From: Chloroflexota bacterium
GTDB taxonomy: Bacteria; Chloroflexota; Dehalococcoidia; Lucifugimonadales; Lucifugimonadaceae
Assembly: GCA_024275195.1 (NCBI GenBank)
Contig: JAJRZP010000137.1
Span: 1-64,000 of the forward strand
Length of the DNA stretch: 64,000 nt
Reading direction: 5' to 3'
A program made the translations under genes and the position numbers. Below are positions 1 through 64,000 of the stretch, piece after piece (the first letter of the stretch is position 1; each line of letters opens with the position of its first letter). The notes under the pieces are model-generated. The model saw only the letters and a program-made list of their open reading frames with translations. It made no database searches and was not told the DNA's origin.

Positions 1-1
1 C

Positions 2-616
2 AACAAGGCCAGCAACGACAACGACCTGGCAACGGCGCAACGGGCGATCGGTCGGATTCGCAACCGCTTTTCCGACCCCACATGGCTCCCCGTTTCACCC
101 CCACCCGAAGAGTCGGGCACCGATGAACCCGAACAGAACAGACCGATGCAGCCGGGCGACCGGGTCGAGATCAAAGGCCTCAACGTCGAGGCAATAGTTA
201 TCGAAGTAGACGTAGACGGCACGGTCGAGTTGATGATGGGCAATTCCCGTATTGAACTGAACGAGCGCCAATTACGCGTTGTCAAAGCAGCAGAAAAACC
301 GCAAGAACCGATCTCACCAAACGAACTACCCAACGTAACTATCAACACAATAGCTGCGGGGGAAGCAGCGAACACCTCCGGTGAACTGGATATTCGTGGA
401 TCGAGAGTTCACGAATCGGAAGAATTGGTCCGACAGTTCATCGACGACTGCTCGATACAGGGCCTCACAAGCGTCAGGATCATTCACGGCGATGGGACAG
501 GAGCCCTGAGAGAGGCCATCAGAGTCATACTCTCGAAGCACCCACTCGTGGCGTCTTTTAGCGCCGCCTCGCGAAATCGAGGTGGAAACGGTGCCACGCT
601 CGTCGACCTGAGTTAG
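2..616 (+). CDS. mutS2: Endonuclease MutS2, C-terminal part (partial at window start)
   Basis: Frame is open from base 2 (NKASNDNDLATAQRAIGRIRNRF...) into ORF 146..616. KOW-like 'PGDRVEIKGLNVEAIVIEVD' is followed by a C-terminal Smr domain 'LDIRGSRVHESEELVRQFIDDC...VRIIHGDGTGALREAI'. Confidence 0.88.
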   Translation, partial: NKASNDNDLATAQRAIGRIRNRFSDPTWLPVSPPPEESGTDEPEQNRPMQPGDRVEIKGLNVEAIVIEVDVDGTVELMMGNSRIELNERQLRVVKAAEKPQEPISPNELPNVTINTIAAGEAANTSGELDIRGSRVHESEELVRQFIDDCSIQGLTSVRIIHGDGTGALREAIRVILSKHPLVASFSAASRNRGGNGATLVDLS

Positions 617-759
617 TCAACTTCTGAACGGCTCACTACGACGACCGCCTTACCGACGATCAAACCCGGTTATTTCACGCTCCGCCCCTAACGCCAGAAT
701 GCGACGCGCTACCAAATCGTCCGATGACGCCCGAAGCAACGCCCAACGCCCTAACGCGC

Positions 760-794
760 AAATGCCCTTCTCTGCCGGGAAGAGAAGGGCATTT
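760..794. terminator. Intrinsic terminator hairpin between mutS2 and the archaellin-like gene
   Basis: aaatgcccttct ... agaagggcattt perfect 12-bp stem; convergent genes on both sides. Confidence 0.75.
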
Positions 795-946
795 GAATCT
801 TCGGGCCACCCGATCAGTGCCTACTGAGGGGGGAAAGCCTGATGCGCTGTACGGCTGGCCTGAAGATGGCCTGTGTCCGGGAGAGGTCCGGCCGGGGACG
901 CTCCCAGATGCACTACATAAGGTTTCCTGTAATTTGCCTGGTCTAT

Positions 947-1681
947 CTAGTTCAGGTTCATTACGTTCCGAAGGCCAGGCGGAATCGCACGCTGAACGGT
1001 CAGCGGCGCACCGAGCTGTGGTGTCAGTTCAAGAACAAACCTGGTGCTCTTGACTACGAGGCTGTCAGATGCGGTCAGACCCGATGCACTGCCACCGTTG
1101 GAAGCATTGCCATCCGTGTAGCCGATCGAGTTGGCCGACCCGACTGCTATGGCTGTGGCACGGTCCATTAGCCAGACCGTGATTTCAGCTTTTTCACCGT
1201 CTTCCAGCAGGTCGTCGCCGTTGTTCGTGCCGATGAAGGTCTGTGTCCACGCAATATCTGACATGCGCTGGTTCTCATCTGCATACGAGATGATCGTTGC
1301 AGTGCTTGCACCGGGAACGATATCCGGGTCGGTGCCTGAGTCATCTGCCGAGTAAGGCGCAGTCAGGTCGACTGGCTCACCAGCCAGAGAGTTCGAGACG
1401 ATGAAGACGATCTTGAATACAGCCTGGGTCGAGCCCTGGTAACCGGCAAACGCGAAGGCCGAACCCTGCTGTGCCAATCGGGTACGGGTCTCTTTCAGAC
1501 CGGCGTGAATCGTCTGTTTGTTCGCTTCTGACGAGAAGACACCCGCCGAAAGAATGGTGAAAGCGAACACGGAAGCCACAACCACGAATGCGATGAGCAC
1601 GATGGCTGTTTCGAGTCCGGTGATGCCCTTTTCACTGCGGGCCCCTGGCTCGACATTAGGTGCGAGATTGCTCTTGAACAT
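947..1681 (-). CDS. Archaellin (archaeal flagellin)-like protein with class III signal peptide
   Basis: N-terminus ...RSEKG|ITGLETAIVLIAFVVVASVFAFTILSAGVFSSE matches the archaellin/class III signal peptide pattern; beta-rich body; paralogous to 44060..44767. Confidence 0.8.
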   Translation of the reverse strand: MFKSNLAPNVEPGARSEKGITGLETAIVLIAFVVVASVFAFTILSAGVFSSEANKQTIHAGLKETRTRLAQQGSAFAFAGYQGSTQAVFKIVFIVSNSLAGEPVDLTAPYSADDSGTDPDIVPGASTATIISYADENQRMSDIAWTQTFIGTNNGDDLLEDGEKAEITVWLMDRATAIAVGSANSIGYTDGNASNGGSASGLTASDSLVVKSTRFVLELTPQLGAPLTVQRAIPPGLRNVMNLN

Positions 1682-2064
1682 TTTCTATTCCCCTTTTACC
1701 TGCGCAGCCAGCTTTTGTGGGTGACGCCGCCACCGACATGGTGGAATTCCCTCTAAGCGTCTGGTATGCAATTGGATTCGGGGCCGGAAGTGAATCCGCT
1801 GGCAGACCGGCTGTCTGTGCTGATAACCACTACGATGCCGTGCTGCCACCACCGAAACATCGCGGTTCGTACGGGCTGGTATCCGTGAATCTACCTAAAG
1901 ATCTACACGCAAACTCGGTTGGGCTGTGTACCCACCCGGGAGTGGAGTGGGCTATCACCCTGAGAACAAATCGTTCTCACGATCAGTGGCCGATATCCGG
2001 GTCGGCACACCGTGTGCAAACCTTCAGCCATTTGTTAGAAACCGAGCAACCGGACTTAAAGAAA

Positions 2065-2098
2065 AACACCGCCTGAGTAGTTGCACTCAGACGGTGTT
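2065..2098. terminator. Intrinsic terminator downstream of hemL
   Basis: aacaccg(cc)tgag...ctca(gac)ggtgtt imperfect hairpin after the hemL stop. Confidence 0.65.
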
Positions 2099-2179
2099 GG
2101 TTGATGGCGAAAAGCCTTATGGGTGGTCACATCAATCAGATGTTATTCCTGAGACGACCAATCAGCGTCGGAACTGCGA

Positions 2180-3460
2180 CTACGACGAAAGAGACCTCGC
2201 AACTGCGTCGAGGGTCTCTGCTATGTCTGCGTCTGAGTGCGCTGTCGAAACGAACCATGCCTCGAACTGTGAAGGTGGCAGGTAGACGCCGTTGTCGATC
2301 ATGCCGTGGAAAAAGGCCCCAAATGCCTCTCTGTCCGTTGCAGATGCACTATCCATATCGGTCACCGGGTTGCTGGTGAAGAACACAGTCATCAGACCGC
2401 AAGCCCGGTTTACAACGGCAGGAACGCCAGCATCGGCAAATACGCCCAGTACGCCGTCCGCCAACCTGTCGGTAATCGCCTGTATTCGTTCGTAAGTACC
2501 CGGCTTCGACAGTTCGTCAAGCGTCGCAATCCCGGCCGCCATCGCAACAGGGTTGCCCGATAACGTCCCCGCCTGATACATGGGGCCAAGGGGAGCTACC
2601 TCGCTCATAATCTCAGCGCTTGCACCGTATGCTCCCACCGGGAACCCACCGCCGACGATCTTGCCGAGACACGTAATATCCGGCGTCACGCCATAAACCG
2701 ACTGGGCCCCGCCCAGCGCCACCCGGAAGCCAGAAATGACCTCGTCGAAGATCAGTAGAGCCCCGTGTTCGGTGGTGAGGTCGCGTAGCCCTTCGAGGAA
2801 TCCGGGGGCAGGGGTGACAACACCCATGTTTCCAGCGATTGGCTCGACGATCACGGCAGCGACTTCACCTTCGTTGGCTTCGAGCAACAGCCGAACTGAA
2901 GCAACGTCGTTGAAATCAGCAACGAGAGTGGCCGCGGCATAATCGGGATGAACACCGGCTGATGACGCAATGCCCTGATTCGCAAGCCCTGAGCCCGCTT
3001 CAACCAACAGGGCATCTTCGTGTCCGTGGTATCCGCCGTTGAATTTGAGAATCTTGCTTCGCCCGGTCTTCGCACGAGCGAGACGGAGCGCGGACATGGT
3101 CGCCTCTGTACCGGAACTGACGAACCGCACGACTTCGATGGAAGGTACAGCTTCCGTCACACGTCGGGCCATCTCAACTTCAAGCTCGGTAGGTGCCCCG
3201 AACGAAGTTCCCTGTCGTGCGGCACTAACGGCAGCATCGATCACGGCCGGGTGAGCGTGTCCGAGGATCATCGGCCCCCATGAGCACACATAGTCGATCA
3301 ACTCGTTGTCGTCAGCATCCCAAATGCGCGAGCCTGAAGCTCTCTTAAAGAAGATCGGGTCGCCGCCCACGGAGCCCCACGCACGTGCAGGACTGTTAAC
3401 CCCACCAGGGATCAGGTTCTTGGCATCACGAAATAACTGTGCCGACTTTGCACGGGACAA
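2180..3460 (-). CDS. hemL: Glutamate-1-semialdehyde 2,1-aminomutase
   Basis: 'LIPGGVNSPARAWGSVGGDPIFFKRASGSRIWDADDNELIDYVCSWGPMILGH', 'LIFDEVISGFRVALGGAQ', 'TLSGNPVAMAAG'. Start placed at a TTG (3460) preceded by GGAGG; the 3532 ORF start overlaps the hemA terminator. Confidence 0.92.
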   Translation of the reverse strand: MSRAKSAQLFRDAKNLIPGGVNSPARAWGSVGGDPIFFKRASGSRIWDADDNELIDYVCSWGPMILGHAHPAVIDAAVSAARQGTSFGAPTELEVEMARRVTEAVPSIEVVRFVSSGTEATMSALRLARAKTGRSKILKFNGGYHGHEDALLVEAGSGLANQGIASSAGVHPDYAAATLVADFNDVASVRLLLEANEGEVAAVIVEPIAGNMGVVTPAPGFLEGLRDLTTEHGALLIFDEVISGFRVALGGAQSVYGVTPDITCLGKIVGGGFPVGAYGASAEIMSEVAPLGPMYQAGTLSGNPVAMAAGIATLDELSKPGTYERIQAITDRLADGVLGVFADAGVPAVVNRACGLMTVFFTSNPVTDMDSASATDREAFGAFFHGMIDNGVYLPPSQFEAWFVSTAHSDADIAETLDAVARSLSS

Positions 3461-3526
3461 TCTGGGCCTCCGAATTATGAACCGCGAGCGTTCAAAGTAA
3501 TCTCTCTCATATTCTGGCGAGAAAAA

Positions 3527-3546
3527 GGGCACTGTAACAGTGCCCT
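3527..3546 (-). terminator. Intrinsic terminator downstream of hemA
   Basis: gggcactg taac/cagtgccc hairpin; on the minus strand it is followed by TTTTTC. Confidence 0.65.
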
Positions 3547-3584
3547 ATCGTCATATTTAGTTCAACCGACTCACTGGTTCGAAC

Positions 3585-4925
3585 TTACTCGAGTTCGTCC
3601 TCATCTTCTTCTGACAGTGCGAACACTTTCTGAACCGCCTCTGCAGCACTGTGTTCTTCACTTCGCAAGAAGCTGATCGGGTCGGCAAGGATGCGGCGCA
3701 CCAGTGATCGTGTCATTTTTTCGACCGAAACCGCCTGCTTTTCAGTCAGGCCATCGAGACGAGAAAGTGTCTGCTCAACTTCCTCACGCCTCATCTGCTC
3801 GATACGAGCGCCGAGAGTTCGGATGACAGGTTCACTGTCAATCCCGGTCAAACGCTCCTTGAAGCGCAGTATTCCATCCTCAATGTAGCTCTGAGCCTCT
3901 GCGGCAGCTTCCTCACGAAGTTCCCAACTCTCAGCCGACTTTGCCTGGAGTTCAGTAAGGCTGATCAGGTTCACTTCATCGATCTCGCCGACTGAGGGCT
4001 CTACATCGCGCGGCATCCCCAGATCGAGAATGCTAAGTAGTCGATCCGGTCGGGTAGTGACAGCATTTCTGACCACGCCATCCGAAATTACTGAACTGGT
4101 GGCAGCGGTGCAGGTTATCAATACATCGGCCTCGACTAGTGCTGTCGAAATATCCTCGAACAGAACCTGTGGAGCGCCTAGCTCTTCGGCGAGAACCCTG
4201 CCTCGGTTCGCCGATCGACTCGAAACAACGATGTCGTCTGCGCCGTATCTTCGCAGAGCGCGAGCGGTGAGTTTGCCCATCTCGCCCGCGCCAATCAGCA
4301 GAACCCGTAATCCGCTCAAATCACCCAGCGTGCTCTGAAGTTCCTGCACGCCAAGCGACGAAACCGACGTCCGGTTGCGTCCGAGGGCAGTCTCCTTGCG
4401 AATCTTTCGACTCGTCCGCAATGCTGCGTGAAATAGACGCGATAGCATCGGGTCAACGGCTCCGGCTTCGCCAGCGGCCTGCATTGCACGCGTGACCTGA
4501 CCGAGTATCTGGGATTCGCCAAGTGCGACCGACTGAAGGCCAGCCGTGACAGCAAACAGGTGCTCTGCGACCTCATCACCTGTCAACGTATAGATATATT
4601 CGCCAATGCCAGTGACGCCGGCATGCTCGGGAACGGCGTCAATGTATTCCCGTAGCTGGCGAACACCGACTTCTACATCTTCGGCAACCGAGTAGATTTC
4701 GGTGCGGTTGCATGTCGAAAGAATGACACCCCCGCCGGCATGGGTCGCAAGTCGCTCTAAGTGTTCCTTTAGCGAATGGGCCGGTACTGCCACGCACTCC
4801 AGCACATCGACTGGAGCGCGATCAATATTTAGCCCTGCGAGTATGAAATTCAATTTATTAAACCTACCAGCGCTCGCCCCCGTACTGGCAGACTCATGTG
4901 CGAGAATCCCAGCCCCTGACTGCAA
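3585..4925 (-). CDS. hemA: Glutamyl-tRNA reductase
   Basis: 'GGGVILSTCNRTEIYSVAEDV', 'LQSVALGESQILGQV', 'RVLLIGAGEMGKLTARAL', 'ILDLGMPRDVEPSV'. Exact start uncertain. Confidence 0.93.
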   Translation of the reverse strand: MQSGAGILAHESASTGASAGRFNKLNFILAGLNIDRAPVDVLECVAVPAHSLKEHLERLATHAGGGVILSTCNRTEIYSVAEDVEVGVRQLREYIDAVPEHAGVTGIGEYIYTLTGDEVAEHLFAVTAGLQSVALGESQILGQVTRAMQAAGEAGAVDPMLSRLFHAALRTSRKIRKETALGRNRTSVSSLGVQELQSTLGDLSGLRVLLIGAGEMGKLTARALRRYGADDIVVSSRSANRGRVLAEELGAPQVLFEDISTALVEADVLITCTAATSSVISDGVVRNAVTTRPDRLLSILDLGMPRDVEPSVGEIDEVNLISLTELQAKSAESWELREEAAAEAQSYIEDGILRFKERLTGIDSEPVIRTLGARIEQMRREEVEQTLSRLDGLTEKQAVSVEKMTRSLVRRILADPISFLRSEEHSAAEAVQKVFALSEEDEDELE

Positions 4926-5080
4926 CGGTAGGTCAGTTCTATATGACGTTCGATTGTAGAATTTATCACGCCCAATTGCGGATTCTACCTAGTGGCGTGA
5001 GTAGTTCGTGAAGCCAGATGGTAGCATCATCAAACCGAAGTTAAAGGTATCAATCAATCGCAAGATTTTCAGCCTGTCTC

Positions 5081-5944
5081 ATGAGCATTCCATCAATAAT
5101 TCCACCCGACAAACGCGGCTACACGCTGCCCGGCATATTCGTAACGACCGAATGGTTGGCAGAACACATCGAAGATGAAAACGTCCGCGTGGTCGATACG
5201 GATTCACCTGAAGAGTACAAATCTGGCCACATCACCGGTTCGGTGAATCCAGTTGATCACTACTACAAGACATCTCTTGATGATCGCACTCACATTCAGA
5301 ATCCTGAACAGTTCGCGCAGACTATGGCAGGGCTCGGGATCGATGATGACACGCTCGTTATCGGCTACAACCGCTCGGGTGGTGTCTACCCGTTCAGGCT
5401 AATGTGGGCACTCAACTACTACGGGCACACCAACGTGAAAATCCTCGATGGCGGGCTGGAGAAGTGGCAAGCTGAAAGCCGACCCACCACCACCGATCCC
5501 ACGATTGCCCCAACTGGAGTCGGTTCTTTCAGTCCGAAGAGAGATCCGGAGATATTTGCATCTATGGAGCAGGTTCTCGCGGCGATCGACGATGACTCGA
5601 CGATCTTGCTAGATGTACGGTCGGACGAAGAATGGACCGGCGAAAACAAACGTGGGGGACCCCGGGGCGGGCGGATCCCCGGTGCTGTTCATCTTGAGTG
5701 GACGAATTTCCACACTGGCGGAGCCATCCCGGTTCTGAGAACTGCCGATGAAATCCGCAGAATACTCGCCGATGTCGGGGTGACACCTGATAAGAACGTC
5801 ATCACCTACTGACAGGGTGGCATCCGTGCGGCGCACGGATTCTGGACTCTGAAGCTCGCCGGATTCGAAAACGTACGCGACTATGACGGTTCGTGGCGAG
5901 AGTGGGCGGCGATCCCTTCATGCCCGGTAGAGGGGCTCACCTAG
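5081..5944 (+). CDS. Two-domain rhodanese (thiosulfate/3-mercaptopyruvate sulfurtransferase); candidate selenoprotein with UGA at the catalytic Cys codon
   Basis: 243 aa of rhodanese ending ...DKNVITY, then TGA (5810-5812), then in the same frame QGGIRAAHGFWTLKLAGFENVRDYDGSWREWAAIPSCPVEGLT* (TAG 5942-5944). TGA occupies the C of the CxGGxRA active-site loop. Family call is firm; Sec decoding is inferred. Confidence 0.8.
5813..5844 (+). promoter_or_regulatory. Candidate bacterial SECIS element
   Basis: Directly after the in-frame TGA: ATCCGTGC-GGC-GCACGGAT (5822-5840), perfect 8-bp stem, loop starting with G, loop begins 17 nt after the TGA; possible short lower stem CAG/CTG. Confidence 0.6.
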
Positions 5945-6103
5945 TTCAGCTTCGCCTCGGGTGGTACGACCTGTCCTGTGGCAATTGAGCCGGAATCCGA
6001 TTCTCTTCGGACAGCCGTATATATTCTCAGGATGGCTCGATGAAAACAGCACCGATCTGGCAAGTGTTCAGAATCTCCGTTCCATTTCAACATATGGCTT
6101 CGC

Positions 6104-7324
6104 ATGAAACTACGAAGAACATTCCTAATATGGTTTGCGCTGGCAGCGACCACCGCCATCGCGGCGGCAGCCTGCGCTGGTGATCTGAATCCTGCCAGCG
6201 CTCCCACCCCGATCGTATTCGATCCGGTTCCACCGTTCACAGCAGATGCCCCAGCGGCAACCAGCACGCCTGATATCAAGCCAACAAACCCTCTTCCGCT
6301 TCCGACATATCCCGAGGGCGTACTTGAGCTATATGACATCGCAGGATGGCTCAACTCTGATGAATTCACGATCGCCGAACGAACAGCAAACAACGAGGTA
6401 GTTCTTGTAGATTTCTGGACGTACACCTGTGTCAACTGCATCCGCACTTTCCCGTTTCTCAGGGATTGGTACGCCAAGTACACCGACAGAGGTCTGGTTA
6501 TTCTCGGAGTGCACACGCCAGAGTTCAATTTCGAGAAAGACTACGACAACGTAAAGGCGGCAATCGAACGAGAAGGCATCGGGTGGCCGGTTGCCCAGGA
6601 CAATGAATATGCCACCTGGGACTCTTTCGGAAACCGTTACTGGCCCGCCAAATACCTGATTGGGATTGACGGCCAGTTGTCGTATCGTCACTTTGGAGAG
6701 GGTGCATATGTCGAGACCGAACAGGCGATCCGTGACGCACTGACTGAGGCGGGATGGGATGTCTCGGATATTCCGTTCACCGATCTTGAACCGGCAACAA
6801 AAGATTCGGTTGCCAATCGTGTCACCCGAGAACTGTACGGTGGCTACGAAAGAAACTACACCCAGACCGGGCTTTACGCGGGTCAGGAGCAGTACTACAT
6901 AGCAGCCGACTCCACTCGCGAGTATCTCGATGACGGCACCTACACTCCGAACCAGTTCTATTTGCAGGGATCGTGGACCAACGGCCCGGAATCGATAACT
7001 CATGCAAGATCAACGAAGAACCTTGAAGATCACATCGCTTTCCAGTTCGTTGGGCGAAGCGCGAACGTCGTGGTAAATCCAACACGTGCAGAGCAGTTCA
7101 ACGTGTACGTGGAACTCGACGATCGACCACTCAAACCAGATGAGGCCGGAATGGACATAATGTTCGACAATCAGGGTCGTTCATACTTCATCGTCGATAG
7201 CCCGCGGCTCTATGCCTTTCTCGAAACTCCTGAATATGGGGAGTACATCGTAAAGTTGGCATCCGACTCGGATGATTTCGCAATCTCCGCATTCACTTTT
7301 GGAATCAACGAAAGTGGAATATAG
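6104..7324 (+). CDS. Thioredoxin-like lipoprotein (DipZ/TlpA C-terminal-like)
   Basis: Lipobox-like signal '...AIAAAAC'; 'VLVDFWTYTCVNCIRTFPFLRDWYAKYTDRGLVILGVHTPEF'; WPAKYLI cis-Pro region. Confidence 0.82.
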   Translation: MKLRRTFLIWFALAATTAIAAAACAGDLNPASAPTPIVFDPVPPFTADAPAATSTPDIKPTNPLPLPTYPEGVLELYDIAGWLNSDEFTIAERTANNEVVLVDFWTYTCVNCIRTFPFLRDWYAKYTDRGLVILGVHTPEFNFEKDYDNVKAAIEREGIGWPVAQDNEYATWDSFGNRYWPAKYLIGIDGQLSYRHFGEGAYVETEQAIRDALTEAGWDVSDIPFTDLEPATKDSVANRVTRELYGGYERNYTQTGLYAGQEQYYIAADSTREYLDDGTYTPNQFYLQGSWTNGPESITHARSTKNLEDHIAFQFVGRSANVVVNPTRAEQFNVYVELDDRPLKPDEAGMDIMFDNQGRSYFIVDSPRLYAFLETPEYGEYIVKLASDSDDFAISAFTFGINESGI

Positions 7325-8325
7325 TGGGCGCAATGCATCTTCCATCACGTCGCTTGCTTGCCATGGCTGTCGTCAGCATGACGAGTCTGGCGCTCGTCGC
7401 GTGCGGATCGTCCGTTGCCTCCGAGATCGCCACAACGACGTCTGTGCCTGAAGTTCAGATACCCGACCCTGTCTCAGAGGCTGCCCTATTCGCTTCGCAA
7501 GAGCCAAACTGGGTTGCGATCTCCGAAGATATCGATCTCGTACTGGCAACACCCGACCTCGGAGTCGGCGAACAACGATTCGGCATCGTACTCAGCGACG
7601 ATAAAGGCCTGATTAAATTCCCGATAGTGAAGTTGACTTCAAATTACTTTCCAGACGGATACAACGCTGAGCCAAACTTAGAGTTGTCCGATTCAGGGTC
7701 AGCGCGGTTCTATGAATTCCCGTTCGGAACACGTGGAATTTATTCGACAAATCTCAAGTTTGCGAAAGCTGGCTTATGGTCGGTATCCGCCAATGTCCCG
7801 CGCCCGGATGGTTCCAGTTCGCGTGTGGAGGTTCGGTTCCCTGTTGCAGAAACGGCCATGTCGGTTGCTGTCGGCCAGAACGCACCACTGAGCGACAGCC
7901 GAACACTGGCAGATACCGGCGATCTTGCGGGGCTAACCACCGGCAGCCTGAGAGATCCAGGCCTGTATGAGTATTCGATCGCCGATGCCATCGACCGTGA
8001 CCGACCGCTTCTGATCGTCTTCGCCAGCCCTGCCTTTTGCACGAATGCCGTCTGCGGGCCGCAGGTCGAGGTTGCCAGCGAGTTGCGGGAGGAATACGGG
8101 GAGCAAGTCGATTTCGTCCATGTTGATCTTTACACCAATACTCAGGAAATCCAGGGTGACCTGAGCAAGGCGCAACTGACACCTATCCTCGCTGAGTGGG
8201 GCCTTACCTCGCAGGAGTGGACCTTCATCGTTGGTCCCGATGGTGTTGTAACCCACCGATTCGAGAATTTCGCACCCAAGCCCGAGTTGATAGTGGCTCT
8301 CGATCAAGCTATCGAAATGAGCTAA
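7324..8325 (+). CDS. Lipoprotein with thioredoxin-like domain
   Basis: Lipobox 'TSLALVACGSS'; 'RPLLIVFASPAFCTNAVCGPQVEVASELREEYGEQVDFVHVDLY'. GTG start overlaps the upstream stop, so likely translationally coupled. Confidence 0.75.
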   Translation: MGAMHLPSRRLLAMAVVSMTSLALVACGSSVASEIATTTSVPEVQIPDPVSEAALFASQEPNWVAISEDIDLVLATPDLGVGEQRFGIVLSDDKGLIKFPIVKLTSNYFPDGYNAEPNLELSDSGSARFYEFPFGTRGIYSTNLKFAKAGLWSVSANVPRPDGSSSRVEVRFPVAETAMSVAVGQNAPLSDSRTLADTGDLAGLTTGSLRDPGLYEYSIADAIDRDRPLLIVFASPAFCTNAVCGPQVEVASELREEYGEQVDFVHVDLYTNTQEIQGDLSKAQLTPILAEWGLTSQEWTFIVGPDGVVTHRFENFAPKPELIVALDQAIEMS

Positions 8326-8466
8326 CTCGCTGTCGGCAATGCTCCACTTAGCTAGCAACGCAACTTCTCGGCATTGCGAATCGGTGTACGAGAGCATAGC
8401 GTTATCACCTGCCTGCCCCGCTAATTTCCGCAATGCCCTCCAGTTCACCCAAAGAAAGAACACAAA

Positions 8467-9609
8467 TTGACCGACTGGCTCGATCTCGCCAATTCCAAGA
8501 AAAATGAGCTTTTCGAGCTTATAGAAATGCTTGTGCGGATCGAGACTCCCACCAGCGACAAAGCCGCAAACGACCGAATCTCGATGATCGCAGCCGATCT
8601 ACTCAGATCACTCGGCGGTGAGGTGACTGTCCATCCGCAGATTGAGTTTGGCGACCATGTCACCGCCAGTTGGGCAGCCAGTAACGGCAGCACCGACAAA
8701 CACGCCCTGATAGTGGGGCATCTCGACACAGTGTGGCCGCACGGCACGCTCGAACGGATGGGTTACTACGAAGAAGATGGGCGAATGTACGGTCCTGGCG
8801 TGCTCGATATGAAAGCCGGAATTGCGACGACGATCATCGGACTACGGGTGCTTCAGGATAATGATCTCTGGCCAGATCGCCCGATAAAAGTTCTATTCAA
8901 CACCGATGAAGAAGTCGGCAGCCCCTCGTCACGCCCTCTGGTAGAAGAATCGGCCGTCAATGCCGAGTATGCACTGATCATGGAACCCGGTCAGGCGGGT
9001 GCTGGTGCGCTCAAGACTCAGCGCAAGGGCCTTGGTGAATTTCGAATATCTGTCGAAGGAAAAGCAAGCCACGCCGGTGCATTCCCCGAGCGCGGTGCAT
9101 CTGCTATTCACGAACTCGCGTTGAGAATCATCGAGCTTCAGGGGATGAATGATTGGGCGAACGGCATCACCGTCAACACCGGGTTAATCTCAGGGGGCTC
9201 GGCCCGGAACACCATTCCTGCATCAGCCGATGCCACCATCGACGTTCGGGTGCGAACGAACGAACAAGCTGCCCGAATCGAAACAGAAATCAGGTCGATG
9301 AAGCCGGAAATAGCGGGAACTACACTCACGATTTCTGGCAGCTTTCACCGCCCACCGATGGAACGAACCCCTGAACTGGCTGAACTTGCCGAGAAACTGA
9401 TCGATTGGTCGAACGATTTTGGGTTCGAGCTTACTGAAGAGTCGACTGGTGGCGGCAGCGATGCCAATCTGACAGCAGCAATGGGTGTCCCCTCGGCCGA
9501 CGGTCTCGGATCGAAGGGATTGAATCCACATGCCGAAGGCGAAAACATCGAAATCGGCGAGCAAGTCAATCGGCTGGCATTGTTCATGAAAGCGCTACAC
9601 TCGCTGTAG
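8467..9609 (+). CDS. M20 family metallopeptidase (carboxypeptidase/deacylase type)
   Basis: 'ALIVGHLDTVWPHGTL', 'YGPGVLDMKAGIATTI', 'FNTDEEVGSPSSRPLVEE', 'STGGGSDANLTAAMGVPSADGLGSKG'. TTG start. Confidence 0.88.
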   Translation: MTDWLDLANSKKNELFELIEMLVRIETPTSDKAANDRISMIAADLLRSLGGEVTVHPQIEFGDHVTASWAASNGSTDKHALIVGHLDTVWPHGTLERMGYYEEDGRMYGPGVLDMKAGIATTIIGLRVLQDNDLWPDRPIKVLFNTDEEVGSPSSRPLVEESAVNAEYALIMEPGQAGAGALKTQRKGLGEFRISVEGKASHAGAFPERGASAIHELALRIIELQGMNDWANGITVNTGLISGGSARNTIPASADATIDVRVRTNEQAARIETEIRSMKPEIAGTTLTISGSFHRPPMERTPELAELAEKLIDWSNDFGFELTEESTGGGSDANLTAAMGVPSADGLGSKGLNPHAEGENIEIGEQVNRLALFMKALHSL

Positions 9610-9619
9610 TAGAACGACA

Positions 9620-10594
9620 ATGACTCAGCAGCAAGATTCGATGCCACGGACTCAGGATGAGAGTCGACGCTCAGCCGTCGATCGCGGACGGGCGATGAAC
9701 ATGGACCGAATTCTAGTACCGCTCAACGGCTACCGTCGATCAGAGCAAATTCTGCCTTATGCATCAATGCTGGCAGACTGGTTCAACGGCGAGATTACCC
9801 TCTTTCACAGCCTCCCTTCGACACACCCGGCACGCGGAGCCCGTCCGGGACAGGTCCACTACCCGGATGCACCTCATGATCGTGGTGCTGCGCTGGCTGC
9901 CGCCTATCTGGAGGAAGTCGTCAGCCGATTGGGTCCACACGGCGTGAAATCTCGCTGGGGCATCGCAACCGGCGAGGTAGCGACTATGATCACCTCACGC
10001 TCGGCTACAAGTTCGTTCGGGATTGTTGCCATCGCAACCGCGGTCAGGTCGCGGGCTCACCGCTTTATTTCAGCTGGACTTCTTGATGATCTCTGGAAAA
10101 CGACCTCTGTCCCGCTTCTCATCGTTAATCCTCACCACGTGACCCTGAACGGGGAACCACCAGTCGCTCCGAAAACGATGATTGTTCCGTGTACTCAAGG
10201 AACTTCCGATGCAGCCCTGCCCGTGGCGAGCGCGCTGGCTGGAGCAAGCAAGTCGAATGTGAAAATCATTCTGGCAAAATCGGCTCTGACTGGCGAAATC
10301 GAAGACCGACTCATAAACTTTTTCACCGCTGATGGTGTTCGAGTCGAGATCGAAAACGGCTCCAAGAATTTCGTGGGACAGGTTCTCAAGAACCAGGCGG
10401 AAAACAAAGGCTCGTGGGTGATCGTCGGTTCCAAGATGCGCTCTGGACTACGCAGAACTATTCTGGGCAGTGTCGCCGACATGCTTGCGCGGGAGGCAAT
10501 CGGACCAATCATTGTGGCACCGGACCCGAAGGTAATGAGTCAGCGAAAACGGTCAGCTCACGACGCTACTCGCGATCTTGCCTCATCGCTCTAG
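9620..10594 (+). CDS. Universal stress protein, two UspA domains
   Basis: 'MDRILVPLNGYRRSEQILPYASMLADWFNGEITLFHSLPS', second domain 'KTMIVPCTQGTSDAALPVASALAGAS...SWVIVGSKMRSGLRRTILGSVADMLAREAIGPIIVAP'. Start may be an internal ATG. Confidence 0.82.
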   Translation: MTQQQDSMPRTQDESRRSAVDRGRAMNMDRILVPLNGYRRSEQILPYASMLADWFNGEITLFHSLPSTHPARGARPGQVHYPDAPHDRGAALAAAYLEEVVSRLGPHGVKSRWGIATGEVATMITSRSATSSFGIVAIATAVRSRAHRFISAGLLDDLWKTTSVPLLIVNPHHVTLNGEPPVAPKTMIVPCTQGTSDAALPVASALAGASKSNVKIILAKSALTGEIEDRLINFFTADGVRVEIENGSKNFVGQVLKNQAENKGSWVIVGSKMRSGLRRTILGSVADMLAREAIGPIIVAPDPKVMSQRKRSAHDATRDLASSL

Positions 10595-10627
10595 CGCGAG
10601 ACCAAGTCGTCAACCTGGATGCTGTGG

Positions 10628-10990
10628 TCAGCCGTTCGAGTCTTCCTGATTGCGGCGGATATAGTAGCCGCCCAGAGCGCCAACGGTGGCACCAAACCAT
10701 GTGTACGGTATCAATGCCAGCACGGCGATCATAACCCAGGTCGTTGGAATGTTGAGAATCTCATCTACACCCACCACGAACTTCAGTAGCATAACCACTA
10801 TCGCCGGGATGAACATCAACAGAGCGGTTAGCGCGCCAAATTTGATGATCCCGTTCTGATCGATTTCGGCAACGCCACTGCCGATAAACCCGGCAACAAA
10901 CGGACTCACCGGGGCCGCAACATAGTGGACGATCGGAATCACGAGTGATGCAATCATAATTCCGAATCCGACGAGAACTCCTTTAAACAT
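10628..10990 (-). CDS. Small polytopic membrane protein of unknown function
   Basis: 'MFKGVLVGFGIMIASLVIPIVHYVAAPVSPFVAGFIGSGVAE...' with about four hydrophobic segments; ATG at 10990 has a GGAG upstream. Confidence 0.65.
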   Translation of the reverse strand: MFKGVLVGFGIMIASLVIPIVHYVAAPVSPFVAGFIGSGVAEIDQNGIIKFGALTALLMFIPAIVVMLLKFVVGVDEILNIPTTWVMIAVLALIPYTWFGATVGALGGYYIRRNQEDSNG

Positions 10991-11094
10991 TTGGAATCTC
11001 CTATCCAGAGGATCTGCTTCACACGAAATCGACGCTTCATTCAGGTTACGACTCGTACTCCGTCCCGCAAAGGGCAATGACCTGCCGGGAACGG

Positions 11095-11520
11095 TTAACT
11101 GGCGAGCCGAACCGTCTCGTCGAACTTGTGTGTCCCGGCGAGTGTCTTTCTCACAGGGCACCTCGTCGATATGTCTGAAAGTCGCTTGATTTGTCCTTCG
11201 TCGAGATCACCATGTAGAACCAGTTCGATCATGAAGTGCTCAACCAGTCCACTTTTCTGCTCGACGTTTGCCGCATCCTCAGCGTGAATACGATCGTGTT
11301 GAATATCGACTTCAACTCGGTCGAGTCGCCAATCTTTGCGCTTCGCATACAGAAGCAGTGTCATCGTCATGCATGATCCTAGTGCCCCAAGCAGAAGATC
11401 GTACGGACCCGGCCCTGAACCGTCGCCTGCTTCAGGTGGTTCATCAGCGATCCAGGAATGATCGCCCGCCTCGACACGAACCTGAAGGTTCTGGACACTT
11501 TCAACTGAAACTCTCGCCAC
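11095..11520 (-). CDS. OsmC family protein
   Basis: 'GPGPYDLLLGALGSCMTMTLLLYAKRKDWRLDRVEVDIQHDRIHAED...RLSDISTRCPVRKTLAG' has the paired redox Cys of OsmC. Confidence 0.88.
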   Translation of the reverse strand: MARVSVESVQNLQVRVEAGDHSWIADEPPEAGDGSGPGPYDLLLGALGSCMTMTLLLYAKRKDWRLDRVEVDIQHDRIHAEDAANVEQKSGLVEHFMIELVLHGDLDEGQIKRLSDISTRCPVRKTLAGTHKFDETVRLAS

Positions 11521-11670
11521 AGGTCATCTCCTCATCTGGCAGCACACTGCATCATCCGTTGCAGTAGTATCTTCCCATCTTGCACTTCACGCCGTACGGT
11601 GTTCACCGCCGGATGTTTCTGTTGCCTGCCTGTTTGAAGTCACGTACCACATATCGAACCAGCAAAAATC

Positions 11671-12129
11671 ATGCCAAATCAAGATGCCTCGCTAACCGGA
11701 TCTGACAGAGTTGCGCTCGTTCAAGTTCTCAATCGAATTGTTCCACACGATCATTCCGAACTGGCGGCGGGAACACTTGGGATTCTTGAAACAGTCGAAC
11801 AACGGCTGCAGAACGACCCGCCGTCTCGTACCGCGTTCATGCGAATAGTCGAGGCACTCTCGCTCGACATGATGTCCCACGCTGTCGGTGGTTTCACAGC
11901 ACTGACCAATGAAGAACAGATCTCATCCATCCGTAACATCGAAACGACACTTCCCAGTGAGTTCAACATCGTCCTGAAACTGGTGCGAGATGTCTACTAC
12001 GAAGATGAACGAACGCCAGATAGACCTGAAAATTTCGATAGCGAAGCCGAGCTATTCGGAAAGATCGAACTCAGTGATGATGCTGATGAAGATCGCCCGC
12101 CACGCCACCATATCCATAAGCTGTCGTAA
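11671..12129 (+). CDS. Hypothetical protein, possibly gluconate 2-dehydrogenase subunit 3-like
   Basis: 'LVQVLNRIVPHDHSELAAGTLGILETVEQRL...' resembles the Gluconate_2-dh3 pattern; weak. Confidence 0.45.
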   Translation: MPNQDASLTGSDRVALVQVLNRIVPHDHSELAAGTLGILETVEQRLQNDPPSRTAFMRIVEALSLDMMSHAVGGFTALTNEEQISSIRNIETTLPSEFNIVLKLVRDVYYEDERTPDRPENFDSEAELFGKIELSDDADEDRPPRHHIHKLS

Positions 12130-12156
12130 ATCGGATAGGTACGAATCGAGTAATCA

Positions 12157-13050
12157 GTGGCAGACAACGATATAAAGGTTCTCTTCGATACTGACATCGG
12201 CTCCGATATCGACGATGCGGCAGCACTTGCCTACCTGCTCGCCCAGCAGCGCTGCAACCTGTTGGGCATCACAACGGTCTCTGGTCAACCAGTTGAACGT
12301 GCGAAGCTGGCAAGCGCCATCTGCATCGCCGCAGGCCGTGAGGTTCCGATCGTACCCGGCGGTGAAGATCGACTCGACGGCCCGACCCGGCAACCGAACG
12401 TGCCGCAATCGTCAGTCCTCCCGAACTGGCAGCATGACACCGATTTCGGGAATCAGAGTGCGGTCGAGTTCATGGCGGAAATGATCCACGGAAACCCGCA
12501 CGAGATAACACTGCTCGCCGTCGGCCCAATGACGAACATCGGTCGTTTGTTCAAAGAATATCCAGAAACTGCGGCGCTGCTGAAATCACTTCACATGATG
12601 ATCGGAAGATTTTCTGCGAAACCTGAGTTGCCAACTGCCGAGTGGAACGCCCATTGTGACCCGGCAGCGGCGAGTGTCATCTATGCGACAAAAGTCCCGG
12701 TTCACATCTCAATCGGGCTTGATGTAACCCACCAGCTAGTCATGGACTCGAGACAGGTTCGTGAATACTTTCAGCATCCTCTACTCAAGCCGGTTTACGA
12801 GATGTCAGAAGTGTGGTTTTCGGCGCGCGATCAGTTGAGATTCCACGATCCACTCGCTGCAGTCGCATTGTTCGATAGATCGATCTGCGAGTACCAGTCG
12901 GGTTCGGTATCCATTAAACGTACTGAAGATCGCTCCAATGGCGAGACATTGTGGGAAGCCGATGCCGACGGGCCGCATCGTGTCGGCGTCACAGTCGATC
13001 CAGACCGTTTCTTTGCTTCCTATTTCAAGGTGTTCAGCCAAGCAGACTGA
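12157..13050 (+). CDS. Nucleoside hydrolase (IUNH family)
   Basis: 'KVLFDTDIGSDIDDAAALAYLLAQQRCNLLGITTVSGQP', 'ITLLAVGPMTNIGRLFKEYPE', 'AEWNAHCDPAAASVIYATKVPV'. Confidence 0.92.
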   Translation: MADNDIKVLFDTDIGSDIDDAAALAYLLAQQRCNLLGITTVSGQPVERAKLASAICIAAGREVPIVPGGEDRLDGPTRQPNVPQSSVLPNWQHDTDFGNQSAVEFMAEMIHGNPHEITLLAVGPMTNIGRLFKEYPETAALLKSLHMMIGRFSAKPELPTAEWNAHCDPAAASVIYATKVPVHISIGLDVTHQLVMDSRQVREYFQHPLLKPVYEMSEVWFSARDQLRFHDPLAAVALFDRSICEYQSGSVSIKRTEDRSNGETLWEADADGPHRVGVTVDPDRFFASYFKVFSQAD

Positions 13051-13056
13051 AACTTC

Positions 13057-14151
13057 TTACACCAGGTCGAAAGTTATTTCGAACTCGGCGCAGATATCAC
13101 GGAACCAATCGACAACCTCCGGGTGCAACGGCACTCCGTTAGCGCGTCGTTCCTCTCGGGTCTCGTACTCTGGCAAGCCCGCGTACAGAACACGCTCCTC
13201 GCCCGGCATCGGCTTCGTTGCAGCAAGCCCACTCACCATGCCATCCATGTTTGCCTTGAACTCGTCCACATCTCCAAACGCATCAACCGAGTAGGCTGCT
13301 ACGAAGTGGGCGCGTCGTGTACGAGAAAGAGTTCCAAAGCCGGGTGCGAATGAGAGTTGGCCGCACAGAATGTCGACGATAACCCCGAGGCCGTATCCCT
13401 TGTGCGATCCAAGCTCGCGTGTTGAACCCAGCGGAAGTTGCATACGCATCGAATTTGCAGCGAAATCAGCCACCGCTCCACCGGTCATATCTGGCGTTCC
13501 GTCATCGTCTGCAACCCAACCCGGCGACATTCCCTTGCCCATACGGTTGGCAAGCCCGATCTTATTCCCCGCAATCGAAGTCATCGCGGCATCGAACATG
13601 AATGTTGGCTCATTGTTCCCGGGTGCAGCGAACGCTATTGGATTCGTCCCAAGCTGAGCCTCGGCACCGAAAGTAGGAACCATCGCCTTACCACCAGCAG
13701 TCATGCACCAGCCAATCATGTCCTGATCTGCCGCCATCATGACATGGTACCCGGCTGCCCCGAGATGGCCAGAGTTTCGCACTGCCACGACCCCTGTACC
13801 GACGGCTTTTGCCTTCTCAATCGCGATCTCCATCGCCTTCGGGGCGATCATCAGGCCCAGACCGCCATCACCATCGATCGTCGCGGTTGATGGCGTTTCC
13901 TTGATGATCTTCATTTCGGGGTTAGCGTTCAAAATATCGGAGTTGTACGCCGATACGTAAGCCCGCAACATGTTCGACACACCGTGAGTGTCTATGCCGC
14001 TTTCATCGGCGAACATCAATACATCGGCACCAAGCCTGGCCTCCGATTCTGCGACACCGCATTTCATAAAAACCTGCTCGGTAGCAGACCGCAGCCTGTC
14101 TACATCAACACGGACGGCTATGTCGTCAGGCACCTGAAAGTGCTTTAGCAA
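13057..14151 (-). CDS. Malate/L-lactate dehydrogenase (Ldh2) family oxidoreductase
   Basis: 'DESGIDTHGVSNMLRAYV', 'AVRNSGHLGAAGYHVMMAADQDMIGWCMTAGGKAMVPTFGAEAQLGTNPIAFAAP', 'GSHKGYGLGVIVDILCGQL'. Confidence 0.88.
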   Translation of the reverse strand: MLKHFQVPDDIAVRVDVDRLRSATEQVFMKCGVAESEARLGADVLMFADESGIDTHGVSNMLRAYVSAYNSDILNANPEMKIIKETPSTATIDGDGGLGLMIAPKAMEIAIEKAKAVGTGVVAVRNSGHLGAAGYHVMMAADQDMIGWCMTAGGKAMVPTFGAEAQLGTNPIAFAAPGNNEPTFMFDAAMTSIAGNKIGLANRMGKGMSPGWVADDDGTPDMTGGAVADFAANSMRMQLPLGSTRELGSHKGYGLGVIVDILCGQLSFAPGFGTLSRTRRAHFVAAYSVDAFGDVDEFKANMDGMVSGLAATKPMPGEERVLYAGLPEYETREERRANGVPLHPEVVDWFRDICAEFEITFDLV

Positions 14152-14376
14152 CTCGAACCCCTCGATACGAACGTTTTGGCGACTTGTGTAGCTTCCAGCT
14201 TCGGAGCTTGTGTAGACGCCTGAATCCTGTCGAACCGGCGGAATACTAGCACCATATTCACCAGAGTTTCACACACCGCTGAGACTTCTGATTGCCTATT
14301 TGCTAGTCTGGAAATGTTCCTGAACCAAAAGCCTAACCCACTTGCAGCCAGTTGCAACGTTGTGGCTAAAGGTAGA

Positions 14377-14452
<76 letters not shown>

Positions 14453-14461
14453 GAGGTATTT

Positions 14462-14497
14462 AAAGACGCCGACTCAATAATGGGTCGGCGTCTTTTT
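14462..14497 (+). terminator. Intrinsic terminator after tRNA-Ala
   Basis: aaagacgccgac tcaataatgg gtcggcgtcttttt, stem plus T-run. Confidence 0.85.
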
Positions 14498-14566
14498 GTC
14501 ACCACGGAATGTACCTCGGTCGTACGCATGCCACCAGATCCGTATCACACACCGTGAGTAAAAATT

Positions 14567-14584
14567 CTGTAACCAATCTGTAAG
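14567..14584 (+). promoter_or_regulatory. Candidate PhoB/OmpR-type direct-repeat box
   Basis: CTGTAAC-CAAT-CTGTAAG, two 7-mers in an 11-bp period, upstream of the lipoprotein at 14703 and of an OmpR-family regulator gene. Confidence 0.4.
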
Positions 14585-14702
14585 AAATTTCATGGGCGCG
14601 TCATATTCGCTCTCCAAACTCCTACTTCAGTGCTGGCAGTAGGTCGTCGTTCGATGGTCAATCTGCCGTATTAGGAATAAGTACTTGAAGCGGAGATATG
14701 AA

Positions 14703-16382
14703 ATGAAAAAGCGCTCATGGTTGCCGATCCGTTCGGTAGTTCTAGCTCTCAGCGTACTGCTCGTTACAGCAGCCGTTGCCTGCGGATCAGGTGACCCAAC
14801 TCCCCAACCTGTCGTATCGGAACCAACTGCCACTGTGAACGACGCTGCGGTAGATGACGGTTCAACGGCGGGTGATGACGCCATGGATGGCGATGCCGAC
14901 ATGAAAGACGACGCCATGGATGGCGATGCCGACATGAAAGACGACGCTATGGATGGCGACGGCGACATGAAAGACGACGCCATGGACGGCGACGGCGACA
15001 TGAAAGACGACGCCATGGACGGCGACGGCGACATGAAAGACGACGCCATGGACGGCGAAGGCGACATGAAAGACGACGCCATGGACGGCGATGCCGACAT
15101 GAAAGATGACGAGATGATGAGTGACGACGAAATGGTCGAACACCAGGGCCCTGTGTTCACGGTGCTGATCGAAAACATCGGCACAGTGTTCGATTTCTCA
15201 TCGAGCGGTGTAGCTGGGGATGGCCCTGCCGGACCCGGAGACAAGTTCTCATTTGAGTTCGAGGCCGCCCCCGGTGACGCTCTGTCGTTCGCCACAATGT
15301 TCGTGCCGTCTAACGACTTCTTTTTCGCCCCTTCTGAGCAAGGCATACAGCTTTACGACGAGAGCGGGAATCCCCTGTCAGGAGATGTGACCGACCAAAT
15401 CATGCTGTGGGACGCAGGAGTTGAAGCCGATCAGGAGCCCGGTGCCGGTTCAGAACAGCCACTGATGAACAGCGGCAATAGCCCCGACACCCCTGACACG
15501 GACAGCACGGTTCGTGTAGCTGCCGACACGTTTGGCAACCTGCCAACTGTTGCGAGTGTGGTGCGAGTCACGGTGACTCACCTCGGTGGAACTCGATTCG
15601 AGGCAGTCATTGAAAACGTGTCCACAGGTACCACTCTGGTAACTGCCGACGGCGTCTCTTCGGCTGTTCCGTTGACTCCCCCGCTGTGGGTTGTTCACTC
15701 GAACCCGGCTCCGTTGTTCTCCGAAGCCGAGATTGACCGTGGCGAGGGACTTGAAGTTCTGGCGGAGACCGGTGCAGCGGCTCAGCTAGCTGCTTCGATC
15801 GCGGCTCGTACCGGGCTGACATCACCCATCGCACCGGGCGTATTCGCAGTCATCGATGGAGATGCCCAGTTGTACCAGATCGGTGAGGCAGATCAGGGTA
15901 TCGGCCTGGAGGCCCTTGCAGAAGACGGCTCTCCGGCTCAGCTCGCAGATTCAATATCCGCAGCAGCCGGTGTGGTCAGTTCAGGTTCGTTCACGACCCC
16001 TTCAGGAGCAGATGGCCCAGCGCCAGCACTCCCGGGAGACTCCTACGAGTTCACTTTCGAAGCGGTGATCGGCGATCGACTGTCGCTGGCGACAATGCTC
16101 GTTCAAACAAACGACCTGTTCTTCGCTCCCGAGTTTGGCTGGATTGATCTGTTCAGTGCTTCGGGTGAACCGATCAGTGGTGACCTAACCTCGCAGTTCC
16201 TTCTCTGGGATGCGGGCACGGAAGTGAATCAGGCTCCGGGCGCTGGACCCGACCAGGCGCCTCGTCAGGCTGAACCTGACACTGGCGAATCAGAGACAGC
16301 GAACGTGGCCCCGGTTGACGACGGTTACACCTACCCAGATGTTGACGCGATGATTCGTGTGACGATCACGTCGCAGGGTTAG
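14703..16382 (+). CDS. Secreted lipoprotein with Asp/Met-rich tandem repeats and spondin-like domain(s)
   Basis: Lipobox 'LLVTAAVACGSGD'; seven DDAMDGDxDMK repeats; 'FTVLIENIG...FEAAPGDALSFATMFVPSNDFFFAPSEQGIQLYD...' repeated later as 'FEAVIGDRLSLATMLVQTNDLFFAPEFGWIDLF', as in Spondin_N proteins. Confidence 0.75.
   Translation: MKKRSWLPIRSVVLALSVLLVTAAVACGSGDPTPQPVVSEPTATVNDAAVDDGSTAGDDAMDGDADMKDDAMDGDADMKDDAMDGDGDMKDDAMDGDGDMKDDAMDGDGDMKDDAMDGEGDMKDDAMDGDADMKDDEMMSDDEMVEHQGPVFTVLIENIGTVFDFSSSGVAGDGPAGPGDKFSFEFEAAPGDALSFATMFVPSNDFFFAPSEQGIQLYDESGNPLSGDVTDQIMLWDAGVEADQEPGAGSEQPLMNSGNSPDTPDTDSTVRVAADTFGNLPTVASVVRVTVTHLGGTRFEAVIENVSTGTTLVTADGVSSAVPLTPPLWVVHSNPAPLFSEAEIDRGEGLEVLAETGAAAQLAASIAARTGLTSPIAPGVFAVIDGDAQLYQIGEADQGIGLEALAEDGSPAQLADSISAAAGVVSSGSFTTPSGADGPAPALPGDSYEFTFEAVIGDRLSLATMLVQTNDLFFAPEFGWIDLFSASGEPISGDLTSQFLLWDAGTEVNQAPGAGPDQAPRQAEPDTGESETANVAPVDDGYTYPDVDAMIRVTITSQG
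14874..15104 (+). repeat. 33-bp coding tandem repeat, seven units
   Basis: (GA[T/C]GACGC[C/T]ATGGA[T/C]GGCGA[T/C/A]G[C/G]CGACATGAAA)x7, encoding DDAMDG[D/E][A/G]DMK. Confidence 0.93.
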
Positions 16383-16585
16383 CGCCGACCTCCGCACGCC
16401 CTCGGCATCGGCATAACAATGCCGGTGTCGGGGGTAACTCTGTTTGCCAGACCGGGAATCAGGTAATCAGCAACTGCAAAGTTCGATTTATCGGGACTAC
16501 AGGCAAGAATCACCAACCCGTTTGCTGAACTTCCCAGCAGGGAAACCAAACATCCGCCCATGCCCGGTTCTCGTAAATTGATTCA

Positions 16586-17362
16586 ATGACTACCTACAAG
16601 AGTGCCACTCCTCCATCGTCAACTGGCGCACTGATCTCCGATTCTCTCATTGACGTGATTCCAACTGAGCAGCGACGCGTGCTGGTGGTTGAAGACGATC
16701 CAAGCGTGGGTGAAGTAATCTCTCGCTACCTGCAACGCGAAAGCTTCGAGGCTCCGGTCATTCGTAACGGGCTGGAGGCACTTGAGATTCAATCACGGGA
16801 CGGTTCAGACCTAATAATTCTCGATCTGATGCTGCCGGGGCTCGGTGGGCTTGAGATCGCAAAGCAACTACGTTCCCGCAACGATACGACGCCGATAATC
16901 ATTCTCACCGCGAGACATAGTGAATCCGATGTGGTTCTGGGGCTCGGATTGGGTGCGGACGACTATGTTGCAAAGCCGTTCAGCCCGGCTGAACTCGTGG
17001 CGAGGGTACATGCTGTTCTACGTCGACGGGTGGTCGCCCCGGATATCGGCGGAGGGGTGATCCGAGTTGCCGACCTGACTATCTCTCCCGCTACTCGTTC
17101 AGTTTCTCGCGGGGATGTTCAGTACGAACTTACGTCGACTGAATTCGATCTCCTCCATCACCTTGCGAGCAGACCCGGCCGGGTTTTCTCTCGGGAACAC
17201 CTTCTGCAAGACGTTTGGAACTATAGCCATGCTGGTGACCCAAGTACCGTGACGGTACACATCAGGCGCTTGCGGGCAAAGATTGAAAACGATCCCGCGC
17301 GACCGCAATTCATAAAAACCGTTTGGGGAGTTGGATACAAATTCCAGTACGCGTCGCCATGA
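16586..17362 (+). CDS. OmpR/PhoB-family response regulator
   Basis: 'RVLVVEDDPSVGEVISRYLQRESFEAPV...DLIILDLMLPGLGGLEIAKQLR...DDYVAKPFSPAELVARVHAVLRR', C-terminal wHTH 'LTSTEFDLLHHLASRPGRVFSREHLLQDVW'. Confidence 0.94.
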   Translation: MTTYKSATPPSSTGALISDSLIDVIPTEQRRVLVVEDDPSVGEVISRYLQRESFEAPVIRNGLEALEIQSRDGSDLIILDLMLPGLGGLEIAKQLRSRNDTTPIIILTARHSESDVVLGLGLGADDYVAKPFSPAELVARVHAVLRRRVVAPDIGGGVIRVADLTISPATRSVSRGDVQYELTSTEFDLLHHLASRPGRVFSREHLLQDVWNYSHAGDPSTVTVHIRRLRAKIENDPARPQFIKTVWGVGYKFQYASP

Positions 17363-18648
17363 CCAAGTCAAACCGATTCGCAGGCATAAACGTGGTGTTC
17401 ATTTCGCGTTTGTTCGGAACTGAACTGCTTGCAGTAGCGTTGGGTTTAGGCTTGAGCCTGCTCTTGCTATCGCCAAGCATGGCCGACCTTTTTGAGCTCG
17501 GGCTCTATCTGGCTGCGAGCGCTTTAGTTTCGTTTCTTGGTGTCGAACTACTCTTACGTACGGGTCTACTGGCACGACGGATACGGTTGAAGTTAAAAAT
17601 CGTACTGGCTGTCGGAATCGGTGCTGGTCTTGGCTTTGTCAACGCCTTTGTTATGTCGGCGTTGATGTTCGTCAATACCGTTCACGATCTGCCTCTGCTG
17701 CTGGCAATCCTGATATTTGCCGCTGTGATTGCCGGGTATGCGTCGGTTCGCATGTCGTCACACATCGCCGGATCAATGGTGACTATCGCAGAACACGCCC
17801 GCCAACTTTCGAACGGGGATTTATCGACTCGAATGCCATCGCGCTACAGCGATCCTGATGTTGCCGATGTTGTTTCAGCCTTCAATGAAATGGCTCGAAA
17901 TCTTGAAGAATCTGCGAAGAAGAAGGAACAGATCGAGCGAAGTCGCCGTGATCTCTCTGCGGCGATTTCACACGACCTGCGCACACCGATCTCGTCAGCG
18001 CGAGTCATGATCGAGGCGATACGTGATGGCGTAACCGAAACTCAGGCAGAGCAGGATGAATATCTCGACAGGGTCCTCACTCAGGTGAAGAGTCTGGGTT
18101 CGATGGTGGACGATCTTTTCTCGTTATCACTGCTCGATGTCGGTGAGCTGCGATTGAATCTTAAGCCAACAGCCGTCGATGATCTGATTAATGAGACGCT
18201 CAACTCGATGCAATCGACCGCAAATGGCAAGGGATTAACACTGGATTCCAGCGTTGAGCAAACCCTTGGCAATGCAGTTATCGACTCGAAGCAGGTAGGC
18301 CGTGTGCTGCTGAATCTTGTACAGAACGCAATACGGCACACACCGCCGGATGGGACCGTGACCATTGTTGCGAACCGCAACGATGATCGGATCGAATTCG
18401 AGGTACGCGATACCGGCGAGGGTTTCGACCCCGCAGATTCGTCGAATATCTGGACTCGGTTTTTCCGATCAGATCCGGCTCGAACCAGATCAGAGGAGAC
18501 TACGGCACAGGGCGGGCTAGGATTGGCAATATCGCGCGGCATCGTAGAACTCCATGGTGGTGAGATCACCGCGACCAGCACACCGAACAACGGGTCTACA
18601 TTCAGCTTCTGGATCCCCGACGCTCGATACATGGTTCCCACCGGATAG
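17359..18648 (+). CDS. Sensor histidine kinase (HAMP-HisKA-HATPase)
   Basis: ATGA overlap with the upstream regulator; 'LSNGDLSTRMPSRYSDPDVADVVSAFNEMARNLE', 'AAISHDLRTPISSARVMIEAI', 'NLVQNAIRHTPPDGTV', 'DTGEGFDP'. Confidence 0.93.
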   Translation: MTKSNRFAGINVVFISRLFGTELLAVALGLGLSLLLLSPSMADLFELGLYLAASALVSFLGVELLLRTGLLARRIRLKLKIVLAVGIGAGLGFVNAFVMSALMFVNTVHDLPLLLAILIFAAVIAGYASVRMSSHIAGSMVTIAEHARQLSNGDLSTRMPSRYSDPDVADVVSAFNEMARNLEESAKKKEQIERSRRDLSAAISHDLRTPISSARVMIEAIRDGVTETQAEQDEYLDRVLTQVKSLGSMVDDLFSLSLLDVGELRLNLKPTAVDDLINETLNSMQSTANGKGLTLDSSVEQTLGNAVIDSKQVGRVLLNLVQNAIRHTPPDGTVTIVANRNDDRIEFEVRDTGEGFDPADSSNIWTRFFRSDPARTRSEETTAQGGLGLAISRGIVELHGGEITATSTPNNGSTFSFWIPDARYMVPTG

Positions 18649-18848
18649 CACCGGATAGCACCATTAAGATGCGGTCGACTTCCACCGCAGGCCACGCCGG
18701 GGTGGAAGCGAGGTTTCAGAATCGAGTGGTTGGGTCACTCGGCTTCATTTTTCCCTATCCTGCCTACCTGAATAGGTTCAAACGCCTGATCTCTTCCCGA
18801 AGAAGAGAGATCGCACGGGTTGCGATAATGTGACGTTCTTGTATTCGG

Positions 18849-19802
18849 CTATAACCCGGCTACCTGCGGTGCTATCTCGGAGGAGAGATACTCAGGGACT
18901 TCGTCGGAGGCGAAGTTGAAGTGTTGGAACTGGACTTCTTCGAGCCCCATTCCTGCGAACCTGCCGAGCTTGTCGATTACTTCGCTTGTGAGCCCGACTA
19001 TCCAATTGCTGTCCTTGACTTTCGCTTCTCGATAGGCAGCAGGGGAACCCGTGGCTCCGCTCTGGCTCATGTGGAACTTCGTGAAGCGGTCGAGAGTGCG
19101 TTCATCGTCAGCTACAAGACCAAATGCCATCATCGACTGGTGAACTGTCGAGATATCACGACCAAGCTCGTTGCAACGGTCGGTCAGCACGTCCAGCTTG
19201 TGCTGGTACGTCTCAGGCTGCATGTTCACACAGTTCCACTCGTCGGCGTACCTGGCCACCAGCGGAAGCGTTCGCTTTTCACCTGAACCACCGATGAGAA
19301 TCGGTGTATCCGCGCCAAACACCGGCTTGGGCAGGCAATCGACATCCTTCACGTTGAAGTGCTTGCCTTCATACGAAGCCGGACCCGGCCCCCACAACGC
19401 TTTGATCACACATATAGCCTCTTCGAGACGCTCTGCACGGACCCGCTCGGAATAGAACGGGATGCCGTAAGCATCATGCTCGGGTCGATGCCAGCCTGCG
19501 CCTACGCCAAGCAGCATGCGCCCGTTGCTGAGTTGGTTGATCTGAGCCGACATGCGCCCAACATCGACCGGCGATCTGAAGGTCATCGGGCTTACCAGCG
19601 AGCCGAAGCGGATATTCTTGGTTTCGCGTGCGGCGACAGCAAACGAGAGAAATAAGTCGATCGAGCTCTGGTATCTCCCGATCACATAGTGATCCGACCG
19701 AAACAGCGATGGGATGCCGAGTCGCTCGGCGGTGTGGAGGATGTGAATCCAACGTTCCCATGTGAGGCCTGCCTGACCTTCGACCATTAGTCCGATTCGC
19801 AT
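18849..19802 (-). CDS. LLM class (luciferase-like) flavin/F420-dependent oxidoreductase
   Basis: 'MRIGLMVEGQAGLTWERWIHILHTAERLGIPSLFRSDHY', 'RLEEAICVIKALWGPGPASYEGKHF', 'PILIGGSGEKRTLPLVARYADEWNC'. Confidence 0.9.
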   Translation of the reverse strand: MRIGLMVEGQAGLTWERWIHILHTAERLGIPSLFRSDHYVIGRYQSSIDLFLSFAVAARETKNIRFGSLVSPMTFRSPVDVGRMSAQINQLSNGRMLLGVGAGWHRPEHDAYGIPFYSERVRAERLEEAICVIKALWGPGPASYEGKHFNVKDVDCLPKPVFGADTPILIGGSGEKRTLPLVARYADEWNCVNMQPETYQHKLDVLTDRCNELGRDISTVHQSMMAFGLVADDERTLDRFTKFHMSQSGATGSPAAYREAKVKDSNWIVGLTSEVIDKLGRFAGMGLEEVQFQHFNFASDEVPEYLSSEIAPQVAGL

Positions 19803-20023
19803 GTGGTGGCTCTGTCCTGCTATTGGTTGTTAGGCGAGCGTCAGGGTACACGATGTGACCAGCGGCGATTCTCGTGGCAGGCGCAGATTTTCATAACAGA
19901 GCAAGCACTCGAATATCCGGCGATAAACGGTTGTTCCTCGAGATGCAACACTCATATGGACGATAATATTTTTACCTGTTCTGATCACTAACAGATTTGG
20001 AACAACGAAATAGGAGAAACTGG

Positions 20024-21037
20024 TTGCCAGAGATCACCATCGCCGATGCCATGAAATTCATGGAAGACTCCCTCGTGAAAGTCGGAGCATCAAACGATCA
20101 CGCCTTGCAGATATCGGAAGTGATTCTCGATAGTGAACTTCGTGGAAGCCCTGACCATGGCCTGTACTTCTTCAAACTGGTGATCGATTGGCATCAGGAC
20201 GGGACGATCAAGCCTGATCCGAACACCGAAATCATCAGGGATTCAGCAGTTAGCACCTCTATCGAGGGCGATGGTGGCTGCGGCGTGATCGGCATGAACA
20301 TTGCGGTGGAAATGAGCATCGCCAAGGCAAAGAAAATTGGCATGGCTGCTGGAAGTGTTAGAAACTCCGGCAACGTCATCGCTCTTGCCCCGTATGTCCA
20401 ACGCGCCGCTGAACAGGGCTTGATCGCGTTCGCGTGCAGCGCCTTCAGGCACCCCATAATTCCTCCAACAGGCGGGCTAACAGGCAAATTCGGCACCAAC
20501 CCGATCGCCTACGCCGCTCCGGCCGGAAAGCATCCGCCTTACATTCTCGATATGGCCACCAGTGCAATTGCGGCCGCAAAGGTCTGGGAGGCTTCCACCA
20601 ACGGTGAGACAATTCCCGAGGGATTGGTCGAGGGACCTGACGGATCTCCGCTAACCAACGCGTCAGAATATAAATTGGGCTCCAGCGTAATCTTGCCGAT
20701 GGCGGGAGCGCGCGGCTACGGCCTTGCCCTGATGGCCGACATATTCGGCAACGTTCTGAATGGCTCGGAGTGGGGACATTTCCTGTGGTTGATGGACCCG
20801 GAGGAATTTCAGCCGCTTGATGACTTCAAGAGAACGATGGATCAGGAACTTGACCGTATCAAGGAGAGCAAGCCAAAGCCCGGCGTAGATGAAATATTCT
20901 TCCCCGGAGAACGCAGCCAGCGCAGAATGGCGAAATTGCGTGGGCAGGGCGTATTGCCTTTGAACGACACTGCATGGGAGGCGATGGAGATCGTGAGTCA
21001 GAGCCTCAGCGTCACGATGCCATCGACCATAAATTGA
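20024..21037 (+). CDS. Malate/L-lactate dehydrogenase (Ldh2) family oxidoreductase
   Basis: 'ILDSELRGSPDHGLYFFKLVI', 'SVRNSGNVIALAPYVQRAAEQGLIAFACSAFRHPIIPPTGGLTGKFGTNPIAYAAP', 'GARGYGLALMADIFG'. TTG start at 20024 behind AGGAGA. Confidence 0.87.
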   Translation: MPEITIADAMKFMEDSLVKVGASNDHALQISEVILDSELRGSPDHGLYFFKLVIDWHQDGTIKPDPNTEIIRDSAVSTSIEGDGGCGVIGMNIAVEMSIAKAKKIGMAAGSVRNSGNVIALAPYVQRAAEQGLIAFACSAFRHPIIPPTGGLTGKFGTNPIAYAAPAGKHPPYILDMATSAIAAAKVWEASTNGETIPEGLVEGPDGSPLTNASEYKLGSSVILPMAGARGYGLALMADIFGNVLNGSEWGHFLWLMDPEEFQPLDDFKRTMDQELDRIKESKPKPGVDEIFFPGERSQRRMAKLRGQGVLPLNDTAWEAMEIVSQSLSVTMPSTIN

Positions 21038-21211
21038 TCTGAGAAGCCGGACGCATAAGATGCAGCATCTAAAATGAGGATGACGATGGATTAGGCGGTT
21101 GTGTTGAGTGGCTAGTATTTTCGATTTGTTGACGATTGAGTTGGTCGCTACCCTTCCCCAGGTCTCTCGGCTCTGATGACTTCGCTCGGGACGCGAGAGG
21201 ATCGGTCGAGA

Positions 21212-22679
21212 TCAACTGCGGGAGTAAACCTCAGGCTCGGGATCGAACTCTACGTCTTCGTCTAACGGGAACATGGGGCGCGCACATACCGTGTGGCCGA
21301 GTGAGGGGAGGTCGGCGGAGGTTGAGCCGGGGGCGTCGACATTAAAGTTGATTTCACACCAGTCGTCGAAGAACTCGGGCTCGCAAAACGGCGACTTCAC
21401 GATGATCGAGTGAAAGTCCTTTGGATCGAGTCTGTTCGCGTAAAAAGGTGCCCGATCGACGAGGTTGACCGCCCGAGAGAACACGATAAACGTGATGTTG
21501 TCTGACTGAAGCACCACAGTCGGGCCCGCGTGTTCGATTGACGGCCACTTCTCAAGCGGAAATGTGCCATCTGCCACCGAAACCACGGTGGCTCTCACCT
21601 CGACCGGAATGAATCGCCGGTCGAGATTTCCACCGAGTTTGACCGTGATCTTGCCACCAATGCCCTTTTCCACGGCTCGCACGACCGCCGACGCATCGAC
21701 AATTGGAGCCAGCACGGAATGCGGATAATTTTGGCGAATCATCTCGGCAACGATGGCGTTGCTGTCGCCCGAAGCACCTGAACTTGGAGCGTCGGCAGCA
21801 TCGGTGAACATCACCGGCCCTGTCATCTTGCTCGCTTGAGCCACCGACTCGTCCAACGGGACGAGATCGGCGTGCATTTCAAATCGGTTGCCCCAGAACT
21901 CGTTCGCAGCCCTCAGTGCCACCTCTCGACCGAATGCCTCGTCATTGTCAGTGACGACAAGCACCTGACTGCACAACTCGGGAACGTCGGTAAATGGGTT
22001 CCCGATCTGGAACCCCGCGTTCAAGATGCGCGGATCATCCTGAAGCGATTTGAGATAAGCGACCTGATTTCCAAACAAGCCGGTCTCAGTGATGAGCTGA
22101 TCACCACGAACCAATGCCGGAATCGGCACGCGCACGGTGATGGGTTTCGCACCATCGTTCAACATCCGCATCAACTGGCGTGCTGCACGGGCACCCGTAT
22201 CGGCAAAATCGACGTGCGGGTAGGTGTGATAGACAGCAACACCGTCGGCATGCTTCAGCATTTTTGCGGTCGTTACACCGTGAATGTCTTGCGTGAAGAC
22301 GAACGGAATATCATCACCGAGAATCTTGCGTGATTCTTGTAGGAGATAGCCTTCGGGGTCGAACTCGTTCTCAGTGCTCATCGAGCCGTGCATGGCAAAA
22401 AGCGCTCCGGCGATCTCGCCCGCAAATGGTTTCAGAGCATCGAGGAACTCACCTGAGAGCCGGTCCCGCGCTGGTCGCTCCGGCAGAATATGACGAAACG
22501 ATCTGCCAGTCTGGATGATCTTGTAGAACGCTGACCATACCGGCGACTTCCGAGTTCTTGCCAATGCTGCGCTCGACAACCTCGTCACCAAAAGCAACGT
22601 CGAAATCATCGTACGTGCTGTACACCGGATTGAAGGTAGAAACCTCCTGGACACAACCAGCGATAAGTATTCGCTTCAT
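21212..22679 (-). pseudogene. M81 family metallopeptidase (MlrC-like), interrupted by a +1 frameshift
   Basis: N-terminal part in ORF 22449..22736 ('MKRILIAGCVQEVSTFNPVYSTYDDF...SSYSAGATSAGP') and remainder in ORF 21212..22654 ('LSGEFLDALKPFAGEIAGALFAMHGSMSTENEFDPEG...'), overlapping near 22450-22470. Confidence 0.75.
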
Positions 22680-22847
22680 AAATTCGTTATCACTCCAAAT
22701 AACTCTGTAGAAACAATGCGTCGTCGGAACGGCCAACAGTCAGTACTGCGTACCTCAATATTTTGCTCTACAGGTCGTAAAAAGTGGTACCGACCTGAGT
22801 CGAATATCTTTCGATGTGTGCACGCGTGATCAAATTCATCGGATTCT

Positions 22848-23294
22848 CTAACTCTCGCCGAGTACTCGCTCCAGCAGACTGCGAAGTTGGGGGATCTCGT
22901 CATTCCGCAGGTGCCTGATAAACCCCTGATGAATCGTGCTCAAAACTTGAGGCGTAGTGAGTTCCAGCGTCTCCTCGCCTTTTTTCGTGAGTACTACGTA
23001 CGACAACCTTCGATCCTTCCGAGACGCACGGCGGATAACCAGGCCCTGTTTCGCCATTCGGTCTACTAGGCGGCTAATTCCGCCTCCAGTAACCAGCAAT
23101 CGCTTTCCGAGCATCGTGTGCGTCATTCTCTTGTTGTTAGCCAGCGACAACTGGGTCAACACGTCGTACCAACTGATCGAAATACCGTGAGCACGCTGAA
23201 TATCACTCTCCAACGTTCTCATCAGGGCTGCATGCGCCCTTAGAAACATCTTCCAGATTTTCACTTCTTCTGTGTTGAGTTGATCTTGCATCAA
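22848..23294 (-). CDS. MarR family transcriptional regulator
   Basis: 'LESDIQRAHGISISWYDVLTQLSLANNKRMTHTMLGKRLLVTGGGISRLVDRMAKQGLVIRRASRKDRRLSYVVLTKKGEE'. Confidence 0.9.
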   Translation of the reverse strand: MMQDQLNTEEVKIWKMFLRAHAALMRTLESDIQRAHGISISWYDVLTQLSLANNKRMTHTMLGKRLLVTGGGISRLVDRMAKQGLVIRRASRKDRRLSYVVLTKKGEETLELTTPQVLSTIHQGFIRHLRNDEIPQLRSLLERVLGES

Positions 23295-23416
23295 CGCATC
23301 GTATCAGTTCCCTTTACATATCAATAGTTGACATATCAAGTGTTAAAGATTTAGAGTTCGCTTTTCACATATAACTTCTGTCTATCTGTCATGCAGTTAA
23401 TGCCGTGGAGGATGAG

Positions 23417-24328
23417 ATGAGCAATTCGATCACTGGAAAGCAATTCCTGATTATCGGTGCAACCGGCAACGCTGGAGGTCTGGTTACACCAGCGCTTTTA
23501 GCGCGAGGCGAGCGTGTTCGCTGCCTTGTGAGGAACCCGGAGAAGGCCGAGGTGTTGCGCGAAACCGGCGCGGAAATCATAGTCGGCGATCTCAATGACC
23601 CAAGTTCGCTCACTCCAGCTTTCAGAGGAGTCGACACCGTATTTTCGGTGGTCGCAACCGGTCCCGATATTGAATATTTGGGCAAGAATTTGGTCGAAGC
23701 CGCGGTTGAGGCAAAAGTCGACCACTTCGTTAGATACGCGCTGGTTCAAAACGAACATATCGCGAAACTACGTTCAGGCGGGATGCAGGCGACAGTCGAT
23801 TCAATGGTGCGGGAATCTGGGCTCGACTTCACGATCATTTCTCCCCATTCGTACATGCAGAACATGTTGGGTCTCGTGTCGACGATTCAATCAGACTCCG
23901 CTTTTTATCTCCCATACGGCGATGGTAGGCTTGGCATGATGGACTTGAGAGATGTCGGAGAAGTTGCGGTTGAAGTATTGACGACCGAAGGGCATCGAGG
24001 GAAGAGCTATACAATCACGGGTCCGGTATCGATTTCGATGCACGATGTAGCCAACTCGCTATCTCAAGCAATCGGTAAGACGGTGACCTACGTCGATATA
24101 TCCACCGAAGCGGCTCGAGAAGCATTCATATCGTTCGGAATGGACGAGTGGATCGTCGATGAATATCTGGCTTACTTCGACGTTTTCAAGAACAATCAGG
24201 TTGACTTCACGACCAACGATTTCGAGGATGTAATGGGGCGTAAGTCACGATCCATCGATGACTTTACCCGAGATTTCGCAGGCGTATTCGAGCCCTCGCT
24301 GGCGCAGGGCGCGCCAGCCGGGCAATGA
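23417..24328 (+). CDS. NmrA-like / NAD(P)-binding SDR family protein
   Basis: 'FLIIGATGNAGGLVTPALLARGERVRCLVRNPEKAEVLRETGAEIIVGDLNDPSSLTPAFRGVDTVFSV'. Confidence 0.88.
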   Translation: MSNSITGKQFLIIGATGNAGGLVTPALLARGERVRCLVRNPEKAEVLRETGAEIIVGDLNDPSSLTPAFRGVDTVFSVVATGPDIEYLGKNLVEAAVEAKVDHFVRYALVQNEHIAKLRSGGMQATVDSMVRESGLDFTIISPHSYMQNMLGLVSTIQSDSAFYLPYGDGRLGMMDLRDVGEVAVEVLTTEGHRGKSYTITGPVSISMHDVANSLSQAIGKTVTYVDISTEAAREAFISFGMDEWIVDEYLAYFDVFKNNQVDFTTNDFEDVMGRKSRSIDDFTRDFAGVFEPSLAQGAPAGQ

Positions 24329-24399
24329 AGCAATTTCCACACAAAGTTCTGGACTGAAAAATCTCCTGGATTCCCCTCGGGGATTCTTCAGTTAAAAAA

Positions 24400-24429
24400 A
24401 CGGGCGATGGAATTACCTCCATCGCCCGT
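24400..24429. terminator. Bidirectional intrinsic terminator
   Basis: acgggcgatgg aattacct ccatcgcccgt, A-run on the left, T-rich on the right; lies between convergent genes. Confidence 0.82.
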
Positions 24430-24528
24430 CTCGTTTGTTCCGAATACAAGACATTGTCGCCTGGCGCGTCCCTACACCAGATCCCTCGGCCCCGAAGACT
24501 CCGCTCGGGACACAGAATCGTTCGCCAC

Positions 24529-27084
24529 CTACCCGCCGTGATCGTTAAATGCTGCTGCCTGTTTCGACCGTCGAGCATCGCGATCGTCGGCGAATCGCTT
24601 CACTGCGTTGAAGATCGAATCCTTGTCGAGGTGAGCTTCCTTGATCACATCGTCCTCGGTACCACCGCTCAGCCACTGGTTGTCCCAATCTGACGTCAGC
24701 GAGTACTCGTCGGTAAGTGGGCCGACTCCCGTGACCGGCCACACTCGGCGGGTTCCTGTCGTTACGATCATCATGTCGAATTTTTCAGCATCAGAAAGTA
24801 CGCTCTGCCTGTACTCGTTCGGTTGGCGATCGAACAGCTCCTCGCTGATCGCGGCGACAACCTTCACATTCACCCCGGCCTGTTCGAGCTCCGGCAGGAT
24901 GTTGACGAGGTTTACAGTCGAGCTTGACCCCTGCGACACGATCACACCGTGCCGTGGCTTGCCGGGCTCGTAGTCGCGGATCAAGTAGAAGCCTTTGGCA
25001 GCGGCATTTATGTCAGAATCGGCAAACTTCGATCGATCTGCGACGGCGAAGTCGGGTCGCGCAACTTCGAGGACGATTACGCCAACTTTAGGGTCACGGG
25101 CTGCAATTTCAGCAGCCGCAAAGTAGCCGGGGGCGACATCGTTGTAATCCCAGAAGCTGAGGACGATCACCTGTCCCTTCGGGAAGAGCTTCCACACCTG
25201 TGGCGAGAAGATTCCGAAGTGAGTCCGTGCGTCGGCGGCCGTCTCAGGTCCCGAGTGACCGGCGAGGACATGTGCGACCCCCAGACGGAACGGTGAGTCC
25301 TGATTCTGCTGGCTCCAAACGCGAAGTGGGAGGTACATGAGAGGGGTAAACGCACCGTATGTACCCGATATCGACCAGACACCATTGAACTTATCGGGAT
25401 CCTTCGACAGTGTCTGGCTCGTGAATCCGACTGCAGTCAGTGCGTTACCGGCTTCCTGAATCGGTGCTTTAAGGCGTGTACCCGCCTGATTGTCGAGTGG
25501 GTCATAGTGGCCCCATATCGATCCGTTGTTCACATTTATCGACTCGGCGAGGTCGGCCGCCACGATGACGAACCGATTGTCGGTCACATAGTTTGCCCAC
25601 TTGATGATTTCGGAAATTGCCCGGCGCGTTCCCTTCACTTCACCCGGCAGCTCGAAAAGTTTGATGTTCACATCTTTCTTTTCGCCGGTGATGTGATTCA
25701 CCGCGGTGACAGTCGTTGCCTCTGTCGGCAGGTTCTTCACGCGCAGTCGTTCATCAAGGAACGGGTCTTCGCCGACTTTTACACTCAGCGGTAGTTCGTC
25801 GTTCACCTGATCGCCGATAGCCACCAGTTTGTCAGCGAGCCAATCACCAAGGCCGCTTGACTCGAGGACTGACATTGCTATATCGATGTTTGCCTTGAGT
25901 TGTAGAAGGTTCTCTTTGGGGTCGGTGACAGCACCATCGCGGATACCTTCGAACTTGACTCCGAACTTCTCCTCAAACGTGGTCGCCAGTGCCTGGAAGT
26001 ACTCGCCGTTCATCGGCATACCGTAGGCATGGCTCGCATGGTCGACTATCTGCGTCACACCTCCGGGCAGCTTGCCGTCCTTTGCCCCCGGCCAGAAGCC
26101 TTTGACCGTGTTCCCGACGACAATCATCGGTCGGCGGTCGGAATCATCCCAGTCTTCCATTGTCTTGAGGGCGGCAACCACCTGATCGTAGTCAGTGGCG
26201 TTGTCGAGCTTGATCACATTCCAGCCGTAGGACGACCACTGGTTCTCGATGTTGTAGGTCTCCTCTTTCACAACGCTACCGATGAGTTCATCGTCGATTC
26301 CAGCGTTGTTGTACGACATAAGGACACGAAGTCGCTTGCCCACCCGGTTGGCGACTGCCTGAGTTTTGAACTCCTGCGAGTGGCCCGAAGTCAGGGCGAA
26401 CTCGCCCTCGAGAGCGATCACTTTCAAAGATGAATCGGCACCCATCATGTCCCAGAACGCAGCCTTGCCTGCCGCGGTCGCAATGCCCACACCGGAAGGG
26501 CCACCATTCACATCATTAGTGAGATCAGTTGATTCTGAGTGACCAGACAACGCACGAATGCCACGTATCTTCGCCTGTGCCATCACCGGGTGGTCGGCGA
26601 GACCGTTTTCTTCGAGCAGGTTCTTCAGCGCACCTGCACCACGACGGAATCCGAGTGCGTCTATGGCAAGCATCGATGCATGAGGGTCGGCCTTGTATTT
26701 GTCGTCGCCAGTCGCTTTGTGCTTGCGATCGAGAGCTTCACCCATCAACATCCACATCGCATACGTCACGGGCGCGTTGTGACCACCGGCAAGCATGAAC
26801 TTGTCGGAAAACGGATGCTTAGGTCGGCGGTAGTCGAAGGTCATCCCGCCGTTTTCAGGGCCGGCGAGGTGGGTTGAGATCACGTAGGGCGTATAAGCGG
26901 TTCCGCCGCCGAAGTGGCCTGTCTGGTGATAGTTGCACATCAACACAAAAGTCATATCTGTCAGGAACCCGAAATCTTCGAGTTGCTGCCTGTCATAGTC
27001 AGGAAGTTGCACTGATCTATCAGTCGAAACCTGATCTGTGGAAGACGTGTGGATTGTGACGGTTGAACTACCGCTGGATGACAT
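24529..27084 (-). CDS. Transketolase-like / TPP-dependent dehydrogenase-like three-domain protein
   Basis: About 850 aa; 'GGHNAPVTYAMWMLMGEAL', 'GPSGVGIATAAGKAAFWDMMGADSSLKVIALEGEFALTSGHSQEF', 'RRPMIVVGNTVKGFWPGAKDG'. Confidence 0.8.
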   Translation of the reverse strand: MSSSGSSTVTIHTSSTDQVSTDRSVQLPDYDRQQLEDFGFLTDMTFVLMCNYHQTGHFGGGTAYTPYVISTHLAGPENGGMTFDYRRPKHPFSDKFMLAGGHNAPVTYAMWMLMGEALDRKHKATGDDKYKADPHASMLAIDALGFRRGAGALKNLLEENGLADHPVMAQAKIRGIRALSGHSESTDLTNDVNGGPSGVGIATAAGKAAFWDMMGADSSLKVIALEGEFALTSGHSQEFKTQAVANRVGKRLRVLMSYNNAGIDDELIGSVVKEETYNIENQWSSYGWNVIKLDNATDYDQVVAALKTMEDWDDSDRRPMIVVGNTVKGFWPGAKDGKLPGGVTQIVDHASHAYGMPMNGEYFQALATTFEEKFGVKFEGIRDGAVTDPKENLLQLKANIDIAMSVLESSGLGDWLADKLVAIGDQVNDELPLSVKVGEDPFLDERLRVKNLPTEATTVTAVNHITGEKKDVNIKLFELPGEVKGTRRAISEIIKWANYVTDNRFVIVAADLAESINVNNGSIWGHYDPLDNQAGTRLKAPIQEAGNALTAVGFTSQTLSKDPDKFNGVWSISGTYGAFTPLMYLPLRVWSQQNQDSPFRLGVAHVLAGHSGPETAADARTHFGIFSPQVWKLFPKGQVIVLSFWDYNDVAPGYFAAAEIAARDPKVGVIVLEVARPDFAVADRSKFADSDINAAAKGFYLIRDYEPGKPRHGVIVSQGSSSTVNLVNILPELEQAGVNVKVVAAISEELFDRQPNEYRQSVLSDAEKFDMMIVTTGTRRVWPVTGVGPLTDEYSLTSDWDNQWLSGGTEDDVIKEAHLDKDSIFNAVKRFADDRDARRSKQAAAFNDHGG

Positions 27085-27315
27085 ACGTTCGATTACTCCG
27101 TTTAAAAGCGAAATATAAAGCAATGCGGACGCGCGGGTTTTTCACGATCGTCGCGCGTTATTCGCGGCGTCAGAATATCTGCGAATCGTCTCTCACGCCA
27201 GCCCGAAATGACCGTATCCGGGTACTATCGCTCCGAGATAACTACGAATATCCGACGAGGCTGGAATCGACAGACTAATTCGCGAGCGGCACTTGACCGG
27301 GCAGAGACTACAAAA

Positions 27316-28815
27316 ATGACCGAAATTTCATCATCTCGAATCCACCAGAACTAGATCAATGGCGAATGGCAAGACTCTGTTTCAGGGCAGGTCTATCCCG
27401 TAACAAATCCAGCCCACAACTCTCAGGTAATCGGTCGATTTCAGTCGAGCATTCCGCAAGATGCAGAAAACGCCATCGCAGCCGCACATGCGGCTTCTCA
27501 GCATTGGGCGAACACTCCGGCCCCGCAGCGTGGTGCGATTCTCTACCGTGCGCTCGACATCATGGGACGACGCGCTACCGAAATGGCCGAGGCGATCACT
27601 AGCGAAGAGGGCAAGCCGATCGCCGATGCCATGGGCGAAGTGAAGCGGGCGATGAACATCATTGAGTACGCGGCTGGTGAAGGCCGACGGCTGTTCGGGT
27701 ACACGACTCCCTCGGAACTGCCGAACACGGTTGCCTACACGGTGAAACGGCCACTGGGAGTGGTCGCGCTGATAACTCCATGGAACTTCCCGTTGGCGAT
27801 TCCGGCGTGGAAGCTGGCACCCTGCCTTATTGCCGGGAATACCGTCGTCTACAAGCCAGCCTCGGCAACGCCACTCTCTGCCGTAAAACTGGTGGAGATA
27901 TTTGAAGAGGCTGGTCTTCCACCCGGAGTCCTCAACTTCATAACCGGACCCGGTGGATCGGTCGGAAACACGCTTGTCGAAGATCCAAGAGTCGGCGGAA
28001 TTTCCTTCACGGGATCTACTGAGATCGGCACCGCTATTACCGCCCGTGCCTCGGAACTGTTGAAGAAAGTCCAGTGTGAGATGGGCGGTAAGAACGCCGC
28101 GATTATTTTGAATGACGCCGATCTCGACATGGCTGTCCCCGGTGTCGTGCAGGGAGCGTTCGGTTCGACCGGGCAACGTTGCACGGCGACTTCTCGTGCC
28201 ATCGTTGAGGATGGCATCTATGACGAGTTCATGTCAGAACTACTCGCACAAACTGCCGCGCTGAGTATCGGTGATGGCATGGACGAGACAAAGGACGTCG
28301 CCCCGCTTTCGAGCAAGAACCAGCTTGACACAGTTCTCGAGTACATCGGGATTGGAACCGAGGAGGGCGCAAAGCTCGCTTTCGGTGGGCATCACCTGCA
28401 AGATGGCGAGTTCGCCGAGGGCTACTACGTTGAGCCAACGATTTTCACCGATGTCAGGACGCACATGCGTATTGCACGCGAGGAGATATTCGGCCCGGTA
28501 CTGAGCGTCTTCAGGGCTTCAAACCTGCAGGAAGCGGTCGAGATTTCGAACGATGTAGACTTCGGTCTTTCGTCATCGGTCTACACGCGTGATCTGGTAC
28601 AGGCACACGAGTACATCAATACTGCTCACACCGGGATGGTCCACGTGAACGCTCCGACGCTTGGTGGCGAGGTTCACCTGCCGTTTGGTGGACTCGGCGC
28701 ATCAGGTACGGGTCAACGCGAACAGGGTACAGAGGGCTTCGACTTTTTCACCGAGACGATCAGTGTTTACATCGACCACTCGGCAGGTGCGAAGGAGAGA
28801 TCCAAGTTTATTTAG
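27316..28815 (+). CDS. Aldehyde dehydrogenase family protein with an in-frame TAG near the N-terminus
   Basis: Same frame: [12 protein letters not shown](27352-27354)[29 protein letters not shown]...; core '[31 protein letters not shown]', '[10 protein letters not shown]', '[12 protein letters not shown]'. The track ORF starts only at 27562. Confidence 0.88.
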
Positions 28816-28957
28816 TGCCAGTGGCACGTTACGTGTTCTTATCCCCCTTCCTTAGGGAAGAGGTCAGGCATGCACTGAACATACCGAAGTAGGCCGTGTC
28901 ACAGACATGCGCGACCAAGTCACCCGATGACGCCCGAAACCAAAACGAGAGAAAGAA

Positions 28958-29713
28958 ATGATCGAAAATTCCATCATCGCACGCAATAAAACCGGTAAGA
29001 AAGCTCGCTCGTTGAATCTCACCTACCCTTCTCTTCAGGCGGTTGAGTTCGCGTATCGAGCCGGGTTCGACAGTATTCATCTGGATGGCGAGCATGGTGC
29101 GTTCAGCCCGCCCGAGATCGACAATCTGGTAGCGGCGGCCCACATGGGTGGCATGTCGGTCACGTGCCGACCTCGAAACTTCGAGTCGACCGAGATCATC
29201 ATGTGGCTCGATCGCGGGATTCAGGGAATCATGGCTCCCCACGTCGAGACCGGTGAGCAGGCGGCGGCGCTGGTCGAGGCGTGTTACTTCGACCCGCGCG
29301 GCCATCGATCATGGGGCACACATCGCGGCACCGAGTTCAATGACGAGGTGATTCTCAACTCTCGGTTTGGCGGACGCAAGAGCTTCACTGAGTTTGCGAA
29401 CGACAACATGCTAGTTTGGGCACAGGTCGAGTCTTACAGGGGCTACGAAAACCTCGATGCCATCCTGGCTGTCGATGGCCTTACCGGAATCACCTACGGC
29501 CACTTCGACTTTGGACTGTCGATGCACTTGCCGGGTGAGGGCGCTGGAAATCCCGAGATCGACAAGCTGGCGGCCGACATGGAAGTTCGAACCCGTGCAG
29601 CCGGCAAAGGCATGATGGACGACTACTTCGTTATGGTCTACTTGCAGGACTTGATCATGCAAGGCGGTCGTGAGTTCGTAGTGGCGAACGAGGGGAAAGT
29701 TTTTTCTGGGTGA
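28958..29713 (+). CDS. HpcH/HpaI aldolase family protein
   Basis: 'AGFDSIHLDGEHGAFSPPEIDNLVAAAHMGGMSVTCRPRNFESTEIIMWLDRGIQGIMAPHVETGEQAAALVEACYFDPRGHRSWG'. Confidence 0.9.
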   Translation: MIENSIIARNKTGKKARSLNLTYPSLQAVEFAYRAGFDSIHLDGEHGAFSPPEIDNLVAAAHMGGMSVTCRPRNFESTEIIMWLDRGIQGIMAPHVETGEQAAALVEACYFDPRGHRSWGTHRGTEFNDEVILNSRFGGRKSFTEFANDNMLVWAQVESYRGYENLDAILAVDGLTGITYGHFDFGLSMHLPGEGAGNPEIDKLAADMEVRTRAAGKGMMDDYFVMVYLQDLIMQGGREFVVANEGKVFSG

Positions 29714-30020
29714 AAACTCCTTCACACTTACGCCAAAATCCTCAGGCTGCGCCCCAAGGTGGCGTGCGATCCGTGCCTCTTTCCAACTCACGGCTCCCAG
29801 ACTCGCGTCGAAATATCGCCTTCAACAACTTTGACTTCACAAGTCCGACCCGCCGACCTTAGCGATATTTACGACTCACTTAAGTAGCTAATTTGCTGTT
29901 TTTTGGTGTGAGCCAGCAACGAAACGGCGGTAATCCGTAACGATTAGTTAACCTTTGGAAGCGGGCGAAGTGTACAAAGGAAGGCTGTTTGCAAAATATT
30001 TCACGACTTTTCAGGGACAT

Positions 30021-31565
30021 ATGCCGAAGCTTTCAACAGTAGCCAGAATTCGAGTAGAAGTCTTAGCCGGACTCACCGTATCTCTGGCACTCGTCCCCGA
30101 AGCAGTCGCATTTGCATTCGTCGCAGGCGTCGGACCACTCGTCGGACTCTACGCTGCATTCATCGTCGGCCTCGTTACATCTCTTACGGGTGGCCGACCG
30201 GGAATGATCTCCGGGGCGACCGGGGCACTTGCCGTCGTGATGGGCGTTCTGGTGAAGGACCACGGTGTCGAGCTTCTATGTATCACGGTGATCCTGATGG
30301 GAATCATCCAGATGGCGGTCGGTGCTCTCAAGCAGGGTCGACTCATACGCATGGTTCCCTACCCGGTTATGCTCGGATTTGTGAACGGGCTTGCAATCGT
30401 CATCTTCCTCGCGCAACTAGAGAGCTTCAAGACCGAAAGTTCCGACGGTGGAGAGTCATGGCTACCTCTCGGTGAGTTGGCGATAATGCTCGGCCTCATC
30501 GGGTTGACAATGGCGGTCATTTACCTGATACCGCGGGTAACGAACAAATTCCCATCGGCCCTCGCTGGAATTCTGGTTGTGTCGGGTGTTGTGATTCTTG
30601 GTGGAGTCAACACACCTGCAGTGGGTGACCTTTCCAGTATCTCCGGCAGTCTCCCGACGTTTGGCGTCCCTGATGTTCCATTCAACCTTGAAACGCTGAT
30701 GATCATCCTGCCCTACGCCGTTATCTTGGCGGCGATTGGCCTGATTGAGTCACTTCTAACCGTTTCTCTCATTGACGGAATTACCAACACAAAGGGTCAA
30801 AACAACCGAGAGTGTTTGTCGCAAGGGGCGGCCAACATCATCACCGGCTTCTTCGGGGGAATGGGCGGCTGCGCAATGATCGGCCAGAGCATGATCAACA
30901 TGAAGTCGGGCGCACGCTGGCGGCTTTCCGGTGCGCTGGCTGCCCTGTTGCTTCTCGCCTACATATTGTTCGCTTCGTCGCTGATCGAACGGATACCTAT
31001 TGCAGCGCTCGTCGGAGTGATGTTCGTGGTTGTGATCGGAACTTTCTCGTGGTCGAGCCTGAGGATCATTCGAAAGGTGCCGGTATCCGATGCATTCGTG
31101 ATGATCCTTGTTTCAGCAGTAACGGTCGCAACCGACCTTGCGATTGCGGTTGTTGTCGGCGTGATTGTTTCGGCATTGGTGTTCGCCTGGAACACGGCAC
31201 GGTCGATCTACATCGAGGAGGCGGCTGGAAGTACGCCTGAACGCAAGATATACACACTCCATGGGCAGCTCTTTTTCGCCTCGATTACTGCCTTCAAGGA
31301 TCTGTTCCACCCGCCACATGACCCGAAAGAAGTAGTGATCGATTTCCAGCACTCACGTGTTTGGGATCATTCGGGCATCGAGGCAATCGTCGAACTCGCA
31401 CGGCGATACGAAGCGGCAGACCGTAAGCTTCACCTGCTTCATCTCAGCCCAAACTGCCAGCGAATACTCAGCAAGGCAAAGGTCATCATCGACAGTGACC
31501 CCGAACTCGACCCGTCATACCGGGTAACAGTATCCGGTCTCGGCGGCTCAGACGGCGGACACTAA
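30021..31565 (+). CDS. SulP family anion transporter with C-terminal STAS domain
   Basis: '[63 protein letters not shown]', STAS '[39 protein letters not shown]'. Confidence 0.93.
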
Positions 31566-31770
31566 CAAGCCGACTTGACCCTCCTCGTTCCGATCGCATT
31601 TTGAGTACTTGTGCCAACGACCGCTCGGAAGATCAGGGCGTATTTGATCCCTGTTCGACAATTACCGGAGATTTAAGTCCTGATCTCTTCTCGTCGCTAT
31701 GGCTCAGGTAACACCTGCTCCCGTTGACGAATGCCAATTCGAATCAGGTCGATGAATTCCCTTTAACCCG

Positions 31771-31806
31771 AAAGAGCGGTCGCCTTATCATCAGCTACCG
31801 CTCTTT
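31771..31806. terminator. Intrinsic terminator-like hairpin
   Basis: aaagagcggt ... accgctcttt perfect 10-bp stem. Confidence 0.6.
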
Positions 31807-32162
31807 CTACATATCAACTCGGGTCAGCCGAGCCAGTTATCTAATTACTGGTTATCACTTTGTGTTGCCGTCGCTTCTAACAGCGATTTCCGGCCTGTGT
31901 ATCTATGTTGATTCCCAGCTCGGTGATCCGTCTTAGGTGCCGCCGCCAGCTATGTGCCGCAGCGGCTTTATAGGCCCTTATGAATCACCCATCCAGACTT
32001 GTAAATCATCTTCGGCACCCTCGCGAATCAGGGTTGTCATTACCTTGATTTGATATTAATCCTCTGCCGCGCCCAGCGGCACATTTGCTCGTGAAGGAGT
32101 TATGAAAAATCTCGGCGGCAGAGGAGAGGTGGCTTCGGAAACCCGGATAGTGGGATGAAGCT

Positions 32163-32591
32163 CTACTCGAATAACTCAGGTTTAGACAATAGACGAGCAA
32201 CTTCTACAGAGCGAGGGTAGGGGTGATTGTTGGCATTCGCTCTTTCTAGAGGAGTTCTACCGCTCTCGTCCTTTGCAGCGATGTTTGCCCCGGAATTAAT
32301 CAAGAAGAGCGCAACTTCCGAGGAATTTTTCCAGGCTGCCATGTGTAGCGGAGTATCGGCATCATCGTCCCGCGCGTCGATATCAGCGCCAGATTCAACC
32401 ATCAGTCGGGCAAAATCCAGTGAATTGTCCCATGCTGCTGCGTGGAGAGGAGTGCAGCCATCGGAGTCTCTGGCCTCGATGTCAGCTCCTTGTGCGATCA
32501 GAATTTTCGCAATATCGACTCTGTTCTCCATCGCCGCACGATGCAAATTCCAGCCGCTGACATTGAGATCATTCATCTGACTCAGTACCAT
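32163..32591 (-). CDS. Ankyrin repeat protein
   Basis: Three to four ANK units: 'NLHRAAMENRVDIAKILIAQGADIEARDSDGCTPLHAAAWDNSLDFARLMVESGADIDARDDDADTPLHMAAW'. Confidence 0.9.
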   Translation of the reverse strand: MVLSQMNDLNVSGWNLHRAAMENRVDIAKILIAQGADIEARDSDGCTPLHAAAWDNSLDFARLMVESGADIDARDDDADTPLHMAAWKNSSEVALFLINSGANIAAKDESGRTPLERANANNHPYPRSVEVARLLSKPELFE

Positions 32592-33270
32592 TTTCGACTA
32601 CTTTAGCCGCGTACATGATTCACCAGTTCCTGCTGAGGCTCCTGATATTGCACTGAACTCCCTGAGAATCAGGACAAGTAGGCACTTCTACTGTGAAAGT
32701 CATCTCTTGTTCAGCATAATTCGTGGTTTAGTCACACGGTGGGTGAGGGTGTATCCAGACCATTCGATCACCATCGGTGTGAACCTGTGAACTACCACAA
32801 AGACCGTTCTGATTTTCGTTCCATTCGCCAGAGTCTACTGGAGAACCAAGCGGGATACGGCGCTCAGTAGTTTACTCATTAAATGTCGCAGTTATTAGAT
32901 CAACGATGCTGGACGGTACCGGCGTACATTCTTGAACGGAAGTAGGGGTGAGTTCATCACTTTTTGTCACAGCAGTTGCTGTGACATTGGCCAATTCTCA
33001 AACTCGATCGATGCCCGCATCTCCGCTCGTACATCCGGTAATCGTGGCTAACAGCGAAATAAAAACCATGATGAGAACTGACAGAGTGGTTGCACACGGG
33101 TTCAGCAAAAGGTTGATCATCGCTGGGATACCTATTCGCACAATACATGAGTACGCCCTAACCGAGTCGAGGCGAAGGCAACAAAGCATCTACTACAGCG
33201 AGTCTTGATACAGTAGCCACGTTCTAGTCGCCTATCTCGTTCACAAGACGAAAACTGAGGAGAATGTCTG

Positions 33271-34007
33271 TTGGCTGAGTTCTTAACTACGAACGGTGTG
33301 TCTATGCACCTTGAACAGATCATCAACAACGCAAAACGCCAACTAATTCTCATCAGTCCCTACCTGAGGATCAACAACCGTCTACGCATTGCTCTAGAAG
33401 ACAAAGACCGTTTCAAAATTGACATCAGAGTGGTCTACGGGAAGAACGACCTTCAAGCGGCAGAAAATAACTGGTTAAGATCGTTACTGTCGATCAGATC
33501 CAGTTTCGTCGAGCATCTTCATGCAAAGTGCTACCTGAACGAGTCGGAAGCTCTTGTGACCTCAATGAACCTGTATGAATTCTCCCAGCAACACAACGAA
33601 GAAATGGGAATTCTGGTGAGAAAAGCGGATGATCTTGAGCTCTACGAGAAAATCTATGAAGAGGCTGAGCGACTGATCAGAAGCAGCAAAGAGTTCTTGA
33701 TAGAGGTCAAAGAAGTTAAGCAGGAACGCAAACCCGCTGCAAAACCGAAAGCAACATCGAAAAGATCGGCTCCGAAAAAAACGATACAGATGCCACGGCT
33801 CACTGTGTTCGATGTAACACATTGATACCGTTTTCGATGGATCGTCCGCTATGTAATACCCATCACAAAAGCTGGGCACGATACGAGAACCCTGATTACC
33901 CTGAAGAGTATTGCCACTCATGCGGTAAGGAGCGAGAAACTACTGTCGGCAGCCCCATGTGTAGCGACCACGACAAACCGTGGTTTCGTAAAAAGAAATC
34001 AGGGTAA
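33271..34007 (+). CDS. Phospholipase D-like protein with zinc-ribbon tail encoded in the -1 frame (split across ORFs 33271..33825 and 33822..34007)
   Basis: PLD-like 'EHLHAKCYLNESEALVTSMNLYEFSQQHNEEMGILV'; tail in the other frame 'TAHCVRCNTLIPFSMDRPLCNTHHKSWARYENPDYPEEYCHSCGKERETTVGSPMCSDHDKPWFRKKKSG'; A7 run at 33775-33781. Confidence 0.7.
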
Positions 34008-34328
34008 GCGGTCGTTGAACTTGTCGATCAAACCTGATGGCAAGGACCACGGTCAGTTGCCATGGGCTTCCGCATCCGTGAAGTCAACTTCCGCACCATG
34101 GCTTTACCAAGTTTGCGCTTGCCATTTATGACAAGTGAGAGAAATGCTGGCGAGAGTTCCAGTTCATTTCCGAATTCTCGGAGAGACAGACCAAGATATT
34201 CTTGCCTGACTCGTATTTTTATCGGCGTGAAGATACTTTGCCTTTACAAAGTGCGTATGAATCACCAATATCAGCGGTCTATGTATGCTCAAATTTTGAT
34301 GATTTGAACTTAGAATAGATAGCCACCT

Positions 34329-34404
34329 GCCCCTGTAGCTCAGTGGATAGAGCAACGGTTTCCTAAACCGTGTGTCGCGTGTTCGATTCACGCCAGGGGT
34401 ACCA
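34329..34404 (+). tRNA. tRNA-Arg (anticodon CCT), CCA encoded
   Basis: GCCCCTGTAGCTCAGTGGATAGAGCAACGGTTTCCTAAACCGTGTGTCGCGTGTTCGATTCACGCCAGGGGTACCA; loop TTCCTAA. Confidence 0.95.
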
Positions 34405-34425
34405 TTTTGAACATACTGAAAATAT

Positions 34426-34448
34426 GTCCCGACTTGATCGGGACGTTT
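34426..34448 (+). terminator. Intrinsic terminator after tRNA-Arg
   Basis: gtcccga cttga tcgggac followed by gtttt. Confidence 0.7.
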
Positions 34449-34661
34449 TCATGCATGTGGCTGTTTGCGAGCAAGAAATCAGTCGGTTCCTGATCAACCA
34501 TGCCACGTGATTGCTTGGAGATACGAGCCTCTTTGGGGGTGAGATCCAAACCAATCCCAACTTGAAGAGTGTGCGTCGAGTGAGTGATGGTCAGGATTCG
34601 GCGCGAATCTTCCACTGTTGTCACACTCTTGGCGGACGATTTGCCCGTTACTGTGTGAGCG

Positions 34662-35255
34662 ATGAATTCAGCAAGCAGTACATATTCGAGTAAAACATCG
34701 CCGGTCGACCGTTTGGCGGCGAGATTGTTTACCACTTCAGTTCTCATCGAGCGAACTGCGATTATATTCCGTCTCATCGCCGCACTTCCACTTGCGCTGC
34801 TTATGTACGCAAGCCGTGAGCGACTTCCCTACTGGGAGATTGCGATAGCTGCAGTAGGAGTGATGTTTTTAGTCAATATCTGGCTCAGGTCAGCAAATTC
34901 GTCGCAGCGTATTTCGGCCGAGCGTTCCGCCCTGTACGGATCATTCGCCGACACGCTGCTGGTGCTTGTGGTTTCATTTCTTGCGATTCGAGCGTCGGCG
35001 AGCCTTAGCACCACGAGCGAAATGTGGCTGATTTTCCCACTGGTAATTCTGGCATTCGTCTATCGCTCAAAGCCTGCAATTGGAATCACGTACGCGGTGT
35101 TGCTCACCGGGTGGTACGCAGCAAACGTCCTGACGTTCTTCGATCCTGCCGACCGCGCAGCTATCGAATTGCCGATACGAGCGACTTTTTTCATCCTGAT
35201 GGGAAGCCTCGCCGCCATTCTCGGGAACAGCCTCAGGCGGCAAGGATCGGATTAG
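34662..35255 (+). CDS. Orphan membrane-sensor-like protein (multi-TM, no catalytic domain)
   Basis: Four to five hydrophobic segments resembling the N-terminal membrane domain of sensor kinases ('YWEIAIAAVGVMFLVNIWLRS...ADTLLVLVVSFLAIRASASL...'), ending shortly after the last TM. Start uncertain. Confidence 0.5.
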   Translation: MNSASSTYSSKTSPVDRLAARLFTTSVLIERTAIIFRLIAALPLALLMYASRERLPYWEIAIAAVGVMFLVNIWLRSANSSQRISAERSALYGSFADTLLVLVVSFLAIRASASLSTTSEMWLIFPLVILAFVYRSKPAIGITYAVLLTGWYAANVLTFFDPADRAAIELPIRATFFILMGSLAAILGNSLRRQGSD

Positions 35256-35299
35256 CCAGAGCGCTGTGACAAGTCCATATCTACGGCTTAAAGAAGAAA

Positions 35300-35325
35300 C
35301 GCCCGCCGGACTTCTCCAGCGGGCG
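35300..35325. terminator. Intrinsic terminator hairpin between convergent genes
   Basis: cgcccgc cggacttctcca gcgggcg. Confidence 0.65.
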
Positions 35326-35351
35326 ATCGTTCCGTACCGCGCTACCAGCGG

Positions 35352-36095
35352 TTATTGACCGTTGGCTTTCTTCCATTCTTCATACTCAGGACGGGCTTCG
35401 TCAGATAGCGGATAGTAGAGTCGCAGATCCCCACCCTGCTCGAGCTTGAGCCTGCTGAACTCTTCCCATTCGGCATGAACCTGTCCACGCTCGGCGAGTT
35501 CCTCAGCGAGGTGGATCGGGACGACAACCGCTCCGTCGTCGTCGGCAATGATGATGTCGCCAGGTGCAACATACGTACCGGAACAGGCGATCGGAACATT
35601 CACTGCGTACGGGAATATCTCGGTCTGGGTGTGGAAGTTCGGAGTGACACCCTTCAACCACAGACCCATCTCCGGTGCCTCGGGAAAGTCGCGGATGCAG
35701 CCGTCAATTACTGCGCCGATACCACCGGCACCCACGAAGTATGTGAGCATCATGTTGCCGAACACACCACTGCTCATGCTTCCACGAGCATCAACAACAA
35801 TCACATCTCCCGGCTGGGTGCCATACAGAGCGTGACGATGAAGCTGGGTTTCTGGCTCAACATACTCGCCATCCCCGTAAATATCGTCGCGCTTTGGCAT
35901 GAACTGAAGTGTGGCAGCAGGACCAACAATTTTCTTACCGGGTGTGAACGGGGTCGGCCCTTGAATGAAGGCATTTGAAACGCCAATCTTCTTCAGGTCT
36001 CCCGCTGCCGTAGCGGAACTGACGTGCTTGTAAAGCTTGTCGATCAATTCCTTGGATGGGCGCTTTATATCTTGGATATCTTTAGGGTCTTGCAT
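35352..36095 (-). CDS. RraA family protein (HMG/CHA aldolase-like)
   Basis: 'TPFTPGKKIVGPAATLQFMPKRDD...GDVIVVDARGSMSSGVFGNMMLTYFVGAGGIGAVIDGCIRDFPE...VAPGDIIIADDDGAVVVP'. Confidence 0.9.
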   Translation of the reverse strand: MQDPKDIQDIKRPSKELIDKLYKHVSSATAAGDLKKIGVSNAFIQGPTPFTPGKKIVGPAATLQFMPKRDDIYGDGEYVEPETQLHRHALYGTQPGDVIVVDARGSMSSGVFGNMMLTYFVGAGGIGAVIDGCIRDFPEAPEMGLWLKGVTPNFHTQTEIFPYAVNVPIACSGTYVAPGDIIIADDDGAVVVPIHLAEELAERGQVHAEWEEFSRLKLEQGGDLRLYYPLSDEARPEYEEWKKANGQ

Positions 36096-36623
36096 GGAAA
36101 ATAACGGTTCCTTGTTATTGGGTGGTGCGCCAAGCGATTACTGCCGTGCCGCCAGTTCCTGAACAGAAAGTGGACTTCCAACGAATTTGTCAGAACTGTT
36201 CCATCGGAAACAATGTTGAAAGTACAACGAGTGAACACTAAACACCGTTTCGCCACACCGCAAGTATGTACGTAAATTACTTGCCGACTGCCCGGACATG
36301 ACAACGCAAGCCTTCATTACACACGCGCATGTGCAACGGAGTTTTTTGGGGCTTTGAACGACTTCTTGCTCATTTTGCACCAATTTAATCGTCATATTTC
36401 GATGAACATATTGAATAATCGCCCCGCTGGAGCACCAGAACGTTTATTCTTAATGGCGCATTCGGCCTGTTTGGCGCGCGACTGCATCAACGAGATGGTG
36501 TTTTGCGGCGAACGCTAAGGCCGAGTGCTAAAAGAGATCGTGGGACGATAACCGTACGGAACGGTACTAGGATATGTCCGAAAACGGACATTCGATGGGA
36601 TTCCCACGTACGAGGCTTGATTT

Positions 36624-36953
36624 ATGGGTAAGAAGTTATTTGTTGGTAGCCTAGCCTGGGCGACGGATTCGTCTGGCCTCCGAGCCGCTTTCGAGCGATT
36701 CGGTGACATTGAAGAGGCACAGGTGATCAGCGACCGTGAGACCGGTAGGTCCCGCGGATTCGGTTTTGTCACCTTCACTGAGGAGGGTGTCACTCAGAAC
36801 GCTATTTCAGAGATGAATGGTTCTGATCTGGACGGTCGTCCTATCGTAGTAAACGAAGCACGTGACCAGGCCCCTCGCAGTGGCGGTGGCGGCGGCGGTG
36901 GATACCGTGGCGGCGGTGGTGGTGGTGGTGGCGGACGACGAGAACGCTGGTAA
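36624..36953 (+). CDS. Glycine-rich RNA-binding protein, single RRM
   Basis: RNP2 'KLFVGSLAW', RNP1 'RGFGFVTF', C-terminal RSGGGGGGGYRGGGGGGGGGRRERW. Confidence 0.95.
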   Translation: MGKKLFVGSLAWATDSSGLRAAFERFGDIEEAQVISDRETGRSRGFGFVTFTEEGVTQNAISEMNGSDLDGRPIVVNEARDQAPRSGGGGGGGYRGGGGGGGGGRRERW

Positions 36954-36991
36954 ATCAGCGTCTGTAGTTACAAAACTACCGACCGAAATGT

Positions 36992-37023
36992 AAACGGGTG
37001 CAGCCAAATGGCTGCACCCGTTT
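36992..37023 (+). terminator. Intrinsic terminator after the RRM gene
   Basis: aaacgggtgcagcc aaat ggctgcacccgttt perfect 14-bp stem plus T-rich tail. Confidence 0.88.
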
Positions 37024-37196
37024 CGTTTAACTTGTTCCCGCAGCAGGCTCATTGCACGCTCTCGTACCTCTGAAGGGTACCTGCTTGTTCTTGTGATCTC
37101 TTCATCCTCTCAAGGATTCGAGTCTCCAATTTCCCCAGGGCGGTTCAGTTCGTGCTACCCCGACGCTGAGTTCTGGCAGAACCGCGCCTATTCCAC

Positions 37197-38120
37197 CTAT
37201 AACTGGCGCAAGCGGGGATCGAGACGGTCTCTGAGCCAGTCTCCCGTGAAATTCAAACTCATCACAACAAGGAATATTGCCACTCCAGGGAATACGGTCG
37301 GCCACCAAGCCGCCCTGAGATCCGCTCTGCCTTCGGCGATCATCACCCCCCAGGCTGGCGTGGGTGAAGGGATCCCTACTCCGAGAAAACTAAGAGATGC
37401 TTCTGCCAGTATTAGCTGTCCGACCCGTAACGTGGCAATGACGACGACGGTGTTAAACACACCCGGCAAAAGATGTTTGAAGATAATCCGAACGTTGGAA
37501 GCCCCCGACACACGAGCGAGCGCAACGTAGTCAAGCGTCTTGAGCGACAGTGTCTCTGCGCGGATGTTTCGAACGAACGCGGGCCACGTCGACAGTGCCA
37601 GCAATGCAAGAACAAGACCGAAACTTGGGCCGAAAATAATGTTGGCTACCAGCGCAAGCAGTAGAAACGGTATCGCGTACCACACATCGGTTAGGCGCAT
37701 GATCAACTCTTCGATGTGCCCTCCAAAATAACCTGCACTCAAACCAAGCGTGACGCCCATCAAGAGTCCGGTTATGAGAGATATCGTTGCGACTATGAGA
37801 GAAATGCGTGCCCCGTAGATAATTCGCGAGAGTATGTCGCGCCCGACGTGGTCGGCTCCTAAGATGTACCTCAACTCGACCCGCGGGTTGTCGTCATACC
37901 ACTGTGTGTTCCATACGGGCGGGGCGTTTCTGGCGCGGAGATTCTGCTTGAACTGATCCTGAGGTGCCAGAAGAGGCGCAAAAATCCCCGTCAACACGAG
38001 AGTCGTGATTACGACACCAGGGATAATTGGCCACCTGCGGAGTATGTACCATATCCGCCGCGACAGGTTCGCTAGCTTGAATTTTTTACGGGTCGAAACA
38101 GATCTGGAAGTTGCGATCAT
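37197..38120 (-). CDS. ABC transporter permease (DppC/OppC type)
   Basis: 'LGADHVGRDILSRIIYGARISLIVATISLITGLLMGVTLGLSAGYFGG', 'EASLSFLGVGIPSPTPAWGVMIAEGR'. Confidence 0.93.
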   Translation of the reverse strand: MIATSRSVSTRKKFKLANLSRRIWYILRRWPIIPGVVITTLVLTGIFAPLLAPQDQFKQNLRARNAPPVWNTQWYDDNPRVELRYILGADHVGRDILSRIIYGARISLIVATISLITGLLMGVTLGLSAGYFGGHIEELIMRLTDVWYAIPFLLLALVANIIFGPSFGLVLALLALSTWPAFVRNIRAETLSLKTLDYVALARVSGASNVRIIFKHLLPGVFNTVVVIATLRVGQLILAEASLSFLGVGIPSPTPAWGVMIAEGRADLRAAWWPTVFPGVAIFLVVMSLNFTGDWLRDRLDPRLRQL

Positions 38121-38127
38121 TGTTGCC

Positions 38128-39084
38128 TCAACTGTACTTAATGCGCGGATCCACCACCGCGTATGCAATATCAGTCAGGAAGTTCGCCACCACCCACAGG
38201 ATCACGAATAGGAGCACCACAGCGGTCAGAACGGGAAAATCGTTGGCGTCTACCGCCTGTACGGCAAGATTCCCAATACCGGGCCATGCGAATACGGTTT
38301 CTATCACCACTGCGCCGGTCAACAGGCTTGTGAGCAGTACCGTAGAGACGGTAAGAGGTGGTATTAGTGCATTACGAAAAGCATGCTTCCAGATCACCAT
38401 GCGATGCGAGACACCTTTGGCTCTGGCCAACGTAACGTACTCGGAATCCAGCACTTCTAGCATTGCCGAACGGGTAATACGCAGGTAGCCGGCTGCCGCA
38501 CCCCAGGCTAACGTTGCCGTCGGAAGGACGAAATACTGTAGATTCTGCCACGAAAATGGGAATCCATCCTGTAGTCCGCGTGTCCCACTCGGCAGCCATC
38601 CTAAACCGACTGCAAAAATCAATACGGACATGATTGCGAGCCAAAAGTTCGGGAGAGCCTGACCAAACAAGGCGAACCCACGCCCGAGGTAATCAAAAAC
38701 CGCTCCTCTTTTGACTGCAGAAAGAACACCAAGCGGCACTCCGATTATCGTGGCGAGAATCCACGAGGCAACACCGAGTTGAAGTGTGGCACCAATCTTC
38801 TCGCCTAGAATCCTCGTTACCGGCCGCTCGGAGACGATCGACTTACCCAAATCGCCTTTAAGTATGCGGCCCAGCCAGATTCCGTATTGCACTATCAGTG
38901 GCCTATCGAGCCCTAAACTCTCACCGATTGCCTCGAACTGCTCCTCAGTAATCCCGTAGCCACCGGGCTTCGCGTAAAGAAGCCTCGGATCTCCAGCCAG
39001 ACGAGAGAGCATGAACACGATAATTGTGGCAGCGATCACTGAGAGGATCATGTAAAAGAACCGTCGGATTAGGAATTTCCGCAT
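38128..39084 (-). CDS. ABC transporter permease (DppB/OppB type)
   Basis: 'MRKFLIRRFFYMILSVIAATIIVFMLSRLAGDPRLL', 'TARAKGVSHRMVIWKHAFRNALIPPLTVSTVLLTSLLTGAVVIETVFAWPGIG'. Confidence 0.93.
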   Translation of the reverse strand: MRKFLIRRFFYMILSVIAATIIVFMLSRLAGDPRLLYAKPGGYGITEEQFEAIGESLGLDRPLIVQYGIWLGRILKGDLGKSIVSERPVTRILGEKIGATLQLGVASWILATIIGVPLGVLSAVKRGAVFDYLGRGFALFGQALPNFWLAIMSVLIFAVGLGWLPSGTRGLQDGFPFSWQNLQYFVLPTATLAWGAAAGYLRITRSAMLEVLDSEYVTLARAKGVSHRMVIWKHAFRNALIPPLTVSTVLLTSLLTGAVVIETVFAWPGIGNLAVQAVDANDFPVLTAVVLLFVILWVVANFLTDIAYAVVDPRIKYS

Positions 39085-39390
39085 CTAGTAGCCTCTCCTC
39101 TGTGTACCTTCGTCACTAATTCTGATGCTGCGTACTTTAGCCTGCACCTTCTCAGAAGCGTCGCTCACAATCTTGCAATCGGCCAAATACCTCCCCAAGA
39201 ACGTTCGTCATTGTTCGAATTTTGCTGAAGTAAACCGAGGGGACGTTCCTGTCCTCGGATGAACTCTCACCACTGCATAATCCCGGGGTTCTCTACGGGT
39301 TGTGATCAGTATTTGATCAGGAATAAATCTACGGTGCATGGAAATTTACTATTTGATGGCGTTGGAATTGGTTCGTCGGGTATCAAAAAG

Positions 39391-40497
39391 TCAAGGGGCG
39401 ACAATGTGCGAGCGGAGGGAGTCATCATCGAACTCAACTCCAAGACCAGGTCGGTCGGGTACCAGCAGCATGCCATCTTCGATCGTCAGCGGGTTCTTTA
39501 GTACATCATTGCGCCAGGGAACCCGGCTCGGTGCCAGGATCTCCTGAATCAATGGATTTGGTATCGCAGCCATTACGTGGGCTGCAGCCATTATTCCGAC
39601 CGGTCCCTTTGTGTTATGGGGCGCTATGCTCACCTGATACGCTTCGGCAAGGGCACATACTTTCTTCATCTCCGTAATTCCACCGATGTACACGATGTCT
39701 GGCTGAGCTATATCTACAGCACCGACACGAAAATAATCGTTGAAACGGTTCTTACTTGTCAGACGCTCTGAGCCGGCGATCGCGGTTGACGTGCCTTCGC
39801 GAACGCGAGCATAACCTCGAGGGTCGCCGGGAATCGTTGGCTCTTCGAAGAACAAGAGACGGTACGGCTCCAACAGTCGTGCGACCTCCAGAGCCGCCGT
39901 TGGATTAAATATCCCGTGCGGGTCATCCATTAGCTCGATATCGTTACCCAACGCCAATCTCAGTGCATCGTACCGTTCGTCTATTGTTCGAAGTTGTTGG
40001 TGTGAAATTCTAGGCCCCGCGGATTCGAACATCGTAATACTCGATTTGATCGCGTTGAATCCCTCGGCAACCATCCTCTGAGCATCGGCCACCATAGATT
40101 GAGTGTCCCGTCCGCTGAAGTGAGAGTAGACCGGGATCTTTGATGATCGGGTCCCACCTAATAATGCACAGACGGGTGTATCAAGCGCCTTTCCTTTGAG
40201 ATCCCAGAGTGCCTGGTCAATCCCACTGATGGCACTGGTGAAAATGATGCCACCGGTACGGTAGCCGGTTTTGCCTCCGTTAAAAAGATCCTGGTATATA
40301 TCCTCGATTGCGAACGGATCCCGCCCTAATATAAACGGCTTCAACTCCTCGACCATCTTCGCTACAACCAGTTCTTTGTGGCTGTACGTCGCTTCTCCAA
40401 CTCCGCTCAATCCCTCATCAGTGTGAACCCAAACGTGCGTCCATTTCCGTCCGCAGTCTGATTGCACCAACTGGACTGTTACATCGGTGATTTTCAT
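39391..40497 (-). CDS. Mandelate racemase/muconate lactonizing enzyme family (enolase superfamily)
   Basis: 'MKITDVTVQLVQSDCGRKWTHVWVHTDEGLSGVGEATYSHKE', 'ISGIDQALWDLKGKALDTPVCALLGG', 'LFFEEPTIPGDPRGYARVREGTSTAIAGSERL', 'IAPHNTKGPVG'. Confidence 0.9.
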   Translation of the reverse strand: MKITDVTVQLVQSDCGRKWTHVWVHTDEGLSGVGEATYSHKELVVAKMVEELKPFILGRDPFAIEDIYQDLFNGGKTGYRTGGIIFTSAISGIDQALWDLKGKALDTPVCALLGGTRSSKIPVYSHFSGRDTQSMVADAQRMVAEGFNAIKSSITMFESAGPRISHQQLRTIDERYDALRLALGNDIELMDDPHGIFNPTAALEVARLLEPYRLLFFEEPTIPGDPRGYARVREGTSTAIAGSERLTSKNRFNDYFRVGAVDIAQPDIVYIGGITEMKKVCALAEAYQVSIAPHNTKGPVGIMAAAHVMAAIPNPLIQEILAPSRVPWRNDVLKNPLTIEDGMLLVPDRPGLGVEFDDDSLRSHIVAP

Positions 40498-40540
40498 ATC
40501 GGTATGCTGTCGCTTTTGCCTTTGGTCTCTACTGGTCAGC

Positions 40541-40602
40541 CGCGAACCTCTCAATCGCTCACAGAGGGGAGGATGTCTCTCAGAGCGATTGAGAGGTTCG
40601 CG
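40541..40602. repeat. Perfect 20-bp inverted repeat in the SBP-enolase intergenic spacer
   Basis: CGCGAACCTCTCAATCGCTC (40541-40560) and GAGCGATTGAGAGGTTCGCG (40583-40602), 22-nt spacer, no adjacent T-run on the minus strand. Confidence 0.95.
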
Positions 40603-40650
40603 TAGGAACGGACTCGTCACCCGTTCCCACGCTGTTCAATCGAGCTTGGG

Positions 40651-42534
40651 TTACCGCGCCGGAACCAGCAACTCGTACGAGTTTTCTGGACTTTGTGGAG
40701 ATTGTCGTAGAGGCCAGTCCTTGATGGCATTCGGGTTGTAGACGTTGAGGAACGGCCCTGTTGTCACTCCCGTACCTACCATCTGCTCGAACATGTAGTC
40801 CCCTAGCTCTTTGTTGATTGCAATACGCTTGGAGGTATCAAACTCTGTTTCCAGTGCCTGAATTGTTTCGAGGATTTTTGGCAGTTCCATCTGGCAACCG
40901 AAACCTCCTCTTGTGAGGCTCGTTTCTTCTTCACCACGTGGCTCGTCATACGGTATCCATAGGTCTGAAACGCAAGTCATGATCGTCGGAACAGAGTTTG
41001 ACCTGCCGACAAATGTGGGTCTGACCAAACCGTAGTTGACCTTCAACACCTCGGTCTTTACTCCGATGTCGGACCAGAATCCGGCTACAGCATCTGCTGA
41101 GTCCTGATAGGTGGCATTGCCCGCAAACCCGTAGATCTGCGTCGAGAACCTGATGCCATCTTCGTTTTCTGGATACCCTGCCCTGTCGAGGAACTCTCGT
41201 GCCTTGGTTGGGTCGTAGGCGATTTCCCACCTTGACTCCCAGTTAGGATCATCAGGCGAGAACATACCGATGTAGTACGGTCGAACTAAACCGGCAAACA
41301 GTGACTCGGCAACCAACTCCCGATCGATCGCCATTGACAGGGCCTGCCTCACGAGGCGTGCCTGTTCCATGTCATCCATGCCCTCTGGATTGTTATTGTC
41401 ATCCGGACTGAACGGGTTCCCAATCCACGGGTTTTCGCGCACCATGGTCGGGCGGTCGAGTGGCTCACCCGTCTTGGCGTTGTTTTCTTCCCAGTAGTTA
41501 CCGGCAAACTTGAGACCGACGTTCCACTGAGTGCCAGTCGTTACGGACTTGAATCCGCCAGCTACAAGATCAGCAACATCACGCAACTGCATTGCAATTG
41601 CCATGTCGGCCTCGCCGGTTTCCATCATGGCCCGCTGGGTAGCGGTCTCAGGAACGGCGATAAAACGGAGTCTTTGAATCAGGGGCGTGCTATCCCAGTG
41701 ACTCGCGACTGCCTGCAACTCTACCCGTTCGGCCTCCAACCATTCCACTACTTCGAATGGGCCGGTACCGATCGGATTTTCACGCATCCAGTCTTCACCG
41801 TTCTCATCGAACGCTTTCTTGGAGAACACACCGAACGAGTCTCCCGCTAGATTGAACAGTCGATCGTCCCACCTACTGTCATAACGTGTGAACGGCAGGA
41901 ACAATGTCCGGTCGTCTATTGCTGACGCCTCGCCGAGAAATGCGGCAAGGTCGCCTGATTGACCATGAATGCTCGTCGGATTTGTCGTGCCATTAGTGTC
42001 GTTGGCGCTCCATGCAATATCACCCGCGGTGAGCTCGCCCCAGCCTTTTTGGAACTGCACTCCTGACCGGATCGTTACGGTTGCACTTGAGAAGTCGGAT
42101 GCGATCGACCAATCGGTAGCGAGCCACGGACCCACAAGTTCATCACCCTTAGGCCTGAACAGTTGTTCTGTCACTCCCCAGTACATCATGAGTTCTGGTG
42201 TCCCCGACCGGTTAATTCCAGGACCGGGTGGTATGGCTCCTCGGCGAGGAATCACGACGATTGTGCCCGATGATGTTTTGGGCTTAGGTAGATTAATTTT
42301 TTCTGGGATCGCTGTCGCCAGAGCGGCCAATGGTGTCGGGGTCACTTCGACCTCCACCACTTTTTCGACAACGACTGTTTCCACAATCGTGTCACCCTTG
42401 ACTTCTTTCTCAACGATTACGGTCTCGATCTTCGTGACTACATCAGGCTCGCTGCTGCCACCACAAGCAACTACGCCAAATAGTGCCACCAAACTGACAG
42501 CCATAAGAAAATTGCGAATTCGTCTCGAACTCAT
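40651..42534 (-). CDS. ABC transporter substrate-binding lipoprotein (SBP_bac_5, peptide/opine type)
   Basis: Lipobox 'VALFGVVACGGSS'; 'ATVTIRSGVQFQKGWGELTAGDIAWS', 'GTGPFEVVEWLEAERVELQAV', 'RLVRQALSMAIDRELVAESLFAGL'. Confidence 0.92.
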   Translation of the reverse strand: MSSRRIRNFLMAVSLVALFGVVACGGSSEPDVVTKIETVIVEKEVKGDTIVETVVVEKVVEVEVTPTPLAALATAIPEKINLPKPKTSSGTIVVIPRRGAIPPGPGINRSGTPELMMYWGVTEQLFRPKGDELVGPWLATDWSIASDFSSATVTIRSGVQFQKGWGELTAGDIAWSANDTNGTTNPTSIHGQSGDLAAFLGEASAIDDRTLFLPFTRYDSRWDDRLFNLAGDSFGVFSKKAFDENGEDWMRENPIGTGPFEVVEWLEAERVELQAVASHWDSTPLIQRLRFIAVPETATQRAMMETGEADMAIAMQLRDVADLVAGGFKSVTTGTQWNVGLKFAGNYWEENNAKTGEPLDRPTMVRENPWIGNPFSPDDNNNPEGMDDMEQARLVRQALSMAIDRELVAESLFAGLVRPYYIGMFSPDDPNWESRWEIAYDPTKAREFLDRAGYPENEDGIRFSTQIYGFAGNATYQDSADAVAGFWSDIGVKTEVLKVNYGLVRPTFVGRSNSVPTIMTCVSDLWIPYDEPRGEEETSLTRGGFGCQMELPKILETIQALETEFDTSKRIAINKELGDYMFEQMVGTGVTTGPFLNVYNPNAIKDWPLRQSPQSPENSYELLVPAR

Positions 42535-42830
42535 CGCAGCTATCCTCCCTCATTCTTGACGCAGGTACGAACCCAACTGGATCGATGAACATCAAGATGG
42601 TTTGAGGCGAGAGCCTATCACTCGATTATTACTATTTTCACTTGTGATTACATGCTTTTCTCGGATATATATAAGTCTTGGTATATATTGTTCGATGAAC
42701 GAAACAATTGTGCGTAGAGAGGTCATTAGATGTCGTTTTACCTCTAGCGCTGGAGCACCGTTGGTCAGTACCGGCATCAACTCAAAGCGCGAGAAGATTG
42801 CGCGTTCTCAACTTGTACAGGTGAATAACA

Positions 42831-43616
42831 ATGACAACAGAGACAGAGATTCTTTATTCGTTAATAGGTCGGCGCATAGCCGAACTCAGAAAGCACAAAG
42901 GCCTGACTCAGGCAGGGTTGGCTTCAAGGCTCTCTCGCAAGAGATCTCAGGTGTGGATGTCGACCGTGGAATCTGGACACCGCAGCGTAAATGCCAACGA
43001 TCTTTTCGAGATTGCTTCGATACTTGAGGCAACAGTGGGTGACTTGTACAGCACTCTTTCCCAAACACCCAGTTCATCGCTTAAATCTTTACGTGACACC
43101 GTCAGTGAACTTGATTCGCGTCTGCCCATTGAAATGCCAGTTTATTTGCAACGCAACCTTGGTGAGAAAAATCCAACCCCGGTGGACTATCAGTACATGT
43201 GCAAACTACCTGAAGGATCGGTATTCAACACCGATCATGCAGTTTCTCAGGGTGGCAACTTGAGTGCGATGGTTGTTGAACGGTATTACGACTCGCCAAA
43301 AGTAGAACCGACAGACCTATTGACCTACAGTGATATCCTGACACCACAATCAGATCCCGACGGGCGAGTCACTGACCGTATCCTGGTGAGACTCAAGGAA
43401 CCATTCGTCGGCATGGATGTGCATCCATGCCTGATCAATCCATCGGGTGACGCTGAGATGACTCTTTCTGGACACCAGAAGACGGTGTTCCCCGCGGGTA
43501 CATATGAAATCTTGGGTGTTCTGGTCTTACGTCGCACTCTATACAGGACATCGACCATGCGGACGTGGATTCAGCGACAATTTGGGATCGTCAAAGATGA
43601 GCGTCTGGTGGAATGA
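42831..43616 (+). CDS. XRE-family HTH transcriptional regulator with additional C-terminal domain
   Basis: 'LIGRRIAELRKHKGLTQAGLASRLSRKRSQVWMSTVESGHRSVNANDLFEIASILEATVGDLY'; about 180-aa C-terminal region not recognised. Divergent from the SBP operon. Confidence 0.85.
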   Translation: MTTETEILYSLIGRRIAELRKHKGLTQAGLASRLSRKRSQVWMSTVESGHRSVNANDLFEIASILEATVGDLYSTLSQTPSSSLKSLRDTVSELDSRLPIEMPVYLQRNLGEKNPTPVDYQYMCKLPEGSVFNTDHAVSQGGNLSAMVVERYYDSPKVEPTDLLTYSDILTPQSDPDGRVTDRILVRLKEPFVGMDVHPCLINPSGDAEMTLSGHQKTVFPAGTYEILGVLVLRRTLYRTSTMRTWIQRQFGIVKDERLVE

Positions 43617-43950
43617 CAAGTAAAGGTTCCCTCAAAAACTCAGAACTCATTACGAAAACAGACTGAACCACCTCGGAAAAGTTGGAGAACACCAGATCAA
43701 CATACAGGGATGGAGAGATGAGGAGATCAAGCAGGTACCCCGCGGAGCAACTCCCGCATCAAGGCTGTAAACAACGTTCGTGGGAGGTACACCTAGCAGT
43801 CTTCGTCTCGAATTTCACCTGAACGGAAGGTGAAAGTTGGACTCCAAGTCTCCGTCGCTCCGATCCCACATCCACCCTATTCGAACGACATCGCCAGAAG
43901 AAAACGATGGAAGTCTAACCGGCCAACCATCACAACCTTCGTTAAAAGAA

Positions 43951-43982
43951 AGAGTCCGCTCTCGGGGCTGAGAGCGGACTCT
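43951..43982 (-). terminator. Intrinsic terminator downstream of the second archaellin-like gene
   Basis: agagtccgctctc ggggct gagagcggactct; minus-strand side continues into TTCTTTTAAC. Confidence 0.85.
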
Positions 43983-44059
43983 TGATTAGCAGACGTGAGG
44001 ACCTGGCCAGAATCTGGATCGGGGTAGAAATCCAGATCGGTCCTCAAATCTAACTGGCA

Positions 44060-44767
44060 CTATTTAAGGTCCATGATGGCATCAAGTCGGGACGGGAGAG
44101 TTCGCTCGATATTCAACGTTGCGCCGTCTGGCGGGCTCAAAGTGAGCGAGAACTTGTCGTTCTTATCGAGAATCGTGCCTGTCGAAAGAATTCCGCTTGC
44201 ACCGTTGGTATCCACTGTCCAGAAACTGGTCGCAGAGCTCGAAGTGATCAACTCTGTGGTGTCACGAACGAGCAGCCACACACTGATTTCAGCTTTCTCG
44301 CCGTCTTCGAGGAGATTGTCTGAGTTGTCGTTCCCAAGCCAGTCAATGCTCCACGGGACATCACTCATGAACTGGTTCTGATCGCTGTACGAGACAACGG
44401 CCTTGTACTCGGCACCGCTGGAGATATCAGGATCAGTACCCGAGCCGTCAGATGTGTACGGGGGAGTCAGGTCGACCGGCTCGCCATTGACAGCACTGGA
44501 AACAATGAACGACACCTTGTAGATGGTGTCTGTACCGCCACGGTCTGCCTTGTAAGCGACAACGGAACCACGCGGCTCAAGCGAACTCTTTGTTTCCTGA
44601 ATTCCGGCGAAGATGGTCTCTTTGGACTTCTCCGAGGCGAATATTCCGGTCGAGAGCACGGTGAATGCAAACACCGATGCAACAACGACGAATGCAATCA
44701 ATATGATCGCCGTCTCTAACCCGGTAATGCCGCGTTGCGACGATTCTCGGGAGATTGTCCTAAACAT
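44060..44767 (-). CDS. Archaellin (archaeal flagellin)-like protein with class III signal peptide, second paralogue
   Basis: 'MFRTISRESSQRG|ITGLETAIILIAFVVVASVFAFTVLSTGIFASEKSKETI...NLLEDGEKAEISVWLL', alignable along its length with 947..1681. Confidence 0.82.
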   Translation of the reverse strand: MFRTISRESSQRGITGLETAIILIAFVVVASVFAFTVLSTGIFASEKSKETIFAGIQETKSSLEPRGSVVAYKADRGGTDTIYKVSFIVSSAVNGEPVDLTPPYTSDGSGTDPDISSGAEYKAVVSYSDQNQFMSDVPWSIDWLGNDNSDNLLEDGEKAEISVWLLVRDTTELITSSSATSFWTVDTNGASGILSTGTILDKNDKFSLTLSPPDGATLNIERTLPSRLDAIMDLK

Positions 44768-45125
44768 GTAGTCGGGCTCCTCAACCAGTCCCGGGTAGTT
44801 CTCATCGATACGTCCAGGGCGGCGTGATATTCATCAGGCCAATCAACCGTTCTTCAGTCCGGTGCGCAGGCCTTGTATCTATAGTTATCACCTACCCGAA
44901 CCACCTAACGAGCCCCTCGGAATCTCTCGAACGCACCGATGGGTTCACTCCCAGTGTGGGTAGTCACGCGACCGCGCCTGGCGGGCAGCCCGCGGAGCGA
45001 CGTGCAGTTGAGATTGGGGCACACCGTTCCAGTACCATCGAGTTCACCCGTTCCGGTCGAAAATTGAGCCACTCAACGAGGCAACAGGCATTCGCACACA
45101 CGGAATCTAACGGCAGTCAGCACAC

Positions 45126-45534
45126 CTACCAGCCGGGTTCAATTTCACAGCGAAGTTGAAGAATTCTCAGGGCGTCTCGGTGCTTCACTGCCTGCTCACG
45201 ACCGCACAGCGTCACAATGCCTTTGCCCGTGTTGTGTGCTTCGAGCATGATCAACGATGCGTCTGCCACCGAAAGCTCCGGTACGGTTTTCAGCAACGCC
45301 CAGACGACGTAGTCCATCGAATGATGGCTATCGTCGAACAAAACCACCGCCCAGCGATCTTGCCTTCTGGCTCGCGTTTGGTGCGATTCGACTGGAGTGG
45401 GAATCTGATCTGCTTCAGTATTCGCACATCGGGTTCTACCGAGGGGTGTCGCACCATACTTATCGCCCTTGACACCACTCCTCAACGGGGACAGTCTTCT
45501 TCGGCGATTGTTTTCCTTCACCATGATTTTCACT
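45126..45534 (-). CDS. clpS: ATP-dependent Clp protease adaptor ClpS
   Basis: 'DRWAVVLFDDSHHSMDYVVWALLKTVPELSVADASLIMLEAHNTGKGIVTLCGREQAVKHRDALRILQLRCEIEPGW'. Confidence 0.85.
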
Positions 45535-45555
45535 CGATGCGAGGTTTCTTCATAA

Positions 45556-46707
45556 ATGCGAATTACCGACATCAAGCCGTTCCCGGTATGGGTTGGCACA
45601 CGAAACCAAATGCTGGTCAAAGTGGAAACTGATGAAGGCATCTACGGTTGGGGAGAGTCAGGGCTTTCGAGCAGGGAGATCGGTGTCAAGGGTATCGTTG
45701 AACACTACAGGGAGTTCTTGATCGGGCGTGACCCGATGCAACGCGGTGCTCTGTGGCAGGAAATGTATCGTAGCCAGTACTTCGAGGGCGGTCGAACATT
45801 AACGGCAGCGATCTCGGCTATCGATATTGCCCTCTACGACATCGTCGGTAAAAAACTCGGCGTGCCCGTCTACGAACTCCTCGGTGGCAAGCATCGCAAC
45901 TGGGTACCGACATTTGCGACGGGCGGGGGTAATTCGCCAGAAGAAATGATCGATGTCGCCCAGCGAATGACCGCTGAAGGATTCGACTGCTTCCGCCTGC
46001 ACCGTTCGTATCAGCCAGAGGCCGCAGGCACTTACGAACCACGCGAAGCAATCGCCCTTTCAGCCGAGGGGCTTATCAAGGCCCGCGAGGTGCTTGGGAT
46101 GCGACCGGTGATCGGTTACGACTTTCATCACCGCCTCTCAGTAGCCGAGGCCGCATCGTTCTGCCAGATGATGCCGTCTCACACACTCGACTTCCTCGAA
46201 GAGCCGATTCGTGATGAGACGCCTGAGGCATACGAAACACTACGAACGATGACTCCAATGCCCTTCGCCCTCGGGGAGGAGTTCGCATCGAAGTGGCAGT
46301 TCCTCCCATACATCGAAAAAGGCCTTGCCAACTACATCCGTATCGATATCTGCAACGTCGGCGGAATAACCGAGGCAATGAAGGTCGTCGGATGGTCGGA
46401 AGCGCACTACATCGATCTCATGCCACACAACCCTCTCGGCCCAATCTGCGTGGCTGCCACATCGCACATGGCGATGGCAGCAGCCAACTTCTCATGGCTT
46501 GAGATCCGTGAGTCGGCGGGCGAAGACAATGGTTTCTACTCGAAGGAAGTATTCCCGGTTCAGCCGGAAATTGTGCCTGGCCGAGTGACCGTGCTCGACA
46601 AGCCCGGACTCGGGGTCGAAGTCGATGAGGCATCTCTCACGGAGCCATTCCGATTCTCGGAGATGCCTCATTTGAAGCGCAACGATGGATCACACACCAA
46701 TTGGTAG
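45556..46707 (+). CDS. Mandelate racemase/muconate lactonizing enzyme family (galactonate dehydratase-like), tandem copy 1
   Basis: 'MRITDIKPFPVWVGTRNQMLVKVETDEGIYGWGESGLSSREIGVKGIVEHY', 'GYDFHHRLSVAEAASFCQMM', 'LDFLEEPIRDETPEAYETLR', 'LMPHNPLGPICVAA'. Confidence 0.92.
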   Translation: MRITDIKPFPVWVGTRNQMLVKVETDEGIYGWGESGLSSREIGVKGIVEHYREFLIGRDPMQRGALWQEMYRSQYFEGGRTLTAAISAIDIALYDIVGKKLGVPVYELLGGKHRNWVPTFATGGGNSPEEMIDVAQRMTAEGFDCFRLHRSYQPEAAGTYEPREAIALSAEGLIKAREVLGMRPVIGYDFHHRLSVAEAASFCQMMPSHTLDFLEEPIRDETPEAYETLRTMTPMPFALGEEFASKWQFLPYIEKGLANYIRIDICNVGGITEAMKVVGWSEAHYIDLMPHNPLGPICVAATSHMAMAAANFSWLEIRESAGEDNGFYSKEVFPVQPEIVPGRVTVLDKPGLGVEVDEASLTEPFRFSEMPHLKRNDGSHTNW

Positions 46708-46802
46708 CTCGTACAAGTGGTTTCTGTTCTTTCCAGAAACGGATGAGCATGCAACAAACGAACCAATAGCGACGCCAGAGACGACCGGAGCAACGAAGCA
46801 AA

Positions 46803-47948
46803 ATGAAAATCACAGACGTAAAGCCATTCGCAGTGTGGGTCGGTCACCGCAACCAGATGCTGGTGAAAATCGAAACAGACGAGGGCATCTACGGCTGGGG
46901 CGAGTCGGGATTCTCTGGCCGTGAACTTGGCGTAAAAGGAATCATCGAGCACTATCGAGAGTTCCTGATCGGTCGCGATCCAATGAAGCGGGGCGCACTC
47001 TGGCAAGAGATGTACCGTAGCCAGTACTTCGAAGGTGGGCGAACCCTCACAGCCGCTATTTCTGCCCTCGATATCGCGCTGTACGACATCGTCGGTAAAA
47101 AACTGGGTGTACCGGTTTACGAACTGCTCGGTGGCAAACACCGCAATTCAGTCCCGGTCTTCGCCACTACTTCACGGCCTTATGGTCAGGAGATGATCGA
47201 TCAAGCGAAAGAGTTCATGGCGCGCGGCATAAACGCATTTCGTCTTTCATACGACCAGATGGATATCCAGAGCGGTGGATTATTCGAGCCACGTGAGTCG
47301 ATTGCCAACTCTGCTGAATGGCTGATCAAAGCACGTGAGCAACTTGGGAATCAGGCGATTCTCGGGGTTGACTATCACCATCGGCTATCACCGGCTGAAA
47401 CTGCCTCTTTTTGTCAGATGATGCCAACACACACACTGGACTTTCTCGAAGAGCCGATTCGTGACGAGTCGCCCGAAGCGTACGAAGCCCTGCGAAAACT
47501 GACGGACGTTCCTTTCGCAATCGGTGAAGAGTTCGCGTCCAAATGGCAGTTCTTACCCTACATCGAGCGCGGCATCACTCAGTACGTGCGAGTAGATATC
47601 TGTAACGTCGGTGGATTTACCGAGTCGATGAAGGTTGCCGGGTGGGCAGAGGCTCACTACATCGATCTCATGCCACACAATCCACTCGGCCCGATCTGCA
47701 CGGCTGCCTCGGTTCATCTGGGGGCAGCGGCTCCGAACTTTGCGTGGCTTGAAGTGAATATGGAAAGGGCAGAAAACCCCGACCTCGAAATATTCCCTGA
47801 GCAAGTCCTGTTTGAAGGAAACGGCTACAGGGTTCCCGACAAGCCGGGCCTGGGCGTTGACGTAGATGAAAGTAAGTTGACCACGCCGTTTGCGTTCTGG
47901 GAAGCGCCACATCCACACCGTGCCGACGGATCGCATACGAACTGGTAA
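46803..47948 (+). CDS. Mandelate racemase/muconate lactonizing enzyme family (galactonate dehydratase-like), tandem copy 2
   Basis: 'MKITDVKPFAVWVGHRNQMLVKIETDEGIYGWGESGFSGRELGVKGIIEHYREFLIGRDPMKRGALWQEMYRSQYFEGGRTLTAAISALDIALYD'; highly similar to the upstream gene. Confidence 0.92.
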   Translation: MKITDVKPFAVWVGHRNQMLVKIETDEGIYGWGESGFSGRELGVKGIIEHYREFLIGRDPMKRGALWQEMYRSQYFEGGRTLTAAISALDIALYDIVGKKLGVPVYELLGGKHRNSVPVFATTSRPYGQEMIDQAKEFMARGINAFRLSYDQMDIQSGGLFEPRESIANSAEWLIKAREQLGNQAILGVDYHHRLSPAETASFCQMMPTHTLDFLEEPIRDESPEAYEALRKLTDVPFAIGEEFASKWQFLPYIERGITQYVRVDICNVGGFTESMKVAGWAEAHYIDLMPHNPLGPICTAASVHLGAAAPNFAWLEVNMERAENPDLEIFPEQVLFEGNGYRVPDKPGLGVDVDESKLTTPFAFWEAPHPHRADGSHTNW

Positions 47949-48174
47949 ATTACACATACTTTTCTCCTGATGGCTCCTGGCGGGAGCCATCGACGAAGGT
48001 CAGACGTGTCCTGAGTAGGTCGACGGGTTGAGGGTGTGACCGGCTGACAAAATCAACTTCCAGATCGCAAACTTGGCAAGTGATCTCGGACAACCGCGGG
48101 TCGGCGACTGTTACATTTGGTTGAATCAGGATAGCCCCCAGGAACGACAACGAGCGGAAGGTGCAGAAACGGCA

Positions 48175-48954
48175 ATGACGGTAACTATCGATCTGACTGG
48201 AAAACGCGGGGTAGTCTTCGGGGTTGCAAATCAACGCAGCATTGCATGGGCAATATCAGAGCGACTTGCAGAGGCTGGCGCGGAACTTGCATTCACCTAC
48301 CTCAATGAACGCCTGAAGCAGCCCGTCGAAAAGGCAACTGCGGCTCTCGGAAGTCCGTTGTTGCTTGAGTGCGACGCTACCGATGATGCTCAAGTTCAGG
48401 CAGTCTACGACCGGGTCAAAAACGAGTGGGGCGAGATCGATTTTGTCGTCCACTGTATCGCGTACGCAGAGCGAAACGACCTCGGTGGCGATTTTTCCGA
48501 CACGAACCTTCAAGGGTTCCGAACCGCCCTCGAAACGAGTGCGTACACGCTAATGCCAGTCGTTGGCAAAGCGGCACCTTTATTTGGTGAGTCTGGTGGA
48601 TCTGTCATCACGCTCACATTCGACGCTTCGCAGCGTGTCTACCCCGGATACAACATCATGGGCACGGCAAAGGCGGCACTCGAAAACGAGGCGCGCCAGC
48701 TTGCGGTCGAGTTCGGACCCAGAAATATTCGTGTCAATGCAATCTCAGCGGGACCACTCCCAACCCTCGCTGCGCGCAGTATCCCTGGATTCCGTGACAT
48801 GACCCGGGCACACCGTGAACGTTCGCCGCTCGGACGCAATATCAACCACAAGGAAGTTGCCGACACCGCGTTGTTCTTGCTCAGCGATATGTCGTCCGGC
48901 ATCACCGGGGCGATCATCCCGGTCGACGCTGGCTACGGCATCATTGCGCTCTAA
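48175..48954 (+). CDS. fabI: Enoyl-[acyl-carrier-protein] reductase
   Basis: 'LTGKRGVVFGVANQRSIAWAISERLAEAGAELAFTYLNERLKQPVEK', 'YNIMGTAKAALENEARQLAVEFGPRNIRVNAISAGPLPTLAARSIPGF'. Confidence 0.93.
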   Translation: MTVTIDLTGKRGVVFGVANQRSIAWAISERLAEAGAELAFTYLNERLKQPVEKATAALGSPLLLECDATDDAQVQAVYDRVKNEWGEIDFVVHCIAYAERNDLGGDFSDTNLQGFRTALETSAYTLMPVVGKAAPLFGESGGSVITLTFDASQRVYPGYNIMGTAKAALENEARQLAVEFGPRNIRVNAISAGPLPTLAARSIPGFRDMTRAHRERSPLGRNINHKEVADTALFLLSDMSSGITGAIIPVDAGYGIIAL

Positions 48955-48967
48955 GTCCCACTCGAAA

Positions 48968-49327
48968 ATGACTCCCAGCACAGACGGCCTGGCTATCGGG
49001 CTATCCGCAACCAGAACCCTTCTGGTTGACGAATCCAATGCCTACAGTCCGACTGGTAAAAAAGAACACTCGGTGCTAGCCAGTCCGGCGATGATCATGG
49101 AGATGGAACTGGCGTGTGTCGCTGCCGTGCGCGGTTTTGTAGAAGCCTCAGCCGGATTCCACGTCGATGTCAAACATATCGCCCCGGCGCCGGTTGGTGA
49201 GACCGTGGAAACGACGGCAACGCTGATCAGAATCGACGGCCTTAGGCTGCGTTTCAGGGTTGAGACGAAATTCGGCGAAACCCTCATCGGGGTTGGAATC
49301 CACCGACGGGCGATCGTCCAGAAATAA
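48968..49327 (+). CDS. Thioesterase, hot-dog fold (fluoroacetyl-CoA thioesterase-like)
   Basis: 'EHSVLASPAMIMEMELACVAAVRGFVEASAGFHVDVKHIAPAPVGETVETTATLIRIDGLRLRFRVE'. Confidence 0.82.
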   Translation: MTPSTDGLAIGLSATRTLLVDESNAYSPTGKKEHSVLASPAMIMEMELACVAAVRGFVEASAGFHVDVKHIAPAPVGETVETTATLIRIDGLRLRFRVETKFGETLIGVGIHRRAIVQK

Positions 49328-49588
49328 CCTTCGTCGAGCCTAGAGCCACTCTGCAGTACAGCCGGTGCCATTTGAACCAGGGGCGCAAAAGTAGCCGAAT
49401 ATGTTCGACAACCAGAGCCCGCATGACCGCAGCGCAAGATTCCCCGTTGCCGGCAAGATTCTCTCCGTACTAATTCGCTATCGGCGAACAGGGTCCGTCG
49501 TCGACGTGTTGCAGCTCAAACGCGGCAGCCAGTAGCGCCACTCGCACAAACTCGTACAAAAATATCTGGCAGATGAATTACCGGTTCC

Positions 49589-52500
49589 GTGTACGGTGGT
49601 CTTAGTCGCACGCGCACGCAATGGCTCATGTCGAGTCATTCACCCAGAGAGATTCTGTTTTTAGTTGTGAGCAGCAGCCAGCAACACAAAACCAATCGCA
49701 CCCCTACTACGGATGGTGAAGCCACCTCTGAAAGTGCGGTTGATGTTAACCCCACTCCTGTCTCTCAAGTGGACGATCTCACATCCTCAGACCCCGGGCG
49801 AACTCCTCGGAACTCGCTAACAGTTGCCGATCTCGCGGCGCTGGGCGCGTCGAACACATCGACGAGTGTGTTTCAGCGGAACGCAGTGCGGACACTCCGT
49901 GCTGAACTCGGCGTAGATAGCGTCCTGATTATCGATTACATCGACGCGTTCGGCGGCAAAATCGTGCGGGCGGTATCAGGCATCGAGTCGGTCGAACCCG
50001 ACTCTGAACTATGGCTTCCCAATTGGTTGTCGCCTGTCGATGTGAACTCACCGATCAAGCTGGTTGATGTCGATCCATCGCAATTCACATCGATCTCGGC
50101 TCTCGGCGTAGGATCGGAATATCGTTCTGCCCTTGCGCTTGCCATACCGGGGATCACCGGCGCCGTAGGAATGATCGTCGCGCTTTCACGGCGGTCGATC
50201 GAATTTGACGCCTCACATATCGACAAGGCGAAAATAATCGTCAGTCTGTTGAGTCTCTCGGCCTCTCGCTCGAACGCGGTCGCCATTGCTGAAAGAGATG
50301 AATCTCAATTGGCGGCATCGAGGCTGATAACTCGCTCAAATGCAATCGTGGCGTCTGAGGAAAATGACACTGGAAACCCTGAGTCACTACTGATCAATAT
50401 CTCAAATTATCTACAGCCATTTTTCGAGTTCGACGTAATAGCTATTCGGGTTCTGGTCGGTGGCGAGTTCACGACCCGCGATGTGTTGAGTCTCGACCCA
50501 CACGCTGACTATTCAATACCCGCTTCGGGCTCCGGCCTTGACGCCGCCACAGGTGCCTACTCGATCGAATCCCGAGCTTCGGATCTCGCGATGGCGATAA
50601 CGAACAGTCCACGGATCCACGAGCCTGCGAACAGAAATACACCTGAACCGGCATGGAAAGCGGCTGGCATCAAGTCGGTTCTGGCGATCCCGGTGATCGG
50701 CACCACGGGAACAGTTGTTGTTCTTGGATCTAAAAGAACTACCACCTACACGCCTGAAGCGGTTACGGCTGCCAACCGGTTTATTCCTGCGATCACGGCC
50801 GCTCTTGGGGGTAGTATTCACGACTCACTCAAAGCCGTTTCGCGGCAGAAGCGGGTGTCGAAAACTCCGGACTACATCGAATCGATTGCGTCAGCAAACG
50901 AACTCGTATCGGCATGTGGCGTGATTGCAACCCAGATTGCGAATCGTACCGGTGCATCACGCGTGCAGATCGGCTTTTTGGATGAAGAGACTGGTCGTTC
51001 CTATCTGGGATTCGATACAGAGCCTGTAGATGGTTACATCGATCACGGATCGATAGCCCCGGATGAGATCGAACATCTGACCGAGGCCGAAACCGATCAA
51101 GCTGACGGTCAGCAATTCTTGAGTATTCGAACTGCACTGATAGTTTCGGAGCGAACTATCGGATTTGTCGAAGCGACCAGCGGCCAGTCGGGGTTTGATG
51201 CCCACGACATCGCTCAGATCAAAGAGATTACGGCCGCCTGTTCACAGGTCGTGGCAACACTGAAGCAACTTGAACAGGCACAGTCGACACTGATCAAGCT
51301 AGATATGCTGCGGCGTGTCACAGAGCAAATTCGCTCTGATAGCGCCGACAATCCCATCAGCAGCCCCCGTATTGCTTCCCTCATCCGTAACCTGTTCGAA
51401 GCCGACTGGATCTACTTCGGCAGCGTCGATCACGAGAACGATCACTCGACGACCGAAATCACCGACGGACTCGATGTTCCAGAACTCGCGCCCGGGGTAC
51501 GCGTCTCACGGCGATCACTCCTGATTCCATCAACCCTTACCGTGTCCAGTCCTGTCATAATCGACCTCGAATCGGCAGCACCGGGACAAAGAGCGGCAGG
51601 AAGATGGATGTACCGGGCTGGATTACGCTCCGCAGTCTGTGCGCCACTCCGTCTCAACGGGGTGGTATCGACTGTCTTCATGTGTGCTTCTCGAAAACCG
51701 ATGGGTTTCGGCAATTTAGAAAAGAAGATGGCGGCGGCGATAACGTCAGAACTCGAAATTGCGATAGAACGAACTCAGAAATCGCCGGTACAGCCTCACG
51801 CCAGTAAAGGCTCGGTTGAGACCGCTCTGAAACAACCCGTATCGAATCTGGAAACAATTCTCAACCGAGCATCTGTTCTGGTCATGACCGTCGATCGGGA
51901 TGGAATAGTAACTGAAGTCGCTGGTCGAGGAATCGAGGGTTTGAAGCTTGTGCCAGAGCGCCTTCTGGGTCGTGATTTCATCGCGTACTCACGAAAAATC
52001 GATGGCCTCGAGGAATCTCTTTCACAGGCATTGAATGGTAGCTCGAGTCGGATCGAGATCGAGATATTTGGGACGATTCTCGATGCACAGATGGAGCCGA
52101 ACCTTGATGAAAGCGGCGAGGCAGTATCCGTCACCATCATCGTTTCTGATGTTACCGACCGCGTCATCGCAGCACGTACCGAGTCTGCTCTTCAAAGAAT
52201 AAAAGAGGAGAAAGACCGCGCCAACAAGTTCATAGTTTCACTCTCTCACGAGATGAAATCACCTCTAACCACAGTGGTGGCCCTCGCTGATCTTCTTGGA
52301 TTGAACGACAGAGGCAATCTCCACCCTGACCAGATCGAACGAATTAACGTCGTTCAGCAGAACGCTGATCGCCTGACGCTGCTCGTGAACGACTTCCTCA
52401 ATATCTCCAAGATGCAAGCAGGTACGTTCGAAAGTAAACCTTCGAAGTTCCAGATCGCCGAACTCGCCCGCGATCTCGAGACTTCTTTCGAACCCATCGC

Positions 52501-52903
52501 CACCGTGCACGATCAACTGATAACGGTGACAGTACCAGACGAACACCAGTTCGCCACAGCTGATCGCGAACTGCTACGTCAGGCGATAATGAACTTACTC
52601 ACAAATGCCAGCAAATACTCGCCGCCAAAAACGAACGTTTCGCTCGACATCTGGGTAGATGAGCGCGATCTGCGCATCACTGTTACGGATGAAGGTTCAG
52701 GAATCCCCCATGGTGAACGTGACAGTGTGTTCGAGCCATACAGTCAACTCAGCAATCACGACATACAGGGGACTGGAATGGGGCTCGCAATCGTTCAGCA
52801 GATCGTCGAACTGCATCACGGAAAAGTATGGGTCGAAGACGGTGTCGGCGGCGGGACATCGTTCGCCATATGGCTACCTGAAGCGGTCTCCGGTGGCACG
52901 TAG
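49589..52903 (+). CDS. Large cytosolic multi-GAF/PAS sensor histidine kinase
   Basis: 1104 aa without obvious TM segments; several GAF-like blocks; 'FIVSLSHEMKSPLTTVVALADLLGLND', 'RQAIMNLLTNASKYSPPKTNVSL', 'DEGSGIPHGERDSVFEPYSQL', 'GTGMGLAIVQQIVELHHGKVW'. Confidence 0.9.
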   Translation: MYGGLSRTRTQWLMSSHSPREILFLVVSSSQQHKTNRTPTTDGEATSESAVDVNPTPVSQVDDLTSSDPGRTPRNSLTVADLAALGASNTSTSVFQRNAVRTLRAELGVDSVLIIDYIDAFGGKIVRAVSGIESVEPDSELWLPNWLSPVDVNSPIKLVDVDPSQFTSISALGVGSEYRSALALAIPGITGAVGMIVALSRRSIEFDASHIDKAKIIVSLLSLSASRSNAVAIAERDESQLAASRLITRSNAIVASEENDTGNPESLLINISNYLQPFFEFDVIAIRVLVGGEFTTRDVLSLDPHADYSIPASGSGLDAATGAYSIESRASDLAMAITNSPRIHEPANRNTPEPAWKAAGIKSVLAIPVIGTTGTVVVLGSKRTTTYTPEAVTAANRFIPAITAALGGSIHDSLKAVSRQKRVSKTPDYIESIASANELVSACGVIATQIANRTGASRVQIGFLDEETGRSYLGFDTEPVDGYIDHGSIAPDEIEHLTEAETDQADGQQFLSIRTALIVSERTIGFVEATSGQSGFDAHDIAQIKEITAACSQVVATLKQLEQAQSTLIKLDMLRRVTEQIRSDSADNPISSPRIASLIRNLFEADWIYFGSVDHENDHSTTEITDGLDVPELAPGVRVSRRSLLIPSTLTVSSPVIIDLESAAPGQRAAGRWMYRAGLRSAVCAPLRLNGVVSTVFMCASRKPMGFGNLEKKMAAAITSELEIAIERTQKSPVQPHASKGSVETALKQPVSNLETILNRASVLVMTVDRDGIVTEVAGRGIEGLKLVPERLLGRDFIAYSRKIDGLEESLSQALNGSSSRIEIEIFGTILDAQMEPNLDESGEAVSVTIIVSDVTDRVIAARTESALQRIKEEKDRANKFIVSLSHEMKSPLTTVVALADLLGLNDRGNLHPDQIERINVVQQNADRLTLLVNDFLNISKMQAGTFESKPSKFQIAELARDLETSFEPIATVHDQLITVTVPDEHQFATADRELLRQAIMNLLTNASKYSPPKTNVSLDIWVDERDLRITVTDEGSGIPHGERDSVFEPYSQLSNHDIQGTGMGLAIVQQIVELHHGKVWVEDGVGGGTSFAIWLPEAVSGGT

Positions 52904-52918
52904 CACAAATGAATCCGT

Positions 52919-54097
52919 CTAGTCGGGGCCACCTGTGGGATCCGATTGAGGCGTGCCAGTCCGAAATTCAAGCAACACTCGAACAATATCCTCGCGAGTG
53001 ACAATTCCGATGACGAAATCGTTGTCCATCACGACCAACTGATTAACCCTGTTTTGATCCATCGATCGAAGTGCTTCTTTGACCGAATCAGACTTCGAAA
53101 TGACTCGCAGACTGTCCGGGTTCATCAACTCGCCAACTGAAACCGAGCCCTTGCGCTCAAGAGGCACTCGATCGAGATCCTGACGAACGACGAAACCGAT
53201 CAACTCACCCTGCCTGGCGACCGGCATCGATGTGAGGGGATTTGCAGGAAGCCCTTGGTGGGTGATCTGCTCTACCGACCAACTGCTTTCTATCATGGGT
53301 GGCATCGGGCGGGTGGCCGTGCCTACTTCAAATCTAAGTGTGTCCATCGACTCGACTGCTCCGATGGGCTGCGTCGGGCGTTGTGCGTTCATTTCGCCAC
53401 GCGCCGACGACATCAGGAACCAACCGATGAGCGCGATCCAGATTCCTCCAACGATATCGCCGTTGATGATCTGGTAAGCCCCCCAACCGATCAGAGCGTA
53501 GAAAACGACTCGGCCAACCAGATAGGCGACTCGCGTTGCTCGCTCGGTATCGCCCGTGAAACTCCACACTGCCGAACGGAGCACTCGCCCACCATCCATT
53601 GGATACCCCGGCAACATGTTGAATCCGGCGACGAGGATGTTCATCCATCCCGTAAAGAAAATAATACCGTGATACAGCTTTACCTGATCTGCATACACCG
53701 GACCAAAGTTGAACCACCACGCGATCAGGACGACACCGATAATCAGCGATACCGCAGGACCGGCAAACGCGATCAAGAACTCGTTACGTGGCCGAGTCGC
53801 ATTGCCCTGAATTTTCGATACACCGCCGAACAGCAGCAACGTGATGCCACGGACTTTCAAACCCTGAGACAGCGCCACAAAAGAGTGCCCAAGCTCGTGA
53901 GCCAGCACTGATGCGAACAGCAGCAAAGTCGTGATTATGCCCGCAAGCCAGTATTGAAAAGTCGACCATGATCCGAAAAACGATGGGTAAGCAGTCGTAG
54001 CCAGTGACCATGTGATGATGGCAACAGCTATCAGCCAGGTCGCATTGATATCGACCGGAATTCCTAAAACCGTAAACAGCTTTATTGAACCACGCAA
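52919..54097 (-). CDS. Site-2 protease-type M50 zinc metalloprotease with C-terminal CBS pair
   Basis: 'LLFASVLAHELGHSFVALSQGLKVRGITLLLFGGVSKI', 'NMLPGYPMDGGRVLRSAVW', CBS-like 'VSVGELMNPDSLRVISKSDSVKEALRSMDQNRVNQLVVMDNDFVIGIVTREDIV'. Confidence 0.92.
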   Translation of the reverse strand: MRGSIKLFTVLGIPVDINATWLIAVAIITWSLATTAYPSFFGSWSTFQYWLAGIITTLLLFASVLAHELGHSFVALSQGLKVRGITLLLFGGVSKIQGNATRPRNEFLIAFAGPAVSLIIGVVLIAWWFNFGPVYADQVKLYHGIIFFTGWMNILVAGFNMLPGYPMDGGRVLRSAVWSFTGDTERATRVAYLVGRVVFYALIGWGAYQIINGDIVGGIWIALIGWFLMSSARGEMNAQRPTQPIGAVESMDTLRFEVGTATRPMPPMIESSWSVEQITHQGLPANPLTSMPVARQGELIGFVVRQDLDRVPLERKGSVSVGELMNPDSLRVISKSDSVKEALRSMDQNRVNQLVVMDNDFVIGIVTREDIVRVLLEFRTGTPQSDPTGGPD

Positions 54098-54336
54098 CAG
54101 TTCAGAGACTTTCTAGCTCGGTCGTACTACGCCAAATACCTGAGTCGTAACCCTATACGTGTGGGTGGGCAGGGAATGCCTCTATTTCAATAGAGTTACG
54201 AGGAATAAGCACAAATTGGCTCCATGTGAACGGCAGTATCCCCGTGTCGGATTATCATGCACTCGCCGTACTCAATGCCACATATGCCCTACATGGTGCA
54301 AATACCCCCAACACAGATCAGCCTTGGACTAACCCC

Positions 54337-55674
54337 ATGAAATCCATCAAACAGCCATTCTATGGATGGTGGATCGTTGGGGCAGGTGGAATTGTCCAAT
54401 GGTACACATCAGCGGTGTTCTGGCGGGGCTTCCAGGCATTCGTCCCACATATTCTGGGCACATTCGGTTGGAGCAGCGCAGCAACCGGTGCCGCAATATC
54501 GCTGCAACGTAGCGAAAGCGGGATGATCTCTCCGTTCGTAGGTGTGCTTCTGGACAGGTACGGACCTCGAAGAGTGATGGCGTTTGGCGTGTTCGTCACC
54601 GGTGCTGGATTCATTTTCATGAGCCAGATGCAAACCCTGTGGCATTTCTATGTCGCCATAGCGCTCCTCACTCTCGGCATGTCGTTCGGCACCTTCATCG
54701 TATTCGTGGTCACCGTTGCCAACTGGTTTGTTCGCAAGCGAGCGAGGGCGCTTGCCACCCTCATGTCGTTTTCTGCTATTGGCGGGTTAACGCTACCGCT
54801 TCTGGTCGCGTCGATCGAAACCTTCGGTTGGCGCGAAATGCTGATGGCGACCGGAATCGGATTCTGGATTATCGGATTCCCGGCAACACTGGTGATGAGA
54901 CGGCGGCCAGAAGATCATGGGATGCTCCCGGACGGAGATGTCGTCGGGGTCGAAAAAACCACGGGCAAACCGGGTCGTATGGCTTTTGTGAAAGAACACG
55001 CCATCACCATGCGTCAGGCAATCAAGCTACGCTTTTTCTGGCAACTGGCAATTGTTACAAGCCTGGGTCAACTGGTCAGTTCCACGAACCTGTTCCATTT
55101 TGCGGCTTTGTTGGAATACGGCATGACAACCGCTCTGGCAGCATCCGCGGCTGGGGCAGTTGCAATCGGTGATCTTGCCGGACGAGCAGGAATTGCCGTT
55201 CTCGGCGACCGGTTCGATAAGCGCAAGATGTTGACTCTTGCCATGCTCATGCAAACGATAGGAGTTGCCGGTCTCGCCGGCATCAACGCGAATGTTCTCG
55301 GCGTCAATCTGGGATTATGGCCACTGCCGTTATTCGTAATTTTCTTTGGGCTCGGGTTTGGATCGTCGATCCCGCTTCGTTTATCGATACTCGGCGACTA
55401 TTTCGGCAGAAAAAGCTACGGATCGATTGTCGGGCTCACAAGTTCAGTCAACGCACTGTTCGGCGCCGCAGGACCGGCGTTGGTAGGGTTGATCCATGAT
55501 ATCGAGGGTAGTTACCGGCTCGGCTTCACCGCGCTCGCCATCATGTTGATCATCTCGATACCACTGGCGATAAGCCTCGAACCCGCAGGGCGTGTGGCTG
55601 CCAAGGCAAGGCAAATCGCACGACGCAGCTATCGTGAAAGAAATCGGTTCGAGTCTCCGGGGCAGACGGACTGA
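54337..55674 (+). CDS. MFS transporter
   Basis: 'YGWWIVGAGGIVQWYTSAVFWRGFQAFVPHILGTFGWSSAATGAAISLQRSESGMISPFVGVLLDRYGPRRVMAFGV', 12-TM-like hydropathy. Confidence 0.9.
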   Translation: MKSIKQPFYGWWIVGAGGIVQWYTSAVFWRGFQAFVPHILGTFGWSSAATGAAISLQRSESGMISPFVGVLLDRYGPRRVMAFGVFVTGAGFIFMSQMQTLWHFYVAIALLTLGMSFGTFIVFVVTVANWFVRKRARALATLMSFSAIGGLTLPLLVASIETFGWREMLMATGIGFWIIGFPATLVMRRRPEDHGMLPDGDVVGVEKTTGKPGRMAFVKEHAITMRQAIKLRFFWQLAIVTSLGQLVSSTNLFHFAALLEYGMTTALAASAAGAVAIGDLAGRAGIAVLGDRFDKRKMLTLAMLMQTIGVAGLAGINANVLGVNLGLWPLPLFVIFFGLGFGSSIPLRLSILGDYFGRKSYGSIVGLTSSVNALFGAAGPALVGLIHDIEGSYRLGFTALAIMLIISIPLAISLEPAGRVAAKARQIARRSYRERNRFESPGQTD

Positions 55675-55706
55675 CTCGAATTATTCCAGCGGTTAATACT
55701 CGTGCT

Positions 55707-58439
55707 CTATCGCCTCGCCCCGCTAACTCTCTTCGCGAAGAAAGTCCCGTCTGGTCTGCTCGTAAGCGCCACCACCGCAACTTCGCCTACGTCAGGCTTG
55801 CGGCCTATGAACCTAGTCTCATCGTTAACTGTGAACACTCGACCGTTGATAACCCATCTGTCGCCGCTTATGGCTTCGATCACACCCGAGACAGTTAGCT
55901 CGACCACGCGGGATTTCAGATCATCTTCAACGTCCCTGGGTTTTTGATCGATTTTTATCTGGAAATTGATCGACATTATTATTCCCTGATCCGAATCCAG
56001 TGAATCTCGGTTAAATAGAACTTCCGGCACAAGAGCCCTGATAGTTTCGTCCTGTTCATTCACCTTGTTGATCAATTCAATGACCGGCTTGAGTGTTTGT
56101 ATACGGCGGCCATTGAGTTGAATAATCGAATTTGGACCAACCCAGAGATCAAAGATTTCACCGCTCGTCAACTCGATCACTACAAACCTGAAGTTATCTG
56201 AAATATCTACGAGCGTTCCGCGTGACTGTATGAAATCGTCGGAAACCACTGATAGCTTTTCGATAATTCCGGTTTTCAACACATAGAAAACGAAGTCGAC
56301 TCGATCTCCACGCTCGACCTTGAGAAGTGAACGAATTGGCAGTCCATCTTTCACAAAGTTGTCACCAAGCGGCATTTTTGGCATTTTCAGCTCGATAATC
56401 TTCGTCTCAGATGACTTGCCCGACAGGATGGTAAGTTCCCCTTCGATGACATTCACACGGGTGATGATCCCGGATGCACGGCCTACTTTGGGTGATTCGA
56501 TCGAAACAATCGTCGCCACGTTGTAAAACGCGCCACCTCGACCAGTGACCGAGTACACACCGTTTACGATATTCATTCCTGCGACCACGGCACTGAACTT
56601 CACCCGCCTACTGTCCAAAATTACCCATGTGTCGTCCGTGATTAGCACATTCAGTGATTGGCCATTATCTCCCGTCACCTGGATTCGGGCGGGCTCACGA
56701 CCAATGCCGGTGACCGTCCCGGAGAATTTCACATTCGAACGCGCAACCACTATCAGTCGCGTTAGCTCGTCTGATTCAGAATTCGGTCGCGTGGCATCTA
56801 CCACCAGATCGCCGACCTTTACATTCTCGAACGTCGATTGGCGACCGTTCCGAACAACAGGGACATCGTCGCCGACGTTCAGGCGAATTAGTGCGCCGTC
56901 AGTTGGTCGAATCGTGATGGTTGAATCGTCCATATCGATCGACTCGACAATTCCAGAAATGTGATCTTCTTCCATGGGAGCCGACATTCGGGCACGAATC
57001 GCTATCGCCCGCAGGGGTACATCCGACCGACTGATATCAGAAATCGATCCAACTGTGGAAGATTCAAACTGAATGTCGACTGCCTGTCCGGCACCTAAAG
57101 CACCGATCCCAGACGAACGACCATCGAGGGTTATCTCAGTTTCACGGGTAACTTTGGCGGCAACTCTGACATCTTGCTTTTCGTTGACAGCGATAACAAT
57201 ACCCAGCGCATCTTTTAGTGATTCATCGACTTCGACCAGCGTAATCACACCGTTGAACGCCCGAATCGACTCTAGCTCCAAAATCGCCTCTAGCTCTTCA
57301 ACAAGCCGTGGCGGTCGAACCTTAATCGATACTGCCGTTCGCACGTCACCGTCAATCGAATACTTCACATCGAGTTCACTGCCCGGATCGATCAACCGAC
57401 GTACGTCACCCAACAGTTGCGGGTTCTCTGCATCATCAGAAATCTTGCTCAGGCGGTCTCGGGGGAGATCAACTGTCGTTTCATCCGGACTGTACACAAA
57501 GTTCACAGAATATGGATCCGCATCCTGTTCACCGTCTGGAACTATGGTGAATCTCACCAATCCGATCTCATCAACGAGCCCACCAGATATCCGCAACAAT
57601 GGTCGAGTCTCACCGCGAGTCTGTGCGGCTGCCTCGTAGATAGTCTGAAGCTCTTTAAAACGGCGTTTTATCTCATCGAACTGTTTGACAGCTCGATCGA
57701 GAATGCTCTGCTCGGCACGGCCTGAGTCGATTACTCTCTTGATTGCACGAGCTGCATCATCAAGCGCAGACAGGTGCTTGTCACGTGCATCGATGGCAAG
57801 TTGCGCCAGTCGCCTTGCCTCTTCCTGATCGGCGGCATTGTCCTGTGCGGCTTGGATTCTCTCAACTGTTTTACGGGTCAACTCAAACCCAACGGCAGTC
57901 AAAACACCACTCGCCCTGTCCAGACGAGCAACCATCGTGATTCCATCACCGATCGCCGGTGCATCGATACCGGCGGGGATCAACACGTCGACGACACCAC
58001 CACTTCGAGTCTGGATCGATAGTTTGTGGTCAGATGCGCTACTTACAACGCCGACTACGTGTTTGGTGATCGGTTGCAAATTGGCGACCCGAACCAGAGT
58101 CTTAATCGCCACAAGTTCATCGTCGGCATTTCGAGTTGCAGTAGAGACAACGCGGTCTCCCTCTGCAACTTCATCGACGTTAGCTTTGTTTGAACCGATC
58201 CTCAATTCGGAATCAGCGTCGAAGACAAGCGTGACAAGACCCGCATTCGAGGCAAGCACGATCACACTTGGTGGCCGTATTTCCACAGCAGTACCAAACA
58301 CTGCCTCAATCTTGGATGGGTTGACCTCTGCGTTGGCCGTGTTGCCACCAATCGCGAATAGCAACGCCACAAGCGCCAATACAAACGCACTCGACGGGCG
58401 CAATGCATGGATAACGGGGATTTCAGGAAGCTTGAACAT
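55707..58439 (-). CDS. Secreted 910-aa protein built of repeated DUF5666-like beta modules
   Basis: Signal 'SSAFVLALVALLFAIGGNTANA'; many units of the form 'GVI..I......I.......I.L.........G......V..GD.V', with a coiled-coil insertion 'AQDNAADQEEARRLAQLAIDARDKHLSALDDAARAIK'. Domain name by pattern only. Confidence 0.65.
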   Translation of the reverse strand: MFKLPEIPVIHALRPSSAFVLALVALLFAIGGNTANAEVNPSKIEAVFGTAVEIRPPSVIVLASNAGLVTLVFDADSELRIGSNKANVDEVAEGDRVVSTATRNADDELVAIKTLVRVANLQPITKHVVGVVSSASDHKLSIQTRSGGVVDVLIPAGIDAPAIGDGITMVARLDRASGVLTAVGFELTRKTVERIQAAQDNAADQEEARRLAQLAIDARDKHLSALDDAARAIKRVIDSGRAEQSILDRAVKQFDEIKRRFKELQTIYEAAAQTRGETRPLLRISGGLVDEIGLVRFTIVPDGEQDADPYSVNFVYSPDETTVDLPRDRLSKISDDAENPQLLGDVRRLIDPGSELDVKYSIDGDVRTAVSIKVRPPRLVEELEAILELESIRAFNGVITLVEVDESLKDALGIVIAVNEKQDVRVAAKVTRETEITLDGRSSGIGALGAGQAVDIQFESSTVGSISDISRSDVPLRAIAIRARMSAPMEEDHISGIVESIDMDDSTITIRPTDGALIRLNVGDDVPVVRNGRQSTFENVKVGDLVVDATRPNSESDELTRLIVVARSNVKFSGTVTGIGREPARIQVTGDNGQSLNVLITDDTWVILDSRRVKFSAVVAGMNIVNGVYSVTGRGGAFYNVATIVSIESPKVGRASGIITRVNVIEGELTILSGKSSETKIIELKMPKMPLGDNFVKDGLPIRSLLKVERGDRVDFVFYVLKTGIIEKLSVVSDDFIQSRGTLVDISDNFRFVVIELTSGEIFDLWVGPNSIIQLNGRRIQTLKPVIELINKVNEQDETIRALVPEVLFNRDSLDSDQGIIMSINFQIKIDQKPRDVEDDLKSRVVELTVSGVIEAISGDRWVINGRVFTVNDETRFIGRKPDVGEVAVVALTSRPDGTFFAKRVSGARR

Positions 58440-58563
58440 TGTATTGCTCGCCGGAGTCAGCTTGACCGCCTCCGACCGTTAAATTTTGCTTTGACCGCAG
58501 TTACGTATGTGTTACTTCTGTCTCCATCGACTCGTTGTCCGATTGCCTGGCGGAATAGCTCGA

Positions 58564-59145
58564 TCATGGCGTCTCCTCCGGCGGGTCTGAGACTATCGCC
58601 AGCGACGAATTGATCGTGCTACCGTCCAGGTTGCTGGCCACAACATCCACAAAATTCGGCCCCGGATCTAACACCAGAGTCAGTTCAAATGAGCCATCAG
58701 CCTGAACTTCAACGATCACATCGTTGACACTGACGATTGCGTCGGTAGAAGTTATCCCGCGCAGCAGGACTGTATCGCTTCGAACGATTCCTTCTTCACC
58801 AACCCCCACGAAGTTAAGCGTCAGATTGAATGTCCCCGATCCAACCGTAGGAACCGGTGCAGGTGTAGGCGTAGGTGAAACGGTTGGAACCGGAGTGGCA
58901 GTCGGTAGGAGCGGTGTCGCAGTTGGAACCGGAGTGGCAGTCGGCGGAATTGGGGTGACCGTGGGAGTCACGGTCGGTGCAGGAGATATCGTCTCGGTCG
59001 GGGCCGGTGTCGGTGGCACAGGCGTGAAACGAGCGCGGCTCTCAACACATCCGGTTGCGGCGATCATTATGAATCCAAGTACGAGAAACAGCGGCTTATT
59101 CGCCAGCAGGCCTCGAACTGTACGTAATCTTGAATAGCCCTGCAT
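58564..59145 (-). CDS. Lipoprotein with PT-rich linker and C-terminal glucodextranase-B-like beta domain
   Basis: Lipobox 'IMIAATGC'; 'PTATPVPTATPLLPTATPVPTVSPTPTP'; 'TVLLRGITSTDAIVSVNDVIVEVQADGSFELTLVLDPGPNFVDVVASNLDGS'. Confidence 0.75.
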   Translation of the reverse strand: MQGYSRLRTVRGLLANKPLFLVLGFIMIAATGCVESRARFTPVPPTPAPTETISPAPTVTPTVTPIPPTATPVPTATPLLPTATPVPTVSPTPTPAPVPTVGSGTFNLTLNFVGVGEEGIVRSDTVLLRGITSTDAIVSVNDVIVEVQADGSFELTLVLDPGPNFVDVVASNLDGSTINSSLAIVSDPPEETP

Positions 59146-60110
59146 CAGTCGGTTGCTACAGGTCGGTTATCAAGCGGTAACGCCAGAGTGAATGTTGTGT
59201 AGTGCTCACCCGGCGAAGCACCATTTGACTGCCGCGACTCGACCAGCAGTTCGCCGCCGCATCGCTCTGAAAGCGAACTGGCGATGAACAGACCTAGACC
59301 GGAACTCTGCTTCTCACTTCTCGCCGAAAGCTCGGGTGTCCATCCCCGATCGAACACGTGTGCCAGATGAGATTCGGCAATCCCAGAACCATCGTCCCAC
59401 ACTCGCACCAAAAACGAAGAGTCCGATCGTGTCAGCCTGATTTCTATATGGCCTTCAGCAAACTTCGTTGCATTGTCCACGAGGTTGGTAATCACATGGT
59501 CGAGAGCCGATCCATCGCCGTAAACAAGACCGAACTCACTCGGCTCGCACCACCACACGAGCTCCAGACCTCGTTCACGCGCAATCGGCGAGTATCGATC
59601 AGAAACATTACGAACAATGGCAGCGGCATCTACCGGCTCGATTATCGGGGCAGCGCTGCGGTCCTCCAGATCGACTAGAACGCGGACGTTCTCAATCATC
59701 AGCCGGAAATTCGGTGCTTGATTCTCAATCTCATCGAGAAGCTCTGCAATCATGTGTTGCGACACTTCGCCGGTCTCGTTCAGCAGCGCTCGCGCCTCAC
59801 GCTGCTTGCCGAGGATCCGCCGTAGAGGACGCCCCATGTCGTGCGCGAAAGTATCGAAGTAGTCTTGCGTAACCTGGCTCCACGAGCGGTCGTCATTTGT
59901 CCCAGAGGTGGTTCTGGAAACGAGTTGCATCACAGTAAACGCAGCCAACGAGCCAACAATGAAAATACCGGCGCCGATATACGCGATCGGATCTATCCAC
60001 CAGAGCGATCCGGGATTGATCAACTCGCCAATAATCGGCGACAGCAAGATAAGCGCCAGCCCCACAGAGGCTACGGTGACACTCACAATTTTTAATGAAC
60101 GCCCGCTCAA
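59145..60110 (-). CDS. Membrane sensor histidine kinase
   Basis: Two N-terminal TM segments; 'FDTFAHDMGRPLRRILGKQREA', 'VITNLVDNATKFAEGHIEIRL', 'DDGSGIAESHLAHVFDRGW', 'SSGLGLFIASSLSERCGG'. Overlaps the next gene by TGATG. Confidence 0.85.
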   Translation of the reverse strand: MSGRSLKIVSVTVASVGLALILLSPIIGELINPGSLWWIDPIAYIGAGIFIVGSLAAFTVMQLVSRTTSGTNDDRSWSQVTQDYFDTFAHDMGRPLRRILGKQREARALLNETGEVSQHMIAELLDEIENQAPNFRLMIENVRVLVDLEDRSAAPIIEPVDAAAIVRNVSDRYSPIARERGLELVWWCEPSEFGLVYGDGSALDHVITNLVDNATKFAEGHIEIRLTRSDSSFLVRVWDDGSGIAESHLAHVFDRGWTPELSARSEKQSSGLGLFIASSLSERCGGELLVESRQSNGASPGEHYTTFTLALPLDNRPVATD

Positions 60111-60154
60111 ACAGCCACGATCCTAGTTACTTAACAAGATTGCGTACTCCCGGC

Positions 60155-60976
60155 TTAATCTGTCGGGTTTACTAACCGGTATCCACGATTTCGCACGTTG
60201 ATGATGAGCTCGTTTGCGCCAAACTCTCGAGATACGGCCCTGCCAAGTGAGACTTTAAGCTCTCGAATTCTAACTCGCAGCGATGCCCTCGAATCCTCAC
60301 CATCTGAAAACCTCTCAAGTCGTGAGAACGGAACCAACTCACCTTCCGACCGATACATTGCCGATGCAAGCTCGTTCAGAATATCTAGCTTCATACCCTG
60401 AATCTCGCGAATCAGATCCCGTCGACCATTGTCGATCGCGTAGACCGCAGCGTTGTCGGCATCCAACTCGAACAGAGATCCAATTTTTATCGTTTCGGGT
60501 GCGCTCCCTATAAGTCGTCTCAGCCTGAGCACGACCTCTTCTGGGCTGGCAAGCTTGTCGATAAAATCTACCGACGCGCTTGCGCCGAGACTCGCACTCA
60601 CCGCAGTATCTCGATACGGGCCCTGAGCGTACTGGGTGAACATCAGCACCGGCATTTTACTATCGTGTTCGACGATCTTCTTAAGGATCGACAATCCTTT
60701 GAATCGGTCCGTATCGTATTCACCGAACCGGACGTCGAGCAACACCGCAGACGGTCGCTCAGCCTGCAGCGCGAAAAGCGTGTGCGTCTCGTAGTCATCA
60801 CCAGTCACATGCTCGCCATCTGGAGCGACGACGACTGGCCGGAAGCCGTCCGCTTCCAGTCGGCGCAGCACGGAGCGCATGAGATCTGACATGTGCTCAT
60901 CGTCGACAACGAGTATCTTCTGACCGCCACCAATACTTCTTGAAGTCAAAATTATCCCCTGAGGTTGCCTGCCCAC
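60155..60976 (-). CDS. Response regulator with C-terminal winged-helix domain
   Basis: 'KILVVDDEHMSDLMRSVLRRLEADGFRPVVV...PSAVLLDVRFGEYDTDRFKGLSILKKIVEHDSKMPVLMFTQYAQG', C-term 'SRASLRVRIRELKVSLGRAVSREFGANELIINVRNRGYRLVNP'. Confidence 0.85.
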   Translation of the reverse strand: MGRQPQGIILTSRSIGGGQKILVVDDEHMSDLMRSVLRRLEADGFRPVVVAPDGEHVTGDDYETHTLFALQAERPSAVLLDVRFGEYDTDRFKGLSILKKIVEHDSKMPVLMFTQYAQGPYRDTAVSASLGASASVDFIDKLASPEEVVLRLRRLIGSAPETIKIGSLFELDADNAAVYAIDNGRRDLIREIQGMKLDILNELASAMYRSEGELVPFSRLERFSDGEDSRASLRVRIRELKVSLGRAVSREFGANELIINVRNRGYRLVNPTD

Positions 60977-61230
60977 ATCTCACAGCCATTATGCGTCAGT
61001 CGCTCGTGATGATCGACTGGATTCGACTCTATCATTCACCAGCCAATTGCTCTCTCATAAGCACAACGCTGTGAATGGGCAATATGTTCCATCTTCCTGA
61101 CGATATCACTGCCATTTTGCGCTGAGATATCCGTCGAAATACGATAACTTGGCACTGCTAAACCGTTTCCGGGGTCGACTCGATCTTTAGGGAACGCTAT
61201 GCTCCGTTGATCGCCCGTTTTCACCCCTCA

Positions 61231-64000
61231 TGATCGAGAATTCCCTGCCTGTGACCGACCAGTTCGTCCACCTACATAATCACTCAGAGTACTCACTACT
61301 TGATGGGTTTAGCAGGTTGGATGACATGGTGAACAGGGCCGTGGAACTCGGGCAGCCTGCCATTGCGCTGACCGATCACGGCAACCTGCACGGTGCAATC
61401 GATTTTTATCAGTCGGCCAGAAAAGCCGGTATCAAGCCCATCATTGGTGTGGAGGGCTACGTCGCCGACGGACCGCGTGATGAGCGAAACCCGCAAAAGC
61501 GTTTCCCGTTTCACATGACTCTCCTGGTGCAAAACCGCATCGGCTATCAGAATCTCCTGAAGCTTGTTACCGCATCGCACCTCGAAGGCTTTTACTACCG
61601 CCCTCGCATGGATCGTGAAATTCTTGAGAAGTACTCAGAGGGGCTGATTGTACTTTCGGGCTGTCCCTCCGGAGAGATTGCTCGCCATATCAAGAACGGT
61701 GATATGGATGCAGTCCACGAAACTATCGAGTGGTATGGCAACGTATTCAACGGTCGCTACTACCTCGAAATGATGATGCACGAGCACGTACCCGGTCAGG
61801 CTGAGATAAACGAAGCGATCATCAAGCTCAGCAACCAGACCGGCCTGCCAATGGTGGTGACGAACGACTCACACTATGTAAGGCGTGAGGATCACGAAGC
61901 GCAGGACATTCTGACCTGCATTCAAACCAACTCGAACGTGAAAGACCCGAAACGTCTTCACATGGAAGACACCACGTACTACCTGCGTAGTGCTGCCGAG
62001 ATACAGGCAGAGTGGGTGCATCTTCCTGAGGCCCTGAATAATACTGTCAAAATCGCAGAGTCGTGCGATCTTGAACTTGAGTTCGGGCAAACACTCATCC
62101 CGCGCTACTCGACCCCTCGAAATAAACCGGCGATGGAATATCTGAAGGAGCTTTGCTACGCGGGACTCAATAAGCGATTCGACAACCCGAGTGAAGAAGT
62201 ACTTGAACGACTCGAACATGAACTCGGAATAATAGAAGAAACGAAGTTCGCAGATTATTTCCTCGTTTGCTGGGACATCTTCAACTTTGTGAACGAACGC
62301 GGAATTCTCTCAGCCGTCCGGGGATCTGCGGCAGCCAGCCTGGTTCTGTACTGCCTGGAAGTCACACAGATCGACCCTGTTGAAGCTGATCTGTTCTTTG
62401 AGCGGTTCTTGAACATCGAGCGTCGCGAGATGCCCGATATCGATATGGACTTCGCTGACGACCGTCGCGAAGAAGTCATCAAGTACTGCATCGATCATTA
62501 CGGACCGGAACATGTTGCTCAAATCGTCACTTTCGGCACTCTGGGCGCAAAAGCCGCTATTCGTGATACAGCGCGGGCGCTCGCACTTCCGCTCGACCTG
62601 AGCGACCGGCTCGCCAAGATGGTTCCACTTACTCTCAACATCAAGCTAAAGGATGCGATCGACGAATCGCCCGAGATGAGAGCGGAAATTGCACGCAATA
62701 GCGATGCACGCGAACTAATCGAAATGGCACTGCGAGTTGAAGGCTCTGTTCGCCATGCCAGCACCCACGCGGCCGCAGTCGTCATATCCGAGAAGCCGCT
62801 GACTGAGTACGTCCCGTTGCAGCGTTCCACCAGCGGTAAGGAAGGCTCAAGCCCCACGACCCAGTACTCGATGCACCCTGTCGCCGACGTCGGGCTGCTC
62901 AAGATGGACTTTCTCGGGCTCGCCAACCTTTCGATTCTCGATCAGTGCGTGAAGCTGATCGCCAAAACCACCGGTGAGCACATGGGTGTCTACGATGTCC
63001 CGATCGACGATGCCGGTGCATTCGAGGTACTTGGTGCTGGTGATACGTTCGGTATTTTCCAGCTTGAGTCGGCAGGAATGCGGAAGAACATCAAGCTCCT
63101 CAAGCCCACCACGATCAATGACCTTGCGGCAATGATCGCCCTCTACCGACCCGGCCCGATGGAACACATCAGCACGTTTATCGAGGCCAAACATGGGCGC
63201 GCTGAGATCGCGTATCCACACGACGATCTTCGCGAGTTGCTCGAGCCGACTTACGGCGTACTCGTTTACCAGGATCAGGTGATGCTGATCGCCCAGACGT
63301 TCGGTGGTTACACCCTCGGAGAAGCCGACATTCTTCGGAAGGCGATGGGAAAGAAAATCGCCTCCGTTATGGAAGCCGAGCATGAGAAGTTCACCGCCGG
63401 TGCGCTCAAGAATGGTTACACCGAGGAACAGGCCGACATAGTCTTCGATCTCATGGCACCGTTCGCTGGCTACGGGTTCAACAAGGCGCACGCAGTGTCG
63501 TACGCATACATCGCGTACTGGACAGCATATTTCAAGGCAAACTACCCAACCGAGTACATGGCAGCGGTACTCGATTCTGCATCGGGTAATCCCGAGAAGG
63601 TCGGAGAAGCGATTCGGGAGGCAAACCGACTCAATATCAGCGTGAAGCCACCCAGTATCAACTACTCGAGGGCAGGGTTTACGATTGAACGTGATGGCGA
63701 TGGCAACGACGCGATTCGATTCGGAATGGCAGCGGTCAAAAACGTCGGAGCCGCGGCAATCGATCCCATCGTCGAAGTGCGTGAATCTGCGGGACTCTAC
63801 AAAGATATTGAGGACATCTGTCGCCGTGTCGATTCCAAATCGCTTAACCGCCGCACACTCGAAAGCCTGATCCGCGTTGGTGCGTTCGACGAATTTGGAG
63901 GGCGAGGCAACCTCCTCGAGTCGGTCGATCGAATAATCGCTGCCATCCAACGACAGACCAAGCTTCGGGAATCGGGCCAAACTTCCATGTTCGACATGCT
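61231..64000 (+). CDS. dnaE: DNA polymerase III subunit alpha (5' part, continues past the window)
   Basis: Not in the ORF track because no stop occurs before the window end. 'FVHLHNHSEYSLLDGFSRLDDMVNRAVELGQPAIALTDHGNLHG', 'GSAAASLVLYCLEVTQIDPVEADLFFERFLNIERREMPDIDMDFADDRREEVIKY', 'IALYRPGPMEHI', 'GYGFNKAHAVSYAYIAYWTAYFKANYP'. Start ATG 61231 or GTG 61252. Confidence 0.96.

Follow-up and report, generated by a model that had tools for sequence, protein, structure and literature searches.

The UGA codon at positions 5810-5812 of the window, i.e. of the whole 64,000-nucleotide stretch of Chloroflexota DNA analysed here, is almost certainly read as selenocysteine (Sec), the catalytic residue of a two-domain rhodanese. 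We assign a probability of about 0.95 to the complete reading: the gene encodes a selenoprotein in which Sec244 would be inserted with the help of SelA, SelB, SelD and a hairpin following the UGA, the product is a predicted rhodanese-type sulfurtransferase, and Sec is ancestral within the order. The gene comprises the following parts:

5081..5944, + strand: Sec-containing two-domain rhodanese/sulfurtransferase gene (287 aa, Sec244, stop codon TAG), based on the same frame in orthologues and on the fold
5138..5485, + strand: N-terminal rhodanese domain (about residues 20-135) without a catalytic Cys and with NRSGGVY at the loop, based on two Pfam stretches, a full-length alignment to 1uar and the model
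5564..5911, + strand: C-terminal catalytic rhodanese domain (residues 162-277), Pfam PF00581
5810..5812, + strand: in-frame UGA at the catalytic Cys position of the CQGGIRA loop, aligned with TGC/TGT in Cys orthologues

A preliminary description of this DNA had proposed that the frame continues past the TGA into a C-terminal rhodanese region and that the TGA sits exactly at the active-site Cys of the rhodanese loop, and both points are borne out. Starting at 5081, the frame passes the TGA and stays open up to a TAG ending at 5944, and the read-through product of 287 residues contains a single UGA, at residue 244. Two Pfam Rhodanese matches are present in this protein (140 bits, E 3e-41), the better of which (162-277) crosses the UGA. 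In the alignment of relatives, TGC or TGT stands opposite the UGA within the YCQGGIRAA loop of the Cys orthologues. The gene has a UGA aligned with the functional Cys of homologues, as in bacterial selenoproteins, and shows the SseA-type (COG2897) arrangement of two rhodanese domains, of which the C-terminal one carries the catalytic residue. Directly behind the UGA (5813-5815), all 61/61 order-level Sec genes have CAG; since CAA also occurs there in a held-out set, i.e. sequences collected afterwards from other orders and classes, we do not claim CAG as part of the signal. Codon context or base composition may account for the fixed CAG.

The AlphaFold2 model (pLDDT 96, pTM 0.93) places residue 244 between a strand (239-243) and a helix (248-259), which is the rhodanese active-site position, and the nearest solved structures are the Thermus rhodanese 1uar, mycobacterial CysA and SseA, MST and bovine rhodanese. 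Thermus thermophilus 1uar as well as CysA2/CysA3 and SseA of M. tuberculosis share the two-domain fold and the position of the catalytic residue at about 30-34% identity, whereas they carry Cys in place of Sec. The equivalog model for 3-mercaptopyruvate sulfurtransferase (NF008557) gave 134 bits and did not reach its curated cut-off of 250, and we therefore consider the protein related to MST without filing it as MST. As judged by fold and family, the product would be a two-domain rhodanese located in the cytosol and belonging to the thiosulfate/3-mercaptopyruvate sulfurtransferase type, with catalysis confined to the C-terminal domain and an inactive N-terminal domain. Sec244 is predicted to form the base of the active-site loop (UQGGIRA); a donor would load it with sulfane sulfur, giving a selenenyl-persulfide (Se-S-), the sulfur of which would then be handed to a thiol acceptor. 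Across the orthologues there is no conserved Cys besides the catalytic position, which makes an internal Sec-Cys redox pair unlikely; such a lone catalytic residue would fit a one-residue sulfur-carrier mechanism through Se-S.

An unlikely alternative is a selenoprotein with a main function other than sulfur transfer, such as the reduction of peroxides or persulfides or the delivery of selenium to SelD via Se-S chemistry. The loop motif is CRKGVT in TST and CGSGVT in MST, and UQGGIRA matches neither of them. A redox role is also thought to apply to most predicted selenoproteins with thiol-active homologues (PMC9312934), and a thioredoxin-like gene is syntenic with the rhodanese. On the other side, no resolving Cys is conserved, the entire fold is that of TST/MST, and the thioredoxin-like neighbour looks exported, whereas the rhodanese does not. 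The neighbouring genes, assigned by neighbourhood comparison and family search, are:

2180..3532, - strand: hemL, syntenic
3585..4925, - strand: hemA (glutamyl-tRNA reductase), divergent, syntenic
6104..7324, + strand: predicted exported thioredoxin/ResA-like protein, syntenic
7324..8325, + strand: lipoprotein-like protein with no NCBIfam match, syntenic

The order hemL-hemA (divergent), rhodanese, thioredoxin/ResA-like protein and lipoprotein is shared by much of the family and partly also found around Cys forms, but this conserved neighbourhood is synteny and no proof of partnership. As the compartments are probably different, we set aside the thioredoxin-like protein as a partner of the rhodanese. 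Elsewhere in the window, a 33-bp tandem repeat (14877-15111; 7.1 copies at 95%) inside the ORF 14685-16382 encodes DAMDGDGDMKD repeats in a lipoprotein-like protein.

For the predicted selenoprotein gene, the hairpin downstream of the UGA provides evidence at the RNA level:

5822..5840, + strand: bacterial SECIS hairpin with the 8-bp stem ATCCGTGC/GCACGGAT, based on folding, conservation, covariation and synonymous constraint
5824..5838, + strand: conserved six-pair SECIS core including the loop, based on conservation, covariation and the held-out set
5830..5832, + strand: apical loop GGC, in the family G followed by G or U (GGC in 59 and GTC in 11 of 70)

The perfect 8-bp stem with a G-first loop, 17 nt after the TGA, is present as initially described, and its supposed agreement with the bacterial SECIS layout holds: loop (3 nt, G first), stem (8 bp), TGA-to-loop spacing (17 nt) and MFE (-11.0) fall within all four published bSECIS model limits (PMC13188914). 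None of 200 shuffles was as stable as ATCCGTGC-GGC-GCACGGAT (-11.0 kcal/mol, z -3.5), and synonymous resampling of the QGGIRAAHGF codons produced a perfect 8-bp stem in 0.8% and an equally low MFE in 11% of the draws. Taken alone, the hairpin of a single sequence is only moderately surprising, and since the single-sequence fold of a wider 41-nt stretch reached a z of only -2.0, we did not accept it as proof. An Rfam scan of the region returned no family matching the hairpin.

Comparison of Sec and Cys orthologues is more informative. The six-pair core is whole in 67/70 TGA orthologues compared to 0/21 Cys orthologues, with a GGC or GTC loop in every TGA orthologue (n=70), and in the held-out set it is whole in 18/21 Sec versus 0/19 Cys genes. 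Exceptions are three TGA orthologues of the main set that lack one core pair and three more distant TGA rhodaneses of the held-out set without the core. While some Cys orthologues of the main set are A+T-rich, the held-out Cys members use G+C-rich codons, and an A+T-rich make-up is therefore not the cause of the missing core. Thus, the SECIS is kept with UGA and missing with Cys, which excludes a chance hairpin. In addition, the pairs change together: where the protein changes from RAAHG to RSSNG, the RNA pairs change from GTGC/GCAC to GTTC/GAAC, and in I-to-V lineages a C-G pair becomes G-C. Counted over 30 distinct 19-mers, double changes occur at five of the eight pairs, with a covariation score of 0.258 against 0.090 for shuffled data (0/500 as high) and 0.054 at most in slid registers. 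The two outermost pairs are poorly kept (paired in 11/30 and 22/30), and for this reason we claim only the six pairs as core. Normalised synonymous-codon entropy in the hairpin codons of Sec genes is 0.30 at the genus and 0.24 at the order level compared to 0.79 and 0.89 in the rest of these genes, whereas Cys genes show no drop (0.89 in the hairpin codons and 0.89 elsewhere). Covariation and synonymous-codon constraint both support the predicted RNA structure.

These data also bear on the possibility that the UGA is a real stop, with a truncated protein of 243 aa as the conserved product and a downstream frame that is kept for occasional plain read-through. It is true that the UGA would terminate translation without selenium and that the full-length protein is a predicted one. 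However, truncation at 243 aa would remove the catalytic residue together with the active-site loop and the final helices, the full length is kept in all Cys orthologues, and the hairpin follows the UGA and not the protein sequence, so that we consider this explanation very improbable.

The proposed search of the parent genome (171 contigs, 92% complete) for selA, selB, selC and selD was successful for all four genes. We found tRNA-Sec on contig C169 (66.5 bits; ARAGORN tRNA-SeC, anticodon tca), selA on C46 (511 bits) and selD on C68 (371 bits), while selB is split by contig ends, with its first 317 residues at the edge of C96 and a 271-residue C-terminal piece at the edge of C14; in a closed genome of the same genus it is whole (343.9 bits, positions 2-580). 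The selD found in this genome also encodes a selenoprotein, as an in-frame TGA (LTELATCAGUAGKLS) stands at the usual Sec/Cys site of SelD. Among the genomes with a TGA rhodanese, 73/74 contain selA or tRNA-Sec compared to 18/26 Cys genomes (Fisher P 6e-5, with the relatedness of the genomes ignored); the one TGA genome in which neither showed up is 82% complete (G040). Based on this gene set and the conserved SECIS, SelA would convert seryl-tRNA-Sec to selenocysteyl-tRNA-Sec using selenophosphate supplied by SelD, SelB would carry the charged tRNA to the ribosome and bind the hairpin just 3' of the UGA, and the UGA would then be decoded as Sec244 rather than as stop.

Alternatively, an unusual tRNA or a genome-wide code change could assign Cys or some other amino acid to the UGA instead of Sec. 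Bacterial tRNAs with a UCA anticodon that are charged with other residues are known, and the orthologues have Cys at this position. Against this stand the full selA/selB/selC/selD set, the Sec at the Sec/Cys site of selD and the inspection of the scanned window frames with a TGA stop, among which only the rhodanese frame ran into a recognisable conserved domain and no second Sec gene stood out by eye among the candidates listed; hence, we give recoding hardly any weight.

The same TGA is present in 18 genomes of the genus, the window's own and 17 further ones. Genome scan matches at 73-79% identity comprise SAR202, Dehalococcoidia and Chloroflexi MAGs as well as the complete Candidatus Lucifugimonas marina JH1073 (CP046147; Chloroflexota, Dehalococcoidia, SAR202 cluster, Ca. 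Lucifugimonadales), which places the genus in SAR202. This Ca. L. marina strain has been cultured and PacBio-sequenced (PMC10444878), and its closed genome contains the gene with the same UGA and the same hairpin; the stretch NVITYUQGGIR is common to the JH1073 and the window protein. The relatives thus rule out that TGC became TGA in this assembly through a nonsense mutation or through an error of sequencing or assembly, for which the fragmented draft of 171 contigs left room: many independent assemblies, including the closed one of the cultured strain, share the TGA together with an intact downstream frame and a covarying, conserved hairpin. With this, the caveat raised in the preliminary description is settled, and as far as they were checked, none of the refuting conditions listed there holds: close relatives keep TGA, hairpin and downstream frame, and the hairpin is decayed in TGC/TGT relatives, as would be expected for a true Sec/Cys exchange.

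The UGA form occurs in many families of the order and, beyond it, in several more of the class, which amounts to dozens of families; elsewhere in the phylum it is rare and Cys is dominant. When the catalytic column was left out of tree building, the Sec/Cys label still required only 7 changes in all, compared to about 26 with shuffled labels. Cys is nested inside Sec in four places, namely in genome G059 (inside a Sec genus), genus g11, genera g6/g7/g9 and family f24, and the hairpin is broken in each nested Cys group. This pattern indicates that Sec is ancestral in the order and that Cys returned about four times, an event count that rests on a quick tree; the lineages concerned would have swapped Sec for Cys and lost the hairpin each time. 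Searches for selA and tRNA-Sec found neither of them in g6 and in most of g9, while g11 kept both. Hence, two kinds of loss occur, that of the whole Sec trait and that of the rhodanese Sec alone.

Several further Sec rhodaneses were noted. One genome of the same order (L143, G141:C2) has two tandem Sec rhodanese genes with UGA at 1870 and 2834 and a hairpin each. The bin G014, a genome of the window's genus, contains two Sec rhodanese orthologues (C30:5090-5950 and C67:17869-18729) with 75% and 79% identity to that of the window, which perhaps reflect two strains in the bin or a duplication. A second, divergent Sec rhodanese branch (L154, L155, L192; UHGGARAAL, UGGGARASL, UQGGARAAL) has an equivalent hairpin that is written differently (GCGCGGGC/GCTCGCG). 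Outside the main clade, a catalytic-site TGA is found in L089 (Planctomycetota, UGSGQRSS), L102 (Fusobacteriaceae, UTMGIRSG), L194 (UQGGIRSS) and L215 (UQTGQRSS), the latter two without the window-type hairpin core; these four are possibly independent Sec rhodaneses.

The preliminary description was right that rhodanese selenoproteins had been reported before (PMC1088965, PMC2398784, PMC9312934, PMC13188914). The Sargasso Sea study of 2005 predicted a "rhodanase-related sulfurtransferase" selenoprotein of COG2897 from 3 sequences and displayed the SECIS of AACY01016424 (Zhang et al.; PMC1088965), the GOS metagenome study counted 8 sequences (PMC2398784), a review gives MQG53192.1 as example (PMC9312934), and a listing from 2026 contains "rhodanese-like protein form 4, UxxG" with MCY3690685.1 (PMC13188914). 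The window rhodanese fits into this form 4 (COG2897/cd01449), matched to the three accessions by description: it is a marine SseA-type protein with two domains, Sec at the catalytic Cys position (UxxG, here UQGG) and a SECIS directly downstream. While form 4 was represented by a handful of metagenome reads without host assignment (3 and 8 sequences) and by example accessions, our data add the host lineage with its complete Sec machinery, a cultured host, the deep ancestry of the gene and its repeated change from Sec to Cys. Other selenoproteins with rhodanese domains differ from it. Form 3 (NF041203, rhodanese_LYCAU, a rhodanese-related (seleno)protein) likewise has Sec in the active-site region, but it is a single domain of 126 aa with a CxU motif, and the window rhodanese scores 36 bits against its 115-bit cut-off. 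The TsoB rhodanese/DsbD fusion (form 5, NF045694), not matched by the window rhodanese, and form 1 (WP_010941598, UxxS) have a different domain layout or motif.

Regarding the host, a literature search for SAR202 together with selenocysteine or selenium gave nothing relevant by title and abstract, which is weak evidence as subscription papers were mostly outside the search. Words beginning with "chloroflex" are absent from the main text of four of the papers on the family, among them PMC2398784, PMC9312934 and PMC13188914, the SAR202 cultivation paper (PMC10444878) has no "selen" in its text, and the deep-Sep paper mentions neither rhodanese nor Chloroflexi. The family itself is already known, without a link to SAR202 in the papers searched; what we add is its host lineage, its ancestry and the exchange between Sec and Cys.

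Within SAR202, an abundant group of marine bacteria, the Sec rhodanese is both old and widespread, and it is present in a cultivable strain. In SAR202 genomes with the UGA form, standard gene callers will end the protein at residue 243 and drop the catalytic residue; therefore, sulfur-metabolism annotations of this abundant deep-ocean clade likely miss the Sec rhodanese. It is conceivable, albeit a rather improbable extension of our data, that the protein is an ancestral near-core enzyme of SAR202, and of much of the Dehalococcoidia, which ties sulfur or persulfide handling in the deep ocean to the selenium supply, and that together with the Sec-containing SelD it may be among the reasons why the Sec system is kept. 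An orphan metagenomic selenoprotein family of 2005 thereby gains a named host lineage with a culture, in which Sec insertion and the advantage of selenium over sulfur in a sulfurtransferase become testable, and the repeated exchange of Sec for Cys with loss of the SECIS inside one order represents a natural experiment.
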